Assembly: GCA_016203305.1 (NCBI GenBank) | Contig: JACQMY010000007.1 | Span: 1-49,364, forward strand | Direction of reading: 5' to 3' | From: Candidatus Woesearchaeota archaeon | GTDB taxonomy: Archaea > Nanobdellota > Nanobdellia > Woesearchaeales > ARS49 | DNA length: 49,364 nucleotides | Shown here: positions 1-49,364 of the stretch, piece by piece | Position numbering within the stretch: the stretch's first letter is position 1 | Layout: every line of letters begins with the position of its first letter | Program-made: the position numbers and the translations under genes | Notes under the pieces: generated by a model | What the model was told of the DNA's origin: nothing | What the model saw: only the letters and a program-made list of their open reading frames with translations | Databases searched by the model: none

Positions 1-94
1 GGGACAGAAAAGGCAAGATAGAATAGACACTGCCAACCTGCTCACGTCCCTGTGGCACAATCTCTACTGGCTAGGATAGATCAATTCTGTCCCA
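1..94. repeat. Inverted repeat bounding the first 94 bases
   Basis: GGGACAGAA at 1-9 is mirrored by TTCTGTCCC at 86-94. An inner TGCCA/TGGCA pair could close a second helix. No tRNA T-arm, SRP or RNase P signature is visible and there is no reading frame. It could be a terminator, a small RNA or the end of an element lying left of the window. The window edge cuts the context. Confidence 0.4.
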
Positions 95-144
95 CACCCA
101 TTTAATAGAGTAAATTTAAATACAACTTCTCAAGGCGGGGGCAT

Positions 145-429
145 ATGGGAGAATTTTTTTACGGAGCAATACTAGTTCTGTTCATCATAGCGTGCAGCAT
201 TGCAGGAAGCACAGCAATACTAAAATACGTTGACGCCAATAAAGAATGCAAGCAAAACAGCGACTGCGCCAGCACTCGCTACTGCGGAAGCGACTTTGTC
301 TGCCACGAATATCCAAACATAACACAAACCATAGTCACAAACGATTATACAAAAGCAGCAGCAGTCATAGGACTCAGCATAATTCTTGCCGCGCTGATAA
401 TCAGAAAAAGACAAAACACCTACAGATAA
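145..429 (+). CDS. Small Cys-containing two-helix membrane protein
   Basis: This 94-residue protein has a hydrophobic helix at about residues 5-25, a short outside-type loop with four cysteines (C35, C41, C47 and C53, within about 20 residues), and a second helix at about 72-86 followed by R-K-R-Q. The paired cysteines suggest disulfides and an exported loop between two membrane anchors. TTTAAATA at 113-120 lies about 24 nt before the ATG, which fits a leaderless transcript. Its 3' end overlaps the convergent EndoQ gene by 10 bp. I do not recognise the family, and function is unknown. Confidence 0.75.
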   Translation: MGEFFYGAILVLFIIACSIAGSTAILKYVDANKECKQNSDCASTRYCGSDFVCHEYPNITQTIVTNDYTKAAAVIGLSIILAALIIRKRQNTYR

Positions 430-1673
430 TTGCCAATACCTCGCTGTACTGGCTTCTTAACGACAGGTTTGCGCTCTTTATGCACTATGCCCTCAAACAA
501 TGGAACCCCATACTCGCCATCATATCCTGGTTTCCACTGAACAGAGCCCGTTTTACTAATAACTTTTGCCAGCCTTTCATCAACATGCTTGCAAAGCTGT
601 TCAAAAGGCGCAGAAAGAACAGCAATCTCATTGCCAAAAGCTTGCACCAACTTCATATACTGCTCCCAAACCTTCTTGCTCGCAACAGGAACACCCAACA
701 CATGCCCGATACTCTCAGACAAAGGAATCAGATTCCTAAAAGGCCTTGCGTTTGCAGGCTTTATGCCCGCTTCCCTGTCAGCGAGAGCCTCAACCCTTGA
801 CGCAACCCCCACAGTAACAGGGGAACGACACTTAGGACAGGTCTTTTTCAAAGCCAAACTCTCGCTTGGAGAAAGACAAGTTCCACAAGCACGATGACCA
901 TCAAAATGATACTTCCCCTCCTCAGGATAAAACTCCAAAGTTTCTATGACTTTGTTCTCACGAACGGCTTTTATCAACTCGTGATAGCCAAGCTCGTTCA
1001 TATCAAAAACAGTAGCCTCGCGACCAATACGCCAAGGCCAGTGCGAATGCGCATCTGAGCTTGAGATAAGCGTGATGTGGTCCAGCTTGGACAGTCGCCA
1101 ATTCATACCCGGATCAGCAGACAAACCAGTTTCGATTGCGTGAATGTGCTTTGTTTGGTCCAGGAAAGCAGCCTGCAAACTATCAAAACCAGACATGCTA
1201 CCAAAAACGCTAAACCAAGGAGTCCACGCATGAGCAGGAATGATCTCGATGGCATCGCTGATTTCCTTCAAATTCTCAACAAGTTCTGCGCAAGAAACCT
1301 TGAAAATAGGCCGGCCATCGTAATCTAGACGACCCTTGCTGCCAAGATATTCCACGATCTGGTCGGCAACATCAAAACTCGGAGCAAGAATCACGTTATG
1401 CACCCGCCTGCCCTTACCATCCTGAGAATAAATCAAGCTAATCTCGGTCTGCAAAACAAACGGATAGCCAGACTTTGACAGCAAGACACCCTTTCCGTTA
1501 TCTGTCAATTGCTCCTTCAGCTCAGGAAGCCACTTGGGATGCTGAAAATCACCAGTGCCAAGCAAAGTAACGCCCTTTAACCTTGCAAACTTCTCCAAAT
1601 TAGGAATAGTCAGCTGGTTGCTACACGCCCTTGAAAAACGACTATGCAAGTGCAAATCTGCAATGACGTTCAT
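420..1673 (-). CDS. endoQ: Endonuclease Q (EndoQ), PHP-domain DNA repair nuclease
   Basis: The 417-residue protein matches archaeal EndoQ in length and order. An N-terminal PHP domain opens with D-L-H-L-H near residue 7, and further metal-ligand candidates are G-T-G-D-F near 40 and S-S-D-A-H near 206. A zinc finger C-x2-C-x12-C-x2-C lies at about 263-282, followed by a helical C-terminal domain. The family cleaves DNA 5' of deaminated bases (hypoxanthine, uracil) or abasic sites. The tail Q-R-G-I-G-N-Y-L resembles a PCNA-interacting peptide. The ATG at 1673 was chosen over the TTG one codon upstream because TTTTATAC lies about 21 nt upstream of it. The family call is from memory of sequence features, without a search. 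Confidence 0.85.
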   Translation of the reverse strand: MNVIADLHLHSRFSRACSNQLTIPNLEKFARLKGVTLLGTGDFQHPKWLPELKEQLTDNGKGVLLSKSGYPFVLQTEISLIYSQDGKGRRVHNVILAPSFDVADQIVEYLGSKGRLDYDGRPIFKVSCAELVENLKEISDAIEIIPAHAWTPWFSVFGSMSGFDSLQAAFLDQTKHIHAIETGLSADPGMNWRLSKLDHITLISSSDAHSHWPWRIGREATVFDMNELGYHELIKAVRENKVIETLEFYPEEGKYHFDGHRACGTCLSPSESLALKKTCPKCRSPVTVGVASRVEALADREAGIKPANARPFRNLIPLSESIGHVLGVPVASKKVWEQYMKLVQAFGNEIAVLSAPFEQLCKHVDERLAKVISKTGSVQWKPGYDGEYGVPLFEGIVHKERKPVVKKPVQRGIGNYL

Positions 1674-1706
1674 CAATTAATGGAAAAAGAACAAGTATAA
1701 AAAAGT

Positions 1707-1740
1707 GAAGGATGAAGGCGGAAGGATGTAGGCAGAAGAA
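1707..1740. repeat. Heptanucleotide repeat array, site 1
   Basis: Five contiguous 7-nt units lie between two minus-strand genes: GAAGGAT, GAAGGCG, GAAGGAT, GTAGGCA and a partial GAAGAA. The frame of seven is exact, with no stray bases. The array ends immediately before the stop codon of the DUF4383 gene, so it sits in that gene's 3' flank. It belongs to the same repeat family as the arrays near 15.7, 17.9, 22.9 and 46.2 kb. Confidence 0.8.
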
Positions 1741-2100
1741 CTAGATTGGCTCAGGATGCAGTTTAAAACCAACATAAGCCATAACTCCACCAAGCACCAA
1801 GTGAAGCAAGTTATCAGCCAGATTAATATTCAACAACTCAGCCATCAAACTCGGCAATACAAAGCCAATAACGCCAACAACAACATAAACCAAGCCAAGC
1901 CATTTGTTATAGTCGCGTGCATGCACGCCTGAAATAAAGCCAGCCCAGATCCCCAACAAGCCAGTCACTAGATGGATCACGTTGTGCAAAGCATTAACGC
2001 CAAAAACCAACAAATAATCAGCCATCAAAAAACCAACAACACCAGTCAACGTGAGCAATAAGCCAACAAGCCGCGCAAGATTCTCCTGAACATCTGCCAT
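1741..2100 (-). CDS. DUF4383-type four-helix membrane protein
   Basis: This 119-residue integral membrane protein has four hydrophobic segments (about 10-30, 42-60, 68-86 and 96-112). The signature H-N-V-I-H-L-V-T-G follows helix 1 and a second L-L-H-L-V-L-G-G occurs near the end, as in DUF4383 proteins. No biochemical role is known for the family. Unlike most genes here it has a strong Shine-Dalgarno motif (GAGGTGA) four bases upstream of ATG, so it is probably translated from a leadered mRNA. It is divergent from the membrane-protein gene at 2186. Confidence 0.8.
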   Translation of the reverse strand: MADVQENLARLVGLLLTLTGVVGFLMADYLLVFGVNALHNVIHLVTGLLGIWAGFISGVHARDYNKWLGLVYVVVGVIGFVLPSLMAELLNINLADNLLHLVLGGVMAYVGFKLHPEPI

Positions 2101-2104
2101 TAAG

Positions 2105-2111
2105 TCACCTC
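2105..2111 (-). promoter_or_regulatory. Strong Shine-Dalgarno site
   Basis: On the minus strand GAGGTGA ends four bases before the ATG at 2100. It is the clearest ribosome binding site in the window. It fixes the start of the DUF4383 gene and contrasts with the leaderless genes around it. Confidence 0.8.
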
Positions 2112-2185
2112 GTGATTCATTATGGACATCAGTAATAAAAACTTTTCCCCAACTTTTTTAAACCAAATGTGTTATCTTTCACAAT

Positions 2186-2623
2186 ATGACTGTTGTCAAA
2201 GAGGTCGAATACCAAGCAGTACTAGCAATAGCGCGCATACTATACGTCGCAGGACTAACAGCGCTAATTCCACTAATACCAATGGTGCTCAGCCCACAAC
2301 AACTCATGGCAGCAAAATACGGACTCCTCGCAGCACTCTTTCTCATCATTGCAAGCTTCATTACAGTCTTCTTGTTTACCCGCTCAAAAAAAGCCAGCGT
2401 GCGTGCCATAGGATTCATGACAATAATTCCAGGATTCCTCGCAGTAGCATTTGCACTAATCGGAGAAAAAAACCTAGTGGGATACCTTGTAAAACTCGGA
2501 CCAGTAACTCCATTTGTACAAGCCTGGCTTGACAACTACCTACCAAAAAGCTGGTTCCTAGCAGGCATATACATCATTCTAGGAGTTTCTCTTGTGTACC
2601 TTTCTGAGAAATTACGACGGTAA
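2186..2623 (+). CDS. Multi-pass membrane protein, unknown function
   Basis: The 145-residue protein has about five hydrophobic segments (about 12-35, 45-65, 75-92, 98-110 and 120-140) and a basic tail. No catalytic motif was seen. TTTTTTAAA ends about 23 nt before the ATG, giving a leaderless start. The 3' end overlaps the convergent GTPase gene by 50 bp, so the last 16 codons are antisense to the GTPase C-terminus. I do not recognise the family. Confidence 0.75.
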   Translation: MTVVKEVEYQAVLAIARILYVAGLTALIPLIPMVLSPQQLMAAKYGLLAALFLIIASFITVFLFTRSKKASVRAIGFMTIIPGFLAVAFALIGEKNLVGYLVKLGPVTPFVQAWLDNYLPKSWFLAGIYIILGVSLVYLSEKLRR

Positions 2624-3563
2624 TAGCTTTCTTTAGTTCATCAATTCCGCTGCCTGTCTTGGCACTTATGCTGATAGCTTTTTCATAAGACGCGCCAGTA
2701 TCAGCCTTGTTTGAAACAACAATAAACGGCACACCAAAACTCCTCTTAATCTCTTCCAACAACTTCTTCTGCTCCCTTAACTCGTAGCCACAAGACTCAG
2801 TAGGGTCGATAACGAAAATAACCGCGCTAGCAAGATGTTTCAATGCCAAAGCAGCCTGGCGCTCAATCGGATTACGCTCGTGCAAAGGACGATCCAACAA
2901 ACCAGGAGTGTCAACAAACTGAGTATCATGCTCATCATAACCAAGATTCAAACGCTTAGTCGTAAAAGGATAAGTTGCAATTTCAGGCTTACTCCCAGTC
3001 AAAGCAGCAAGCAAAGTGCTTTTGCCAACGTTAGGCATGCCAGCAATAACAATCGTTGGAACACTTGTTTTAAGCGCAGGAAAGCTCTTCATTATCTTTC
3101 TAGACTGCTCCAGAAAGTCCAGGTTCTTCTTAACCTGCTTAAGAACAGACGAAACTCGTCCAGAGAAAGAAACCCTCACCTTATTGAAAACCTCCAAACG
3201 AGTAGTCTTGCCAAGATCGCTAACAGTCCGTTCCATCAAGTCACGCACCTGCTTACGAGCCCAATTCACAGCACCAAGACTCTTCTTCAACAACTCATAA
3301 TCAATCGTGCACCTGATCAATTCCTGATAAAAAGGAGGAAGTTGGTCTATGCTTGGGAAGCTTCTCACAATCGCCTCCATACTAGAACTCAAAGACTTCC
3401 CAACAGCCAAAACCCGTGCAGTCTCAATCTTTCTGCTCTTATCCGCCCTGCTCCTAACCTTAACATTCATCCTAACATCCTCAGCAGAACGCATGCCGTT
3501 CTTGAAAGCCTCATCTAAGTACTTCTGAACGTCATCAACCTTTCCCAAACCCTGAAAGTTCAT
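2574..3563 (-). CDS. NOG1-like GTP-binding protein (Obg-HflX superfamily)
   Basis: This 329-residue protein has an N-terminal helical domain of about 160 residues and then a G domain: G1 G-M-P-N-V-G-K-S-T near 172, switch region Y-P-F-T-T-K near 193, G3 D-T-P-G-L near 212, and G4 N-K-A-D near 280. G5 S-A-K-T-G is near 296. This is the NOG1 arrangement. NOG1 proteins act in large-subunit ribosome assembly in eukaryotes, and the archaeal members are assumed to do the same. The start at 3563 follows TTTATAAA by about 22 nt. The longer frame upstream to 3686 lacks this support. Confidence 0.85.
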   Translation of the reverse strand: MNFQGLGKVDDVQKYLDEAFKNGMRSAEDVRMNVKVRSRADKSRKIETARVLAVGKSLSSSMEAIVRSFPSIDQLPPFYQELIRCTIDYELLKKSLGAVNWARKQVRDLMERTVSDLGKTTRLEVFNKVRVSFSGRVSSVLKQVKKNLDFLEQSRKIMKSFPALKTSVPTIVIAGMPNVGKSTLLAALTGSKPEIATYPFTTKRLNLGYDEHDTQFVDTPGLLDRPLHERNPIERQAALALKHLASAVIFVIDPTESCGYELREQKKLLEEIKRSFGVPFIVVSNKADTGASYEKAISISAKTGSGIDELKKAITVVISQKGTQEKLLE

Positions 3564-3690
3564 ACAGCTATTTTTCGACGGGCTGTTTATAAAGGTATTG
3601 GGCAGCATGACATAGGTTGTGGGATGAAGGGTGGTAAGAATTATGCGTTGGGCTTTGCAATATTTCCAGGAACATAGCCAGAACAAAGCA

Positions 3691-4230
3691 TCATTTTGGT
3701 TTTATGAGAATCAGATATTGTTTCTTGAATGTATTGAAATTTTTCTGCAATTGTTTTTTATTTCCATGATATTTTTCCAGGAAGATTGCAAATCGCTGCT
3801 CGATTTCTTCCCACATTGGTCTGTATCTGAGCACGATATTTTCGATATCGATCTTATCTTTTTGTGCATACCTTCCTAATTTTGTTATCAGTATGTCAAT
3901 TGGTGAGAGGACTAGAAGTTTCAAGTTCTTGAAAAGAGCATTGAACTCAGAGGCTAATGATTTGTATGCATAGTCGGGCGGAAGGTCAAACATAACGACT
4001 GTCCCTTTATCTTGAATCTGCGTCTCAAACCCAAGTTTGTAAATGATTGCGGTGATTTCTGCCTTCAGCACAACATCATCGTGTTCAATCATGAGGTCAA
4101 CGTCATACGTTCCCTGCTTTATATCAAGCAAATTCAATGCAGTTCCGCCAATCGCGATCAGGGTAACTTGATCGCTTAACTGGCTGTCAACCTCTCGAAG
4201 GATCTCAATTAACTTACCCTTGTCGATCAT
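3691..4230 (-). CDS. Nucleotidyltransferase-fold protein (DUF6036/AbiEii-like)
   Basis: The 179-residue protein carries I-G-G-T-A-L near residue 28 and T-Y-D-V-D-L-M-I near 41. This is the G-G plus D-x-D signature of minimal nucleotidyltransferases, including DUF6036 and AbiEii/MenT-type toxins. The C-terminal half is helical and basic. Its start overlaps the end of the upstream gene by 17 bp, so the two form an operon resembling an AbiE-type toxin-antitoxin pair, with this protein as the putative toxin. The catalytic signature is visible, but the toxin role is inferred only from gene arrangement. Confidence 0.65.
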   Translation of the reverse strand: MIDKGKLIEILREVDSQLSDQVTLIAIGGTALNLLDIKQGTYDVDLMIEHDDVVLKAEITAIIYKLGFETQIQDKGTVVMFDLPPDYAYKSLASEFNALFKNLKLLVLSPIDILITKLGRYAQKDKIDIENIVLRYRPMWEEIEQRFAIFLEKYHGNKKQLQKNFNTFKKQYLILIKPK

Positions 4231-4732
4231 TAGGTGCGCACCTGTACGTTATCAAATTTTTGTCAAAACTTTCTTTGGGATAAATCGCAACAACTCCCCA
4301 TCTCGCTGCGCACTCTGTCCGTCGTTGCTTAGAATCCTCAATCCAATAGGGTTCGCGATCATTGTCCAAAAATACATCGCCCTCTTGCTTTTCATTCTCC
4401 AAAGTTTTAATCGCCCAGCTTATTTTTTGATCATAACTTATTCTCTTCCTTTCAAATGCCGCACGTGCTTCATCCAAAATCCAACCGACATGATTTGTCA
4501 TTTTCTCTTGGCGTGCACGTCGCACAAGATCGTCATAATCAATTCTGTTTTTTGCAATAACTACAGGCAATCCTTCGACATACCGTGGTTCTGTTACATT
4601 TCTCAATATTCCAACAATTAACTCTTCAACAAGAATCTCTTCTGCGATGATTCGTTCAGTGCCAAAAAGCGGAAAACCACGAATCCGTGCATTGTATGCG
4701 ATCACGCGTTCATCGAGGGGCGATTTAATCAT
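4214..4732 (-). CDS. Partner protein of the nucleotidyltransferase, possible antitoxin
   Basis: The 172-residue soluble, mixed alpha/beta protein (M-I-K-S-P-L-D-E-R start) has no recognised motif. TTTAAATA lies about 23 nt upstream of the ATG at 4732, supporting a leaderless start there rather than at upstream in-frame ATGs. It precedes and overlaps the nucleotidyltransferase gene, the usual place of an antitoxin in AbiE-like operons. It lacks an obvious helix-turn-helix, so it is not a classical AbiEi. Function unknown. Confidence 0.65.
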   Translation of the reverse strand: MIKSPLDERVIAYNARIRGFPLFGTERIIAEEILVEELIVGILRNVTEPRYVEGLPVVIAKNRIDYDDLVRRARQEKMTNHVGWILDEARAAFERKRISYDQKISWAIKTLENEKQEGDVFLDNDREPYWIEDSKQRRTECAARWGVVAIYPKESFDKNLITYRCAPNDRQG

Positions 4733-4902
4733 TAGGCAGTAACAAGAGTTCAACATATTTAAAGCCTTCTTTTTTCTTCTTCGGTTATCCCTTGTCGCAT
4801 CCACACGCTTTTGATAAAACGCCTGCCAGGGCCCGCTTGTGAGCACCACGAGCCAAGGCAAGCAAAAACATTGAGCGAAAAGTCCTTTACAAACCCATCG
4901 AT

Positions 4903-4978
4903 GCAAAAACCAGAAAGAATACGGTTTTGTCCGGAGAAAGCAGCAGTTTTGCAGGCAAAAACCAGAAACTATACGGTT
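4903..4978. repeat. Short direct repeat, two copies 52 bp apart
   Basis: A 24-nt sequence beginning GCAAAAACCAGAAA and ending ATACGGTT occurs at 4903-4926 and 4955-4978 with two mismatches. The second copy covers the last codons and stop of the downstream minus-strand gene. The first lies in the 236-bp gap. It may be a slippage duplication of the gene's 3' end. Nothing else is seen in the gap 4733-4968. Confidence 0.6.
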
Positions 4979-5571
4979 CTAATCCTAGCATGATTGCTTT
5001 CAGCAACTTTGGTATCGCCAACATTCACGATGAAAAACGCCTCATAATCCTTTGCAGCCAGTTGGCCAATATATTCATCAAACTCATACCCCTTTGCAAA
5101 ACTCACGTACTGGTTACGGAACAACAATTGCACCTGCTCGCACGCACCAGCACCCTCAAAATCAGTAAACTCAGCGCACAAAACCACCTTCAAGTACGGT
5201 GTTGGATCCTCCTCATAAGGACCAAAGCTACCAGCAAAAGTCTTCACATCATCACGCTGAATGCGAATAAAACTACCCCCCTCATAACTCGTCGAAGGAG
5301 GAATGAACACGTTATTCACGTAGAAAGTAACGTCCTCAGGAAACACTCGTTCTACTGGAATCCCGGCAGGCTTTTCCTTGATTTCCTGCGCCCGCGGAGT
5401 AGGCTGTTCAGGAGTAACGTCAACCCTTGGAGATGGAAGCTCCCTTGGAACGTCCAACGGAGCAGGAGTAGGCACAGGCACAGTACGCAAATCAGGCTGC
5501 CTGCTAACGACAACCAACAGTCCAACTATTGCGACCGCCAAAACCAACGGAATTATTATCCTTTTCGCCAT
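4969..5571 (-). CDS. Membrane-anchored protein with Pro-rich linker
   Basis: This 200-residue protein has basic residues, one hydrophobic helix (about 5-25), a proline-rich linker of alternating T/V/P (about 30-75), and then a roughly 120-residue globular domain with two cysteines (C-A-E-F and A-C-E-Q) that could form a disulfide. The design is that of an exported domain tethered to the membrane. The ATG at 5571 was preferred over the one three codons upstream because TTTTAAAA lies about 23 nt before it. The family is not recognised. The 274-bp gap upstream (5572-5845) contains only its promoter and that of the next gene as far as I can see. Confidence 0.75.
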   Translation of the reverse strand: MAKRIIIPLVLAVAIVGLLVVVSRQPDLRTVPVPTPAPLDVPRELPSPRVDVTPEQPTPRAQEIKEKPAGIPVERVFPEDVTFYVNNVFIPPSTSYEGGSFIRIQRDDVKTFAGSFGPYEEDPTPYLKVVLCAEFTDFEGAGACEQVQLLFRNQYVSFAKGYEFDEYIGQLAAKDYEAFFIVNVGDTKVAESNHARIRTV

Positions 5572-5845
5572 TTGGCACACAATGTAAAATGCCTTTTTAA
5601 AATGTTGCGTTTATGCTGTTCTTTTCGTGTATTCCTGGGCACGGGAGTGGCCATTTGGCAATGCCGTTGCTAATTCAAAGAGGATCTTGCTCGTGATCTG
5701 TAATGATCATTGTGAGTAGAAACCATCTTCTATTTCTAATAGAAAGATTTGGGTGTAATGGTAGATGCGTTCATTAAAGGTTCTGTATGGATGGTCTCGT
5801 TAATTTCAAGAAAGATTTTTAAAGGTCAGTCTGCTTAGAATTCAC

Positions 5846-6058
5846 ATGTCAAAAGCCGAAGAGATTTACAAACAGATCGAGCCAGAACTTATACGCGACA
5901 AGGGTAAGTTCGTTGCTATAGATGAAGCTAGTGGCGAGTACTTCGTTGGAGACAATGAACTAGACGCGTATCGCAAAGCTCAGAAAAAATATCCAAATAA
6001 AAAATTTGTTTTCAAAAGGGTGGGATTCAAAACAACATACTTTGTTGGTGCATTTTGA
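5846..6058 (+). CDS. DUF5678-like small protein
   Basis: The 70-residue protein has the pattern G-K-F-V-A-I-D, G-E-Y-F-V-G, D-A-Y, and F-K-R-V-G at the end, typical of DUF5678. A close paralogue lies at 29575. TTTTTAAA ends about 22 nt before the ATG, giving a leaderless start. Only one base separates it from the downstream aspartic-protease-fold gene, so the two are cotranscribed. The family has no established biochemical role. Confidence 0.75.
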   Translation: MSKAEEIYKQIEPELIRDKGKFVAIDEASGEYFVGDNELDAYRKAQKKYPNKKFVFKRVGFKTTYFVGAF

Positions 6059-6059
6059 T

Positions 6060-6410
6060 ATGAAACTCACGGGACGCTTTTTGTTCGGTCTTCCAATGAT
6101 TTCATTGCATGTTTCCGGTCAAGAAGTGGAGTGCTTGGTGGATACAGGTTTTAACGGTCAGCTTCTGATTCCAAAGAACCTGATTGCTCAATTAGGATTG
6201 CAAGATGTTGGCACGGCTGATTATGTGACTGCTGATGGCGATACTGCAAAAACAAAAGTTTACATCAGCAATATAAATTGGTTTTCAGAGGAGAAAGAAG
6301 TCTTCATTGTTGCTACGGACACCGACCTCTCTTTGTTAGGCATGGGCTTGTTGCACGAATGCAGGATGATCATTGAGCGTAGAAAGAACATTCTTGATCT
6401 CGAGCGATGA
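6060..6410 (+). CDS. Retropepsin-like clan AA aspartic protease
   Basis: The 116-residue single-domain protein has the motif V-D-T-G-F-N-G near residue 31, matching the catalytic D-T/S-G of retropepsin-like proteases. A hydrophobic-hydrophobic-Gly turn (L-L-G-M-G) near 96 is typical of the flap-distal strand. Such single-copy domains work as homodimers. It starts one base after the DUF5678 stop codon. The likely operon suggests that DUF5678 is a partner, substrate or regulator (inference). No signal peptide, so presumably cytoplasmic. Confidence 0.75.
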   Translation: MKLTGRFLFGLPMISLHVSGQEVECLVDTGFNGQLLIPKNLIAQLGLQDVGTADYVTADGDTAKTKVYISNINWFSEEKEVFIVATDTDLSLLGMGLLHECRMIIERRKNILDLER

Positions 6411-6435
6411 CGCGCTTAATTAGGCAATGCTCAAA

Positions 6436-7251
6436 TCAGTAAGCGGTTCGGCGGAGATTTTTGTCATTCCATGCAACCACCATGTGAATCCTAGCAAAAT
6501 GCAATGCTGGAAATGATATTAGTATTGCAATCGCCAACGACAACAAAGGCAATGTCGTGAGCCAGTTCAACGGCAACGTCAACGCTACGAACGTGACTAA
6601 CAGGTTGACTGTGAATACTAACACGCGCCTTTTTTGAATTCCCAAGAGAAACGTGTTCTTAAAGGTGTTGCTTTCTGCAGCCAATGCAAAACTAACCTGA
6701 GCGAAGTAGAGAATGACTGCCAGTAGCACAATGAACAATACAGACGCAGTGGTTGAAGACGTTACTGGGAGGATAGTCGCAGAACCACCAGTCAACCAGC
6801 CATACAACAATAACGCAAGCATGAACATGAAAAACCAGAAAACACTCAAGCCAGCAAACTTCAACCAGTACTTTCTCAAGTCTGTCTTTTTCACACACCC
6901 ATTCGCCAACCACCACAACAAACCCTTAAACACAATACCTAATAATAGACAGGATAACAAGAAGTACAGAATATTCTCTAACAACACATAATACGAAGCC
7001 ATAAACTCAGGATTATCAGCTAAAAGACTATCCAGCTGGTAAACCTCTGATTCAGGAAGATCTGTCAACGCTTCTTGCATGACTTTTCCTGCTTTCAATG
7101 CCGCGTCTGTAGTTGGCAAGAAAAAAGTGTAATGAACGTAAACCAATGAGAAGACAAATAATAGTTCGATTAATACTGCAAGAACTAACAACTTCTTGTT
7201 CTTAGCGAACAACGTCCATGCTTTTGGGAGGGTTTGAGAAAGGTTAGCCAA
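6436..7251 (-). CDS. Six-helix integral membrane protein
   Basis: The 271-residue protein has about six long hydrophobic segments, with a hydrophilic loop after helix 1 (about 48-85). It starts with TTG, overlapping the end of vapC by 8 bp, since no later start preserves helix 1. It resembles the protein at 30245 in helix layout, so the two are probably distant members of one family. It appears cotranscribed with vapBC upstream. Function unknown, and no transport motif was seen. Confidence 0.7.
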   Translation of the reverse strand: MANLSQTLPKAWTLFAKNKKLLVLAVLIELLFVFSLVYVHYTFFLPTTDAALKAGKVMQEALTDLPESEVYQLDSLLADNPEFMASYYVLLENILYFLLSCLLLGIVFKGLLWWLANGCVKKTDLRKYWLKFAGLSVFWFFMFMLALLLYGWLTGGSATILPVTSSTTASVLFIVLLAVILYFAQVSFALAAESNTFKNTFLLGIQKRRVLVFTVNLLVTFVALTLPLNWLTTLPLLSLAIAILISFPALHFARIHMVVAWNDKNLRRTAY

Positions 7252-7615
7252 TGAAGACCACTTCCTTTTCGTTTTTCAAGTCGTCATCGCCAGTCACAAG
7301 TTTTGCTCCGTGCATTTTTGAAGTGGCAAGGATGATCGCATCAGCCATGCCCAAACGCTTCTCGTATTTATTCCTTGCACCCTGCAAGGCAATTTTGTCG
7401 CCAATGGTGATAACGAACGACGTCTTGAGCATGAATGCCATCAGCGAGTCAGCTTCTGCCGGCTTGTTTTTCAACAAAAAATGGTAAACTTCCGCAACAT
7501 TCATCGCGCTCGCAATCACCTCTTCATTGCCCTCGATAAATTCCTTTGCACGATCGCCAAACTTTGTTCCTTTGAAATACTCAATCCACGCCCAGCTGTC
7601 AATCAAAACGGTCAA
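7244..7615 (-). CDS. vapC: VapC-type PIN-domain RNase toxin
   Basis: The 123-residue PIN domain has acidic residues at the expected places: D6 (L-I-D-S), E42 (V-A-E-V), D92 (M-A-D-A-I-I) and D110 (T-G-D-D-D-L). VapC toxins are Mg-dependent site-specific RNases held inactive by VapB. The gene overlaps vapB by 17 bp and is followed by the membrane protein with an 8-bp overlap. Length and motif spacing are normal, so it looks intact. Confidence 0.88.
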   Translation of the reverse strand: MTVLIDSWAWIEYFKGTKFGDRAKEFIEGNEEVIASAMNVAEVYHFLLKNKPAEADSLMAFMLKTSFVITIGDKIALQGARNKYEKRLGMADAIILATSKMHGAKLVTGDDDLKNEKEVVFIG

Positions 7616-7796
7616 GCTCCTCCCTCACAAACTTTGCCTTCACGCCCTTCAGAACGCCAAACATTGACTTCTTTGGCCTTTTCATATGCAGGACGAGCTT
7701 TCGGATAACTTCATCAAAAGACTCTGCTTCCACTTCCTCCTTCACATGGCGCAACAAGTCCAATGTTTCAGGCTTAACAGCTATCGTTGAGTGCAT
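7599..7796 (-). CDS. vapB: VapB-type antitoxin
   Basis: The 65-residue protein has a short ribbon-helix-helix-like N-terminus (S-T-I-A-V-K-P-E-T) and a C-terminal tail F-G-V-L-K-G of the kind that inserts into VapC. It precedes and overlaps vapC by 17 bp. TTTAAATA lies about 23 nt upstream of the ATG, and a perfect palindrome sits directly at the start, consistent with autorepression. Confidence 0.82.
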   Translation of the reverse strand: MHSTIAVKPETLDLLRHVKEEVEAESFDEVIRKLVLHMKRPKKSMFGVLKGVKAKFVREELDRFD

Positions 7797-7806
7797 ATAC
7801 CGGTAT
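7797..7806. promoter_or_regulatory. Palindromic operator at the vapB start
   Basis: ATACCGGTAT is a perfect 10-bp palindrome abutting the vapB start codon. Just upstream on the minus strand TAACTTATAACTTATA is a tandem 8-bp repeat between the TATA box and the palindrome. Together they make a plausible binding site for the VapBC complex. Autoregulation is known for the family; the site itself is inferred. Confidence 0.5.
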
Positions 7807-7910
7807 AAGTTATAAGTTATATTTAAAGATTGTCATTACATTCCACGAGAATGGCGAAGACAGCAGTTCATAAACAAAGTCAACGATTTTGGGAAGAGTT
7901 TGGGAGATGG

Positions 7911-10900
7911 TTAGGGGGTCACGCGTTGTCTGTAGCACTTATACAGTACTGAGCAATAGAGCGTTTCAGTTCTCCCTGTGATAACTGCAGTTGGTGCCTC
8001 AGTGTATCCTTGCGCGAATAAAGGATCTCCAAAGCAGCGATAGCGATATCTTACCTGGGACGCTCCCTCTGGCTGGTCGAGTTCTCCCTCGCACGCATGT
8101 GGAGGGTTCTGAACAGTTACTGTTCCTCTGTGCAGATCATTAACGTCCTTGAAAAGTACAGCATACTCAAAACGACCCTCCCTATAGAAAATCTCCCATT
8201 TTTTCTTACCTGGATCTATCTCTATAAGTCCCACGTCACTTGAGATCTCGCCAATATTGCTTTGATATCTTAGTTTTCCATCAATAACTCTTGTCTTGGT
8301 CCCGCGGTTTATCCATCGCACAGGTTGGCCTCTTGTTAACGTAACAGAATCTGGTTGGATTCCTGTATCATCAATCCGAATATCTTGCCCTCGTATTGTT
8401 TCCAGTTCAAGAGCCAATTCAACGTTCAAAGCATCTCTAATATTAGTCCTGGTCTGAATTAACCAAAACTCCTGGCTTTCAAAGAAGGTCTTAATATCCA
8501 AGTAGTCTGCAGAGTTTCTAAAACGCGCCACATCACTTCTGATCAAGCCAACGCGAGTTCTTAAGTCCCTGACAAACTCTGCTATTCTTGGAACATCTAC
8601 CTCATCCTGTCCTGAAATGACTGGAGTTCTCAAAGTAGTCTCCAGCTTTTCAATTTCTCCATTCAAGAACGTAGCCGCATCAGTTAGCTCACGAATAACT
8701 TGCTCCTGCTTCGTTCCGCCGCCATAAGTTGTAAGTTCTGCTCTCGAAACCCGGCTTCTTTCGTAGAAGTCTCTGGCCAATGGCGTTAGATAAGTGTAAA
8801 TTGCATCCAACCGCTCCTTCAGCTGGTTCAACTTTGAAAGCCTGCTAATTGGAGTCAAAACAGGCGCCGTCGACTTCTTGTAGCAGCCTCCTAATTCACG
8901 TGGGCATGACTTTTCCGTGTTTTGTATCCAGCCATCGGATGGAGAAGGTGCCTGTTGTTTGCATTCAAATGTGAAGCCGTTGCTTGTTCCTCTACAGTAC
9001 GTTGCGCTTGGTATTACACAACATTTTAGCGTTCCTTGGCACTTCAAATTCGCCGCGCCAGGACTCAACGGCGATTGACAATTATCAGTTTGAATACAAG
9101 TGCGATACTCGCCATCAGGCTCTGAAATGCACTGTGCCTCATCCACTTGTCGTCCCTGCTGCTTTCTTGTGGCAGGAGCAATACCCTCAGGGTATGTCGC
9201 TCTGATTCGTTTTTCCATCTCGGCAAAACCAGGTGCGGGCCCTGTGGACGTTTCTATGGCTGCAGGATCGCTGAAACTGCTTTTAACACTACCATCAGTT
9301 CCGTAGAACACTACTGTCTTCACCTGCGAGCCTTCCAATACGAATTCGGTTGCTCCATTCGATTGCAAGGTCATCACGCTTGAACCAGATGCATACCGCG
9401 CAAAGGGCACGTTCTGCGTGGTGTGCCTAAACTCCCTGCGCGGCTGACCTGCAACTTCAAGAACTATTGTATTCCTGTTCTCATCATACCTCCAAGCAGT
9501 TTCCCAACTTGTAACCTGCGGATCAGCAAGCGTTGCAGGCGCCTTCGGGAAAATAAAGAAAATCTTCTCAGCAACACCAATACGGGCGCCCATCTGGTCA
9601 AGGACTGTTCTTGTTGTCTGTGGCTGGATTGCGTTGTCAGCGGCAGTGATGACATCTTGCAAATTCTGGACTGTTGGTTCTTCTGCCAAGTCTTGAGCGC
9701 GATCACGAAGCGTTCCAAGAGTGTTCACAACAGGCGTTAGCGAGGTACTTCTGTAACTATTCACTGCACCAATAGCAGCTCTGTTGCTATCCTGCTCGAG
9801 CGGGTTCAACCTACCAAATGCGGTCGTCAAATCAAGCACTGCAGGACCAAGCTCCTGGTCAGCACGCGCATATCTTGCAGTAATATCGTGAAGTAATCTA
9901 CTGAGTTGTAAACGAGCCTCGCGCATTGTTAATGTTGGCGGGCTTGCACTGATGCTGCCTCTCAACTGAGCCAGTGTTGCATCAGCAGCTTCTTGCACGC
10001 TCAAGAAAGGACTTAAAACATTGGAAACGCGCCTCAACTGGTCTGCCAGGCCAGCAGTCTGTGCAGCTTGAGCAAGGTCTTGGATTTCAGTTGCAGTAGC
10101 GCAAACGGCAAAGAAAGGAGTTTCAATCTTGACATCCTCTTCAGTAGCAGGATTAATGCTAACCTGATCAGAAGGATTGCCGAAATTATCAGCGTCAAAC
10201 GATATGAACTGGATCTTGAACGGTTGAGGAATTTTCTTAGTTTGATCATTATCACAAGGGCTGGCTTGCGTTTGAGCGCCTGTCACGACCAAAATTTGCA
10301 ATCGCTCATCAGCCTGCAAGCCAAGAGGCGCACGGGCGAGACTCACTTCTATGCTGGCTTGACTTATATCTCGACTCTGCGTACGCGGATCAACAACGCC
10401 ACCAGCACTAGCAGTATATGAGATTCTCTGCGTCAACGGACCAGTAGCACTTCCAGGCAAAACAGAACCCTTGCCAGTAAATCCGCCAGACCGGTCAACA
10501 GTCAAACCACCACTCGCGCCAAACAACTGATAAACCTCTCTGCCACCCTCATTCTTAACCTCAATCATGAACGTGTACGGCGTATTAACCGGCCGACCGT
10601 TCAGCGTGATAACCGGAGTTCCTGCAATTAACTCCATAGCGGGGCGCGCAGAATCAGGATTTCGAGAACTCCAAGCATGCACCTGGAAGCTACTGCCTCT
10701 GCCACCAGCAGGACCAAACCAGTTAGCATTAACAATAGGAGCAATACCAAAATCAGTCCTAGTTGAAATAGTAAAGTCACCATCACGCGTCAAAGGTGTG
10801 AAAATCTCGTTCTTCGCAACCTCGGTGCCAAGAGGGTTGAAAATCTTGTACTGCACGAACTTGTTCTGACGGAAATCAACAGGCTGGTCAAACACTTGAC

Positions 10901-11027
10901 GAACTCGAAGCTCAACATCAACCTTCTCTTGCAAGGCAAACACTGCAGTCTGCGCGTGAACGGAAACGCTCAACAAGAGAGCAAATGCTAGCCACGCTGC
11001 CAACACTCGAGCTTTATTCTTTTTCAT
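7911..11027 (-). CDS. Large exported protein with degenerate cupredoxin-like domain
   Basis: This 1038-residue protein has a signal peptide of about 25 residues ending V-H-A-Q. It then has a beta-rich region to about 320, a helical region (about 330-480), a cluster of about ten cysteines (about 640-720), and a second helical region (730-870). A cupredoxin-like fold (880-975) begins I-R-I-D-D-T-G-I-Q-P and contains G-Q-P-V-R-W-I-N, but it lacks the His/Cys/Met copper ligands. Four cysteines lie near the end. It is the third gene of the operon, starting in an ATGA overlap. It is probably a surface protein, with unknown partner and function. Confidence 0.72.
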   Translation of the reverse strand: MKKNKARVLAAWLAFALLLSVSVHAQTAVFALQEKVDVELRVRQVFDQPVDFRQNKFVQYKIFNPLGTEVAKNEIFTPLTRDGDFTISTRTDFGIAPIVNANWFGPAGGRGSSFQVHAWSSRNPDSARPAMELIAGTPVITLNGRPVNTPYTFMIEVKNEGGREVYQLFGASGGLTVDRSGGFTGKGSVLPGSATGPLTQRISYTASAGGVVDPRTQSRDISQASIEVSLARAPLGLQADERLQILVVTGAQTQASPCDNDQTKKIPQPFKIQFISFDADNFGNPSDQVSINPATEEDVKIETPFFAVCATATEIQDLAQAAQTAGLADQLRRVSNVLSPFLSVQEAADATLAQLRGSISASPPTLTMREARLQLSRLLHDITARYARADQELGPAVLDLTTAFGRLNPLEQDSNRAAIGAVNSYRSTSLTPVVNTLGTLRDRAQDLAEEPTVQNLQDVITAADNAIQPQTTRTVLDQMGARIGVAEKIFFIFPKAPATLADPQVTSWETAWRYDENRNTIVLEVAGQPRREFRHTTQNVPFARYASGSSVMTLQSNGATEFVLEGSQVKTVVFYGTDGSVKSSFSDPAAIETSTGPAPGFAEMEKRIRATYPEGIAPATRKQQGRQVDEAQCISEPDGEYRTCIQTDNCQSPLSPGAANLKCQGTLKCCVIPSATYCRGTSNGFTFECKQQAPSPSDGWIQNTEKSCPRELGGCYKKSTAPVLTPISRLSKLNQLKERLDAIYTYLTPLARDFYERSRVSRAELTTYGGGTKQEQVIRELTDAATFLNGEIEKLETTLRTPVISGQDEVDVPRIAEFVRDLRTRVGLIRSDVARFRNSADYLDIKTFFESQEFWLIQTRTNIRDALNVELALELETIRGQDIRIDDTGIQPDSVTLTRGQPVRWINRGTKTRVIDGKLRYQSNIGEISSDVGLIEIDPGKKKWEIFYREGRFEYAVLFKDVNDLHRGTVTVQNPPHACEGELDQPEGASQVRYRYRCFGDPLFAQGYTEAPTAVITGRTETLYCSVLYKCYRQRVTP

Positions 11028-14000
11028 CGTTTCACCAAAATCTGTCTCGGCGCGTTAACCTTAGTTTCAACGAACTGAATGCCACCAGTGTCGCCTGCAA
11101 GCGAGCAACGGAATGCCAAAGCCAACGGGTCAAACTTGCACTCACCTGGAATACTGCCGCCACCACCATCAAGATTAATCGTGCACTCGTCAGTCTTGTC
11201 TTCAATAGTCTTCTTGCCATCATTCCAACGCCAGCGCAAGAACGCCTTATCATAACGAATATTGCCCTCAGGACCACCTTCCATCAACTCAAACACTTCA
11301 CCATTCTCAACAGCACCATTCTTCAAACGGCCAGACAAACCATCAGGAGAAATAACAGTCTCCCTGGGAGCATCACAATCACACTTGCCCCTAATGAAGC
11401 CGTCACTCTCACGACATTTGAAGCCGCCACTGCACTTCAAAACAAGCTCAATGCCCTCGATGTCGCTGCCAGCAGCAAAACCCCAACCAAACTGGTACTG
11501 CCAGGTAACCAAGCCAGCAGGCTTTGACGCAGGATTAAAGCTCACAAAACGACGCGTACAAGGGTATAACAAACCATTGCTCTTCGTAGGCACAGTATCA
11601 ACAGCAGCATCAAACGCAGCACCAACGTCGAAATTCCACGTGCCAGTAAACGCGAACAAACAAACGCTGTGCACCAACTTCCTGTCAACAAAAATCTGCT
11701 TGTACAACGACGTTTCACCATACCTTGACTCAACAGAACGAGACATCTCACTACCCGCAGAAGTCAACGCGCCCATCACATTGCCAACACCCGCGCCCGC
11801 TTGCAGCGTCCTCCCCCTGCCCGTGCTGAACTTCTGCGTAAAGCACGCAATCGCATCATACAACAAGTCACAAGCATGCTGAGAAACAACAGCCTGACAA
11901 ATACCCGACTGGCCATCACCAGTCAACAAAATAGTGTTCATGCAGTTGCGAACAGCAGCAAGAATATTCCTCCACCGCTTCAAGAAAGCAAGCAAAGTAG
12001 GAATACAAATACACCGCAAAGAATTCACCAAGCCCTCATTCGGCTTAATGATATACTCCTTGTCCGGAGAACCAATAACCGCCATGACTTGGTCGTACAT
12101 TTCCTTGCCAGCCACAGGACACGGAGTGACAGCAGTGCCGCCTGTAACAGCAGACTGGCAAAGACGCGTTCCAAATTCCGTATATAACGTAGTCAAAGAC
12201 TCAGGATTGCTATTATACTTGTCAATATTCTCCTGTGAGAAATACTTCGTCTGCAAGTCCTCGCTACCATCTATCTCCACAACTTCCATTTGCGTGCTTC
12301 CAATACGATGCCTGTTCTGAGTAATAGCCAGTTTGCCAGGCTGAGGACGTTCAAGCTCAATCGACTCAGCAATATAACCCAAACGAATAGTGTACTCGCC
12401 AGTTGTCGCGCCAGCAGTCTGTGCCTTTTGTGGCAACAACACGATGTACAAGTACTTCTCACGACCTACAGACAAACGCTCAAGCTCGCTACCAGCAACA
12501 GGACCGGCAGCACCAGCACCACCCAACGGGCGCACCTGAATAGTCGTAGGAGGCTCACTACCATCAGGCTCGCAAAAGCCACCAACCGCGTTAAGCTTAC
12601 TATTGCACTCCTCCACCTGGCCCGCAGCAGCGCCTGGAATGCCAGGCTGGTTCGCCTTCTCAGCGCTTAAACACGTACTCTCCTTAATCTCGTCAAACGT
12701 ATCAATCGCAGGAACAGTCACGCCACCAACACCGCAAGCAGAAGCCCACTCATCCATGTACGCAAACCCGCAACAATCCGGGGACGCGGGGTGCAAGCCG
12801 TTGCAGTTTGGCGCTCCGCCTGTTGGCTCCCCTTCCCACTTGTCAGACTTGTGGTTCAACCACTCTGAATAAATACCTTTGATCTCGTTGTATGTGAAGA
12901 ACAATCTTGGAGGGGTGCGCGCTCCAGCTTGTACCTTTCGCTTGTTCTTCTCAACCCACGCAGCACAATCATTGCCGACAAAGAACTGGTCACCTTTTTG
13001 CCCGCCATAGGCGTTAGGGAACCGCTTTTTCCATTCACCATCATTTTGAATGCTTGCTATCGGTGTCAACTTCTGCTGCCCTGAAGTCTTCAAATAATAC
13101 TGCAAAGAAGGAGCAGCAGGACACATCACGCGATCACATACCTGACGATAAGTGTACTCAATCACCTTGCGCGCAACCTTTGACTTCCTACATGAATGAC
13201 AATTGCTGTTTGCTTCTTTCGTGTCGTCTTTATTTGGATCGTATTGTGCATCACACGCGCCAGCAGCAGCAACATTCGGATCAAACTTGCCAGAGCCACC
13301 ACCGGCAGCAGCACCAATCCCCTGAACCGTGGCACTGAACTCACAATTGTATTTCTCCAAAAATATTGGAATAAAATAAATAGCCTGGCCTGCCAAGCAA
13401 GTGTACGTCAAATACTTACCAATAGTCTCAATTGGCTTTAACACTTTGTCAATACCAGTCACGATGGCTGTTAGCAGTTCGCTCGTGGCTTGTAGCAAAC
13501 CTTTTGGAATATACTTCGGCGGAATAACAATGTCAATAGGAACTTCAATCTGCACGCAAGTCTTCTGAAACTCAGTCTCAGTCTTAATCTCCTCAGGAGT
13601 CCTTCTAACCAAAGGATCAGCAGGACCCTTAGCTCTGGTCTCCTGGAACGGAATTTCAAGCTCGAAAAACAACTTCATGCAACCAAAACCAGGGACCAAA
13701 CAATCACCCTTGCGATGATCACCAATACGCTGCTGTTTCATCAAGGAAGTAGCATTATTCGGCATCTCCTCCTCAACACCATCCTTGACTTTAGGCTTAG
13801 ACTCTTTCAACTGGCTCCAAGGATCCTCAATCGGCTGGAAACGAATCTGAATATAGCCCTGACCCTCTCCCTTTTTGCCACGCGCAGTAGAACGAACACC
13901 AATCGGACGAGAATCAACAGACACCAAACCATTATCAAACTCCTTCTGCACCTCAGGAGACAAAGTCACGCGAGTCAACTTAATCTGATTCTTGTCAACC

Positions 14001-15751
14001 CTTCCATCCTGGCCACCCTGATATTTGTACTTAAACGAAAAGCCCAAAGTTTGCACGCCCTGCACCAACAAACGCGGATTCAAAATCTCAGGCAACGGCT
14101 TGCTAAGCTCAACATTAATCTTAGAACCAACCCCGCACTGCTGCAAGTCAACATCAACCTCCTCAGTCTTCGCGGTAAAGCCAACCGCATCAGAAGCCTC
14201 CAAACGAACCTTATTGGGGAATTTAATGCCGCTCTCACCACTAATCCTCGGCTTCGTGCTCAAATTCGCCTTACGCTCCAACTTCAGAGGCATGCTAAAC
14301 GAACCATCAGCAGCAGTCAAAACAGTCTTCTGGGGCTTGCCATTAACAAACAAAGTCACACTGCCCGGCTCAGACAACCTGCCCTTCACCAAAGTCTCCT
14401 GACGCTGCATGACATCAAAATAAACAGGACTCAACTGCCTCAAATTATGCTCCTTAAAACTTGGAGCGCCAGTATCAAACAACACGCGCTCCTCGACGCT
14501 AGTAACAAAACCCGCCTTGTCAACAACAGTAAACGTGATCAAGTTCTCACCAACGCGCAATTGCACAGGCACGCTAGACTTGCCAGCAGCCAACACCAAC
14601 TCCTGCTTAGGGCGCTCACAAGAAAAACGAGCCTCCTGAACAACATCCTGACGAGCAGTTCCAGTCGGAATAGTGGCGGTAGCAACATCAGACTTGTCAC
14701 CCTCAACACACTGCTCGGAAACACCACTAACTTGGTACTGGTACTGCTTGCCAGCAGAAACAGCACTATCGGTAAATTCGTTCGTGTTAACAACCGCTAT
14801 CCTTTTATCATCACGATAAACACCATACTCCAAAGCATCCGAAACCTTCGACCAAGTTAGCTTTACCTTTTCCGTCGTAATCTCAGTAGATTTCAAATCA
14901 CCAACACGCAAAGGCTGAGCACCAGAAGGCTTAACCTCAACAGACAAGTTCACAGGCTCACTAACAGTAACGTTCGCAGTAAAAGTACTAACAGTAGCAG
15001 TCGGACTAACAGAAACATTCAATCGAGGAGGGGCGTCATCAACATCAACAACGTACAACCTTTGCACGCTCTCATTGCCTAAAGTAGCAGACACGCTAAC
15101 ATTATTGCTAACCTTGCCCAACTGCACGCTCCTGAAGATAAAATCACTCTTCTCAATCTTGCCCTTCCTAATCTCGATACCATTCACGGAAATAGCAACA
15201 AGCGCGCCAGGACGAGTCCTGCCAGGAATGTCAATATTGTTAGAACGCACAAAACGAGGAAGGTCAGCGTCAACAAACAACCTTCCCGCGAAGAACGTCC
15301 CAACAGGCATACTCTTACACGCACCAGACGCGTCACAACTAGACACGCGATAGAAATAACGAGTTCCCTGCACGGTCTTCAAAATAACAGAATGCCCAGT
15401 CTTCAACACAGTATCATTCGAATTATTACTCAACCTAATATCAAAACCAAAATCAACACTGCTTGTAGCAGGAACATTAGTCGACCAAGAAATTATTGTA
15501 GTCTCATTCTCAAACGTCAACAAAACATCACGAACTTCCAACACGGCAGCAACAACATCAGGACTCGCGTTCGCCTGCGCGTCAACCACAGGCATCAGAA
15601 CGATAAGCCAGAGCATCAATAGGCTTAAAGTTGGTAGTTTGTAGGGTGAAGGATGAAGGATGAAGGGCGAAGGGTGAAGGACGAAGGGTGAAGAACAGCA
15701 ATATTCCTCCTTCCGCCTTCTCCCTTCCGCCTTAAACCTTCGTGCTCTCAT
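11024..15751 (-). CDS. Giant exported FN3/Ig-like and Cys-rich surface protein
   Basis: The frame is 1575 residues. After a hydrophobic segment (about 40-58, ending V-V-D-A-Q-A) come an FN3-like domain (60-160) and Ig-like repeats. A second FN3 domain (about 285-365, W-S-K-V...Y-G-V-Y-R-D-D) and a glucodextranase-like Ig domain (about 450-500) follow. The long C-terminal half is Cys-rich and carries C-I-C-I-P. A similar C-L-C-L-P and flanking Cys pattern occurs in the 1125-aa protein at 34705. The ATG at 15751 lies one base after the upstream stop, but the first ~40 codons are made of 7-nt repeats. A start at the Met at 15616 is possible but gives a very short signal peptide. Confidence 0.75.
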   Translation of the reverse strand: MRARRFKAEGRRRKEEYCCSSPFVLHPSPFILHPSPYKLPTLSLLMLWLIVLMPVVDAQANASPDVVAAVLEVRDVLLTFENETTIISWSTNVPATSSVDFGFDIRLSNNSNDTVLKTGHSVILKTVQGTRYFYRVSSCDASGACKSMPVGTFFAGRLFVDADLPRFVRSNNIDIPGRTRPGALVAISVNGIEIRKGKIEKSDFIFRSVQLGKVSNNVSVSATLGNESVQRLYVVDVDDAPPRLNVSVSPTATVSTFTANVTVSEPVNLSVEVKPSGAQPLRVGDLKSTEITTEKVKLTWSKVSDALEYGVYRDDKRIAVVNTNEFTDSAVSAGKQYQYQVSGVSEQCVEGDKSDVATATIPTGTARQDVVQEARFSCERPKQELVLAAGKSSVPVQLRVGENLITFTVVDKAGFVTSVEERVLFDTGAPSFKEHNLRQLSPVYFDVMQRQETLVKGRLSEPGSVTLFVNGKPQKTVLTAADGSFSMPLKLERKANLSTKPRISGESGIKFPNKVRLEASDAVGFTAKTEEVDVDLQQCGVGSKINVELSKPLPEILNPRLLVQGVQTLGFSFKYKYQGGQDGRVDKNQIKLTRVTLSPEVQKEFDNGLVSVDSRPIGVRSTARGKKGEGQGYIQIRFQPIEDPWSQLKESKPKVKDGVEEEMPNNATSLMKQQRIGDHRKGDCLVPGFGCMKLFFELEIPFQETRAKGPADPLVRRTPEEIKTETEFQKTCVQIEVPIDIVIPPKYIPKGLLQATSELLTAIVTGIDKVLKPIETIGKYLTYTCLAGQAIYFIPIFLEKYNCEFSATVQGIGAAAGGGSGKFDPNVAAAGACDAQYDPNKDDTKEANSNCHSCRKSKVARKVIEYTYRQVCDRVMCPAAPSLQYYLKTSGQQKLTPIASIQNDGEWKKRFPNAYGGQKGDQFFVGNDCAAWVEKNKRKVQAGARTPPRLFFTYNEIKGIYSEWLNHKSDKWEGEPTGGAPNCNGLHPASPDCCGFAYMDEWASACGVGGVTVPAIDTFDEIKESTCLSAEKANQPGIPGAAAGQVEECNSKLNAVGGFCEPDGSEPPTTIQVRPLGGAGAAGPVAGSELERLSVGREKYLYIVLLPQKAQTAGATTGEYTIRLGYIAESIELERPQPGKLAITQNRHRIGSTQMEVVEIDGSEDLQTKYFSQENIDKYNSNPESLTTLYTEFGTRLCQSAVTGGTAVTPCPVAGKEMYDQVMAVIGSPDKEYIIKPNEGLVNSLRCICIPTLLAFLKRWRNILAAVRNCMNTILLTGDGQSGICQAVVSQHACDLLYDAIACFTQKFSTGRGRTLQAGAGVGNVMGALTSAGSEMSRSVESRYGETSLYKQIFVDRKLVHSVCLFAFTGTWNFDVGAAFDAAVDTVPTKSNGLLYPCTRRFVSFNPASKPAGLVTWQYQFGWGFAAGSDIEGIELVLKCSGGFKCRESDGFIRGKCDCDAPRETVISPDGLSGRLKNGAVENGEVFELMEGGPEGNIRYDKAFLRWRWNDGKKTIEDKTDECTINLDGGGGSIPGECKFDPLALAFRCSLAGDTGGIQFVETKVNAPRQILVKR
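15641..15741. repeat. Heptanucleotide repeat array, site 2, two opposed arrays
   Basis: Eight exact 7-nt units run from 15641 to 15696: GTAGGGT, GAAGGAT twice, GAAGGGC, GAAGGGT, GAAGGAC, GAAGGGT and GAAGAAC. A second array in the opposite orientation follows at about 15704-15741 (reverse complement units GAAGGCG, GAAGGGA). The pair overlaps the start of the giant protein frame. Three units equal 21 nt, so it reads as a seven-residue peptide repeat (S-P-F-x-L-H-P). Confidence 0.85.
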
Positions 15752-15752
15752 A

Positions 15753-17825
15753 TTACGTAAATGTTGGCTTCAACACCTTCCAATACGGCTTGTCTTCATA
15801 AGTTCCACGCTCCTGCAAGAACAGGAACATTCCAGCCTGCTGGTGCGGTTGCTCAGGCAAAGGCCTGTATTCAACAACGTGCAAAATCACGTTATTAGCA
15901 GTCGCAAGATCGTCAAACGAAACTGAAATGTTCTCAGCATGATAGCCCCCAACAACAGTATCGCCCTTGAACAACATTACGTCAATATCGTAAGCAGCAT
16001 CACCATACACAAAACTAACCTCGTCAGACAAGTACTCGGGAATGCCAGAAACCTTTTCAGAAGTAAATTGCTGGCCACTCGCAGGATAAATCAAATACTG
16101 CTCAAACCCACTCTTCCGCTCAGTCAAATAAACAGTAGCATGCATGGTCTTGGTAAACTTCGAATAAGTCTGCCCCTCAAGCCATCTCTGTTGTCGTGCA
16201 ACCAAAGGATTGTCCCTCGCAACCTCCTCATAATACGGATGAATCATAATCGAATACTGCATCTTCTTCAACTTTGTAAGCTCCAAATCAACACGATCAC
16301 CAGTCGCCTGCAACTCAGCCGGCAAGTAGCCATCCTTCTGACCAATAATCACAGGAGAACTGCAACCCTCAGGCAAGTAAGAAACAAAACGAATAGCACC
16401 AGAACCATCACTCAAAGTCCTGCCCAAAACACACTCCTGATTAACACAACGATACGTGATGTTCACATCCTCCAACTCCTCAGCAATCGGACTGCCCTCA
16501 ATGAACCCCCTTGCACGAACATCAACAGCTCTTGAGCCAAAGTTCGTACAAAAATCAACAGCAGTAGGCGGGACAACAAACTTCCGCAAGCCAAAAAACA
16601 CCCTGCTGGGAGCATTATCCTGCACAATAACCGGGAAAGCCATGCTAAAAACAAAACCGTCACCATTGAACGCAGTATCATCACGCACAGTAAACTTAAC
16701 AGGATAAATCAGATCATAAGCAAAATGCCACTGGTTCAAACAAACAAAACGCAGGTACTTCTTCGGACCCTTCATATTAGCGGTACTCAACATGCCGCCC
16801 CTGCTCGGCTGCGCATTCATCAATAAATTCCAATCAGGATAATAAATAAAAGCAGGCCTCAAATCAGACTCCTCGGCACCAACATCAAGAGTCATACGAT
16901 TAACCTCGAAAACATCATCAGGAACATTCTTCGGAAACTTCGGCTCCTTGCCAGCTTCCAAAGAACTCCTGATCTTCGCAGCCTCATCCTTCAACTTCTC
17001 ATAAGTACGCTCGCTCGCCAAAGGAGGAGGAGCAAAAGCATTCGCAACACGAATGTTCGGCAAATTATAATACAACATCTGCTGCAACTCTCTTTTCACC
17101 TCAGGCAAAAACCACTTTTTAGTACCACAGAAAAACTCCATCCCGCTAATAGGAGTACGAGGATTCATGCTCATCAAGTCAATAGTCAAATTCTCAAACC
17201 ACGCTTCCTTATTCTCATACTTCATAACCTTAGAAGCAAGATCATGCGATTTTTTCAGTCGCACGTCATGCCTTGCGAAAAACTCCTTAATGTCAGTTGT
17301 CCGCTCCTTTGTAGAAACTTCCAAAGGCCAGTTCACCTGAACCAAAACTTCCTCATCAGTAATGCCAATAACAGGAACAATATCTCCTTTCGGCGCAACT
17401 TGGAACGCGCCAGTGAAAGCAGCGAAATTGTCAACACAATCAGTCAAACCCTGCTTCACCCACAAAGCCAAGTCCCTCTGCATGCCATCCAAACTCGGCG
17501 TGCGGTCCTCACCATCCAAATACCAGAAAGGAGTTTTAACAACACCAAACGGATCAGACTGAACGTACGCAGTTGGTGTTCTTTCAATAATTCCAGGCAA
17601 GTACAAATAACCACCCTGCTCGCCCATCAAAATAATACCCTCCTTGCTAACTTGGTTAACACACTCAGAAACAAAATCATACACCTGACGAACATCCTCA
17701 GGAACAACAACAGCCTTCTCCAACTCAGCACGCTCACGAGTCTGAACGAAATATACAACTATCCCAACACTCAACAACAGCACTATCCCTAAGATTATGA
17801 ATATGGTAATTTGTGCTTTACCCAT
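15753..17825 (-). CDS. Pilin-like anchored exported protein, first of three paralogues
   Basis: The 690-residue protein begins K-A-Q-I-T-I-F-I-I-L-G-I-V, a short basic stretch followed directly by a hydrophobic helix as in class III (pilin-type) signal peptides, but with Phe where pilins have Glu at +5. It shares C-x(n)-E-G and Q-G-G-Y-L near residues 54-75 and a later C-V-D-N-F with the proteins at 18915 and 38079. The rest is a large beta-rich extracellular region. It leads a three-gene operon. TTTAAATA lies about 42 nt upstream, so this mRNA may have a short leader. Peptidase processing is inferred. Confidence 0.78.
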   Translation of the reverse strand: MGKAQITIFIILGIVLLLSVGIVVYFVQTRERAELEKAVVVPEDVRQVYDFVSECVNQVSKEGIILMGEQGGYLYLPGIIERTPTAYVQSDPFGVVKTPFWYLDGEDRTPSLDGMQRDLALWVKQGLTDCVDNFAAFTGAFQVAPKGDIVPVIGITDEEVLVQVNWPLEVSTKERTTDIKEFFARHDVRLKKSHDLASKVMKYENKEAWFENLTIDLMSMNPRTPISGMEFFCGTKKWFLPEVKRELQQMLYYNLPNIRVANAFAPPPLASERTYEKLKDEAAKIRSSLEAGKEPKFPKNVPDDVFEVNRMTLDVGAEESDLRPAFIYYPDWNLLMNAQPSRGGMLSTANMKGPKKYLRFVCLNQWHFAYDLIYPVKFTVRDDTAFNGDGFVFSMAFPVIVQDNAPSRVFFGLRKFVVPPTAVDFCTNFGSRAVDVRARGFIEGSPIAEELEDVNITYRCVNQECVLGRTLSDGSGAIRFVSYLPEGCSSPVIIGQKDGYLPAELQATGDRVDLELTKLKKMQYSIMIHPYYEEVARDNPLVARQQRWLEGQTYSKFTKTMHATVYLTERKSGFEQYLIYPASGQQFTSEKVSGIPEYLSDEVSFVYGDAAYDIDVMLFKGDTVVGGYHAENISVSFDDLATANNVILHVVEYRPLPEQPHQQAGMFLFLQERGTYEDKPYWKVLKPTFT

Positions 17826-17885
17826 TACTAAATACCCCTTTTTAACAAGAAGGTTGGTGTGATAGTATTTAAAGGTAACTAGGGC

Positions 17886-18015
17886 GAAGGTGGAAGGATG
17901 AAGGTATTAGGGCGAAGGGTGTAGGTATTAGGGTGAAGATAGTTTGTAGTCAGTAGTTTGTAGGACGAAGGGTGTAGGTATTAGGACGAGGGTATTAGGA
18001 AGAAGGGCGAAGAAT
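17886..18015. repeat. Heptanucleotide repeat array, site 3 (longest)
   Basis: About eighteen 7-nt units fill most of the gap between two divergent regions. They begin GAAGGTG, GAAGGAT, GAAGGTA, TTAGGGC, GAAGGGT, GTAGGTA, TTAGGGT, GAAGATA, continue through GTTTGTA units, and end GTAGGAC, GAAGGGT, GTAGGTA, TTAGGAC, GAGGGTA, TTAGGAA, GAAGGGC, GAAGAAT. One phase change occurs near 17956-17960. A related stretch GCTGTTGGCTATTAGT follows near 18048 and recurs near 22892. Confidence 0.85.
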
Positions 18016-18121
18016 GCATTCAACCTGATACCCTCAACCTCAATTAGCTGTTGGCTATTAGTGGGTTGTTGTTCGTATGATTTTAGTAATGTTTGTATAT
18101 TAGTGCTCCCACCGCACACCT

Positions 18122-18256
18122 ATGGGCAGAACTAACGAATCGGTGAAGGGTGGCAAGGGAAGACAAAAAGGAATCCTCAGCTTCTTTGGCACACTCAAAG
18201 ACGTTGACTGGGATGCTCGCGAAAAAGAAATGCGACGCTTCAAAGAATTATTCTGA
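18122..18256 (+). pseudogene. Antitoxin-like C-terminal fragment or mini-antitoxin
   Basis: A 44-codon frame encodes a protein ending G-I-L-S-F-F-G-T-L-K-D-V, then D-W-D-A-R-E-K-E and R-R-F-K-E-L-F. This layout is typical of the toxin-binding tail of VapB-like antitoxins. No DNA-binding N-terminus is present: an in-frame TAG lies seven codons upstream of the ATG, and that region is repeat-derived. No toxin follows on this strand. Either it is a truncated relic or a small orphan antitoxin. The coding evidence is the residue pattern only. Confidence 0.5.
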
Positions 18257-18276
18257 GGTGAGTTATCAACGAGTTT

Positions 18277-18507
18277 TTATTGTGAAAGTGAAATCTGCAC
18301 TGGAAGACGAAGCTCTATATCTGTTTGCTCTTTTGCCCGTCGCTTAAATCCAAGAATTCCTACACTTTTCACTTCGTCAGTCGTTTCATCCTTTCGTACA
18401 AAAACCCCGGGCTGCACTTCTTCGGCATAGGAAGGTGTTGGTTCACCTGCTGCAATTTCTAGAAAATCCCCTTCTTCGTCATAATGAACTCTTAACGGTC
18501 CTTTCAT
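18277..18507 (-). CDS. DUF2283-type small protein, probable antitoxin
   Basis: The 76-residue protein has V-H-Y-D-E-E-G-D-F-L-E-I near the start and V-G-I-L-G-F-K-R-R-A toward the end, the hallmark of DUF2283. Its start overlaps the stop of the upstream toxin-like gene in ATGA. DUF2283 proteins commonly sit beside small nucleases and are regarded as antitoxins. That role is inferred here from the pairing. Confidence 0.72.
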   Translation of the reverse strand: MKGPLRVHYDEEGDFLEIAAGEPTPSYAEEVQPGVFVRKDETTDEVKSVGILGFKRRAKEQTDIELRLPVQISLSQ

Positions 18508-18797
18508 TTTAGTTTTTTCACAAAATATCCTGTTATGATGAATCCTTCACCGTTTAAATACTTAACTACCAAAAGCAAGTGTTTTGAAGCACATGGTCTA
18601 TCCTTGGCATGCTTGTAATAGTAGGCAACTGTTGTATCACCAGTGAACGATGTTATTTGCAAAGGTTGCTTCAGAACTTCTTCAAATTGGTTTAAGTAAG
18701 GCACAACCTCTGGGTGCTCTCCGCTCAGGTGTGACCATCGTTCACTCGTTAGGTAGATTCTTCTTTTTGTCTTATCAATGCATTCCAACACGCGCAT
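18504..18797 (-). CDS. Putative PBECR/RelE-like nuclease toxin
   Basis: The 97-residue protein has an arrangement I-Y-L-T-S-E-R-W-S-H-L...H-P-E-V, then Y-Y-Y-K-H, and finally L-L-V-V-V-K-Y-L-N-G-E-G-F-I-I-T-G-Y-F. These conserved His, Tyr and strand patterns recall phage-barnase-EndoU-ColicinE5/D-RelE (PBECR) type domains that are paired with DUF2283. TTTTATA lies about 22 nt before the ATG. Toxin first, antitoxin second, with a 4-bp overlap. The family assignment is by memory of motifs. Confidence 0.62.
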   Translation of the reverse strand: MRVLECIDKTKRRIYLTSERWSHLSGEHPEVVPYLNQFEEVLKQPLQITSFTGDTTVAYYYKHAKDRPCASKHLLLVVKYLNGEGFIITGYFVKKLK

Positions 18798-18914
18798 CTT
18801 GCCTGTTTCGTTTTGTCTCTATAAAATCCCATCGCGGTCATTTCCGTATTCTCTCCAGGTTCGTCCGTAAAGGTTCCGGTATCTTTATAAAAGAAAATGT
18901 ATTCTTTCCAAACA

Positions 18915-19811
18915 ATGAAAAGAGGGCAGATAACGATATTCATCATACTTGGTATTATACTATTAATCGCAATCGGCATTGCAACCTACTTGTACACCAG
19001 AGAAGAAGAAAGACCATTTCAAATAACAGAACGATTCGAAACAATAGATCCGACAACTCTAGAAAAATATATTGAGAGTTGTATAACAAGCGTAGGCATA
19101 GAAGGGGTCTATCTATTAGCACAACAAGGCGGCTACCTCAACCCAAAAGGAGACGATAAGTATGCTGACTTCGGAGACGGACTGCAAAGACACTATTATA
19201 CAGACGTAGGAGTTGTTCCTTATGTTGGCAATAAGAACGACACTGCACTGCAAACAATCGAACAAATGGACACATTGCTTGAACGCTACATCCTGGTGAA
19301 CCTGCCATCCTGCCTTGACTTCACACAAGCACAAGGATTGAGAGTAACACAGCCAGAAATAGACTGGCAGGCAGAAAACTTCACGCCAACAAAAGTAGAC
19401 CATGCACCAGAACGCGTCATGGTCCAAGCACGCATAAGGCCAGACACGCACGACATACTATTACAAGCATACTACCCTATCCTATTTGAAAGCAAAGAAA
19501 GCTCGTTCCTGCTTGCTGACTTCACATCAATACTGCCATTACGATTATCCTTGCTGCACAAAATAGCAAACAGACTAACAGCACAAATAGCCATCAACGA
19601 CCTCACAGGACTAACGTACAAAATAGAAGAACACTGCAAAGAATACGCGCCAGCAGACAAAATGATCAATCTCTACGCGGATACCAGCGCGTTCGCAGAA
19701 GAATCACTAATCGGCATTGTCGACGCACAACCAGTCAGCAAAGGACTCGCACCATTACGCTTCCAATTCGCAGTAAGAAATGCAAACGTCCAAGGAGTGT
19801 GCATAGGATGA
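18915..19811 (+). CDS. Pilin-like anchored exported protein, second paralogue (short)
   Basis: The 298-residue protein begins K-R-G-Q-I-T-I-F-I-I-L-G-I-I-L-L, nearly identical in plan to the starts at 17825 and 40223. It also has the shared C-I-T-S-V-G-I-E-G and Q-Q-G-G-Y-L near residues 57-75 and a later C-L-D-F. It lacks the large C-terminal region of its paralogues, ending after the shared N-terminal module. TTTATAAAA ends about 22 nt before the ATG at 18915, which is preferred over the ATG six codons upstream. It overlaps the next gene in ATGA. Confidence 0.78.
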   Translation: MKRGQITIFIILGIILLIAIGIATYLYTREEERPFQITERFETIDPTTLEKYIESCITSVGIEGVYLLAQQGGYLNPKGDDKYADFGDGLQRHYYTDVGVVPYVGNKNDTALQTIEQMDTLLERYILVNLPSCLDFTQAQGLRVTQPEIDWQAENFTPTKVDHAPERVMVQARIRPDTHDILLQAYYPILFESKESSFLLADFTSILPLRLSLLHKIANRLTAQIAINDLTGLTYKIEEHCKEYAPADKMINLYADTSAFAEESLIGIVDAQPVSKGLAPLRFQFAVRNANVQGVCIG

Positions 19812-22800
19812 AAGTTGTGTATTCAGCACAATTCCTGATCATACTAATAGTATTCGCACCATTCAGCTTTGCACAAACAACTTCTGGGACAACATCAAAA
19901 ACATCAGTCATTCCAAGCATAGGCAACATGAGCGTCCAGATAAGCATATCAGGCGCGACAATGCCAGCAAGCTTCTCAAACGGAGACGTCACAGCAAGCA
20001 GCACAATGACGTTAGACAGCCCACAAAGACAAATAGGAACACTCTCCTTCCAAGTAAGCCTCAAAAACTTCACAGGAGGAACAGTAGAACTCGCAAGCGA
20101 CGCGCTCAACACACAAGGAAGCTTCTCACTAAACGCAATAAACGACACGTTCACAATAGACAGCCTAAGCATAGGACAATTCAGCCACTTTGGAAACCTA
20201 CAAGCTGTCTCCTCAGGAGGATACGGCAGAGAACTCTACTTCAACGTACAACAAGGAGGCATGGACTACGGAAAAGCCAGCCTCAAATACGGCATACTAG
20301 ACCCAACAACAACAGCAAGCGGAAGCATAACGCTAAACGGCAACAACGCAGGAAGCATAAGCGTGACAGCACAGGCAACACCACTCATCGACCAATTCGA
20401 CATGGTCACAAACATGTTCGCCGGCTTTGTAACCAGCAAAACAGGAAACCCAATAACATCAGGCACGATACGAGCAGTAAGCGCAGGAACAGCATTCACA
20501 ATACCAGTAACGCCAGTCGGAGAAAAAGGAGGCTACGGGTTCAAAGGCAAACCATTACTCATCCATGGAATCGTAGGAGCGCCAGTACAATTCTTCTACG
20601 GAGACTACCAACTAGAAAAAGTCTTCCTAACAAGCCAAGGAAACGTGCGAAAAGTAGACCTCGTTGTCCCAGTAGTAACTTCTGGAGTAAACTTCCCAGA
20701 CTGGGATTTAGATGGAGTCCCAGACGCACAAGACCAATGCCCAGACAGCAAAACAACACAAGTAGACGCAACAGGATGTACGTGCGAACAAATCCTGACG
20801 AGAAACAACAACAAAGGAACCTGCGAGTACATCCCAGGAAAAGGACCAAAATACACGCCGCCAGCACCGCCGCCACCACCAAAGCCCCAGTGCGAAAAAC
20901 CAGAAAAATGCCTAACAGGACAAGCACCAAAATACTGCACGGCAAACAAAACAATAGAGAACAACTGTGATGTTTGTGGCTGCCCAACAGGATTCGACTG
21001 CAACCCCTGCCCAGAAGGACAAGAATGCATCACAGACGGTGGGTGTTACAAAGTCGTTGAGCAGACAGGACTGCGTTGCCTGAAAAATAAATACCAAATA
21101 GGAGTAGGACTAAATTGCACTGCCATCGGATCAACATATCTTGACTTCTTCGAAGAAATGAAAGTTCGCGATCCAACCAAAGCAGACCTCGCCAGTTACG
21201 TTCTCGTCGAAGTAGACACCGACTTCTTCGGAGGTGACACCAAACCGATCAAAGAAAAACTGATAAATAATCTGCGCAGGCAAAAAATCTGCATCGACAC
21301 GGTCGATTATGGATGTGTTGCAAAAAATGCCAAATGCCCAGGAGAATATCTGCTTGCCCGGGAATTTCCTGAAGTGGCAAACGCGCTTGCAGCATTTGAA
21401 AGCAAAAAAACCACCTCTGATTTACTTGGCTCGCTATCAAATCCTGTTAACATCGGGCTTGCCACAGGAGTTGCCATGCTGGTAGGCAGTCCAACAGGAC
21501 TCCTTGTTAGCGCAATTCTTCAGGGCGGGGCAACCGGAGCAGCGTACGGCGCAGTTTTTGGGGCAGTCATCGGAGCGGTCGTTGGGCTTATCGGCGCGTT
21601 TCTGAGCGAGACAGAAATAAGTTACAAGTTGAACTACGCAGCAATCAAGGAAACACCCATTGGATTCAGATACACATGCGCTCCCCTGCTTTTATCTCAA
21701 AATGCAACATGCACGCCATTTCTTGAACAAGCAGACCCTGAACAACAAATTGACATCCTGTTCATAGGTGATGGATATGCAGAAGAAGAACTCAATACAA
21801 CCGTGACACAACTCCTGGATTACAGAGGAAACGCTTCCGGAACAAAATACGAAGGCCTGTTCTCACGCCAGCCACTCAAGAATAACAAAGGACGATTCAA
21901 CATATGGACAACAATTGGAAACATCACAATTGCTCATGCGGAAAGCGAACTCAAGCCCGCCAGCGGAAAACTCCCAAACGTCACTGACGTACAACAGATC
22001 GCTCTTGGGTGCCCCCAGCAGGATTATACAGTCGTGGTAAGCAAAAATGAATATTACCAAAGCGACTGCAGCTTCGAAGGAACACAACCATGCTATTTGA
22101 GCATGAAAGACGAACCATTCCCTGGACGCGAGCTGATGCGCTTGTTCGCAAAAGCATTCGCAGGGCTCGGGGACGAGTATTACTATGAAATCACGGCCAA
22201 AGAAATTCCCCACAACAGGGTATCCAATCTAGACAATGTTGCGCTCGGGAACAGGCCAAACTGCAAAAGCCTACAAGATGCACAAAGCAGCGACGGCTGG
22301 AAAGACAAAATAACAGCAGGCAAAGTAATCGGCTTCTTCGAAGGATGCGGAGGAGAATGCGGCAGCACATGCGAGAATTATTATCGCCCAACATTCAACT
22401 CGCCAATGAGAAATTCAAGCATGCGATGCACGGATGTAGGGCAATGTTCAAAAGGACCACCATTTGACTCATTCTTCATCGTCAACGAAGAAGCATTAAT
22501 CAAAGCATTACAAGACTTTGGAGAGGAAGGGGATGCAGCAGCACAAAAGCCAGTAACAACAACTGAGCCAGAATCGGAGCCAGCAAAACCCGCAACGCCA
22601 ACCAACAGAACCACCACGCCTGCAAACGCAACAGCGCTACCACCAAAAACACACACAATATCAATAGAAGTCTTCGCATTCAGCACCCCCTCCCTAACAA
22701 TCAAAAAAGGTGATACAGTAGTGTGGAGAAACAAAGACTCAACAGCGCACACGGCAACAGGACAAGGAGTTGATACAGGCACAATAGCAGCAGGAGGCAG

Positions 22801-22888
22801 TAAAACTGTCAAGTTTGACACGGCTGGAACTTTTTCTTATTCCTGTAACTTCCACCCTGAAATGAAAGGGACGATAACGGTGGAGTAG
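19808..22888 (+). CDS. Exported M64-like pseudo-peptidase with TSP3 and cupredoxin domains
   Basis: The 1026-residue protein has a signal peptide (about 1-20, F-S-F-A-Q). A beta-rich region is followed by a Ca-binding TSP3-like stretch near 300 (D-L-D-G-V-P-D-A-Q-D), a Pro-rich linker, a Cys-rich segment, and a Gly-rich hydrophobic segment (about 550-600). An IgA-peptidase M64-like domain follows (D-I-L-F-I-G-D-G-Y near 648; A-F-A-G-L-G-D-E-Y near 780). Where M64 has H-E-x-x-H this protein reads R-L-F-A-K, so zinc binding should be lost. The C-terminal cupredoxin (about 947-1024) keeps His, C-N-F-H-P and Met copper ligands. It starts in an ATGA overlap. Confidence 0.8.
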   Translation: MKVVYSAQFLIILIVFAPFSFAQTTSGTTSKTSVIPSIGNMSVQISISGATMPASFSNGDVTASSTMTLDSPQRQIGTLSFQVSLKNFTGGTVELASDALNTQGSFSLNAINDTFTIDSLSIGQFSHFGNLQAVSSGGYGRELYFNVQQGGMDYGKASLKYGILDPTTTASGSITLNGNNAGSISVTAQATPLIDQFDMVTNMFAGFVTSKTGNPITSGTIRAVSAGTAFTIPVTPVGEKGGYGFKGKPLLIHGIVGAPVQFFYGDYQLEKVFLTSQGNVRKVDLVVPVVTSGVNFPDWDLDGVPDAQDQCPDSKTTQVDATGCTCEQILTRNNNKGTCEYIPGKGPKYTPPAPPPPPKPQCEKPEKCLTGQAPKYCTANKTIENNCDVCGCPTGFDCNPCPEGQECITDGGCYKVVEQTGLRCLKNKYQIGVGLNCTAIGSTYLDFFEEMKVRDPTKADLASYVLVEVDTDFFGGDTKPIKEKLINNLRRQKICIDTVDYGCVAKNAKCPGEYLLAREFPEVANALAAFESKKTTSDLLGSLSNPVNIGLATGVAMLVGSPTGLLVSAILQGGATGAAYGAVFGAVIGAVVGLIGAFLSETEISYKLNYAAIKETPIGFRYTCAPLLLSQNATCTPFLEQADPEQQIDILFIGDGYAEEELNTTVTQLLDYRGNASGTKYEGLFSRQPLKNNKGRFNIWTTIGNITIAHAESELKPASGKLPNVTDVQQIALGCPQQDYTVVVSKNEYYQSDCSFEGTQPCYLSMKDEPFPGRELMRLFAKAFAGLGDEYYYEITAKEIPHNRVSNLDNVALGNRPNCKSLQDAQSSDGWKDKITAGKVIGFFEGCGGECGSTCENYYRPTFNSPMRNSSMRCTDVGQCSKGPPFDSFFIVNEEALIKALQDFGEEGDAAAQKPVTTTEPESEPAKPATPTNRTTTPANATALPPKTHTISIEVFAFSTPSLTIKKGDTVVWRNKDSTAHTATGQGVDTGTIAAGGSKTVKFDTAGTFSYSCNFHPEMKGTITVE

Positions 22889-22909
22889 TTGGCTGTTGGC
22901 TATTAGTTT

Positions 22910-22964
22910 GTAGAGTGTAGGTATTAGGACGAAGGTGGTAGGACGCAGGTTGTTGGAAGCAGAC
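22910..22964. repeat. Heptanucleotide repeat array, site 4
   Basis: About eight 7-nt units follow the stop codon of the surface gene: GTAGAGT, GTAGGTA, TTAGGAC, GAAGGTG, GTAGGAC, GCAGGTT, GTTGGAA and GCAGACG. The preceding bases GGCTGTTGGCTATTAGTTTG repeat those near 18048 and 23830. The array ends just before the promoter of the PIN gene at 23015. Confidence 0.8.
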
Positions 22965-23014
22965 GTTGTCTGTGAGAAACATTTTTATACTACAAAATAC
23001 TACAAACGTAGTAC

Positions 23015-23515
23015 ATGGCACTTATCATCGTGTTTGACACTTCAACGTTGATTTTGCTTGCGAAGACAACGATGTTAAGGTTGCTTAGCACAAAAATGAC
23101 AATACAAATAACTCAAGAAGTCTGGAATGAAGCGACGACAAAAGACACTGACGACGCGCGGATTATTCGGCAACTTCATGATGAAGGAGGGATCATCATT
23201 TCATCTACTGAAAGCGTAAACCTAAAAGATATCATGCTTGACTTCAACATGGATCACGGCGAAGCATCAGCAGTATTGTTCGCAAAAAAAACACAGGCAG
23301 TCCTGGCGACTGATGACCGGCAGGCAATCAAAGCCTGCAAAGTACTCGGAATCCAATTCACAACAGCGCTCAACATATTGATTAAAGTATTCGAAAAAAA
23401 ATGGATATCAAAAGACCAGACAAGCATAAAACTCAGAGGGCTCTTAAAATACGCACGCTACTCTGAAGAAATTGCAAAAACAGCGCAGAAAATAATCGGA
23501 GGCCACCATGAATAA
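23015..23515 (+). CDS. PIN-domain toxin, DUF3368 type
   Basis: The 166-residue protein has PIN acidic residues: D8 (V-F-D-T-S), E35 (Q-E-V-W), a G-E-A-S motif near 83 and D-D near 99 (L-A-T-D-D-R). This is the layout of the DUF3368 branch of PIN nucleases. TTTTTATAC ends about 24 nt before the ATG, giving a leaderless start. The downstream antitoxin overlaps by 8 bp; toxin-first order is usual for UPF0175/DUF3368 pairs. It probably cleaves RNA. Confidence 0.8.
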   Translation: MALIIVFDTSTLILLAKTTMLRLLSTKMTIQITQEVWNEATTKDTDDARIIRQLHDEGGIIISSTESVNLKDIMLDFNMDHGEASAVLFAKKTQAVLATDDRQAIKACKVLGIQFTTALNILIKVFEKKWISKDQTSIKLRGLLKYARYSEEIAKTAQKIIGGHHE

Positions 23516-23801
23516 CGTTGTCAGCATACGGCTAAAACAGCATGAGAAAAGCCACATTTCCAGTCTAGCTCAGAGAACGAAAAAAGACAAATCAACCGCA
23601 GCACGTGAATTAATAGAATACGGATGGCGCTATTTCATCCTTCAGCAATACAAGGAGAGCAAGCTGTCATTAGGGCGCTGCGCGAAAGAATTAGAAATGA
23701 GTCTCGGCGAGTTCATTGATCTGCTTTCAGAATTTGGAATAAAATCGCCAATAACCCATGATGAGTTTCTCGAAGGACAGACAACCCTGGGAAAAATTTG
23801 A
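23508..23801 (+). CDS. UPF0175-like antitoxin
   Basis: The 97-residue protein starts with a ribbon-helix-helix-like region (V-V-S-I-R-L, K-S-T-A-A-R-E-L-I). It is followed by S-L-G-R-C-A-K-E-L and M-S-L-G-E-F-I-D-L-L-S-E-F-G-I, the UPF0175 helix-turn-helix signature. It overlaps the PIN toxin by 8 bp. The role as antitoxin and repressor follows from the known UPF0175/DUF3368 pairing. Confidence 0.8.
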   Translation: MNNVVSIRLKQHEKSHISSLAQRTKKDKSTAARELIEYGWRYFILQQYKESKLSLGRCAKELEMSLGEFIDLLSEFGIKSPITHDEFLEGQTTLGKI

Positions 23802-23860
23802 GAAAGCTATTCGGTAGTTGTATTTGAAAAATGGCTTACTATTAGTTTGTAATGTTGTAG

Positions 23861-23955
23861 TATAGAGACAAACTTTAATAATCGGATAAACAGAGTAAAG
23901 TTTGTCGAATATAGTAATCGAAGACAACATCCGAAAATTAAAGTCGATTACTATA
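23861..23955. mobile_element. Double-hairpin element, copy A
   Basis: TATAG (23861-23865) leads into an 11-bp hairpin, GACAAACTTTA (23867-23877) with TAAAGTTTGTC (23896-23906). CGAATATAGTAA follows and begins a 12-bp hairpin, TATAGTAATCGA (23910-23921) with TCGATTACTATA (23944-23955). TCGGAT in loop 1 (23882-23887) is complementary to ATCCGA in loop 2 (23929-23934). Copy B at 28676 has the same plan and length but different stems. The rest of the gap 23802-24119 shows only a heptad-like GTTTGTAATGTTGTAG; no gene is seen. Confidence 0.75.
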
Positions 23956-24119
23956 AGTAGCAGAATGAAAGCATTAGGTATCTGGATGGGGAAGTCTTTC
24001 TGCCAATCGATAGTCACTGACGTTTGTCGTATTGAATGAGTTCTCACCGCATGCAGGCCTGTAAGTTCCACGTGCAAATTTTAGCGTGATATTTTCCTTG
24101 TGATGTAAATAGTTGCATT

Positions 24120-24416
24120 TCATAGTCGTTTGGCTTGCGCACGATTTTTCTCTTCCTGCAGATTTTCATCTGCGCCGGCATATCTGCACAGGTACTGTCC
24201 GCAAAGTTGGTTTGAACACAACCCGTGCGATGTTGCATACGCCACTGCCCTCCAGCTGTGATCTTTGCGAAGACGTTTTACTTCTTTCTTTGTTGCTTTG
24301 TGCAGCTCGCAGACCATCAGGCGAGGATTCTTCTCCACTTTCTTGAACCAAGGTCTTAGCTTTATTTGAAGCTCTTCAAGGCTTTTCCAAAATTCTGCAC
24401 TGTTCCTCTTTCTCAT
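24120..24416 (-). CDS. Doubtful 98-codon reading frame
   Basis: The frame starts ten bases after the tRNA-like 3' end. Its first 55 residues look protein-like (charged helices, L-R-P-W-F-K-K), while the rest, with several cysteines and an R/A/E/N-rich tail, looks less so. No TATA box lies at the expected distance. It could be a decayed gene or chance. If not real, the gene-free stretch extends from 23802 to 24518. Confidence 0.3.
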   Translation of the reverse strand: MRKRNSAEFWKSLEELQIKLRPWFKKVEKNPRLMVCELHKATKKEVKRLRKDHSWRAVAYATSHGLCSNQLCGQYLCRYAGADENLQEEKNRAQAKRL

Positions 24417-24424
24417 AGTGAAAA

Positions 24425-24533
24425 TCTGGGCGGGGGAATCGAACCCCCAATGAAATAACGCACCAACATGGGATTGCGCTTTTTCTCAACCTGCCGCTGG
24501 AAGGCACATGGCCATTGCTTATTTCTGCCCAGC
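24425..24533 (-). ncRNA. tRNA-like structure with T-arm and acceptor stem, no canonical D-arm
   Basis: On the minus strand a canonical T-arm (GGGGG, loop TTCGATT, CCCCC) is followed by GCCCAGA, which pairs over six positions with CTGGGC 100 nt upstream (24527-24532). A second helix GAAATAA/TTATTTC stacks inside (24519-24525 with 24452-24458), and TGCC-TTCCAGC-GGCA forms a seven-base-loop hairpin with U33-like and CCA anticodon-like bases. No proper D-arm fits, the first acceptor pair is G-A, and no CCA is encoded. It overlaps the stop codon of the coiled-coil gene. It could be a tRNA relic, a tRNA with intron, or a tRNA-like RNA. Confidence 0.5.
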
Positions 24534-24872
24534 TTCTTCTGCACTAGATTTGCTGATATCCTGAATGGCTGAAAGCGCTTTGTCAATCTCTTTTATTTTC
24601 TCGTTAATCATCTTGATCTTTTCATCGCGATACTGCTTGTTCATCTGCAAAGTGGTTTTCTTCTCCTCAATCTTGCGCTCCTCTTCCCGCATCTTTCTCT
24701 TGATGTCTTCCTGCACGTCAAGCTTCCACTGAGTAAGGCGTTGTTCATCAGTAACTATCTCGTTTTCAAGCTGTTTTATCTCAAGATCCAGTTGGGTCCT
24801 TGATTCAAGGATGGAGAGCTTGGACTGAGTAAGTCTTTCAACAATACTGTATCTGCTTTGGCTTTCGCTCAT
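24519..24872 (-). CDS. Coiled-coil protein
   Basis: The 117-residue, highly charged protein is predicted to form one long coiled coil from about residue 15 to 105: regular hydrophobic spacing, many Lys/Glu, no membrane segment and no Cys. ATATAAAA ends about 23 nt before the ATG, giving a leaderless start. The last codons and stop lie within the 5' strand of the tRNA-like structure. Function unknown. Confidence 0.7.
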   Translation of the reverse strand: MSESQSRYSIVERLTQSKLSILESRTQLDLEIKQLENEIVTDEQRLTQWKLDVQEDIKRKMREEERKIEEKKTTLQMNKQYRDEKIKMINEKIKEIDKALSAIQDISKSSAEEAGQK

Positions 24873-24920
24873 AACATCAAATTATTTGCGTTTGTTTTTA
24901 TATTTTTCGTTTTATCGTCG

Positions 24921-24953
24921 GAAAGTATACGGAATTATTGGAAGGTTTACGGA
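24921..24953. repeat. 33-nt dispersed repeat, copy 1
   Basis: The sequence GAAAGTATACGGAATT followed by ATTGGAAGGTTTACGGA recurs at 27579-27611 with three differences. Each copy contains two TWTACGGA motifs spaced about 21 bp apart, so it could be a two-site operator or a recombination site. It lies in the 271-bp gap upstream of the coiled-coil gene, where nothing else was recognised. Confidence 0.65.
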
Positions 24954-25143
24954 CTTGATGATTTGGTCGTCAAGTTCAAATAAATCCCTGCTATGAAAAT
25001 GGCAATCTTTTGCGTTTTTCAGGCACATCTAAATAATTCTCCTGTGAGACAACTCGTTTCTTGGTTTTACTTTCAAGTTTCAGCCGTGCGGTTCTGGCTA
25101 CTCTTCCGCATTAATTCCAAAATTTGCTTTGATATTTCAGCAG

Positions 25144-25760
25144 TCATGGCAAACACAGATTGCGAAGGTTCTGCCGAAACTCGCGGGCGCCATCAAGGCC
25201 TGTTTGGTAGGTTTCAAGTGATGGGTCAAAGACATGTGAAGTAATGCCGTCTTTTTTTGTCAAAAAGGGTCTGAGCGCTTGTAAGTTGGTAATCCTGATA
25301 AGTTCTCCGAGTTGAAGGGCGGCTCTTCGTTCTACTATTTGTCGCTCGACAAATTTCAACTCGTGTTCGTCAAGTGTGGGCAGGTTCTGAGAGAAGGAAG
25401 CTGAAAGAGAGTCTCTATCTGCTGGTAGGCAAGCGCTTCGTAGGTGAAAACTCTTGCTCCGCTTTGCAGGCTCCAGACCAAACCCAGTGCAGCGCTGGCA
25501 TCACAGGAAAGAGCAGTCTCAAGTTCTGTTGTTTCAATGAAACCATTGAGTCGTTTTCCCATTTCCCTGACTCCTTTGCTTTCGAGCTGGATGCCATTGA
25601 AGTAAAATGTTCCAACGCCCTCAGGGAGACAGTATCGCTGACGTTCAGCTCCACAAAGATCAATAACAACACCATTGCTGGTGGGAGCCGCGTCAATGCG
25701 ATACTGTTCTATCACGCAGAGATCGTTCAATCGTTGCAATACTTCATCGATTGTGCTCAT
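25144..25760 (-). pseudogene. Frameshifted tandem copy of the 203-aa gene
   Basis: The two overlapping reading frames (start M-S-T-I-D-E-V-L-Q-R at 25760, end at 25144) together match the intact neighbour at 25815-26426 along its whole length, for example S-G-A-R/K-V-F and G-E-L-I-R-I. The frame is lost near 25378-25388. There the first frame ends in T-N-T-S, while the other reads N-L-P-T-L-D like the neighbour's L-L-P-T-L-D; one missing base explains it. This is either real decay after duplication or a sequence error. Confidence 0.75.
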
Positions 25761-25812
25761 AGTCCGACCATTTTTTGGAGTTGCTGATATCCTGTGAGCT
25801 TGCCGAGCCATG
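25761..25812 (-). pseudogene. Duplicated 3' tail of the 126-aa gene
   Basis: These 52 bp encode W-L-G-K-L-T-G-Y-Q-Q-L-Q-K-M-V-G-L-stop, a copy of the last codons of the gene at 26423-26803, joined to the second copy of the 203-aa gene by the same ATGA overlap. It marks the left edge of a 666-bp tandem duplication. Confidence 0.8.
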
Positions 25813-25814
25813 TC

Positions 25815-26426
25815 TTAATGTAAGTTTTTGAGTGCTTCTTTAAAGGCGTGAGCGCTTTGGAGATTTGTCTGATAGATTTCAAGTTCAGGGTCGAAAACAT
25901 ACGATGAAGCGACTTGGGTCCGTTTCAAAAAAGGTTTAAGCGCCCGCATGTTGTTGATGCGGATGAGTTCTCCGCTACAAAGGGGTTCTCGTTTTTGGAT
26001 GATTTTTTCCTCAACTGCTTGGAGAGCTTCAGTGTCCAATGTGGGCAACAGTCGAATAGGAGGAAGCCCAAATACGTCTTGCACTCGCTGGTATGCAAAT
26101 GCCGCGTAGGCGAACACTTTGGCTCCGCTCTGTAAGCCCCTCACCGCAGTGAGCGCATCGCTAGCGGAACATGCAAGAGGCGCGTCACCTTCCTTCTCTT
26201 TGAGAAACCGTTCAAGTCCTTGTGAGAAGGCACAAACTCCCTGGGGTACAAGTGGCGCGTCATTGAAGTAAACGCCCCCTAATCCTCTTGGAATACGATA
26301 ATTTCTACGCTCATGGCCAGTGAGTTCTACCGTAATGCCAGTGCTGTTCGAAACAACTTTAATACGGTAATACTCTGTCACGCAGAGATCATTCCCTCGT
26401 TGCAATACTTCATCGATTGTGCTCAT
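25815..26426 (-). CDS. Unknown 203-aa protein, intact copy of a tandem duplicate
   Basis: A soluble protein: a beta-rich N-terminal third (R-R-N-Y-R-I-P-R-G-L-G-G-V-Y-F-N), a helical middle (L-Q-S-G-A-K-V-F-A-Y-A-A-F-A-Y-Q) and a C-terminal part with G-E-L-I-R-I-N-N-M-R-A-L-K-P-F. There is no membrane segment and no recognised domain. It starts in an ATGA overlap with the 126-aa gene upstream, so the two are translated together. A frameshifted copy follows downstream. Confidence 0.7.
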   Translation of the reverse strand: MSTIDEVLQRGNDLCVTEYYRIKVVSNSTGITVELTGHERRNYRIPRGLGGVYFNDAPLVPQGVCAFSQGLERFLKEKEGDAPLACSASDALTAVRGLQSGAKVFAYAAFAYQRVQDVFGLPPIRLLPTLDTEALQAVEEKIIQKREPLCSGELIRINNMRALKPFLKRTQVASSYVFDPELEIYQTNLQSAHAFKEALKNLH

Positions 26427-26803
26427 AGTCCGACCATTTTCTGGAGTTGTTGATATCCTGCAAGCTTGCCGAGCCAGGCTGCGTATCTTGGATTGCCTGC
26501 GGCGATTGCGTTCAATGCTGTAAAGAAAGGCGAAAGCACTTGTCTTATGAATGCAGCGCGTGCTGCCACAAGGTTTCTTCCGTGAGAAGCAGAAGTAAAG
26601 AGGATTAAGTTTTTCTCGAGATTACTGAGACATTCTCGCTCATCAACAGTGGGCTTTGGTTCTTCTGCGATAAGCCGTTTGAGAACCGTACGCACAGTGC
26701 TGAGGAGAGTCACGGTCTGCGATGGAAAGGTTTCCAGCGATCGAAAAGTGGCTTGAACTGCTGTCAATGATGTTACCAACTCGTTCAGTAATTCCGCATT
26801 CAT
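26423..26803 (-). CDS. Unknown 126-aa helical protein
   Basis: An all-helical soluble protein starting M-N-A-E-L-L-N-E-L at 26803. The longer frame upstream is excluded because TTTTTAAAT ends about 21 nt before this ATG and because the longer frame runs antisense through the AbrB gene. It is cotranscribed with the 203-aa gene (ATGA overlap) and divergent from the AbrB-PIN module. No family was recognised. Confidence 0.7.
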   Translation of the reverse strand: MNAELLNELVTSLTAVQATFRSLETFPSQTVTLLSTVRTVLKRLIAEEPKPTVDERECLSNLEKNLILFTSASHGRNLVAARAAFIRQVLSPFFTALNAIAAGNPRYAAWLGKLAGYQQLQKMVGL

Positions 26804-26896
26804 TGAGGAGAATGAAGAACGGCCATTTAAAAAGCTATGCACGCATGATTTAGTCAAATATTGCAAATAATCGTTGGCAAACGCAAACCTTATATA

Positions 26897-26906
26897 TCTC
26901 ATGAGA
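26897..26906. promoter_or_regulatory. Palindrome downstream of the abrB-PIN TATA box
   Basis: TCTCATGAGA is a perfect palindrome between TTATATA and the ATG at 26919; ATACGTAT, a second perfect palindrome, overlaps the start codon. This is the expected position for an AbrB/MazE-type autorepressor operator. Confidence 0.5.
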
Positions 26907-26918
26907 AATATCATACGT

Positions 26919-27137
26919 ATGGCGGAAACTGACCTCGAGATAAAGAAATGGGGAGATTCTTTAGCGGTAATCATTCCGAAGGAAATTGTCCGCAAAGTGA
27001 AATTGCGGCCAAAAGACCGCATACACGTAACGCTTGAAAAAGAAGTGGACCTTTCAGATATTTTTGGCATTGCCAAAGGCAAACTTAAAGAGTCTGTTCA
27101 ACAACTAAAAGATGAAGCAAAAAATGGATGGGACTGA
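26919..27137 (+). CDS. AbrB/SpoVT-type antitoxin
   Basis: The 72-residue protein has the swapped-hairpin signature L-E-I-K-K-W-G-D-S-L-A-V-I-I-P-K-E-I-V, then K-V-K-L-R-P-K-D-R-I, followed by a helical toxin-binding tail. TTATATA ends about 22 nt before the ATG at 26919, which excludes the upstream in-frame ATG at 26874. It overlaps the PIN gene. The likely role is antitoxin and autorepressor. Confidence 0.85.
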   Translation: MAETDLEIKKWGDSLAVIIPKEIVRKVKLRPKDRIHVTLEKEVDLSDIFGIAKGKLKESVQQLKDEAKNGWD

Positions 27138-27504
27138 GCACGCATTGTTTTACGACTCGTATGCGCTCCTCGCAATAGCACTCGGACAAGAGAGTTATCG
27201 TGAATATGCAGTGCAGAAACAGATATACACCACGCTCATGAACTTGTATGAAACCTATTATATTCTTCTCCAGAAAAACCTTGCTCTGGATGCTGAGAAA
27301 GTTTTTGAGCGATTCCTGCCGTTTTGCGTTACAATAGAGCCGGAAAAAATCAAGGAAGCCGCTCATTTCCGGCTGCTCAACGCCAAAAAGAAGCTATCGT
27401 ATGTTGATGCGCTTGGTTACGTGGTTGCAGGAACAATGAACGTGAAATTTCTCACAGGCGACGATGGTTTTGCAGGAATGCCAATGGTGAAATTTGTGAA
27501 ATAG
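27112..27504 (+). CDS. PIN-domain toxin
   Basis: The protein is 130 residues, or 126 if the ATG at 27124 is used. PIN residues are visible: F-Y-D-S-Y, N-L-Y-E-T-Y near 45, S-Y-V-D-A-L-G-Y near 99 and T-G-D-D-G-F near 116. It partners with the AbrB-type antitoxin, overlapping it by 14-26 bp. A Mg-dependent RNase activity is expected from the family. Confidence 0.8.
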   Translation: MKQKMDGTEHALFYDSYALLAIALGQESYREYAVQKQIYTTLMNLYETYYILLQKNLALDAEKVFERFLPFCVTIEPEKIKEAAHFRLLNAKKKLSYVDALGYVVAGTMNVKFLTGDDGFAGMPMVKFVK

Positions 27505-27578
27505 TTGCAATCAATTCTGTTCAGATTTTGAACTGTACGTTAAAATCGGACAGTTGACACCAGTCCTATTTATGGTCA

Positions 27579-27611
27579 GAAAGTTTACGGAATTCTTGGA
27601 GGGTTTACGGA
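27579..27611. repeat. 33-nt dispersed repeat, copy 2
   Basis: The sequence GAAAGTTTACGGAATT followed by CTTGGAGGGTTTACGGA differs from the copy at 24921 at three positions. It lies about 100 bp upstream of the Bro-N gene, between two accessory modules. The nearby TCGGACAGTTGA at 27546-27558 also occurs inside the Bro-N gene near 27898. Confidence 0.65.
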
Positions 27612-27709
27612 TCTAAAAACCCAAGAAAGTGTAAATGGAATTCCATACTAAACACTGGACTTGGATGGACGCAAGGTTATTAAGCGCGGTTTGTACTGTT
27701 TTGGCAGAA

Positions 27710-28411
27710 ATGGCTGTTTCAGACAACGCGTTAGTCGTTTTCCAAGGCAAGAACATCAGAAGAACATGGTTCAATGATGAGTGGTGGTTCTCAGTAGTCG
27801 ATATTGTGGAAGCGTTGACGGAGACGGGAAGAGCGAGAAAATACTGGTCTGACCTGAAAATCAAACTGCAAGATGAAGGGTTTGAAGTGTCCGAAAAAGT
27901 CGGACAGTTGAAATTAGCGGCAGAAGACGGCAAATTAAGGGCCACCGACTGTGCGAACACAAAAAATATGTTCAGGATCATCCAAGCCATTCCTTCTCCC
28001 AAGGCAGAGCCATTCAAGCAATGGCTTGCAGAAGTCGGCTACCAGCGGGTTCAAGAGATAGAAAATCCGGAACTCGCGCAAAAGCGTATGAGGGAACTAT
28101 ACAAAGCCAAGGGTTATTCTGATGACTGGATTGAAAAAAGAATGCGAGGGATTGCTATCCGCGACGAGCTTACTGACAAATGGAGAAAACGGGGGGTTTT
28201 GGAAGACAGAGAATACGCAATACTTACTGCGGAGATCACGAAGAACGAGGATGCGCAGGGATACGCAGCGGTTGAAGGCGCTGCGAAAAGAGGCGGAAGA
28301 GTGGCGGGCAGTGCAAGGAAAGAAACAGAGAAGGAATTAGGTCGCCCAGTTACATCGAGAGAGAATTATCTCGCTGAACCGGAGAAAAAGAAAAAAATCT
28401 CCAATGAATAA
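27710..28411 (+). CDS. Bro-N domain (phage antirepressor-like) protein with internal deletion
   Basis: The 233-residue protein starts M-A-V-S-D-N-A-L-V-V-F-Q-G, a standard Bro-N opening, followed by R-R-T-W-F-N-D-E-W-W-F-S-V-V-D-I-V-E-A-L. The middle has E-P-F-K-Q-W-L-A-E-V-G-Y and the repeat-like K-A-K-G-Y-S-D-D-W-I-E-K-R-M-R-G-I. Family members I know continue from A-I-L-T-A-E-I for about 50 residues before reaching D-A-Q-G. Here the two motifs are separated by only a few residues, so a segment appears lost in frame. DNA-binding by Bro-N is known; activity of this form is uncertain. Confidence 0.75.
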   Translation: MAVSDNALVVFQGKNIRRTWFNDEWWFSVVDIVEALTETGRARKYWSDLKIKLQDEGFEVSEKVGQLKLAAEDGKLRATDCANTKNMFRIIQAIPSPKAEPFKQWLAEVGYQRVQEIENPELAQKRMRELYKAKGYSDDWIEKRMRGIAIRDELTDKWRKRGVLEDREYAILTAEITKNEDAQGYAAVEGAAKRGGRVAGSARKETEKELGRPVTSRENYLAEPEKKKKISNE

Positions 28412-28476
28412 GTCTGAATATTGTATTTGCGGTGGCACATCTGTCTGATAATGCTTGCCATCAGAAGACAGCAATT

Positions 28477-28950
28477 TCAGTTGGTTACATTTTGTAACCA
28501 CCTCGCTTCCTTCGTTTTGTTAATTCGCTTTGAAAGCTCTGAAGCAACGAGTTTTTGCCTCGCATTCAATCGTTCGACAAGTGCTATCCTTTGCGCTATT
28601 AACTCCTGCTTTCTTGTCTGCACTGCAAAATAACTCTGTGCAAAAGCTACTTCCTCTTGGGTCTGCGCAATCAAATATAGCGCCGGACATAAATAACTAT
28701 ACAAAATAGTTATGTCCGGCGAATATAGTAAGTGACGCCTTTGTATAACTATTTTGGTCACTTACTATAACGCGCATATCTTGTAAGCATGATGTCTTCA
28801 ACTTGGCACCAGAGCCAATGTCAACCATTTTCCTGACGTCGGGGAAATGGTCATTCATATCATGGCTTTCGTACAGGCAACCCTTCTCAATCCCATGAAT
28901 AAAGTTCTCCCACTTGTCATACTTGCAAACATTCTATTCCATGTACAAAT
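28477..28950 (-). pseudogene. dinD: dinD-like gene remnant split by the double-hairpin element
   Basis: Upstream part (28950 to 28773): K-Y-D-K-W-E-N-F, then D-H-F-P-D-V-R-K-M-V-D-I-G-S-G-A, then in the next frame E-D-I-M-L-T-R-Y-A. Downstream part (28677 to 28477): Y-L-I-A-Q, E-E-V-A-F-A-Q-S-Y-F-A-V-Q-T-R-K-Q-E-L. These are consecutive blocks of DinD (DNA-damage-inducible protein D), normally joined as R-Y-A-C-Y-L-I-A-Q. The double-hairpin element sits exactly between A and Y. A TAG, a frame change and a truncated C-terminus confirm decay. Confidence 0.8.
28676..28772. mobile_element. Double-hairpin element, copy B, inserted in dinD
   Basis: TATAG (28676-28680) leads into a 12-bp hairpin, CGCCGGACATAA (28681-28692) with TTATGTCCGGCG (28710-28721). 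CGAATATAGTAA (28720-28731) begins a 13-bp hairpin, TATAGTAAGTGAC (28724-28736) with GTCACTTACTATA (28757-28769). CAAAATAG in loop 1 (28702-28709) is complementary to CTATTTTG in loop 2 (28749-28756), extending into the stem. Length and plan equal copy A. It interrupts a conserved DinD motif between two adjacent codons, so it was acquired as a unit. Confidence 0.8.
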
Positions 28951-29068
28951 CATTCCTTAAATATGCTGTGCCTACTTGTCCAGTGAACGTTTCTATATTG
29001 CAAATAATTCGTTTTGTATAAGACTTAATGTAAACATTTAAATAGTTTGAAAGTATATATTGAAGAAT

Positions 29069-29374
29069 ATGGCACTTTACGAACTAATCCAAAAAGCAGG
29101 AAAACGAATATTAGTACCACTAACACTTGCAGCAGCACTGACAGGGTGTCCGGTGACGGAGAGACGGGACGATGGTGATCCTTACATGAGCGCTGGAGGT
29201 TATACGACAATGCCGCGCGCGCGTTCTCCACCAGACAACAGCGACTACAACCCTGCTCGCGACAGACAACAGGGAGTCCGCTTCGGCAACCAAGGATACA
29301 TGCCAGATGAAGACAGAGACTTTTCGTCAGGAATGTCGCAACGTGATTACGAACGATATGGCGGACACCGCTAA
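29069..29374 (+). CDS. Putative lipoprotein
   Basis: The 101-residue protein has a signal-like N-terminus (K-R-I-L-V-P-L-T-L-A-A-A) and a lipobox L-T-G-C at about residue 27. The rest is a hydrophilic, disordered-looking chain rich in Arg, Asp, Pro and Tyr (repeated R-D-Y and G-Y motifs). TTTAAATA lies about 24 nt before the ATG at 29069. After lipidation the tail would lie outside the cell. No family recognised. Confidence 0.65.
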   Translation: MALYELIQKAGKRILVPLTLAAALTGCPVTERRDDGDPYMSAGGYTTMPRARSPPDNSDYNPARDRQQGVRFGNQGYMPDEDRDFSSGMSQRDYERYGGHR

Positions 29375-29574
29375 TCACTAAATTCTTTAACAACCGGGTA
29401 AAACTGGCTGTGAAATCTCCGAGATGAGTTGTCCACACTTTGTGTACAACTAGGCGGTTACGTAACGAATCCCAAATTCATCCCCTCAGTGCAAGAACAA
29501 GGAATAACTTACCATGCATTGCCTCTAGTAAATGAGCAAAAAGGATTATAACTCATCATGTAATTCTTAAGATA

Positions 29575-29841
29575 ATGATTAGCTCCAAAGCAAACAAGAT
29601 TTTTGAAAAGATCAAAAAAAATCTTAAAGGTTATGAAGGCAAGATTATTGCAATAGAAGTAGACAGCGGAGACTATTTCGTAGGAGAAGATGTCCTTGAT
29701 GCATATGAACAAGGCGTGAAAAAACACCCGGGCAAAGAATTCTTCTTCAAACGCGTTGGAGCCAAAACCGCATTTGTCGTAGGCGCAAAAATATCAAAAC
29801 AAGACTTCTTGGACAGGCTTTCACTGAACATGTTGGCGTGA
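29575..29841 (+). CDS. DUF5678-like protein, second copy
   Basis: The 88-residue protein is a paralogue of the one at 5846: E-G-K-I-I-A-I-E, G-D-Y-F-V-G-E, D-A-Y-E, and F-F-K-R-V-G-A-K-T-A-F-V-V-G-A align. It has about 16 extra C-terminal residues and no aspartic-protease gene behind it. ATTATAA ends about 23 nt before the ATG. It lies in the accessory island next to a Bro-N relic. Confidence 0.75.
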   Translation: MISSKANKIFEKIKKNLKGYEGKIIAIEVDSGDYFVGEDVLDAYEQGVKKHPGKEFFFKRVGAKTAFVVGAKISKQDFLDRLSLNMLA

Positions 29842-29873
29842 AGCTTATAAGCTACTTTTCTTTAGGGCAATGA

Positions 29874-30226
29874 ATGACTATGCCTGATGCATTAGTAGTA
29901 TTTCAAGAAACGAGAATTCGCAGGGTTTGGCACAACGACCAATGGCATTTCTCAGTCACCGATATTGTTGAAGCGCTTACTGACAGCCCTGCCCCCCGAC
30001 AGTATTGGGGAGTGCTGAAGAGCAGGGAGCCCCAACTGTTAACAATTTGTTTACAGTTGAAACTGCCAGCAGAAGATGGTAAACAGAGGTTTACAGATTG
30101 CGTAAACACGAAAAATGCATTCAGGCTTATCTAGAACAAGAAACAAAAAAGAAAGTTCTAACCCCTGAAAACTACCTAGACGCCCCTGAAAAGGAGAAAC
30201 GAAAAAGACTCGAAACGAAGGATTGA
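29874..30226 (+). pseudogene. Bro-N gene relic with central deletion and frameshift
   Basis: The N-terminal part reads A-L-V-V-F-Q-E-T-R-I-R-R-V-W-H-N-D-Q-W, close to the intact-looking copy at 27710, and runs to N-T-K-N-A-F-R-L-I before TAG at 30132. In the next frame L-T-P-E-N-Y-L-D-A-P-E-K-E-K follows, matching the C-terminal end of the family (R-E-N-Y-L-A-E-P-E-K-K-K). About 120 central residues are missing. TTATAAG lies about 22 nt before the ATG, so the promoter may still work. Confidence 0.75.
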
Positions 30227-30244
30227 ACATATTTTGTCATTGGC

Positions 30245-31159
30245 CTAGTCACTGAATTCTTTCACAACAGGGTACAAATACACGCGCAGCCATGCAAGGA
30301 ATAAAACAACAAACAGCATGCTTAGCGGTTGTAACAACCTATCAGGCGCGTAATACGTTGCAATCCTAAACAACTGGAACACGATCACGTACGCTATTAA
30401 TGCAAAGCTAAAAGGAACCAAAAACCTGTAAAACTTTGCAATGCCAAACGCAATACCATGGCTGATGCAAACGCCAACCTTCTTGCCCATCACGAACAAA
30501 ACATGCACGATCAACGTGAAATATGATGCTATTATGAGCAGGCCAATAAAAGCAAACGCAAGCAACTGAGGATTCTTTGCCAAAGCAAACGCCAGAATGC
30601 AAAATGGAATGAGCCACAACGCCCACCACGCACCATTAACAGCAAAAAACCGCTTGAAAAAAGACTTGTTCAAAGGCTTGTCAGCAATGTTAGACCACAT
30701 CAAAGCGCGCGAAATAGTATGCGTCACGAAATTGAACAACAATAAGATCAACAAACCAATCACCAAAGTCCACGCAAGCATGCGAACACTCTCCAAATTC
30801 TGCAAAGTCATGGCTGGATTAATCATCGCCTGCGGCGTCAAAGTAGTAGTTGCCTGCGCAACCTGGCCGGCAATATTAAAACGCCACAAAATAAAGTATC
30901 CGCTTCCGAAAAATAACAACCAAAATAATGCGTCGTATAATGCAACGAGCAAAATAGTTCTGCCCTTCAACGACTCAACCAACATATCAAGATGACGTTG
31001 ACAATACTTTGTTGGAGCGACCAACAAAATGATGCCAGCAAGCACAACAAGCATGCCAGAATAGCCAGCCATCTGCGCAACAACACCAATAATAAGTGCC
31101 AACAAACCAATCAACCGCGCGCTCGTCAAATGACTCCACAAATCTATTTTCTTTGTCAT
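30245..31159 (-). CDS. Multi-pass membrane protein at the end of a surface operon
   Basis: The 304-residue protein has six to seven hydrophobic helices, the first two close together (about 12-48). Its start codon overlaps the stop of the large exported protein upstream (TAATG), so it is translated with it. It resembles the protein at 6436 in size and helix layout. A role in export or anchoring of the operon's products is only an inference from position. Confidence 0.72.
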   Translation of the reverse strand: MTKKIDLWSHLTSARLIGLLALIIGVVAQMAGYSGMLVVLAGIILLVAPTKYCQRHLDMLVESLKGRTILLVALYDALFWLLFFGSGYFILWRFNIAGQVAQATTTLTPQAMINPAMTLQNLESVRMLAWTLVIGLLILLLFNFVTHTISRALMWSNIADKPLNKSFFKRFFAVNGAWWALWLIPFCILAFALAKNPQLLAFAFIGLLIIASYFTLIVHVLFVMGKKVGVCISHGIAFGIAKFYRFLVPFSFALIAYVIVFQLFRIATYYAPDRLLQPLSMLFVVLFLAWLRVYLYPVVKEFSD

Positions 31160-33933
31160 TAAACCCTATCCCCCTCTTTCGAAACCTTACCTGCCTGCGC
31201 AGCAGTCTGCGCTGTTTTCGTTGAAGCATCAACCTCTTCAATATCTGTCGGACCACCAGCATACTCTGTAATCGGAACGCAAAGTTCGTTCACGAACTTT
31301 GAAGATAACGCACTACCAGACGGCAGGCCGGGATTAAAAGTCAAACACACACTATCATACTCATTAGTCGAATATTTGTACTTATGATCGTGATCAGTCT
31401 TTCTATGCTCTAATTGTTTATCTTGCGGGAACCAGCGCGCGCTTGAAACAGTCTCCAAAGAATTAATCGGCCGAACGCGTCTAATGTATTGCTCATAATC
31501 CCCACCAAATTCTTCAATACTTGCATATTGGCCAGTAATGTTAGGAGGCTCTGTTAAAGCAGGAGCGCCATTACGCCTAAATTCCAAGTTATAACGCATG
31601 CGCTCGCCGAACATTGCGTTATTCTCTATGCTATACTCAACATGGTACAGTCTTAACTTCAACTGGCCCAAGGCTCTCAAGTCAACAGATGGATCAGTCA
31701 AATCGATAAACTTGCCAGCAATAGTTGTAGTGTTACCAAGAATATCACGTAACTGCTGGGCGTCAAGACCCTCCAACTCAACCAAGCCAGAACGCTCAGC
31801 ATTCAATGAGGCAGAATTCACATACTTGCCTCCTGGGTCCCTCCCAACCAACACATTGCTCGCAGTAATCTCATGAATCTGACCGCAAATGGCGGACACC
31901 AAACAATTATCAATACCTGCAAACGCGCAGAACGACTGAGCCAATCTTTGACGGTTCTTCTCAACATAGTCGCCCATGAACAAACTACTTAACTGGGCGT
32001 AACCGCTCATCTGGTCGTACGTTTTGAAAAAGTCAGTGAACGTGCGGTAAAATGAAGCTAACTCCCAGTAGCCTTCAACGCCAACATTGCCGCTTTCTAG
32101 TTGTTCTTTGTCCTGATTCTTTTTCAACGCTTCAGCTTGCTTTTTAGCTTCCTCATCTGTGAGAGCATTATTTTGTTTTTTCAGTTCTGCAGCAATAAAA
32201 TCAATCGCTTTATCTTCGTCGACACGTTCAGAATCGGGCGTTCCATCCTTCAGTATAGGTTTGCCCGTAGTATCAAGCTTGGGTTTAAAATAGTTCCCGT
32301 CTGGATTCACCCAAAGAATGGTTTTCCCATCGTTATCTCTGACCACGGTACGCACTTCAGGCTCCCGATAATCTGTCGGTTTTTTGTTCAGTTCACCAAC
32401 TTCTTCCGTCAATTCCTTCTTCCGCCCAGGGGTCGTTTTTGGATTCTTGGCTTCATCATTTTTGGATTTGATCACTTCGTCCCTGGTCTTGTAATCAACA
32501 GTAACTTGTCCTATCTGGTTCTTTCCATCCTTATCATACAATATCCTCCCTTCTCTGGTTGGGACTTCAATAGTTTCTTCTTTGTCGTCTTTCTTGACTT
32601 TCCGTGGCTCGACAATAGTGATTTTTCCTTCTCTCCTTGTCCTGGAGACGCTAAAAAGCTCAACTTTCGATCCTTTTGATTCCGTTTCCTCAACTCGCTG
32701 GTAAGATCCTGCTGGACTGCCGGCTGGAGGCGGGGAAAACGTTATAGTATCTTTCTTTTCAAAATCAAAAAAGTGACCGCCAAACCAAGAGCCTTTGTCC
32801 TTATCTGGCTTCAATTCCAACTTATAGATGCGAGTGTCTGGCTGGTTATTAGCAGGAGCGGTGCCGGTGACTTGGAACTTTGCAACATCACTGTTCAGCA
32901 CAGCGTTCCTGACATGAGGAGGCACTTCCTTGCCATTGATCTGTGGAATCTTAGTTGCGCTGATTTTACCATCATTATCCACATATACCTTGATCGCGTT
33001 CAACGTACCATCCTTTCTAGCATCTTCTATCAACTTCTGGTCAGCATCTGGAAGTTTCCCGGGCGGTGGTGTGGCAGGCAGTGGTGTCGCTGCTGCTCCA
33101 ATAAACTCTCCTGGAGTCACTGGGTTAGCAACAGCATAGTACGCAGCATTGCCGCCTATATCAAACGTTCTATATCCCGTAACTTTACCATTCTCAATCA
33201 CAATCTCAACTGGTTGTCCGTTTTGGATCACGAGGTGCCTGTTCGGGTTGGCTGCGGACACGTAAGCAGTTCTACCGTCTGGTAAACGCTGTTGCTTATA
33301 CTCAAGATTGCCAATCTTAATTCCTTGTTCGGTTGGCGTGAACGGAATTCCCGCCTTCTCTGCAGCAGTAGTGATTACATTAACGGGAATTGCGAAAGGC
33401 GTTGGTTCTGGTGCAGGTGCGGGAGTTGGAGCTGCTGGCGAGTACCCTGTATTAGGGTATAGACCGTACTCTCTCGGTTCGGCGGTTGCAGATGGCTGGC
33501 GCATTCTGCTCGCGTAAGTAATAGCTCCTCCCCAAGTGGGTGCGACCAGGTCCTGGATTACAAACTCTTTCTCTTCCTGCGGAATGGACGTGTAGCGTCT
33601 TTGTTGCCCGGGGGAACCGTCAGAGAATGGAGTATAATACGTGATCACCTTAGCATCGCCTTCACCGAGATATCCTACTTCGTAGAACGCGCCGCTAGCG
33701 TCTCTTGTGAGGATTGCGCCGTTAGGCTTTCCATTAAGGGGTGGTAATTCTCTAACGTACACTCCATTTTGGAAGTTGTAGTTGTATTCTTGATTCGTCT
33801 TTGGATTGGTATACTTGTTGTTTGCGGAATCATAGACAAATCCATTGATGTTTGTAACGGGGGTTGGCGCGAGCGCCAGTACATTATTGAATGTAAAAAG
33901 CAAAACCAGGGCAAACGCAAGTGTCTTCTTCAT
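31159..33933 (-). CDS. Large exported protein, unknown function (924 aa)
   Basis: It has a signal peptide of about 20 residues (K-K-T-L-A-F-A-L-V-L-L-F, cleavage near N-V-L-A-L-A). A repetitive N-terminal region rich in Tyr/Asn/Pro follows (about 30-190), then beta-rich domains and a highly charged Lys/Asp/Glu stretch (about 440-600). A conserved-looking C-terminal domain with four clustered cysteines (F-C-A-F-A-G-I-D-N-C, A-I-C-G) lies near 680, and two more cysteines near the end. It begins in an ATGA overlap with a remnant of the preceding gene's 3' end. It is probably a cell-surface protein. Confidence 0.72.
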   Translation of the reverse strand: MKKTLAFALVLLFTFNNVLALAPTPVTNINGFVYDSANNKYTNPKTNQEYNYNFQNGVYVRELPPLNGKPNGAILTRDASGAFYEVGYLGEGDAKVITYYTPFSDGSPGQQRRYTSIPQEEKEFVIQDLVAPTWGGAITYASRMRQPSATAEPREYGLYPNTGYSPAAPTPAPAPEPTPFAIPVNVITTAAEKAGIPFTPTEQGIKIGNLEYKQQRLPDGRTAYVSAANPNRHLVIQNGQPVEIVIENGKVTGYRTFDIGGNAAYYAVANPVTPGEFIGAAATPLPATPPPGKLPDADQKLIEDARKDGTLNAIKVYVDNDGKISATKIPQINGKEVPPHVRNAVLNSDVAKFQVTGTAPANNQPDTRIYKLELKPDKDKGSWFGGHFFDFEKKDTITFSPPPAGSPAGSYQRVEETESKGSKVELFSVSRTRREGKITIVEPRKVKKDDKEETIEVPTREGRILYDKDGKNQIGQVTVDYKTRDEVIKSKNDEAKNPKTTPGRKKELTEEVGELNKKPTDYREPEVRTVVRDNDGKTILWVNPDGNYFKPKLDTTGKPILKDGTPDSERVDEDKAIDFIAAELKKQNNALTDEEAKKQAEALKKNQDKEQLESGNVGVEGYWELASFYRTFTDFFKTYDQMSGYAQLSSLFMGDYVEKNRQRLAQSFCAFAGIDNCLVSAICGQIHEITASNVLVGRDPGGKYVNSASLNAERSGLVELEGLDAQQLRDILGNTTTIAGKFIDLTDPSVDLRALGQLKLRLYHVEYSIENNAMFGERMRYNLEFRRNGAPALTEPPNITGQYASIEEFGGDYEQYIRRVRPINSLETVSSARWFPQDKQLEHRKTDHDHKYKYSTNEYDSVCLTFNPGLPSGSALSSKFVNELCVPITEYAGGPTDIEEVDASTKTAQTAAQAGKVSKEGDRV

Positions 33934-34035
33934 CCTACTTCGCCTCTTTCGCAGCCGCTAACCGCGGCTTCTTTTTCTTCCTGTTTTTCTTTCTTGTCAA
34001 ACTCCTTCTTGATCTCTTCCATGCGCTTGCAATAT
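33930..34035 (-). pseudogene. Detached 3' end of the 1125-aa surface gene
   Basis: The frame encodes Y-C-K-R-M-E-E-I-K-K-E-F-D-K-K and a Glu/Lys tail. It matches the C-terminus of the gene ending at 34705 over about 60 bp and ends in ATGA with the start of the 924-aa gene. It is separated from its homologue by the PIN module and the 45-aa frame, so it marks the original or duplicated operon joint. Confidence 0.75.
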
Positions 34036-34077
34036 CTCTGGGTAAAGCTTTTATACCTGTTTGTGTTCATATACCTT

Positions 34078-34215
34078 ATGGTGTACGATTTCAGCAAGAG
34101 AGAATTGAAACCCAAGATGACTTGGGACGAGTTGAAGCACGAATTAAACCTTGCCAGGAAGGATCCCAAGTTCAGGAAAGCGATTCGTGAGTTTATCAAG
34201 TTGACAACCTCTTAA
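34078..34215 (+). CDS. 45-aa protein convergent to a PIN gene
   Basis: A small charged helical protein: M-T-W-D-E-L-K-H-E-L, R-K-D-P-K-F-R-K-A-I-R-E-F-I. TTTTATACC ends about 20-22 nt before the ATG, so it has its own leaderless promoter. Its 3' end overlaps the convergent PIN gene by 20 bp. It may be an unusual antitoxin for that PIN protein (inference from position). No family name is certain. Confidence 0.6.
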   Translation: MVYDFSKRELKPKMTWDELKHELNLARKDPKFRKAIREFIKLTTS

Positions 34216-34708
34216 GTATACTTTTTACGTGTTCATATTTTATTATCGGCGGAAGGCTAAGGCCTCTTTCTGCGTTGATGAACTGATAGGTGCGGAGCGC
34301 TTGATTTGACATAAGTGTTTTATGATCATCCGACACCACCAGGTCAAGTTTATTAAGTGTAGCACATGCTACAAGTAAGAAATCGTTTTTGAGATGGTCA
34401 ATGGCCTTTTTTCCCGTCAGTTTACTAAAATTGTGCGAGTACTCGGCTGCCAACTTTTCTACCTCTTCATTCACAAGAATTTCCCGCTCTTTTGTTATGG
34501 CATCATAAAGTTCAAGCAGGTTGATCCTCAAATTTTTCCTCCCTTGTTGTGTTATTATGCTTATCTTTTCAGGAGTGTCGCGCAGTTCTTTTCTCACGAT
34601 GGTGCAACCATAAACAACAACTCTGGTAACTAACGCTTTAAACTCCCCCTCTTCTTCCCTCTCCACAATCACGCCGTAAATGTTGGTATCAAGCAAAAGC
34701 CGCCTCAT
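34196..34708 (-). CDS. PIN-domain protein inserted in a surface operon
   Basis: The 170-residue protein has D7 (L-L-D-T-N-I), E41 (R-K-E-L), D near 122 (N-D-F-L-L-V-A-C-A) and D-D near 140 (V-S-D-D-H). It begins in an ATGA overlap with the surface gene upstream, so it could be expressed from that operon. It has no antitoxin on the same strand; the 45-aa frame converges on it. It is flanked by a duplicated piece of the surface gene, which indicates insertion. Confidence 0.75.
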   Translation of the reverse strand: MRRLLLDTNIYGVIVEREEEGEFKALVTRVVVYGCTIVRKELRDTPEKISIITQQGRKNLRINLLELYDAITKEREILVNEEVEKLAAEYSHNFSKLTGKKAIDHLKNDFLLVACATLNKLDLVVSDDHKTLMSNQALRTYQFINAERGLSLPPIIKYEHVKSILKRLST

Positions 34709-37700
34709 TTCTTCCCCTCAGACGGTTTTTCCTCTTTCTTTGCTTCTTCCTGCTGTTTTTCTTTCTTCTTGTCGAACTCCTTCTTGATCTCCTCCATCCG
34801 CTTGCAATAATTGCCAGGAGAAGACTTGAAGAAGTTCTTTGAACGCGCCATTCCAACTATGGAAGCAATTGCTTCCGCGACCATCGAGCCAACCCTGAAG
34901 CCAGCGCAAATGCCGAACGCCACATTTGTGCCAGGAATGGCGCACATCGGCATGCACGCCAATGACAATACAATAGTAACCGCTGCAACAGGATTGGCAG
35001 CAATTTCTGTAATCATGTTCATAACCTTATTAGCAAATGCCGCGAAAGGCAGTGTTGCAAAAAACTGTCCAACCACGTACTGGCACAAGTTATACTGGTA
35101 CATTTCCAAACAAAAACTTGCAGGATAACCCCTCTCCTTCACCTCATCATTCAAACAAACCGCCTTGTAACAATTCACCTGGCGCAACTTCTCAACATTA
35201 GAAACAATGCCAGGCAAGCACAAGCACAACGTGCTCAAAATCAAAGAATCCTTAACATTAGGAGCAAACGGCCCAAAGAACGTCTGAATAGCAGTACACC
35301 ACGGAAGCCCGCCACTAATCGCAGATACTCCCTTTTCAACCGTTGTCTGCTGCCGCGGGCCAGTTGCAGCAGCTGGCGTGGCAGACTGAGCAGCCGCGCC
35401 GGTGATGGCTGCTGTTATCGTTGAAGCCTGCACCTCACGGCTATTAAATGGAGCGGTCTCAATGCCAAGTGTTTCTCTATTGAGTATTGGATTTGGATTA
35501 GTCGGGGTTCCTCCTTCCGTTGCCCTTCCTGAACCGCCGCCTCCACCACCAGTACCGGCTGTGCCAGTTCCCGCAGCGCCCTCTGCTGGCGCTCCAGTCC
35601 CTCTCACCTCACCACCACAATTGATGAACGTGCAGACCATGTCCAAGAACCAAATGATGTTCTCATACACTGTATGCACTCCAGTATCAGCACCGCACAA
35701 CGCTGCCTTGATAGGAGTCATTCCAGCACCGGCACCAGCAGTAAACGGAGTTGTCAACAAAATCTCCTGAGTGGTGCCAATCGCTAATACAACAACGGTA
35801 TACGCAGTTACGAGAGAAGTAATAATAGTCTTAATCCTGCACAACAACTCGAAGTAGAACATTATCTGCCTTAACGTTCCCAGCCAGTCAGCATTCGCAA
35901 GCCCGTCATTCATGGCCTCTTGAATCAACCTGTCAACCTCCTTGTGCAAGTCCGCGCCAGGAACATTATAGAACTCCATCTTCACCTTGGCATCCAACAC
36001 TTGAGGATTAGGAGAAATAAAGCGCTTCTTCTCACCAACAGTCTTCTTACTAATTATGCTGACAGGACACGTGATGTTCAAAGAGTTCACGAAATAATCC
36101 TTCGCCTCCAGCTTCATCACGAGAATAGGATCACGACTGCCCTCGAACGTGTTTGTCATGTAAACATCATTCAACACCAAGTTCACGTCACCGCGACACT
36201 CAAGAGGATCAGAAGGCCCTTTGATGATCAAAGGAGCAATATCCTTCCGAGAAGTCTTCAAATGAACACGACAGCTCACGTACGGTGGAATCAAGGAAGC
36301 AGTCGCACGATTCAACAACTTAGGACTGCAAGAAACCTCAGGAGTCCAATACTTCGCTCTAGTCTCATTGTCCAAACCAAACACTTCACGCTCAGAAGAA
36401 ACATTTGCCTCGTTGCCAGCATCATCAACAAAAATAAAGTTGAAATTGGCAAAATACGGGCCGGAAAGCTCGATCTTCTGCTCGAACATGCACTCCTGCA
36501 CGTCCTCAGACGCGTTTTCCGGAGTCCCACAAGTGCCCCTTGTATTAGCAGAGCCGCCAATATCTGAAAAGTTCGCAAAACCCTCAGTGAAGTTCGCACT
36601 CTGCAAAGTATACTGAACGAAATTACCAGCCACAGCACCAGTTACATTCAACTTTTCCTCGCCCTTAATCACCCTGTAATTAGTAATCCTCGGCTGCGCA
36701 GGAGCAGTATTATCATAAACAATCGAAAAAGACTTTAAACCATCAGCAGGCACGGTATTATCCAAATCATCACTCGTGCCGGAAACAAGAGAAATCTCAT
36801 ACGTGCCTTCCGGAGTCTTATCAGGAGGCGATAACAGCCAGGAACAACGCCAGGTTTCCTCCAAAACACAAGACGAAGCAGGCACGTAGTTCGGCAAGCC
36901 CAAAGAACTCAAGTCAAGGAACGCCTGCCGACGATTCATGCCAATACCCGCGCCACCAGTACTATCCTTCTCGTCAAACTCAACAACAATAGTTGTCCCC
37001 TTGCCATACAACGGAACATTATCACGAGTTCTCTTAGGCAAAATACCCTTCACAACAGGAGCAACATTATCACTCTTGATCGAACACTCAAACTCCTGCT
37101 GCGCGCTATTCCCCAAGGCATCCTTCGCCTTCACGCCAACCTTACACTGAGCAGACTCAGCAAGAGGAACATCCTTCCAGACGTAAACATTCCCCTGCAC
37201 AGTATCAGGCGGAACAAAATCAGTAAACTTAGGACTAATAGCAGCAAGGTTGGCAAACACTTCCTTCTTGTTAACCCCAAGCTCGTCAGAAATACGAACG
37301 GAAACTGTAGCAATTAGCTCTTGGCCTTTACGAACATGAGTAACAGAAACACCCTTAGAACTAACAATAGCCGGCTGCTCAATAGAAGGAGGAGTCTTGT
37401 CAACAACAACCTTGAAACACTTCGAAGCCTTCTGGTTCAAAAAGTCAAACACGCCCAAACACAAACTACCAGACTCATTCAAAGAAACAGAAAATTGCCT
37501 ATCCTTACCACAACTGCTAGCCTGGCCAGAATCCTCAACAAGAACACCATTGTTCAAAGAAAGTTGCACCTTCTTAACACCACTACAACCCTTTGTCTTG
37601 CCAAACTCCAACCCATAATCCTCAACCTTGTAGCGGACAGAAACACTCCCCGTAGTCTGCAACGGAGAAGCATTAAACTCGGCAATCGCAGGAGGCAACG

Positions 37701-38082
37701 CATCAACAAACAAAGTCTTACTCTCCCGCTTCACAGCAACATCTTCATCATTCCTAAGCTCAACAGCAAAAGACAAAGGCTCAAACGCCTCAAAAGAAGG
37801 ATCCTCAAAAATGCACTTATACGTAGTAGAATTACCCATGCGCGAACAATTATCGAAAAACCCAAAATTCTCCTCATAATACAAACGCAACTGCTCCCTG
37901 CTAATGATGTCCTCGCCCGGAATCTTAGCCTGAGCTTCAACAACCAAAGTGTCACGACCACGGGCAGAACCAGAAACACGATCCTTGCCAGAAATGGAAA
38001 CACTCAGTTCTTGTGCGAATGCCACTGGCATCATGCATAACAAGAACGCCATCACGACTGAAACCAACTGAAGCTTTCTCAT
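34705..38082 (-). CDS. Giant exported Ig-like and Cys-rich surface protein (1125 aa)
   Basis: It has a signal peptide of about 23 residues (V-A-F-A-Q). Several Ig-like modules follow (about 30-560; repeated D-x-x-P-P and F-V-D pattern), then a central Cys-containing region. A hydrophobic stretch (about 760-800), a Gly/Ala/Thr-rich linker (about 835-920) and a C-terminal Cys-rich region with C-L-C-L-P and more hydrophobic segments follow, ending in a charged coil Y-C-K-R-M-E-E-I. The C-terminal plan parallels the 1575-aa protein at 11024. Its start overlaps the upstream gene in ATGA, so the ATG six codons earlier was rejected. Confidence 0.78.
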   Translation of the reverse strand: MRKLQLVSVVMAFLLCMMPVAFAQELSVSISGKDRVSGSARGRDTLVVEAQAKIPGEDIISREQLRLYYEENFGFFDNCSRMGNSTTYKCIFEDPSFEAFEPLSFAVELRNDEDVAVKRESKTLFVDALPPAIAEFNASPLQTTGSVSVRYKVEDYGLEFGKTKGCSGVKKVQLSLNNGVLVEDSGQASSCGKDRQFSVSLNESGSLCLGVFDFLNQKASKCFKVVVDKTPPSIEQPAIVSSKGVSVTHVRKGQELIATVSVRISDELGVNKKEVFANLAAISPKFTDFVPPDTVQGNVYVWKDVPLAESAQCKVGVKAKDALGNSAQQEFECSIKSDNVAPVVKGILPKRTRDNVPLYGKGTTIVVEFDEKDSTGGAGIGMNRRQAFLDLSSLGLPNYVPASSCVLEETWRCSWLLSPPDKTPEGTYEISLVSGTSDDLDNTVPADGLKSFSIVYDNTAPAQPRITNYRVIKGEEKLNVTGAVAGNFVQYTLQSANFTEGFANFSDIGGSANTRGTCGTPENASEDVQECMFEQKIELSGPYFANFNFIFVDDAGNEANVSSEREVFGLDNETRAKYWTPEVSCSPKLLNRATASLIPPYVSCRVHLKTSRKDIAPLIIKGPSDPLECRGDVNLVLNDVYMTNTFEGSRDPILVMKLEAKDYFVNSLNITCPVSIISKKTVGEKKRFISPNPQVLDAKVKMEFYNVPGADLHKEVDRLIQEAMNDGLANADWLGTLRQIMFYFELLCRIKTIITSLVTAYTVVVLAIGTTQEILLTTPFTAGAGAGMTPIKAALCGADTGVHTVYENIIWFLDMVCTFINCGGEVRGTGAPAEGAAGTGTAGTGGGGGGSGRATEGGTPTNPNPILNRETLGIETAPFNSREVQASTITAAITGAAAQSATPAAATGPRQQTTVEKGVSAISGGLPWCTAIQTFFGPFAPNVKDSLILSTLCLCLPGIVSNVEKLRQVNCYKAVCLNDEVKERGYPASFCLEMYQYNLCQYVVGQFFATLPFAAFANKVMNMITEIAANPVAAVTIVLSLACMPMCAIPGTNVAFGICAGFRVGSMVAEAIASIVGMARSKNFFKSSPGNYCKRMEEIKKEFDKKKEKQQEEAKKEEKPSEGKK

Positions 38083-40223
38083 TTCACAACCACCGGCCAA
38101 ACCAACACAGGATTACTCTCGACATACGTTTGCGGCAGCTCAAGCGCGCCCATGTCCTCAACAGTACGCTCCTTCTCCTCCAACTTGTCAATAGCCATAA
38201 CAAATTGGCGGAACTCAATCAAGCGAGCACCCTCCAACATCTCGCGCGTCAAAGTAAACTCAAACTCCTGCAAGCCATACGGGAACGGAGAAGTCTCGTT
38301 GAAAACAACCGGCTTCTCAGGAATCATCTGGCACTTCTCCTTGCTGCTAAACACCTTTTTGATGGTAAAACACCTCTCGTAAGGCGGAATCTTGATCTTC
38401 TCCCGCAACAAGCTCGTTATCTGCACCTTATACTTGCCAGGAACAATCCTCAGCTCAGCCTGCTGCGCACCCTTTATGTCAGCAACAGCGAAGAACGGCT
38501 CATCACGCTCACCACCAACCTGCGTCATCATGACAATCGTCTGCTGCGGGCCACGAGGACGCACCAGTCCAGTAGCCTCCTCAAACTTCCACACGCCAAG
38601 CTTGCCTTCCTTTACAATCAAATAATTCTTCACAGAAGCATTAACAGTCCGAACAGGATCCATGATGATCTGCAAGTTCTGAACATCCTCGTCAAAAGTA
38701 TCCAAGTTCCTATACAAAGTATCAAAACCAGGCTTGCTAACCTGCAACCTGCCACCAATGCACCTTGGGAATTTGGAAACAAAAGTACCATTCATCGTCT
38801 GACCCACATTGCACACATTATCCCCACATAGATATGAAATCGCCACGCCATCCAACGGGCGCTTCTTATCCGCATTCAAAACAGACAACACAACATCACC
38901 ACTCGTCCTCTGATCAGGATTACAGAAAATACTCGGCGCAGACTCCAAAGCAGCAGGAGGCAACAACTGTGAATCAGACTTAAAGCGAGCGCTATTCCTC
39001 ATGTTCTGCTCCAACATAATCCTGAAAGTATAACCATCCCCGCCAAACGCGAACGGGTCACGAATCTCAAACATCACAGGATAGCTCACGTCATACGCAA
39101 ACTCATAACGATTCATGCTCATAGGCAGCATACGCATGCTACTAAAACTATCAGCAGAACACAACTGGCCATTACAGTTAAGGTCAAAATAAGGCTCCCA
39201 CCAGTCAAGATAAGCAAACCTCGTCTCCAAGCCAGGAAAAGTATCATTCAACGGAATCAAAAATTGCCTGTTGTACAGATTCTCAAAAAGCTCAGGATCA
39301 CGAGCATCATCAGGAGCGCGAATGTACTCATAATTCCGCGTGCCAAATACCTGAATCATCGGGATGTACGCAGCAAGCAAACCACGCAACTTCAAGGAAA
39401 CATCGTATTTAATCCAAAACTTACCAGGACCAGGAGGGCCGAACTCAAGACCACGATAAGGAGGAAGCTGCCTAGAATCAAGACCACTAAAAGTACCAAT
39501 TATAATGTTCGTCGCCTGCTCAAGAATACCATCCTGCAATTCCACATTCGTAATGTTCGTCGCCAAATCATACATCTCCTTCAAATTAATGCCCGCATCA
39601 ACAGCATACTCATCAACAGTAAAAGACTGGTCTTCACACAACACTTGCAAAGGATACTTGGCGAAAAAAATCACATCGCCCTCACCAACAGTCACAGTTA
39701 CCTTCGGCTGCTCCTGAGCCCTAACATCACAACCCTGAAACTCAGTCAACGTGCCCAAACAGTCCAACAAGTTCTTCTGCACGTAGTCCTCCAATTGCGC
39801 CTCAATGCTATTCGCGCCCTCACTCTTCGTCAAAGGAGGCCTTTTAGAAGCAAACTCACAATCCTGCATGCACCGATTCTTACTCTTCATAAACCACCAG
39901 TACGCAACATTCAACTTCCCATCAGGAGCAAGCTGCACTGCCTCACCCTCAGTAGTAGAAAAATAATTCGCCTTCAACCGCTCCCAATCTATATATCCCC
40001 CGCTGTCACCAACCCTGCGCAAACCATCCATGCCCAAACGATCCATACACGTCTGCACCATTTCACGAATCGGCTGGACCTTCTCAGGCAGCTCTGTCAA
40101 CCTGGGTTTTGCAAGCTCCAACTCCGCCTCCTCAACCCTTCCAGTCATGTACAAAGCAGCACCGACAATGAACAATAGAACGATTCCTATAATTATGAAT
40201 ATAGTCACCTGCCCCTTTTTCAT
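38079..40223 (-). CDS. Pilin-like anchored exported protein, third paralogue
   Basis: The 714-residue protein begins K-K-G-Q-V-T-I-F-I-I-I-G-I-V-L-L and shares the C-M-D-R-L-G-M-D-G...S-G-G-Y-I block near residues 58-80 and C-L-G-T-L near 165 with the proteins at 15753 and 18915. The rest is a beta-rich extracellular region with about ten more cysteines. TTTATAAA ends about 23 nt before the ATG. It leads the operon 714-1125-(PIN)-924-304. Confidence 0.8.
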   Translation of the reverse strand: MKKGQVTIFIIIGIVLLFIVGAALYMTGRVEEAELELAKPRLTELPEKVQPIREMVQTCMDRLGMDGLRRVGDSGGYIDWERLKANYFSTTEGEAVQLAPDGKLNVAYWWFMKSKNRCMQDCEFASKRPPLTKSEGANSIEAQLEDYVQKNLLDCLGTLTEFQGCDVRAQEQPKVTVTVGEGDVIFFAKYPLQVLCEDQSFTVDEYAVDAGINLKEMYDLATNITNVELQDGILEQATNIIIGTFSGLDSRQLPPYRGLEFGPPGPGKFWIKYDVSLKLRGLLAAYIPMIQVFGTRNYEYIRAPDDARDPELFENLYNRQFLIPLNDTFPGLETRFAYLDWWEPYFDLNCNGQLCSADSFSSMRMLPMSMNRYEFAYDVSYPVMFEIRDPFAFGGDGYTFRIMLEQNMRNSARFKSDSQLLPPAALESAPSIFCNPDQRTSGDVVLSVLNADKKRPLDGVAISYLCGDNVCNVGQTMNGTFVSKFPRCIGGRLQVSKPGFDTLYRNLDTFDEDVQNLQIIMDPVRTVNASVKNYLIVKEGKLGVWKFEEATGLVRPRGPQQTIVMMTQVGGERDEPFFAVADIKGAQQAELRIVPGKYKVQITSLLREKIKIPPYERCFTIKKVFSSKEKCQMIPEKPVVFNETSPFPYGLQEFEFTLTREMLEGARLIEFRQFVMAIDKLEEKERTVEDMGALELPQTYVESNPVLVWPVVVK

Positions 40224-40306
40224 TAACGCAAATACAGAAGACGCTATTTATAAAGGTTGCGAAGAAAATGCGTGCACTCTAATCCGTTACACGCATTTTC
40301 TTGACG

Positions 40307-40606
40307 TCAATGTAACTTATCAATGAACTTTTTCTTAACGAGTTCCTTTTTCGCGGAGGATAGCTTGAATAACTCCTTTGATACCATTTTCTCACTGATT
40401 GTGAAAATGTAGTTCAACTTTATCACACTTGGCTTAACTGCGCCCTCCTCTTTTGTCAATTGAATGCCGTCCATCTCAGTATTGCTTGTGATGCCAGCAA
40501 CGACAACGTTTCCATACTCCTCAAAAAGCACCAGTGCAGGACGTATTTTCACCTCAAACGTATCGGTAAACTGCACTTTGGCAAGAACGACATCACCGAG
40601 CTTCAT
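40307..40606 (-). CDS. MazF/PemK-like RNase toxin
   Basis: The 99-residue protein has K-L-G-D-V-V-L-A-K-V and K-I-R-P-A-L-V-L near residue 20, then V-V-V-A-G-I-T-S-N and S-V-I-K-L, the usual strand order of the MazF fold. MazF toxins cleave mRNA. It overlaps the upstream antitoxin by 14 bp. It seems intact in length. Confidence 0.8.
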   Translation of the reverse strand: MKLGDVVLAKVQFTDTFEVKIRPALVLFEEYGNVVVAGITSNTEMDGIQLTKEEGAVKPSVIKLNYIFTISEKMVSKELFKLSSAKKELVKKKFIDKLH

Positions 40607-40823
40607 TCCATGCCTCGTCCTCTTTGTTATCCCACAATTCCTTCATCTTCTGCTGCTGAATCTTGTGCAAAAACTCATCATACTGATTTTTCTTTCTCGC
40701 ATCAAGAAACATCTTAGTCATCCGTTCCAGTAACTCGTTATACGTCTGCCGCGGGTATTCCTTGGCTTTTTGCAATAACTGCACGACATCCTTCTTCACT
40801 TGAATAGTTGTTGCCGTTGCCAT
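40593..40823 (-). CDS. Antitoxin of the MazF-like toxin
   Basis: The 76-residue protein has an RHH-like start (T-T-I-Q-V-K-K-D-V-V-Q-L-L) and a Lys/Glu-rich helical tail. It lies upstream of and overlaps the MazF-like gene by 14 bp. A TATATA lies about 27 nt before the ATG. The pairing of an RHH-type antitoxin with MazF is common in archaea. Confidence 0.72.
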   Translation of the reverse strand: MATATTIQVKKDVVQLLQKAKEYPRQTYNELLERMTKMFLDARKKNQYDEFLHKIQQQKMKELWDNKEDEAWNEAR

Positions 40824-40871
40824 AGTTGATTATGCATTTGTTATAATTAGTATATAATTGTTCTGCCTTTT

Positions 40872-41264
40872 TTACCATTTCTCAAGCTTTAATCCCGGAA
40901 CTCTGCTGAAGTGTTTGACGTTTCTTGTGACAATTGTTGCGCTGTTCGCGATGCAAATCCCTGAAACTAGCTCGTCAAAGATTCCTATCCGTTCACCTTT
41001 TTCCTGCAACAGTGCGATGATTTCAACTGCATGATGCATCGCCTCGCTATCGTATGTCAAGGTATCCAGAGAATTAAGCAAGCGTTGCGTCTTCTCGATA
41101 TTTCTCGGATGGTTTGTTAATCGAGCGCCAAAGAGCACCTCGTGCGCATTGAAAATGGTTGTTGTTACCTTTTCATCACTCGTCAGAAGTTCTCTCAACT
41201 TTGAAGGAATATCAGGATCTTTTCGCAAGAGCGCAATAAGAAAATCACTGTCCAGAACTTTCAT
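40872..41264 (-). CDS. vapC: VapC-type PIN-domain toxin
   Basis: The 130-residue protein begins M-K-V-L-D-S-D-F-L-I, with E near 40 (N-A-H-E-V), D near 96 (I-F-D-E-L-V-S) and the ending T-R-N-V-K-H-F-S-R-V-P-G-L. This archaeal VapC subgroup often has Asn at the fourth position, as here. The start at 41264 is preferred over one seven codons upstream because the PIN core begins directly. It overlaps vapB by 20 bp. Confidence 0.85.
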   Translation of the reverse strand: MKVLDSDFLIALLRKDPDIPSKLRELLTSDEKVTTTIFNAHEVLFGARLTNHPRNIEKTQRLLNSLDTLTYDSEAMHHAVEIIALLQEKGERIGIFDELVSGICIANSATIVTRNVKHFSRVPGLKLEKW

Positions 41265-41490
41265 GCCGGCGGAAACTCTCCTCAAACTCGCGTCTGAACT
41301 TTTTCAATCCTTCATGCACTTTCTTCTCTTCTGCTTTACTTACTTCCCATGCCCCATAGAATTCCTGCAGGTCTGGGCGCTTATCCTTGAGCAGACGAGC
41401 GAAAAGGTCGCTGAAACTTTCACTCTTCTGTTTTACCTTCAACAAATTCGTAAACACTCCTTTCTTAATAGTTATCGTTTTGAATGTCAC
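41245..41490 (-). CDS. vapB: VapB-type antitoxin with GTG start
   Basis: The 81-residue protein begins V-T-F-K-T-I-T-I-K-K, then S-E-S-F-S-D-L-F-A-R-L-L, the common archaeal VapB (DUF217-like) N-terminus, and has a long charged tail. TTTTAAATA ends about 22 nt before the GTG at 41490, which decides the start against two upstream ATGs. It shares its TATA box with the divergent pseudogene at 41545. Confidence 0.82.
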   Translation of the reverse strand: MTFKTITIKKGVFTNLLKVKQKSESFSDLFARLLKDKRPDLQEFYGAWEVSKAEEKKVHEGLKKFRREFEESFRRHESSGQ

Positions 41491-41510
41491 GATTATGTTT
41501 AAACTGAACA

Positions 41511-41521
41511 TATATTTAAAA
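41511..41521. promoter_or_regulatory. Bidirectional TATA box
   Basis: TATATTTAAAA reads as a TATA box on both strands. It lies about 23 nt before the ATG at 41545 on the plus strand and about 22 nt before the GTG at 41490 on the minus strand. Only one of the two genes can be transcribed at a time from a single bound TBP (inference). Confidence 0.65.
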
Positions 41522-41544
41522 CTTTTGCACAATAAGAGTTCGTC

Positions 41545-41844
41545 ATGCGTGAATATGGCTATATGGCTATAATCGCGATCCAACCATTTTGAACAAAAGA
41601 AACTGGGAGCTCGTGCGGCGCGTACCGCAAGAGTGTTGAGATTATCGTCGATGCACTTCGCAATGTGTAGACTGTTGAACAGTTTCTTGAGGGGATTGAT
41701 TCCCAAGGAGAAGCGTTAGACGGAATACTTACAGAAGTTGACGAACGGTACCGTTGCCATGCGGACGAGCGCATCCGCATCGCGATACGACTTGCCATTC
41801 ATGAACTCACATCTTTAAACATCGGAATTCCACCAGTCTTATGA
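41545..41844 (+). pseudogene. 99-codon gene interrupted by two in-frame stops
   Basis: From the ATG at 41545 the frame reads protein-like to TGA at 41842, for example S-V-E-I-I-V-D-A-L-R-N-V and A-D-E-R-I-R-I-A-I-R-L-A-I-H-E-L. It contains TGA at 41590 (codon 16) and TAG at 41668 (codon 42). The promoter is in the right place. Its last codons run into the palindromic element, so the original 3' end may be lost. The family is not recognised. Recoding is possible but decay is more likely. Confidence 0.55.
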
Positions 41845-41990
41845 CTGGTGGTTTGCTCAGTCGCAAACCACAATAGGGCGGAATTCCGAGTGTGCTCAAA
41901 AACCACCGCTATTTGTCATTTCTCGCCTATAGAGACCGTCATGCCACAGGTCTTGAGCGAGCGAAGCGAGCGATGACCGGTGGTTTTTGA
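41823..41990. mobile_element. Palindromic IS605/PATE-like element without transposase
   Basis: Part 1: CGGAATTCC (41823-41831) and GGAATTCCG (41880-41888) enclose two hairpins, CCACCAGTC-TTAT-GACTGGTGG (41830-41851) and TGGTTTGC-TCAGTC-GCAAACCA (41849-41870). Part 2: TCAAAAACCACCG (41896-41908) pairs with CGGTGGTTTTTGA (41978-41990) and encloses GACC/GGTC and GCGAGCGAAGCGAGCG repeats. Such hairpins resemble the ends of IS200/IS605 elements. No tnpA or tnpB is present. A structured RNA is the alternative. Confidence 0.6.
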
Positions 41991-42036
41991 CATACTCCTC
42001 CTGCTCCTTGCCGAGCATGCCAAAAGAGGTAACTCG

Positions 42037-42546
42037 TTAACGATATGCGCACAGACTCTTGCTTGTTGCGCGCCAATAAGAAGAAGCGATGCCTTTTTCT
42101 AACTCTCCAGCAATCCTTCGCTGGTTTCCAGGCACGATGTTGAAGCGCGCAACTTGGACTCGAGCAACATCGCCTGTCAACTGAATAAGTTTATCGCGCA
42201 AATCTTCATCAACAGTTCTTCTGCCAACACTCTCTACCATGTTATCCACAAGCAAGGGGCGCAAGTATCCCAGCGCCTTTGTCATCGCTGCCAAGTCATC
42301 ATGGTATTCCAGTTCCGGCAGATCCCCTTCGGCAAACACGTCCAGTGTGTTGTTCTTCAGATGTAATCCCAAGGCATACTTTATCTTGCGAATAACCTGG
42401 TGCACCCAGGGAATATCTCCCATGCCGATCACGGGTGGTTGCGCAAGACGCATGAGTTGGTACTCCGTTCCAGAAATATCAATTACGAGATTATACCCCG
42501 CGGGCAATACATCTTGTGCAATCACTATCGCGCGAAGTCCACTCAT
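42037..42546 (-). CDS. Unknown 169-aa protein
   Basis: A soluble mixed alpha/beta protein: a beta-rich start (Y-N-L-V-I-D-I-S-G-T-E-Y-Q-L), a helical middle, and a basic C-terminus (N-Q-R-R-I-A-G-E-L-E-K-G-I). No motif was recognised. TTTATAAA lies about 23 nt before the ATG at 42546, so it has its own leaderless promoter and is not cotranscribed from the GGDEF gene 38 bp upstream. Confidence 0.7.
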   Translation of the reverse strand: MSGLRAIVIAQDVLPAGYNLVIDISGTEYQLMRLAQPPVIGMGDIPWVHQVIRKIKYALGLHLKNNTLDVFAEGDLPELEYHDDLAAMTKALGYLRPLLVDNMVESVGRRTVDEDLRDKLIQLTGDVARVQVARFNIVPGNQRRIAGELEKGIASSYWRATSKSLCAYR

Positions 42547-42584
42547 GCGATTCCCTTTATCTATTTAGATTTATAAATCTTTCG

Positions 42585-44027
42585 TCACTTTATAGTGATT
42601 TCCTCTTTCGCCGCAGTGACTCTGTTGCGACCTGCTTCCTTCGATGCGTACGCGGCCTCATCAGCCGCCTTGCTCAATCGTGTTGCTGCATCACTTATTT
42701 GAGAAGGAGAATGTGGTTTCTTTGTTCCTCTAAACACGGCCACTCCCGCGCTCACCGAAAGAAAAGGACGATCGGTAATTCCAAGCTCAGGAAGTATTTT
42801 CGGCGAAGTCTCCTCGACGGCTTTCCGCATGCGCTCAGCCGCCTGGATTCCTTTATCTCTGCTTGCAGCAGTGATCACGATGAATTCCTCTCCACCAATC
42901 CTAAAAAATGGATCTTCACGACGCTTCTTCGCAGAAATCATGTCAACAACGCTCTTCAACGCATTGTCTCCTACATAGTGCCCATACGTGTCATTGACGC
43001 TCTTAAACTTGTCCAAATCAAACAATAATATGCACACCTCTGTCCCGTTTTCCTGGGCGAACTCGACATTTCTGTAAAGCTCACGCTCAAAATATCTTTT
43101 GTTGAAAAGGCTGGTGAGCGTATCAGTAATTGCCTCTTTTGCTCGCTCAAGTAATGACGTTTGTAGTTTCTCAGAAGCAAATGACGCGTACCTGCTCAAC
43201 GTCACCCTGCACGCATCATCAACCAAACCTCCGTGTGCCTGTAACACGCCAAGATATTCCATGACTTCCTCAGGTTTTGTAAGCGTCCGAAGATCCTTCT
43301 TCACGTCATCAAGAGTTATCTTTTCCTTTTCCAAAATCATCTTTTTTATCTTTGTCTGCACGTCAATCTTTTCTTGGAACAGCAAATTTATTGGATCGAT
43401 CACTTCATTTTTTTCAAAACGTATTGCATCGCTTAATTCCAGCGACAGACTGTTAAGCTCCGTCGCAAGCAATGCTCTGTGCTTTTGATCAGTCTCCTGC
43501 TCCAACCGTTCAAGCGTTCGTAAAATTGCGTCAAGCAACAATTGTTCTGAGCGCACCGCCTTGAGCAAATTTTCATACGTCCTTTGCATGTGCTCACGAA
43601 TTGTTGGTCCAATCAGTTTTTTCGATCGATCGAGCCGATCAATAATTTTTGCAAGCTTGTCCCTTGCGTCCCCAACAAGCTTTCCTTTGGCATACGCTTG
43701 CTGTGCTTTAACCAACTCATCCTTGAGCAAGGCTTCCTCAGCGTTCTGTTCCATCAATTCTTTCTGAATACTCTCTTGTTCGCGTTTGGAATAGTTTGCG
43801 ACTTCTGCAAACACCTCTTGTATCTCTTGGTGAACTCTCTGGATGAGCGACTTTATCTGCTCAAGTGTCGTATTACTCTTTGCGATCTGCATCAGAGAAA
43901 CGATTTGCTTTCGAAGATCGTACAATTTTCTCATACGATCGTTAAAACTCGCGATAATTACTTGCTCTTGGACTCCAAACCTTATGAGTTCCTCTGCAAC
44001 TTGCTCGATCTTTTCTTCGTTTGGCAT
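42585..44027 (-). CDS. Diguanylate cyclase, GGDEF domain with coiled-coil N-terminus
   Basis: The 480-residue protein has a long helical, coiled-coil-like sensor or dimerisation region (about 1-295). The GGDEF domain begins D-T-L-T-S-L-F-N near 302, with metal residues in F-D-L-D-K-F-K near 337 and N-D-T-Y-G-H near 345. The active-site loop is G-G-E-E-F at 378-382, and R-x-x-D at 369-372, five residues before it, is the product-inhibition I-site. It should make cyclic di-GMP. No membrane segment and no EAL domain are present. TTAAATA lies about 22 nt before the ATG. Confidence 0.88.
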   Translation of the reverse strand: MPNEEKIEQVAEELIRFGVQEQVIIASFNDRMRKLYDLRKQIVSLMQIAKSNTTLEQIKSLIQRVHQEIQEVFAEVANYSKREQESIQKELMEQNAEEALLKDELVKAQQAYAKGKLVGDARDKLAKIIDRLDRSKKLIGPTIREHMQRTYENLLKAVRSEQLLLDAILRTLERLEQETDQKHRALLATELNSLSLELSDAIRFEKNEVIDPINLLFQEKIDVQTKIKKMILEKEKITLDDVKKDLRTLTKPEEVMEYLGVLQAHGGLVDDACRVTLSRYASFASEKLQTSLLERAKEAITDTLTSLFNKRYFERELYRNVEFAQENGTEVCILLFDLDKFKSVNDTYGHYVGDNALKSVVDMISAKKRREDPFFRIGGEEFIVITAASRDKGIQAAERMRKAVEETSPKILPELGITDRPFLSVSAGVAVFRGTKKPHSPSQISDAATRLSKAADEAAYASKEAGRNRVTAAKEEITIK

Positions 44028-44086
44028 ATTACTTCACGTAGCTCTGCGCTATTTAATATTTTTGGGTATCCGGGGGCAACGGTCAT

Positions 44087-44467
44087 TCAGTCAAAACGAG
44101 GGTATACGAGAACTCTCTGCCAGTCCAGTTGTGCTACTGCTTCTCGTCCTTTGATAACTGCGCCAACAACGTCACGCATAAGATACTCGAGCGAGCTTCT
44201 CATCTGCCAGTCGAAGTCTTCAGGGCAGGCAACTTCATCAAACGCGCAGCATATCGTGGCGCGGTCATCGCTTGCCCGCTTTTTGGCAAGCTCGGCAATG
44301 TCAATGAGAATCCCAAATACTTTTTGATAATAAAATTCATTATCCCAATCAAACTTTTTCATACTGTCTTCTGTTTTATTGAGCGCTGACTGTTGCGCTC
44401 TGAACTTGAGTTCAAGTGCATGGTCGGCTCCTTTCTTTGCAGCATCTGCAACAATGTCGTTCAGCAT
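44087..44467 (-). CDS. Unknown helical 126-aa protein
   Basis: An all-helical soluble protein, with F-D-W-D-N-E-F-Y-Y near the middle and a short Cys pair (I-C-C-A-F). A four-helix bundle is plausible from the hydrophobic pattern. TTTAAG lies about 24 nt before the ATG. It is upstream of the GGDEF gene on the same strand but with a separate promoter between. No family recognised. Confidence 0.65.
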   Translation of the reverse strand: MLNDIVADAAKKGADHALELKFRAQQSALNKTEDSMKKFDWDNEFYYQKVFGILIDIAELAKKRASDDRATICCAFDEVACPEDFDWQMRSSLEYLMRDVVGAVIKGREAVAQLDWQRVLVYPRFD

Positions 44468-44539
44468 CCAGCCATGTTGGTTGCTAGAACACTTAAACCT
44501 TCCACTTAAACTTTATAGAAACGATTGGAGGATTTCCAA

Positions 44540-44941
44540 TTACCAGGATTGTGTTTTTATATACTTTTTCTTCACAAGTGGTGCGTAGTCGGCATCTGCG
44601 GTAAGCAACGTATCGGCTGAAGAAATTTTTGCGGTAGCTGCGGCAAATGAATCGAGCATTGAAAGACCATGAGCTAGCGAAATACGTGCTGCCTCGCGTG
44701 CAATCCCTTTATCAGGAGGGATAATCTTAATCTTCTCCGATGATTCTACCGTTTCAAAGAATAGGTCTATTTTTTCTTGCTTGTTCCCTTGCTGCAATAA
44801 TTTCTTTGTCGTTTCTGCAAAGACTGTTAATGGGATGAGCAGCATGTCTTTGCCATGCGTGACGTCCCTAAAAATTCGCTCGGCTTTCTGATCATGTGAA
44901 AATAGCCCGAGCAGATACCATGCATCAGCACAATACCTCAT
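44540..44941 (-). CDS. PIN-domain toxin
   Basis: The 133-residue protein begins M-R-Y-C-A-D-A-W-Y-L-L (D6), with E near 48 (V-F-A-E-T), D near 97 (M-L-D-S-F-A-A-A) and D near 116 (T-A-D-A-D-Y). It starts one base after the stop codon of the AbrB-type gene. The longer frame upstream lies inside that gene and is rejected. Confidence 0.8.
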   Translation of the reverse strand: MRYCADAWYLLGLFSHDQKAERIFRDVTHGKDMLLIPLTVFAETTKKLLQQGNKQEKIDLFFETVESSEKIKIIPPDKGIAREAARISLAHGLSMLDSFAAATAKISSADTLLTADADYAPLVKKKYIKTQSW

Positions 44942-44942
44942 A

Positions 44943-45215
44943 TCATCTGTGCTCGCGCCTACGTTCTTCGCGAACTTCCTCCCATGCCTTTCTCCAGTCA
45001 AACTTTGGCATCGTCCTCAGAATCGCCCAAAGCTTATCCTCTGGAGTCTTGACTTTCTTTTTCTTAAGAATAATATCGCCTCCAGGCAGGTGCGTAACGA
45101 TAAACAAGTCGTCTTCCTGTAGCTTATCCTCGTCCCTGATCTTCTTTGGAATGGTAATCTGGCCCTTCTTGCCCAGTTTTACCTTGTCGGTATAAAACTC
45201 GTGCATTTGTTCCAT
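44943..45215 (-). CDS. AbrB-type antitoxin/regulator
   Basis: The 90-residue protein has V-K-L-G-K-K-G-Q-I-T-I-P-K-K-I-R near residue 12 and D-D-L-F-I-V, the AbrB swapped-hairpin signature, followed by a charged helical tail. TTATAAA lies about 24 nt before the ATG at 45215. Three evenly spaced TTTCCGAA repeats surround this TATA box, giving a likely autorepression operator. It pairs with the downstream PIN toxin. Confidence 0.87.
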   Translation of the reverse strand: MEQMHEFYTDKVKLGKKGQITIPKKIRDEDKLQEDDLFIVTHLPGGDIILKKKKVKTPEDKLWAILRTMPKFDWRKAWEEVREERRREHR

Positions 45216-45230
45216 ATTCGGGAGTAGGTA

Positions 45231-45275
45231 TTTTCCGAATTTATAAGCTTTTCCGAAAAATAGTCTATTTCCGAA
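45231..45275. promoter_or_regulatory. Three-iteron operator around the abrB promoter
   Basis: The motif W-TTTCCGAA occurs at 45231-45239 (TTTTCCGAA), 45249-45257 (TTTTCCGAA) and 45267-45275 (ATTTCCGAA). The spacing is exactly 18 bp each time, so the sites would be on nearly the same face of the helix. The TATA box for the AbrB-type gene lies between the first two. The third almost touches the stop codon of the upstream gene. Confidence 0.7.
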
Positions 45276-45277
45276 AT

Positions 45278-46171
45278 CTATTGAACTTCAACCATGACGT
45301 TCACGCGCGTAACATCCTGGAAGTCGGATGCTACAAATATCACGTTCTTTGTGCCAGGAGTTTTTCCAGTAAGCAAAACCCTGCTGCCATCAACGCGAAC
45401 ATCCAAACCTGGAGCAGAACTGCTCAAGAAAACCATTTTGTCATCCTCTGCATCAGAAAAATAATCCTTCAAATCAATAGTCACCTGCTTGTCCAGATTA
45501 ACTTTAAAATTCCTATTTGTACCGCGCCAGGCAGGAGCGGTGTTCTTCTTTCTTTCCACCTTGTATGATATCTCGTTTATTGTCAATGAACTTCCAGAAT
45601 CAACGCTCGCAAACACCTCAATGGTGTTACTGTCAACGCTAACAGAACAAGTTTCCTTGCAAACATCTGTAAAATTCCTGCTCTGATTCTCGCTAGAAAA
45701 TATCATCTTCAATTGGCTCCCTTGTTTGAGGAACAGTTTTACGTTTCCTGTATAATGCCCACTAACAGCAAGACTCAAAGGACGATCCTGCAGAGTAAAA
45801 GTATGCAAGCCACTTTCTGTAAAAGTAACGTTTCCAGGCTGGCGAACCAAGTCCTCAAAGCCAACAAGGCCGACAATACTTGGATTCATGAAAATAACAA
45901 CGCTGAACGCAATGATCAAAATGCCTGCAGCTATAAGATTGTACGGAACCTTCACGCGCTCCTTTGCATCATTCAACCGCCTGAATAATTTCGTAACTTG
46001 ATCGTGCGCAAGTTCCTTGTGAAATTGAGGCATGGAAGATTTCTCAATCGCATTGTATGCATCAAGAACTTGCAAATACTTCTGTCTGGCATCAGGTATT
46101 TTTTCCTCTGTCAGCAGTTTTTCAGTTTCTGCATGAACGTCCACAAAGCGTTTTACGAGTTCGTCAGGCAT
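45278..46171 (-). CDS. Single-pass membrane protein with C-terminal Ig-like domain
   Basis: The 297-residue protein has a helical cytoplasmic N-terminus (about 1-75), one transmembrane helix (about 80-100) and an outside part with two cysteines (V-C-K-E-T-C). A C-terminal cadherin/Ig-like domain follows (D-L-K-D-Y-F-S-D-A-E-D-D, about 232-297), typical of putative Ig domains found in surface proteins. The start at 46171 (M-P-D-E-L) was chosen because TTATACC lies about 21 nt upstream. The longer frame uses a GTG inside the repeat array. Confidence 0.75.
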   Translation of the reverse strand: MPDELVKRFVDVHAETEKLLTEEKIPDARQKYLQVLDAYNAIEKSSMPQFHKELAHDQVTKLFRRLNDAKERVKVPYNLIAAGILIIAFSVVIFMNPSIVGLVGFEDLVRQPGNVTFTESGLHTFTLQDRPLSLAVSGHYTGNVKLFLKQGSQLKMIFSSENQSRNFTDVCKETCSVSVDSNTIEVFASVDSGSSLTINEISYKVERKKNTAPAWRGTNRNFKVNLDKQVTIDLKDYFSDAEDDKMVFLSSSAPGLDVRVDGSRVLLTGKTPGTKNVIFVASDFQDVTRVNVMVEVQ

Positions 46172-46184
46172 TAGTCCTCTTTTT

Positions 46185-46256
46185 TGGTTGAAGGTATAAG
46201 GCGGAAGGAACTCCTTCACACTTATTCCTTCACCCTTTATCCTTTATAAGGCTTGC
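46185..46256. repeat. Heptanucleotide repeat array, site 5
   Basis: The plus-strand units GAAGGTA, TAAGGCG and GAAGGAA are followed by opposite-strand units (reverse complement TAAAGGA, TAAAGGG, TGAAGGA, ATAAGTG, TGAAGGA), again with a period of seven and in opposed arrays as at 15641. The TATA box of the gene at 46171 appears to be taken from a unit edge (CTTATACC). Confidence 0.75.
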
Positions 46257-46296
46257 GAGCAAAAGTTTTAAATAGTTGTCGTCATTTAATAGTGGT

Positions 46297-46722
46297 ATGA
46301 GTGATGACAGATTTGATTATTTCCAACGAGCAGCAGTTTTTGTAGACAAGAACTCGCCACCAAAACAAGAAATGCCTGACATTGATCCAACAGAGCTAGC
46401 AATGCGCAGCCAATGCGACATCACGCACACTTATGAAGATGGAGATATTACGTTCAAACTCAAACGCACGGAAATAACCAACATCAAAAAAGGAGCATCA
46501 CCCAGACTAGCATATACTACAAAAGTTGAAACTATTGAGTTTCTCGTGCGCGGAATGATCAGCGCAAGCGCGAAAAAAACCAGAGCAACAGGAGACTGGC
46601 AAGACAATCCTGAAGGATTACAACTCCTGCCAGAGGAAGCAGATGTCCCTTGGATGCCTGAAGAACGGTCAGGCATGGAACAGTTTATTGCATACATTGA
46701 CAAGCGCGCCCCTCATACTTAA
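46297..46722 (+). CDS. Unknown 141-aa protein upstream of truD
   Basis: A soluble acidic protein: a disordered start, a beta-rich middle (D-G-D-I-T-F-K-L-K-R-T-E-I) and an acidic end. TTTAAATA ends about 22 nt before the ATG at 46297, which excludes a TTG 21 bases upstream. It lies 26 bp ahead of truD on the same strand. No family recognised. Confidence 0.7.
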   Translation: MSDDRFDYFQRAAVFVDKNSPPKQEMPDIDPTELAMRSQCDITHTYEDGDITFKLKRTEITNIKKGASPRLAYTTKVETIEFLVRGMISASAKKTRATGDWQDNPEGLQLLPEEADVPWMPEERSGMEQFIAYIDKRAPHT

Positions 46723-46748
46723 TAAACAGACAATTCTGCTGTTGTAAC

Positions 46749-47915
46749 ATGAAGCTACGCCAAATACCAGACGATTTCATAGTTGAAGAAGTGCCTTTAC
46801 ACGAATGGAAAAAAACAGGCGAGCATGCTGTTTACAAAGTTTCAAAAGTTGGAATGACAACATTCGCAGCAGAAAAAGCACTCGCAAAACATTGCAACGT
46901 AACCTTCAACAAAATAGGATTCGCAGGCATGAAAGACACGCACGCAAGAACAACACAATACTTCTCAGTTGAAACAAACAAACCAGAATGCGGCAACTTT
47001 GCAGAACAACACGTAACCAGCCAACTTATAGGCTACCTTGATGAGCCACTGAAAACAGGAGAGCTCAAAGGAAACGCATTCGTCATAACGGTCAGAGAAT
47101 TAAAACAAAAAGACGTTGAAACCGCACAAAAAAACCTATCAACAGTACAAAAAGGAGTTCCAAACTATTTCGACAGCCAAAGATTTGGCAGCCTGAAAGG
47201 AACAACAGGATTTATTGCAAAAGACATCTTACAGGGACGTTATGAAGAAGCCGTTAAGAAAATGATCACGGCAACAACCAGACACCAAAAAGGAAAACGA
47301 AAAGCAGTCAAAAAGTTCATTAAAGAAAACTGGCAAAACTGGAACGCATGCATGCAAGAGGTAAAAAAAGCAGAAATGGAAAAAACAGCAGAAGGAACAA
47401 TAGTCCGCCACCTTGCAGAGCGTCCAACAGACTACCAGGGCGCGTTCCGCAAAAGTTATTCAAGCATACGACAATTATTCTTCTCAGCATACCAAAGCTA
47501 CCTCTGGAATGAAAGCATAAAACGACTAGTCAGACAAACAAGCAACTCAGTCTTCAGCGTTGAGTACGAAGCAGGCAAACTAGTCTTCCCAAGACAATGG
47601 AATTGTGAAACTAACACATTCCCAATGGTGGCACCAGACATGAAATTGGAGGAAGGGAGAAGGAAGAAGGGAGAAGAGCAGAAAAAAATAATCACAGAAG
47701 TCCTCAAACAAGAAGGAATGCAACTAACAGACTTTTTCACAACAGAACATGTATACGTAGCACGAGAACGCGAAGTAAAGCTAGTCCCAGAAAATCTCAC
47801 GCTAGAAATTACAGATGATGAACTCAACAAATACAAGAAAAAAGCAATCCTTAAGTTCACACTCCAAAAAGGAAGCTATGCCACAATCATAACCAAAGCA
47901 TTGTTTGGGCAATAG
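46749..47915 (+). CDS. truD: tRNA pseudouridine synthase D (TruD)
   Basis: The 388-residue protein makes pseudouridine 13 in tRNA (family knowledge). The catalytic motif G-F-A-G-M-K-D-T-H-A-R-T-T-Q places the nucleophile at D63. The N-Y-F-D-S-Q-R-F-G motif near 141 and F-S-A-Y-Q-S-Y-L-W-N near 246 are also family hallmarks. Length fits archaeal TruD. A 28-bp run of 7-nt repeats near 47652 adds a charged stretch (E-E-G-R-R-K-K-G-E-E) to the region after residue 300 without breaking the frame. Confidence 0.93.
   Translation: MKLRQIPDDFIVEEVPLHEWKKTGEHAVYKVSKVGMTTFAAEKALAKHCNVTFNKIGFAGMKDTHARTTQYFSVETNKPECGNFAEQHVTSQLIGYLDEPLKTGELKGNAFVITVRELKQKDVETAQKNLSTVQKGVPNYFDSQRFGSLKGTTGFIAKDILQGRYEEAVKKMITATTRHQKGKRKAVKKFIKENWQNWNACMQEVKKAEMEKTAEGTIVRHLAERPTDYQGAFRKSYSSIRQLFFSAYQSYLWNESIKRLVRQTSNSVFSVEYEAGKLVFPRQWNCETNTFPMVAPDMKLEEGRRKKGEEQKKIITEVLKQEGMQLTDFFTTEHVYVAREREVKLVPENLTLEITDDELNKYKKKAILKFTLQKGSYATIITKALFGQ
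47652..47679 (+). repeat. Heptanucleotide units inside truD
   Basis: GAAGGGA, GAAGGAA, GAAGGGA and GAAGAGC follow one another in the truD coding sequence. The codons they create (GGG, AGA, AGG, AAG) stand out from neighbouring codons. They match the intergenic arrays in unit length and sequence. Confidence 0.7.
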
Positions 47916-47945
47916 TTTAAAAACCATGCAACTTTTTTGTCTACA

Positions 47946-48344
47946 ATGAACTTCAGAACATCACGCTACGCATACTGGTATGGATATGCAATCTTACTAA
48001 TAACAATATTCCTCGCAATGTATTACAACGATAGAGCAGCAGACAAAATGGCGATGATGCTAACTGTTGTATCAGCAACACTCTTCATCATCCTTGAGTA
48101 TCTGATAAGAAATCAACAAGTGAGGCTGACGCAGCAAGGAATAGACGTGCACAACGGGCTTTTGCGAACACAAACAAACGCAATAAGCAACAAAGAAATC
48201 ACAAGAACAACGCTACACCAAAACCCGCTCAAAAAAGCCCTCCGCTACGGAGACATATGCATAATCGCAAAAGACGAAGAAATCATGCTAAAAAACATCC
48301 ACGAAGCAGAACGCTTGTATCATGCACTTCAGAGGAAAATATGA
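47946..48344 (+). CDS. Two-helix membrane protein with PH-like (DUF304-type) domain
   Basis: The 132-residue protein has two hydrophobic helices (about 12-30 and 38-56). They are followed by a short beta-rich domain (V-R-L-T-Q-Q-G-I-D-V-H-N-G-L-L-R...I-C-I-I-A-K), the plan of bacterial PH2/DUF304 membrane proteins. TTTAAAA lies about 23 nt before the ATG at 47946. It overlaps the phosphatase gene in ATGA. Confidence 0.7.
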   Translation: MNFRTSRYAYWYGYAILLITIFLAMYYNDRAADKMAMMLTVVSATLFIILEYLIRNQQVRLTQQGIDVHNGLLRTQTNAISNKEITRTTLHQNPLKKALRYGDICIIAKDEEIMLKNIHEAERLYHALQRKI

Positions 48345-48937
48345 ATACTGTTGTGTACCTTGTACGCCACGGACAAACACAATGGAACGTTGAAAAAAGA
48401 ATACAAGGACTATGTTCTGAGCCAATAAACAAAACAGGCAAACAACAAGCAAAAAACGTAGCAAAAATCTTCTCAAAAATACAAATAGACTTTGTTTATT
48501 CTTCGCCATTGCCCCGATGCATGCAAACAACAGAAATCATTGCACCAGACAAGACAATCATGCCGGCACCAGCATTCATTGAAAGAATATTCGGAAAACT
48601 TGAAGGAGTACACGGGCCAAGCCTCAAAAAAATCATACCAGACCTCCACGAACAATGGGCAAAACACGGCATAGACTGGAGGCCGCCGGGAGGAGAAACC
48701 ATAAGAGAAGTCACACGACGCGTCGCAAACGCATTTGAAGAACTCGTTCGGTCACATCCAGGTAAAAGAGTGCTTCTAGTAACACACGGAATGGTAATCA
48801 AGTGCCTCGTCCACTGGCTTCACGGAGGAAAACCAGAAAACGTCTTCCACCAAAAAGAAATAGAAAACGCAGAAGTCATACGCGTTGAATACGCACAACA
48901 GGGAAAGCATAAACTACACAGAGTAAAAGCACTATGA
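48341..48937 (+). CDS. Histidine phosphatase (phosphoglycerate mutase-like)
   Basis: The 198-residue protein has the catalytic L-V-R-H-G-Q-T-Q-W-N at 6-15, a general acid in R-I-F-G-K-L-E-G near 84, and L-L-V-T-H-G-M-V near 145 for the second His. The substrate cannot be read from sequence; the family includes phosphoglycerate mutases and phosphatases such as CobC. It starts and ends in ATGA overlaps, so it is the middle gene of three. Confidence 0.88.
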   Translation: MNTVVYLVRHGQTQWNVEKRIQGLCSEPINKTGKQQAKNVAKIFSKIQIDFVYSSPLPRCMQTTEIIAPDKTIMPAPAFIERIFGKLEGVHGPSLKKIIPDLHEQWAKHGIDWRPPGGETIREVTRRVANAFEELVRSHPGKRVLLVTHGMVIKCLVHWLHGGKPENVFHQKEIENAEVIRVEYAQQGKHKLHRVKAL

Positions 48938-49230
48938 TAATAGAAACTAGCAAACCCTACAAAAAACACCTATTCATCTGCGTAAACCAACGCGACCCAC
49001 CAAGAGACTGCTGCATGAACGTAGAGAGTGAGGAACGACTAAAAGAAATCAAAGAATGGCTCCTGCAGAACAAGCTACGCGACAAAGTCTGGGTAACAAA
49101 AGCAAGGTGCCTCGGACATTGCAACAACGTCGGCTGCACAATGGTATTGTATCCAGAACGCAAATGGATGCTACAAGTCAAAAAAGAAGATTTAGAAGAA
49201 GTCAAGAAGGAAATAATGAAAGACATGTGA
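48934..49230 (+). CDS. Thioredoxin-like [2Fe-2S] ferredoxin
   Basis: The 98-residue protein has H-L-F-I-C-V-N-Q-R near 12, C-C near 26, and C-L-G-H-C near 59 followed by G-C-T-M-V-L-Y-P-E-R-K-W-M. This spacing matches the thioredoxin-like [2Fe-2S] ferredoxin family, in which four cysteines bind the cluster. It follows the phosphatase by an ATGA overlap. An electron carrier role is expected; the redox partner is unknown. Confidence 0.85.
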   Translation: MIIETSKPYKKHLFICVNQRDPPRDCCMNVESEERLKEIKEWLLQNKLRDKVWVTKARCLGHCNNVGCTMVLYPERKWMLQVKKEDLEEVKKEIMKDM

Positions 49231-49305
49231 ATTCCAAAAAGTAACATTTGGAAATTTCAGTAGATAAGTTTAAAAAGCGGCTTTTCCTATTAAGTTATTA
49301 TTACT

Positions 49306-49364
49306 ATGGCAGAAACAATGCTTATCTCAAAGAAAGAGTATGAAGGTATGAAGGAAACTATTGA
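49306..49364 (+). CDS. 5' end of an unknown, possibly antitoxin, gene (cut by window end)
   Basis: Nineteen codons read M-A-E-T-M-L-I-S-K-K-E-Y-E-G-M-K before the window ends. The pattern L-I-S-K-K-E-Y-E resembles Phd/YefM-type antitoxin segments. TTTAAAA lies about 30 nt upstream. The window cuts the gene, so its nature is uncertain. Confidence 0.5.
   Translation, partial: MAETMLISKKEYEGMKETI

Follow-up and report, generated by a model that had tools for sequence, protein, structure and literature searches.

A hairpin-ended element, probably an IS630-type MITE, inserted in a dinD relic of a woesearchaeal archaeon

Within the window, the whole stretch of 49,364 nucleotides analyzed here, DinD homology on the minus strand flanks a 94-base two-hairpin segment on both sides, and the match to the DinD model NF008573 spans positions 28477-28761. 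This arrangement raises the question of what the segment is, how it entered the gene and why it folds as it does (two-hairpin DNA fold, z = -8.0; none of 200 shuffled sequences was equally stable). A preliminary description of this DNA had held that a hairpin element interrupts dinD and that the family reads R-Y-A-C-Y-L-I-A-Q at this point. Both statements are borne out by six relatives (L013, L014, L108, L111, L113, and L114; a further one, L115, is truncated and does not enter this count), in which LTRYACYLIAQ or TRYACYLVAQ runs uninterrupted, the intact protein reading ...TRYACYLIAQNGDPRK... or ...YLVAQ... without a break.

The same relatives supply the empty site to which the preliminary description had pointed as the telling comparison. 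All six carry a single TA at this position (CAATAAGATAACAGGCATATC in L013), and the window reads CAATCAAA-TA-[TAG...CTA]-TA-ACGCGCATATC, which is 92 bp longer. Delimited by these empty sites and matched with 108.9 bits by the covariance model R1 (see below), the element proper, denoted copy B, comprises 90 bp (TAG...CTA) at 28678-28767 on the plus strand, between two copies of the duplicated target TA at 28676-28677 and 28768-28769. The boundaries originally proposed, 28676-28772, hold to within three bases, the right border having been placed three bases too far out. Fused on one TA, the window flanks read DIMLTRYARYLIAQTQEEVAF, so that no codon is missing; the one that had seemed unaccounted for is present as CGT (Arg), where the relatives have TGT (Cys). 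Nor does the cut fall between two adjacent codons, as had been thought: the target TA forms the first two bases of a Tyr codon and the break therefore lies within that codon. The homology blocks thus join at the insertion, and nowhere did we see the hairpins within an intact gene; a failure of the blocks to join, or such a gene, had been named beforehand as speaking against an insertion.

The dinD fragment that precedes the insertion (...DHFPDVRKMVDIGSGA.../DIMLTRYAR; 28770-28950, minus strand) is frameshifted, judging from its translation and from comparison with L013, L014, L108, and L113. The fragment that follows it (YLIAQTQEEVAFAQSYFAVQTRKQEL...; 28477-28675, minus strand) matches positions 92-149 of NF008573 and, compared with intact dinD, has lost the C-terminal ~150 residues. 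The frameshift lies upstream, before DIMLTRYA, four codons are missing after YLIAQ, and in the downstream piece only a 49-residue stretch still matches the DinD model, to which an intact relative scores 355 bits. Given these further lesions, the insertion need not have inactivated the gene: dinD is a decayed fragment regardless of the insertion, and its decay may precede or follow that event. On its two sides the relic has a PF02498 (Bro-N) gene and another open frame resembling it (27635-28411 and 29874-30134). Elsewhere the window contains degenerate 7/14-base purine-rich repeats (AGGGTGAAGGATGAAGG; 15629-18008 and 22898-22965) and a 170-nt direct repeat, 78% identical (25641-25810 and 26307-26476).

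Copy B belongs to a mobile family. By DNA search, copies were recovered from the genome that contains the window as well as from families throughout the archaeal order, and the covariance model R1, built from 14 copies, detected the double-hairpin element in 142 of the 353 genomes of the order. At a stricter threshold, a sample of the phylum added only two genomes, both from another family of the same class, and when 84,980 species genomes were scanned with a pattern, all 11 matching records were titled Woesearchaeota, Nanoarchaeota or 'archaeon', which assigns the window to this lineage. Copies measure 90-96 bp and end in TATAG...CTATA. The earlier suggestion that the element moves as a unit with such ends proved correct: the same ends recur at unrelated places and, in one genome (G130), identical copies stand between unrelated flanks (L118-L120; L116/L117), which indicates recent movement. 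A second copy in the window, copy A (23861-23955, plus strand; 61.3 bits with R1), represents a diverged subfamily. An open frame of at least 100 codons was found at 11 of 74 re-joined sites, compared with 74% of random positions; hence the copies are mainly intergenic, dinD being an exceptional case. A second gene, the otherwise open mazG in G205 (L135), is interrupted as well: re-joining on one TA yields EEAGE-V-GREL, and PF03819 spans the junction. Insertion at TA with duplication of the TA is accordingly seen in two genes, dinD and mazG. Apart from mazG, the open-frame bookkeeping at eight other sites was set aside, the frames being mostly neighboring genes or non-coding.

Copies also occur in more complex settings. 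An ATGCC-type copy near a gene end in G077 (L043:1501-1594) is bordered left and right by CTGAA, which may be a duplication of 5 bp in place of TA. Nested arrays, in which one double-hairpin unit lies between the two hairpins of another, are present in G002 (L004, L015) and G130 (L049:2030-2210 and 8476-8703); the four-hairpin array of G002 stands at two sites with differing flanks, as if it had moved as a unit. Element copies from several genomes contain, in the linker or a loop, a small double-hairpin insert of another kind (~45-60 nt, with short loops and often AGAAA..TTTCT stems) (L052:1717-1864, L053:1552-1698, L053:11159-11292, L054:567-720, L020:1503-1648, and L049:8520-8659). Two inverted four-hairpin arrays enclose a 6.3-kb block that encodes long proteins, in part paralogous (L049:2210-8476; G130:C60); the block was considered as a composite element and rejected, no recognizable transposase being found inside.

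The hairpins themselves are defined by DNA folding and by covariation, that of hairpin 1 among 79 distinct copies. The 5' side (28676-28705) of hairpin 1 (28681-28721, plus strand) forms the left end with the subterminal motif GACATAAATAACTATACAAAA, which recurs at IS630 ends, and the 3' side of hairpin 2 (28724-28769, minus strand) forms the right end, the reverse complement of which is TATAGTAAGTGACCAAAATAGTTATACAAA. The two hairpins have opposite orientations, and the loop motif GACATAAATAATTATACAAAA consequently lies 11-30 bases inside each end. Among the 79 copies, pairing is kept in 96.6% of stem cells and 382 double changes are counted against 93 after shuffling, in an alignment that was fitted to the covariance model and is hence biased towards pairing. 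Stem pairing in these copies drops steeply when the partners are shifted by one base, and the initial 14-copy MAFFT alignment is concordant, with 47 double changes against 12.5. Within the same copy, the stem arms of the two hairpins are only 36% alike, with the TATA and GAC segments 91% and the loop motif 70% alike. The dissimilarity of the arms indicates that two local hairpins are maintained; a single long foldback hairpin is ruled out, the two-hairpin fold being the minimum. An Rfam search returned only sub-threshold chance matches and no known structured RNA family.

Complementary arms might also be maintained in an IS630 MITE without any selection on its hairpins, if replication copying across each palindrome (templated correction) restored the pairing. 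Double changes do far outnumber one-sided changes in the stems, in keeping with such a process, but one-sided wobble states exist and are common to several copies (L122/L123), as expected of point mutation followed by compensation, and the divergence between the arms of hairpin 1 and hairpin 2 is not predicted by correction alone. We consider this explanation rather doubtful and favor an IS630-type element whose hairpins are under selection.

At ~90 bp, copy B is too small for a transposase gene of its own, and the attribution to the IS630 family comes from larger elements with similar ends. The candidates were PF13358 (DDE_3) elements from the same archaeal order, scored against a random background that reached a maximum of 16.4 bits in 1.5 Mb of random sequence. 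The clearest case, in L090, is 1062 bp long and terminates in TATACCTAGTGACATAAGTATTTATACAAA and TATAGTAAGTGACATAAGTTTTTAGACA (29.5 and 29.9 bits); TATAGTAAGTGAC, found in hairpin 2 of copy B, also ends this element, and its two frames match HTH_32/33, DDE_3 (PF13358), and both halves of the NCBIfam IS630 model NF033545. Like ends are found in DDE_3/IS630 elements at L088/L056, L094, and L091 and, more weakly, at L084 and L083; such ends are absent from many PF13358 loci. Moreover, the resemblance follows subfamilies. In L080, from a genome (G005) of the window's family, the element ends in TTAATAATCGGATA and TTTGATTTTCGGAAG, to which both ends of copy A in the window, TTTAATAATCGGATA and TTTAATTTTCGGATG, correspond in the same left-right order; copy A is its best match among all copies, at 31 of 38 positions against a median of 18. 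Similarly, the four best matches of the element in L095, from family f10, are all f10 copies, the best matches of the L085 end are ATGCC-type copies, and nearly all best matches pair the left IS end with hairpin 1 and the right IS end with hairpin 2. The inner complementary arm is missing from the IS ends, where 4-7 of 9 positions agree as opposed to mostly 8-9 in the small element. Thus, both share the motif on the transposase side, to which the small element adds the hairpin.

No DDE_3 (PF13358) gene turned up in the genome that carries the window (G000) or in several copy-rich genomes, such as G166. A cognate transposase in the same genome is usual rather than obligatory, and its absence is common for MITE relics and in fragmented assemblies. 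An autonomous counterpart, with these hairpins flanking a gene, was sought by means of a half-element pattern in 20 genomes and in the stretches between copies, and none was found; by eye, the genes between copies are tRNA-synthetase-like, deformylase-like or encode long membrane proteins, with no transposases among them.

A different enzyme would be involved if the element were REP/REPIN-like and were moved as single-stranded DNA by a hairpin-recognizing Y1 transposase (RAYT or IS200/IS605), a reading suggested by the two inverted hairpins per unit, the mostly intergenic copies, compensatory changes like those in REPIN spacers (PMC3116915), and the greater frequency of Y1 genes where the element is present (odds ratio 2.4, p = 0.0001). 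DDE_3 genes are modestly associated with the element across genomes (odds ratio 2.4, p = 0.017), and, the two odds ratios being equal, association at this level is uninformative. The loci themselves speak against Y1: the motif is absent from the ends of 12 sampled Y1 loci, the sole strong match being an ordinary copy of the element that lies over 1 kb away from the gene, whereas the same motif stands at both ends of IS630 elements. Furthermore, the element has no fixed GTAG-like foot, and its TA target is duplicated, while Y1 transposition is not known to duplicate its target. Movement by a Y1 transposase is therefore improbable. Even less credence attaches to a mitochondrial-type double-hairpin element spreading by an unknown, possibly RNA-based route, to which the IS630-like ends would be secondary. 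The gross anatomy is that of the Allomyces double-hairpin elements (cited in PMC2800124), the stem sequences change and the arrays are nested; however, flanking duplications are reported to be missing from the Allomyces elements, whereas here the TA is duplicated in two genes, and the IS630 ends are matched subfamily by subfamily.

We therefore propose that copy B is, with high probability, an IS630/Tc1-mariner-type MITE with hairpin ends, moved in trans by an IS630-family transposase, its hairpins being kept by selection. On this proposal, the transposase, as the predicted agent of movement, would recognize both ends through TATAG and, beyond a variable stretch, GAC and an AT-rich subterminal motif, excise the ~90-bp unit and insert it at a TA, which is duplicated in the process; the target here was the TA of a dinD Tyr codon. 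Each MITE end, unlike those of the autonomous IS, carries an inner inverted copy of its own outer arm, such that a single strand folds into two separate hairpins, and selection would keep the arms paired while their sequence drifts. ISY100-type IS630 transposases need only ~24-bp ends, cleavage at Tc1/mariner ends involves no hairpin intermediate, and insertion occurs at a TA that is duplicated (PMC2170065); the short end requirement and the TA insertion fit trans-mobilization of a 90-bp unit. The known IS630/Tc1-mariner mechanism has no call for hairpins. Presumably their role is in transposition, as DNA ends that are folded or extruded, an action in RNA being less likely. Most plausibly, folded ends help the small element either by presenting cruciform or single-stranded ends during replication or by avoiding one long unstable palindrome. 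We further raise, tentatively, a bolder possibility that we do not expect to hold, namely that the hairpins are part of end recognition, with a DDE (IS630-type) transposase or a co-factor acting on cruciform or single-stranded MITE ends. In that event, the stem sequence would be free to drift as long as pairing was kept, and MITEs would have an advantage over the parent IS.

Among known systems, a TATAG-type terminus characterizes the Correia/NEMIS elements of Neisseria, and the element resembles the double-hairpin elements of Allomyces mtDNA, with their two adjacent hairpins of variable sequence. MITEs related to IS630 (RUP) and others that end in TA (Correia) are already established (PMC2229807). 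RUP of Streptococcus pneumoniae (107 bp, IS630-Spn1) is similarly ~100 bp long and geneless, uses a TA target, and has ends matching an IS630-family element by which movement in trans has been proposed (PMC2229807), but it is described there as a one stem-loop type element with TIRs, whereas here, in an archaeal order, each end has its own hairpin with drifting, covarying arms. Correia/NEMIS elements share TA termini, a size of ~107/155 bp, target duplication, and a stable stem-loop (PMC2229807); in contrast, their TIRs pair end to end and are fixed in sequence. In the CIR elements of Caulobacter/Brucella a linker likewise joins two separate arms (PMC2229807), but these elements lack a known transposase, are only partly MITE-like and expose a GANTC motif. 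REPINs and BIMEs are also inverted pairs of palindromic units with compensatory changes (PMC3116915), and differ in their Y1 transposase, their conserved REP sequence, and a hairpin formed between the two ends. The Allomyces elements, unlike the one described here, come with neither a reported flanking duplication nor a known transposase. In the open-access literature we found no description of MITEs from Woesearchaeota or other DPANN archaea, nor of an IS630-type MITE with two separate covarying hairpin ends that is widespread in a DPANN order. The unusual feature of the element is that each end retains a hairpin of its own in spite of continual sequence change. The family is widespread in the order, its covariation is as strong as that of structured RNA, and it pairs with IS630 elements subfamily by subfamily; together, these properties make it testable why a DNA transposon cleaved as duplex DNA should keep hairpin ends that its parent lacks.
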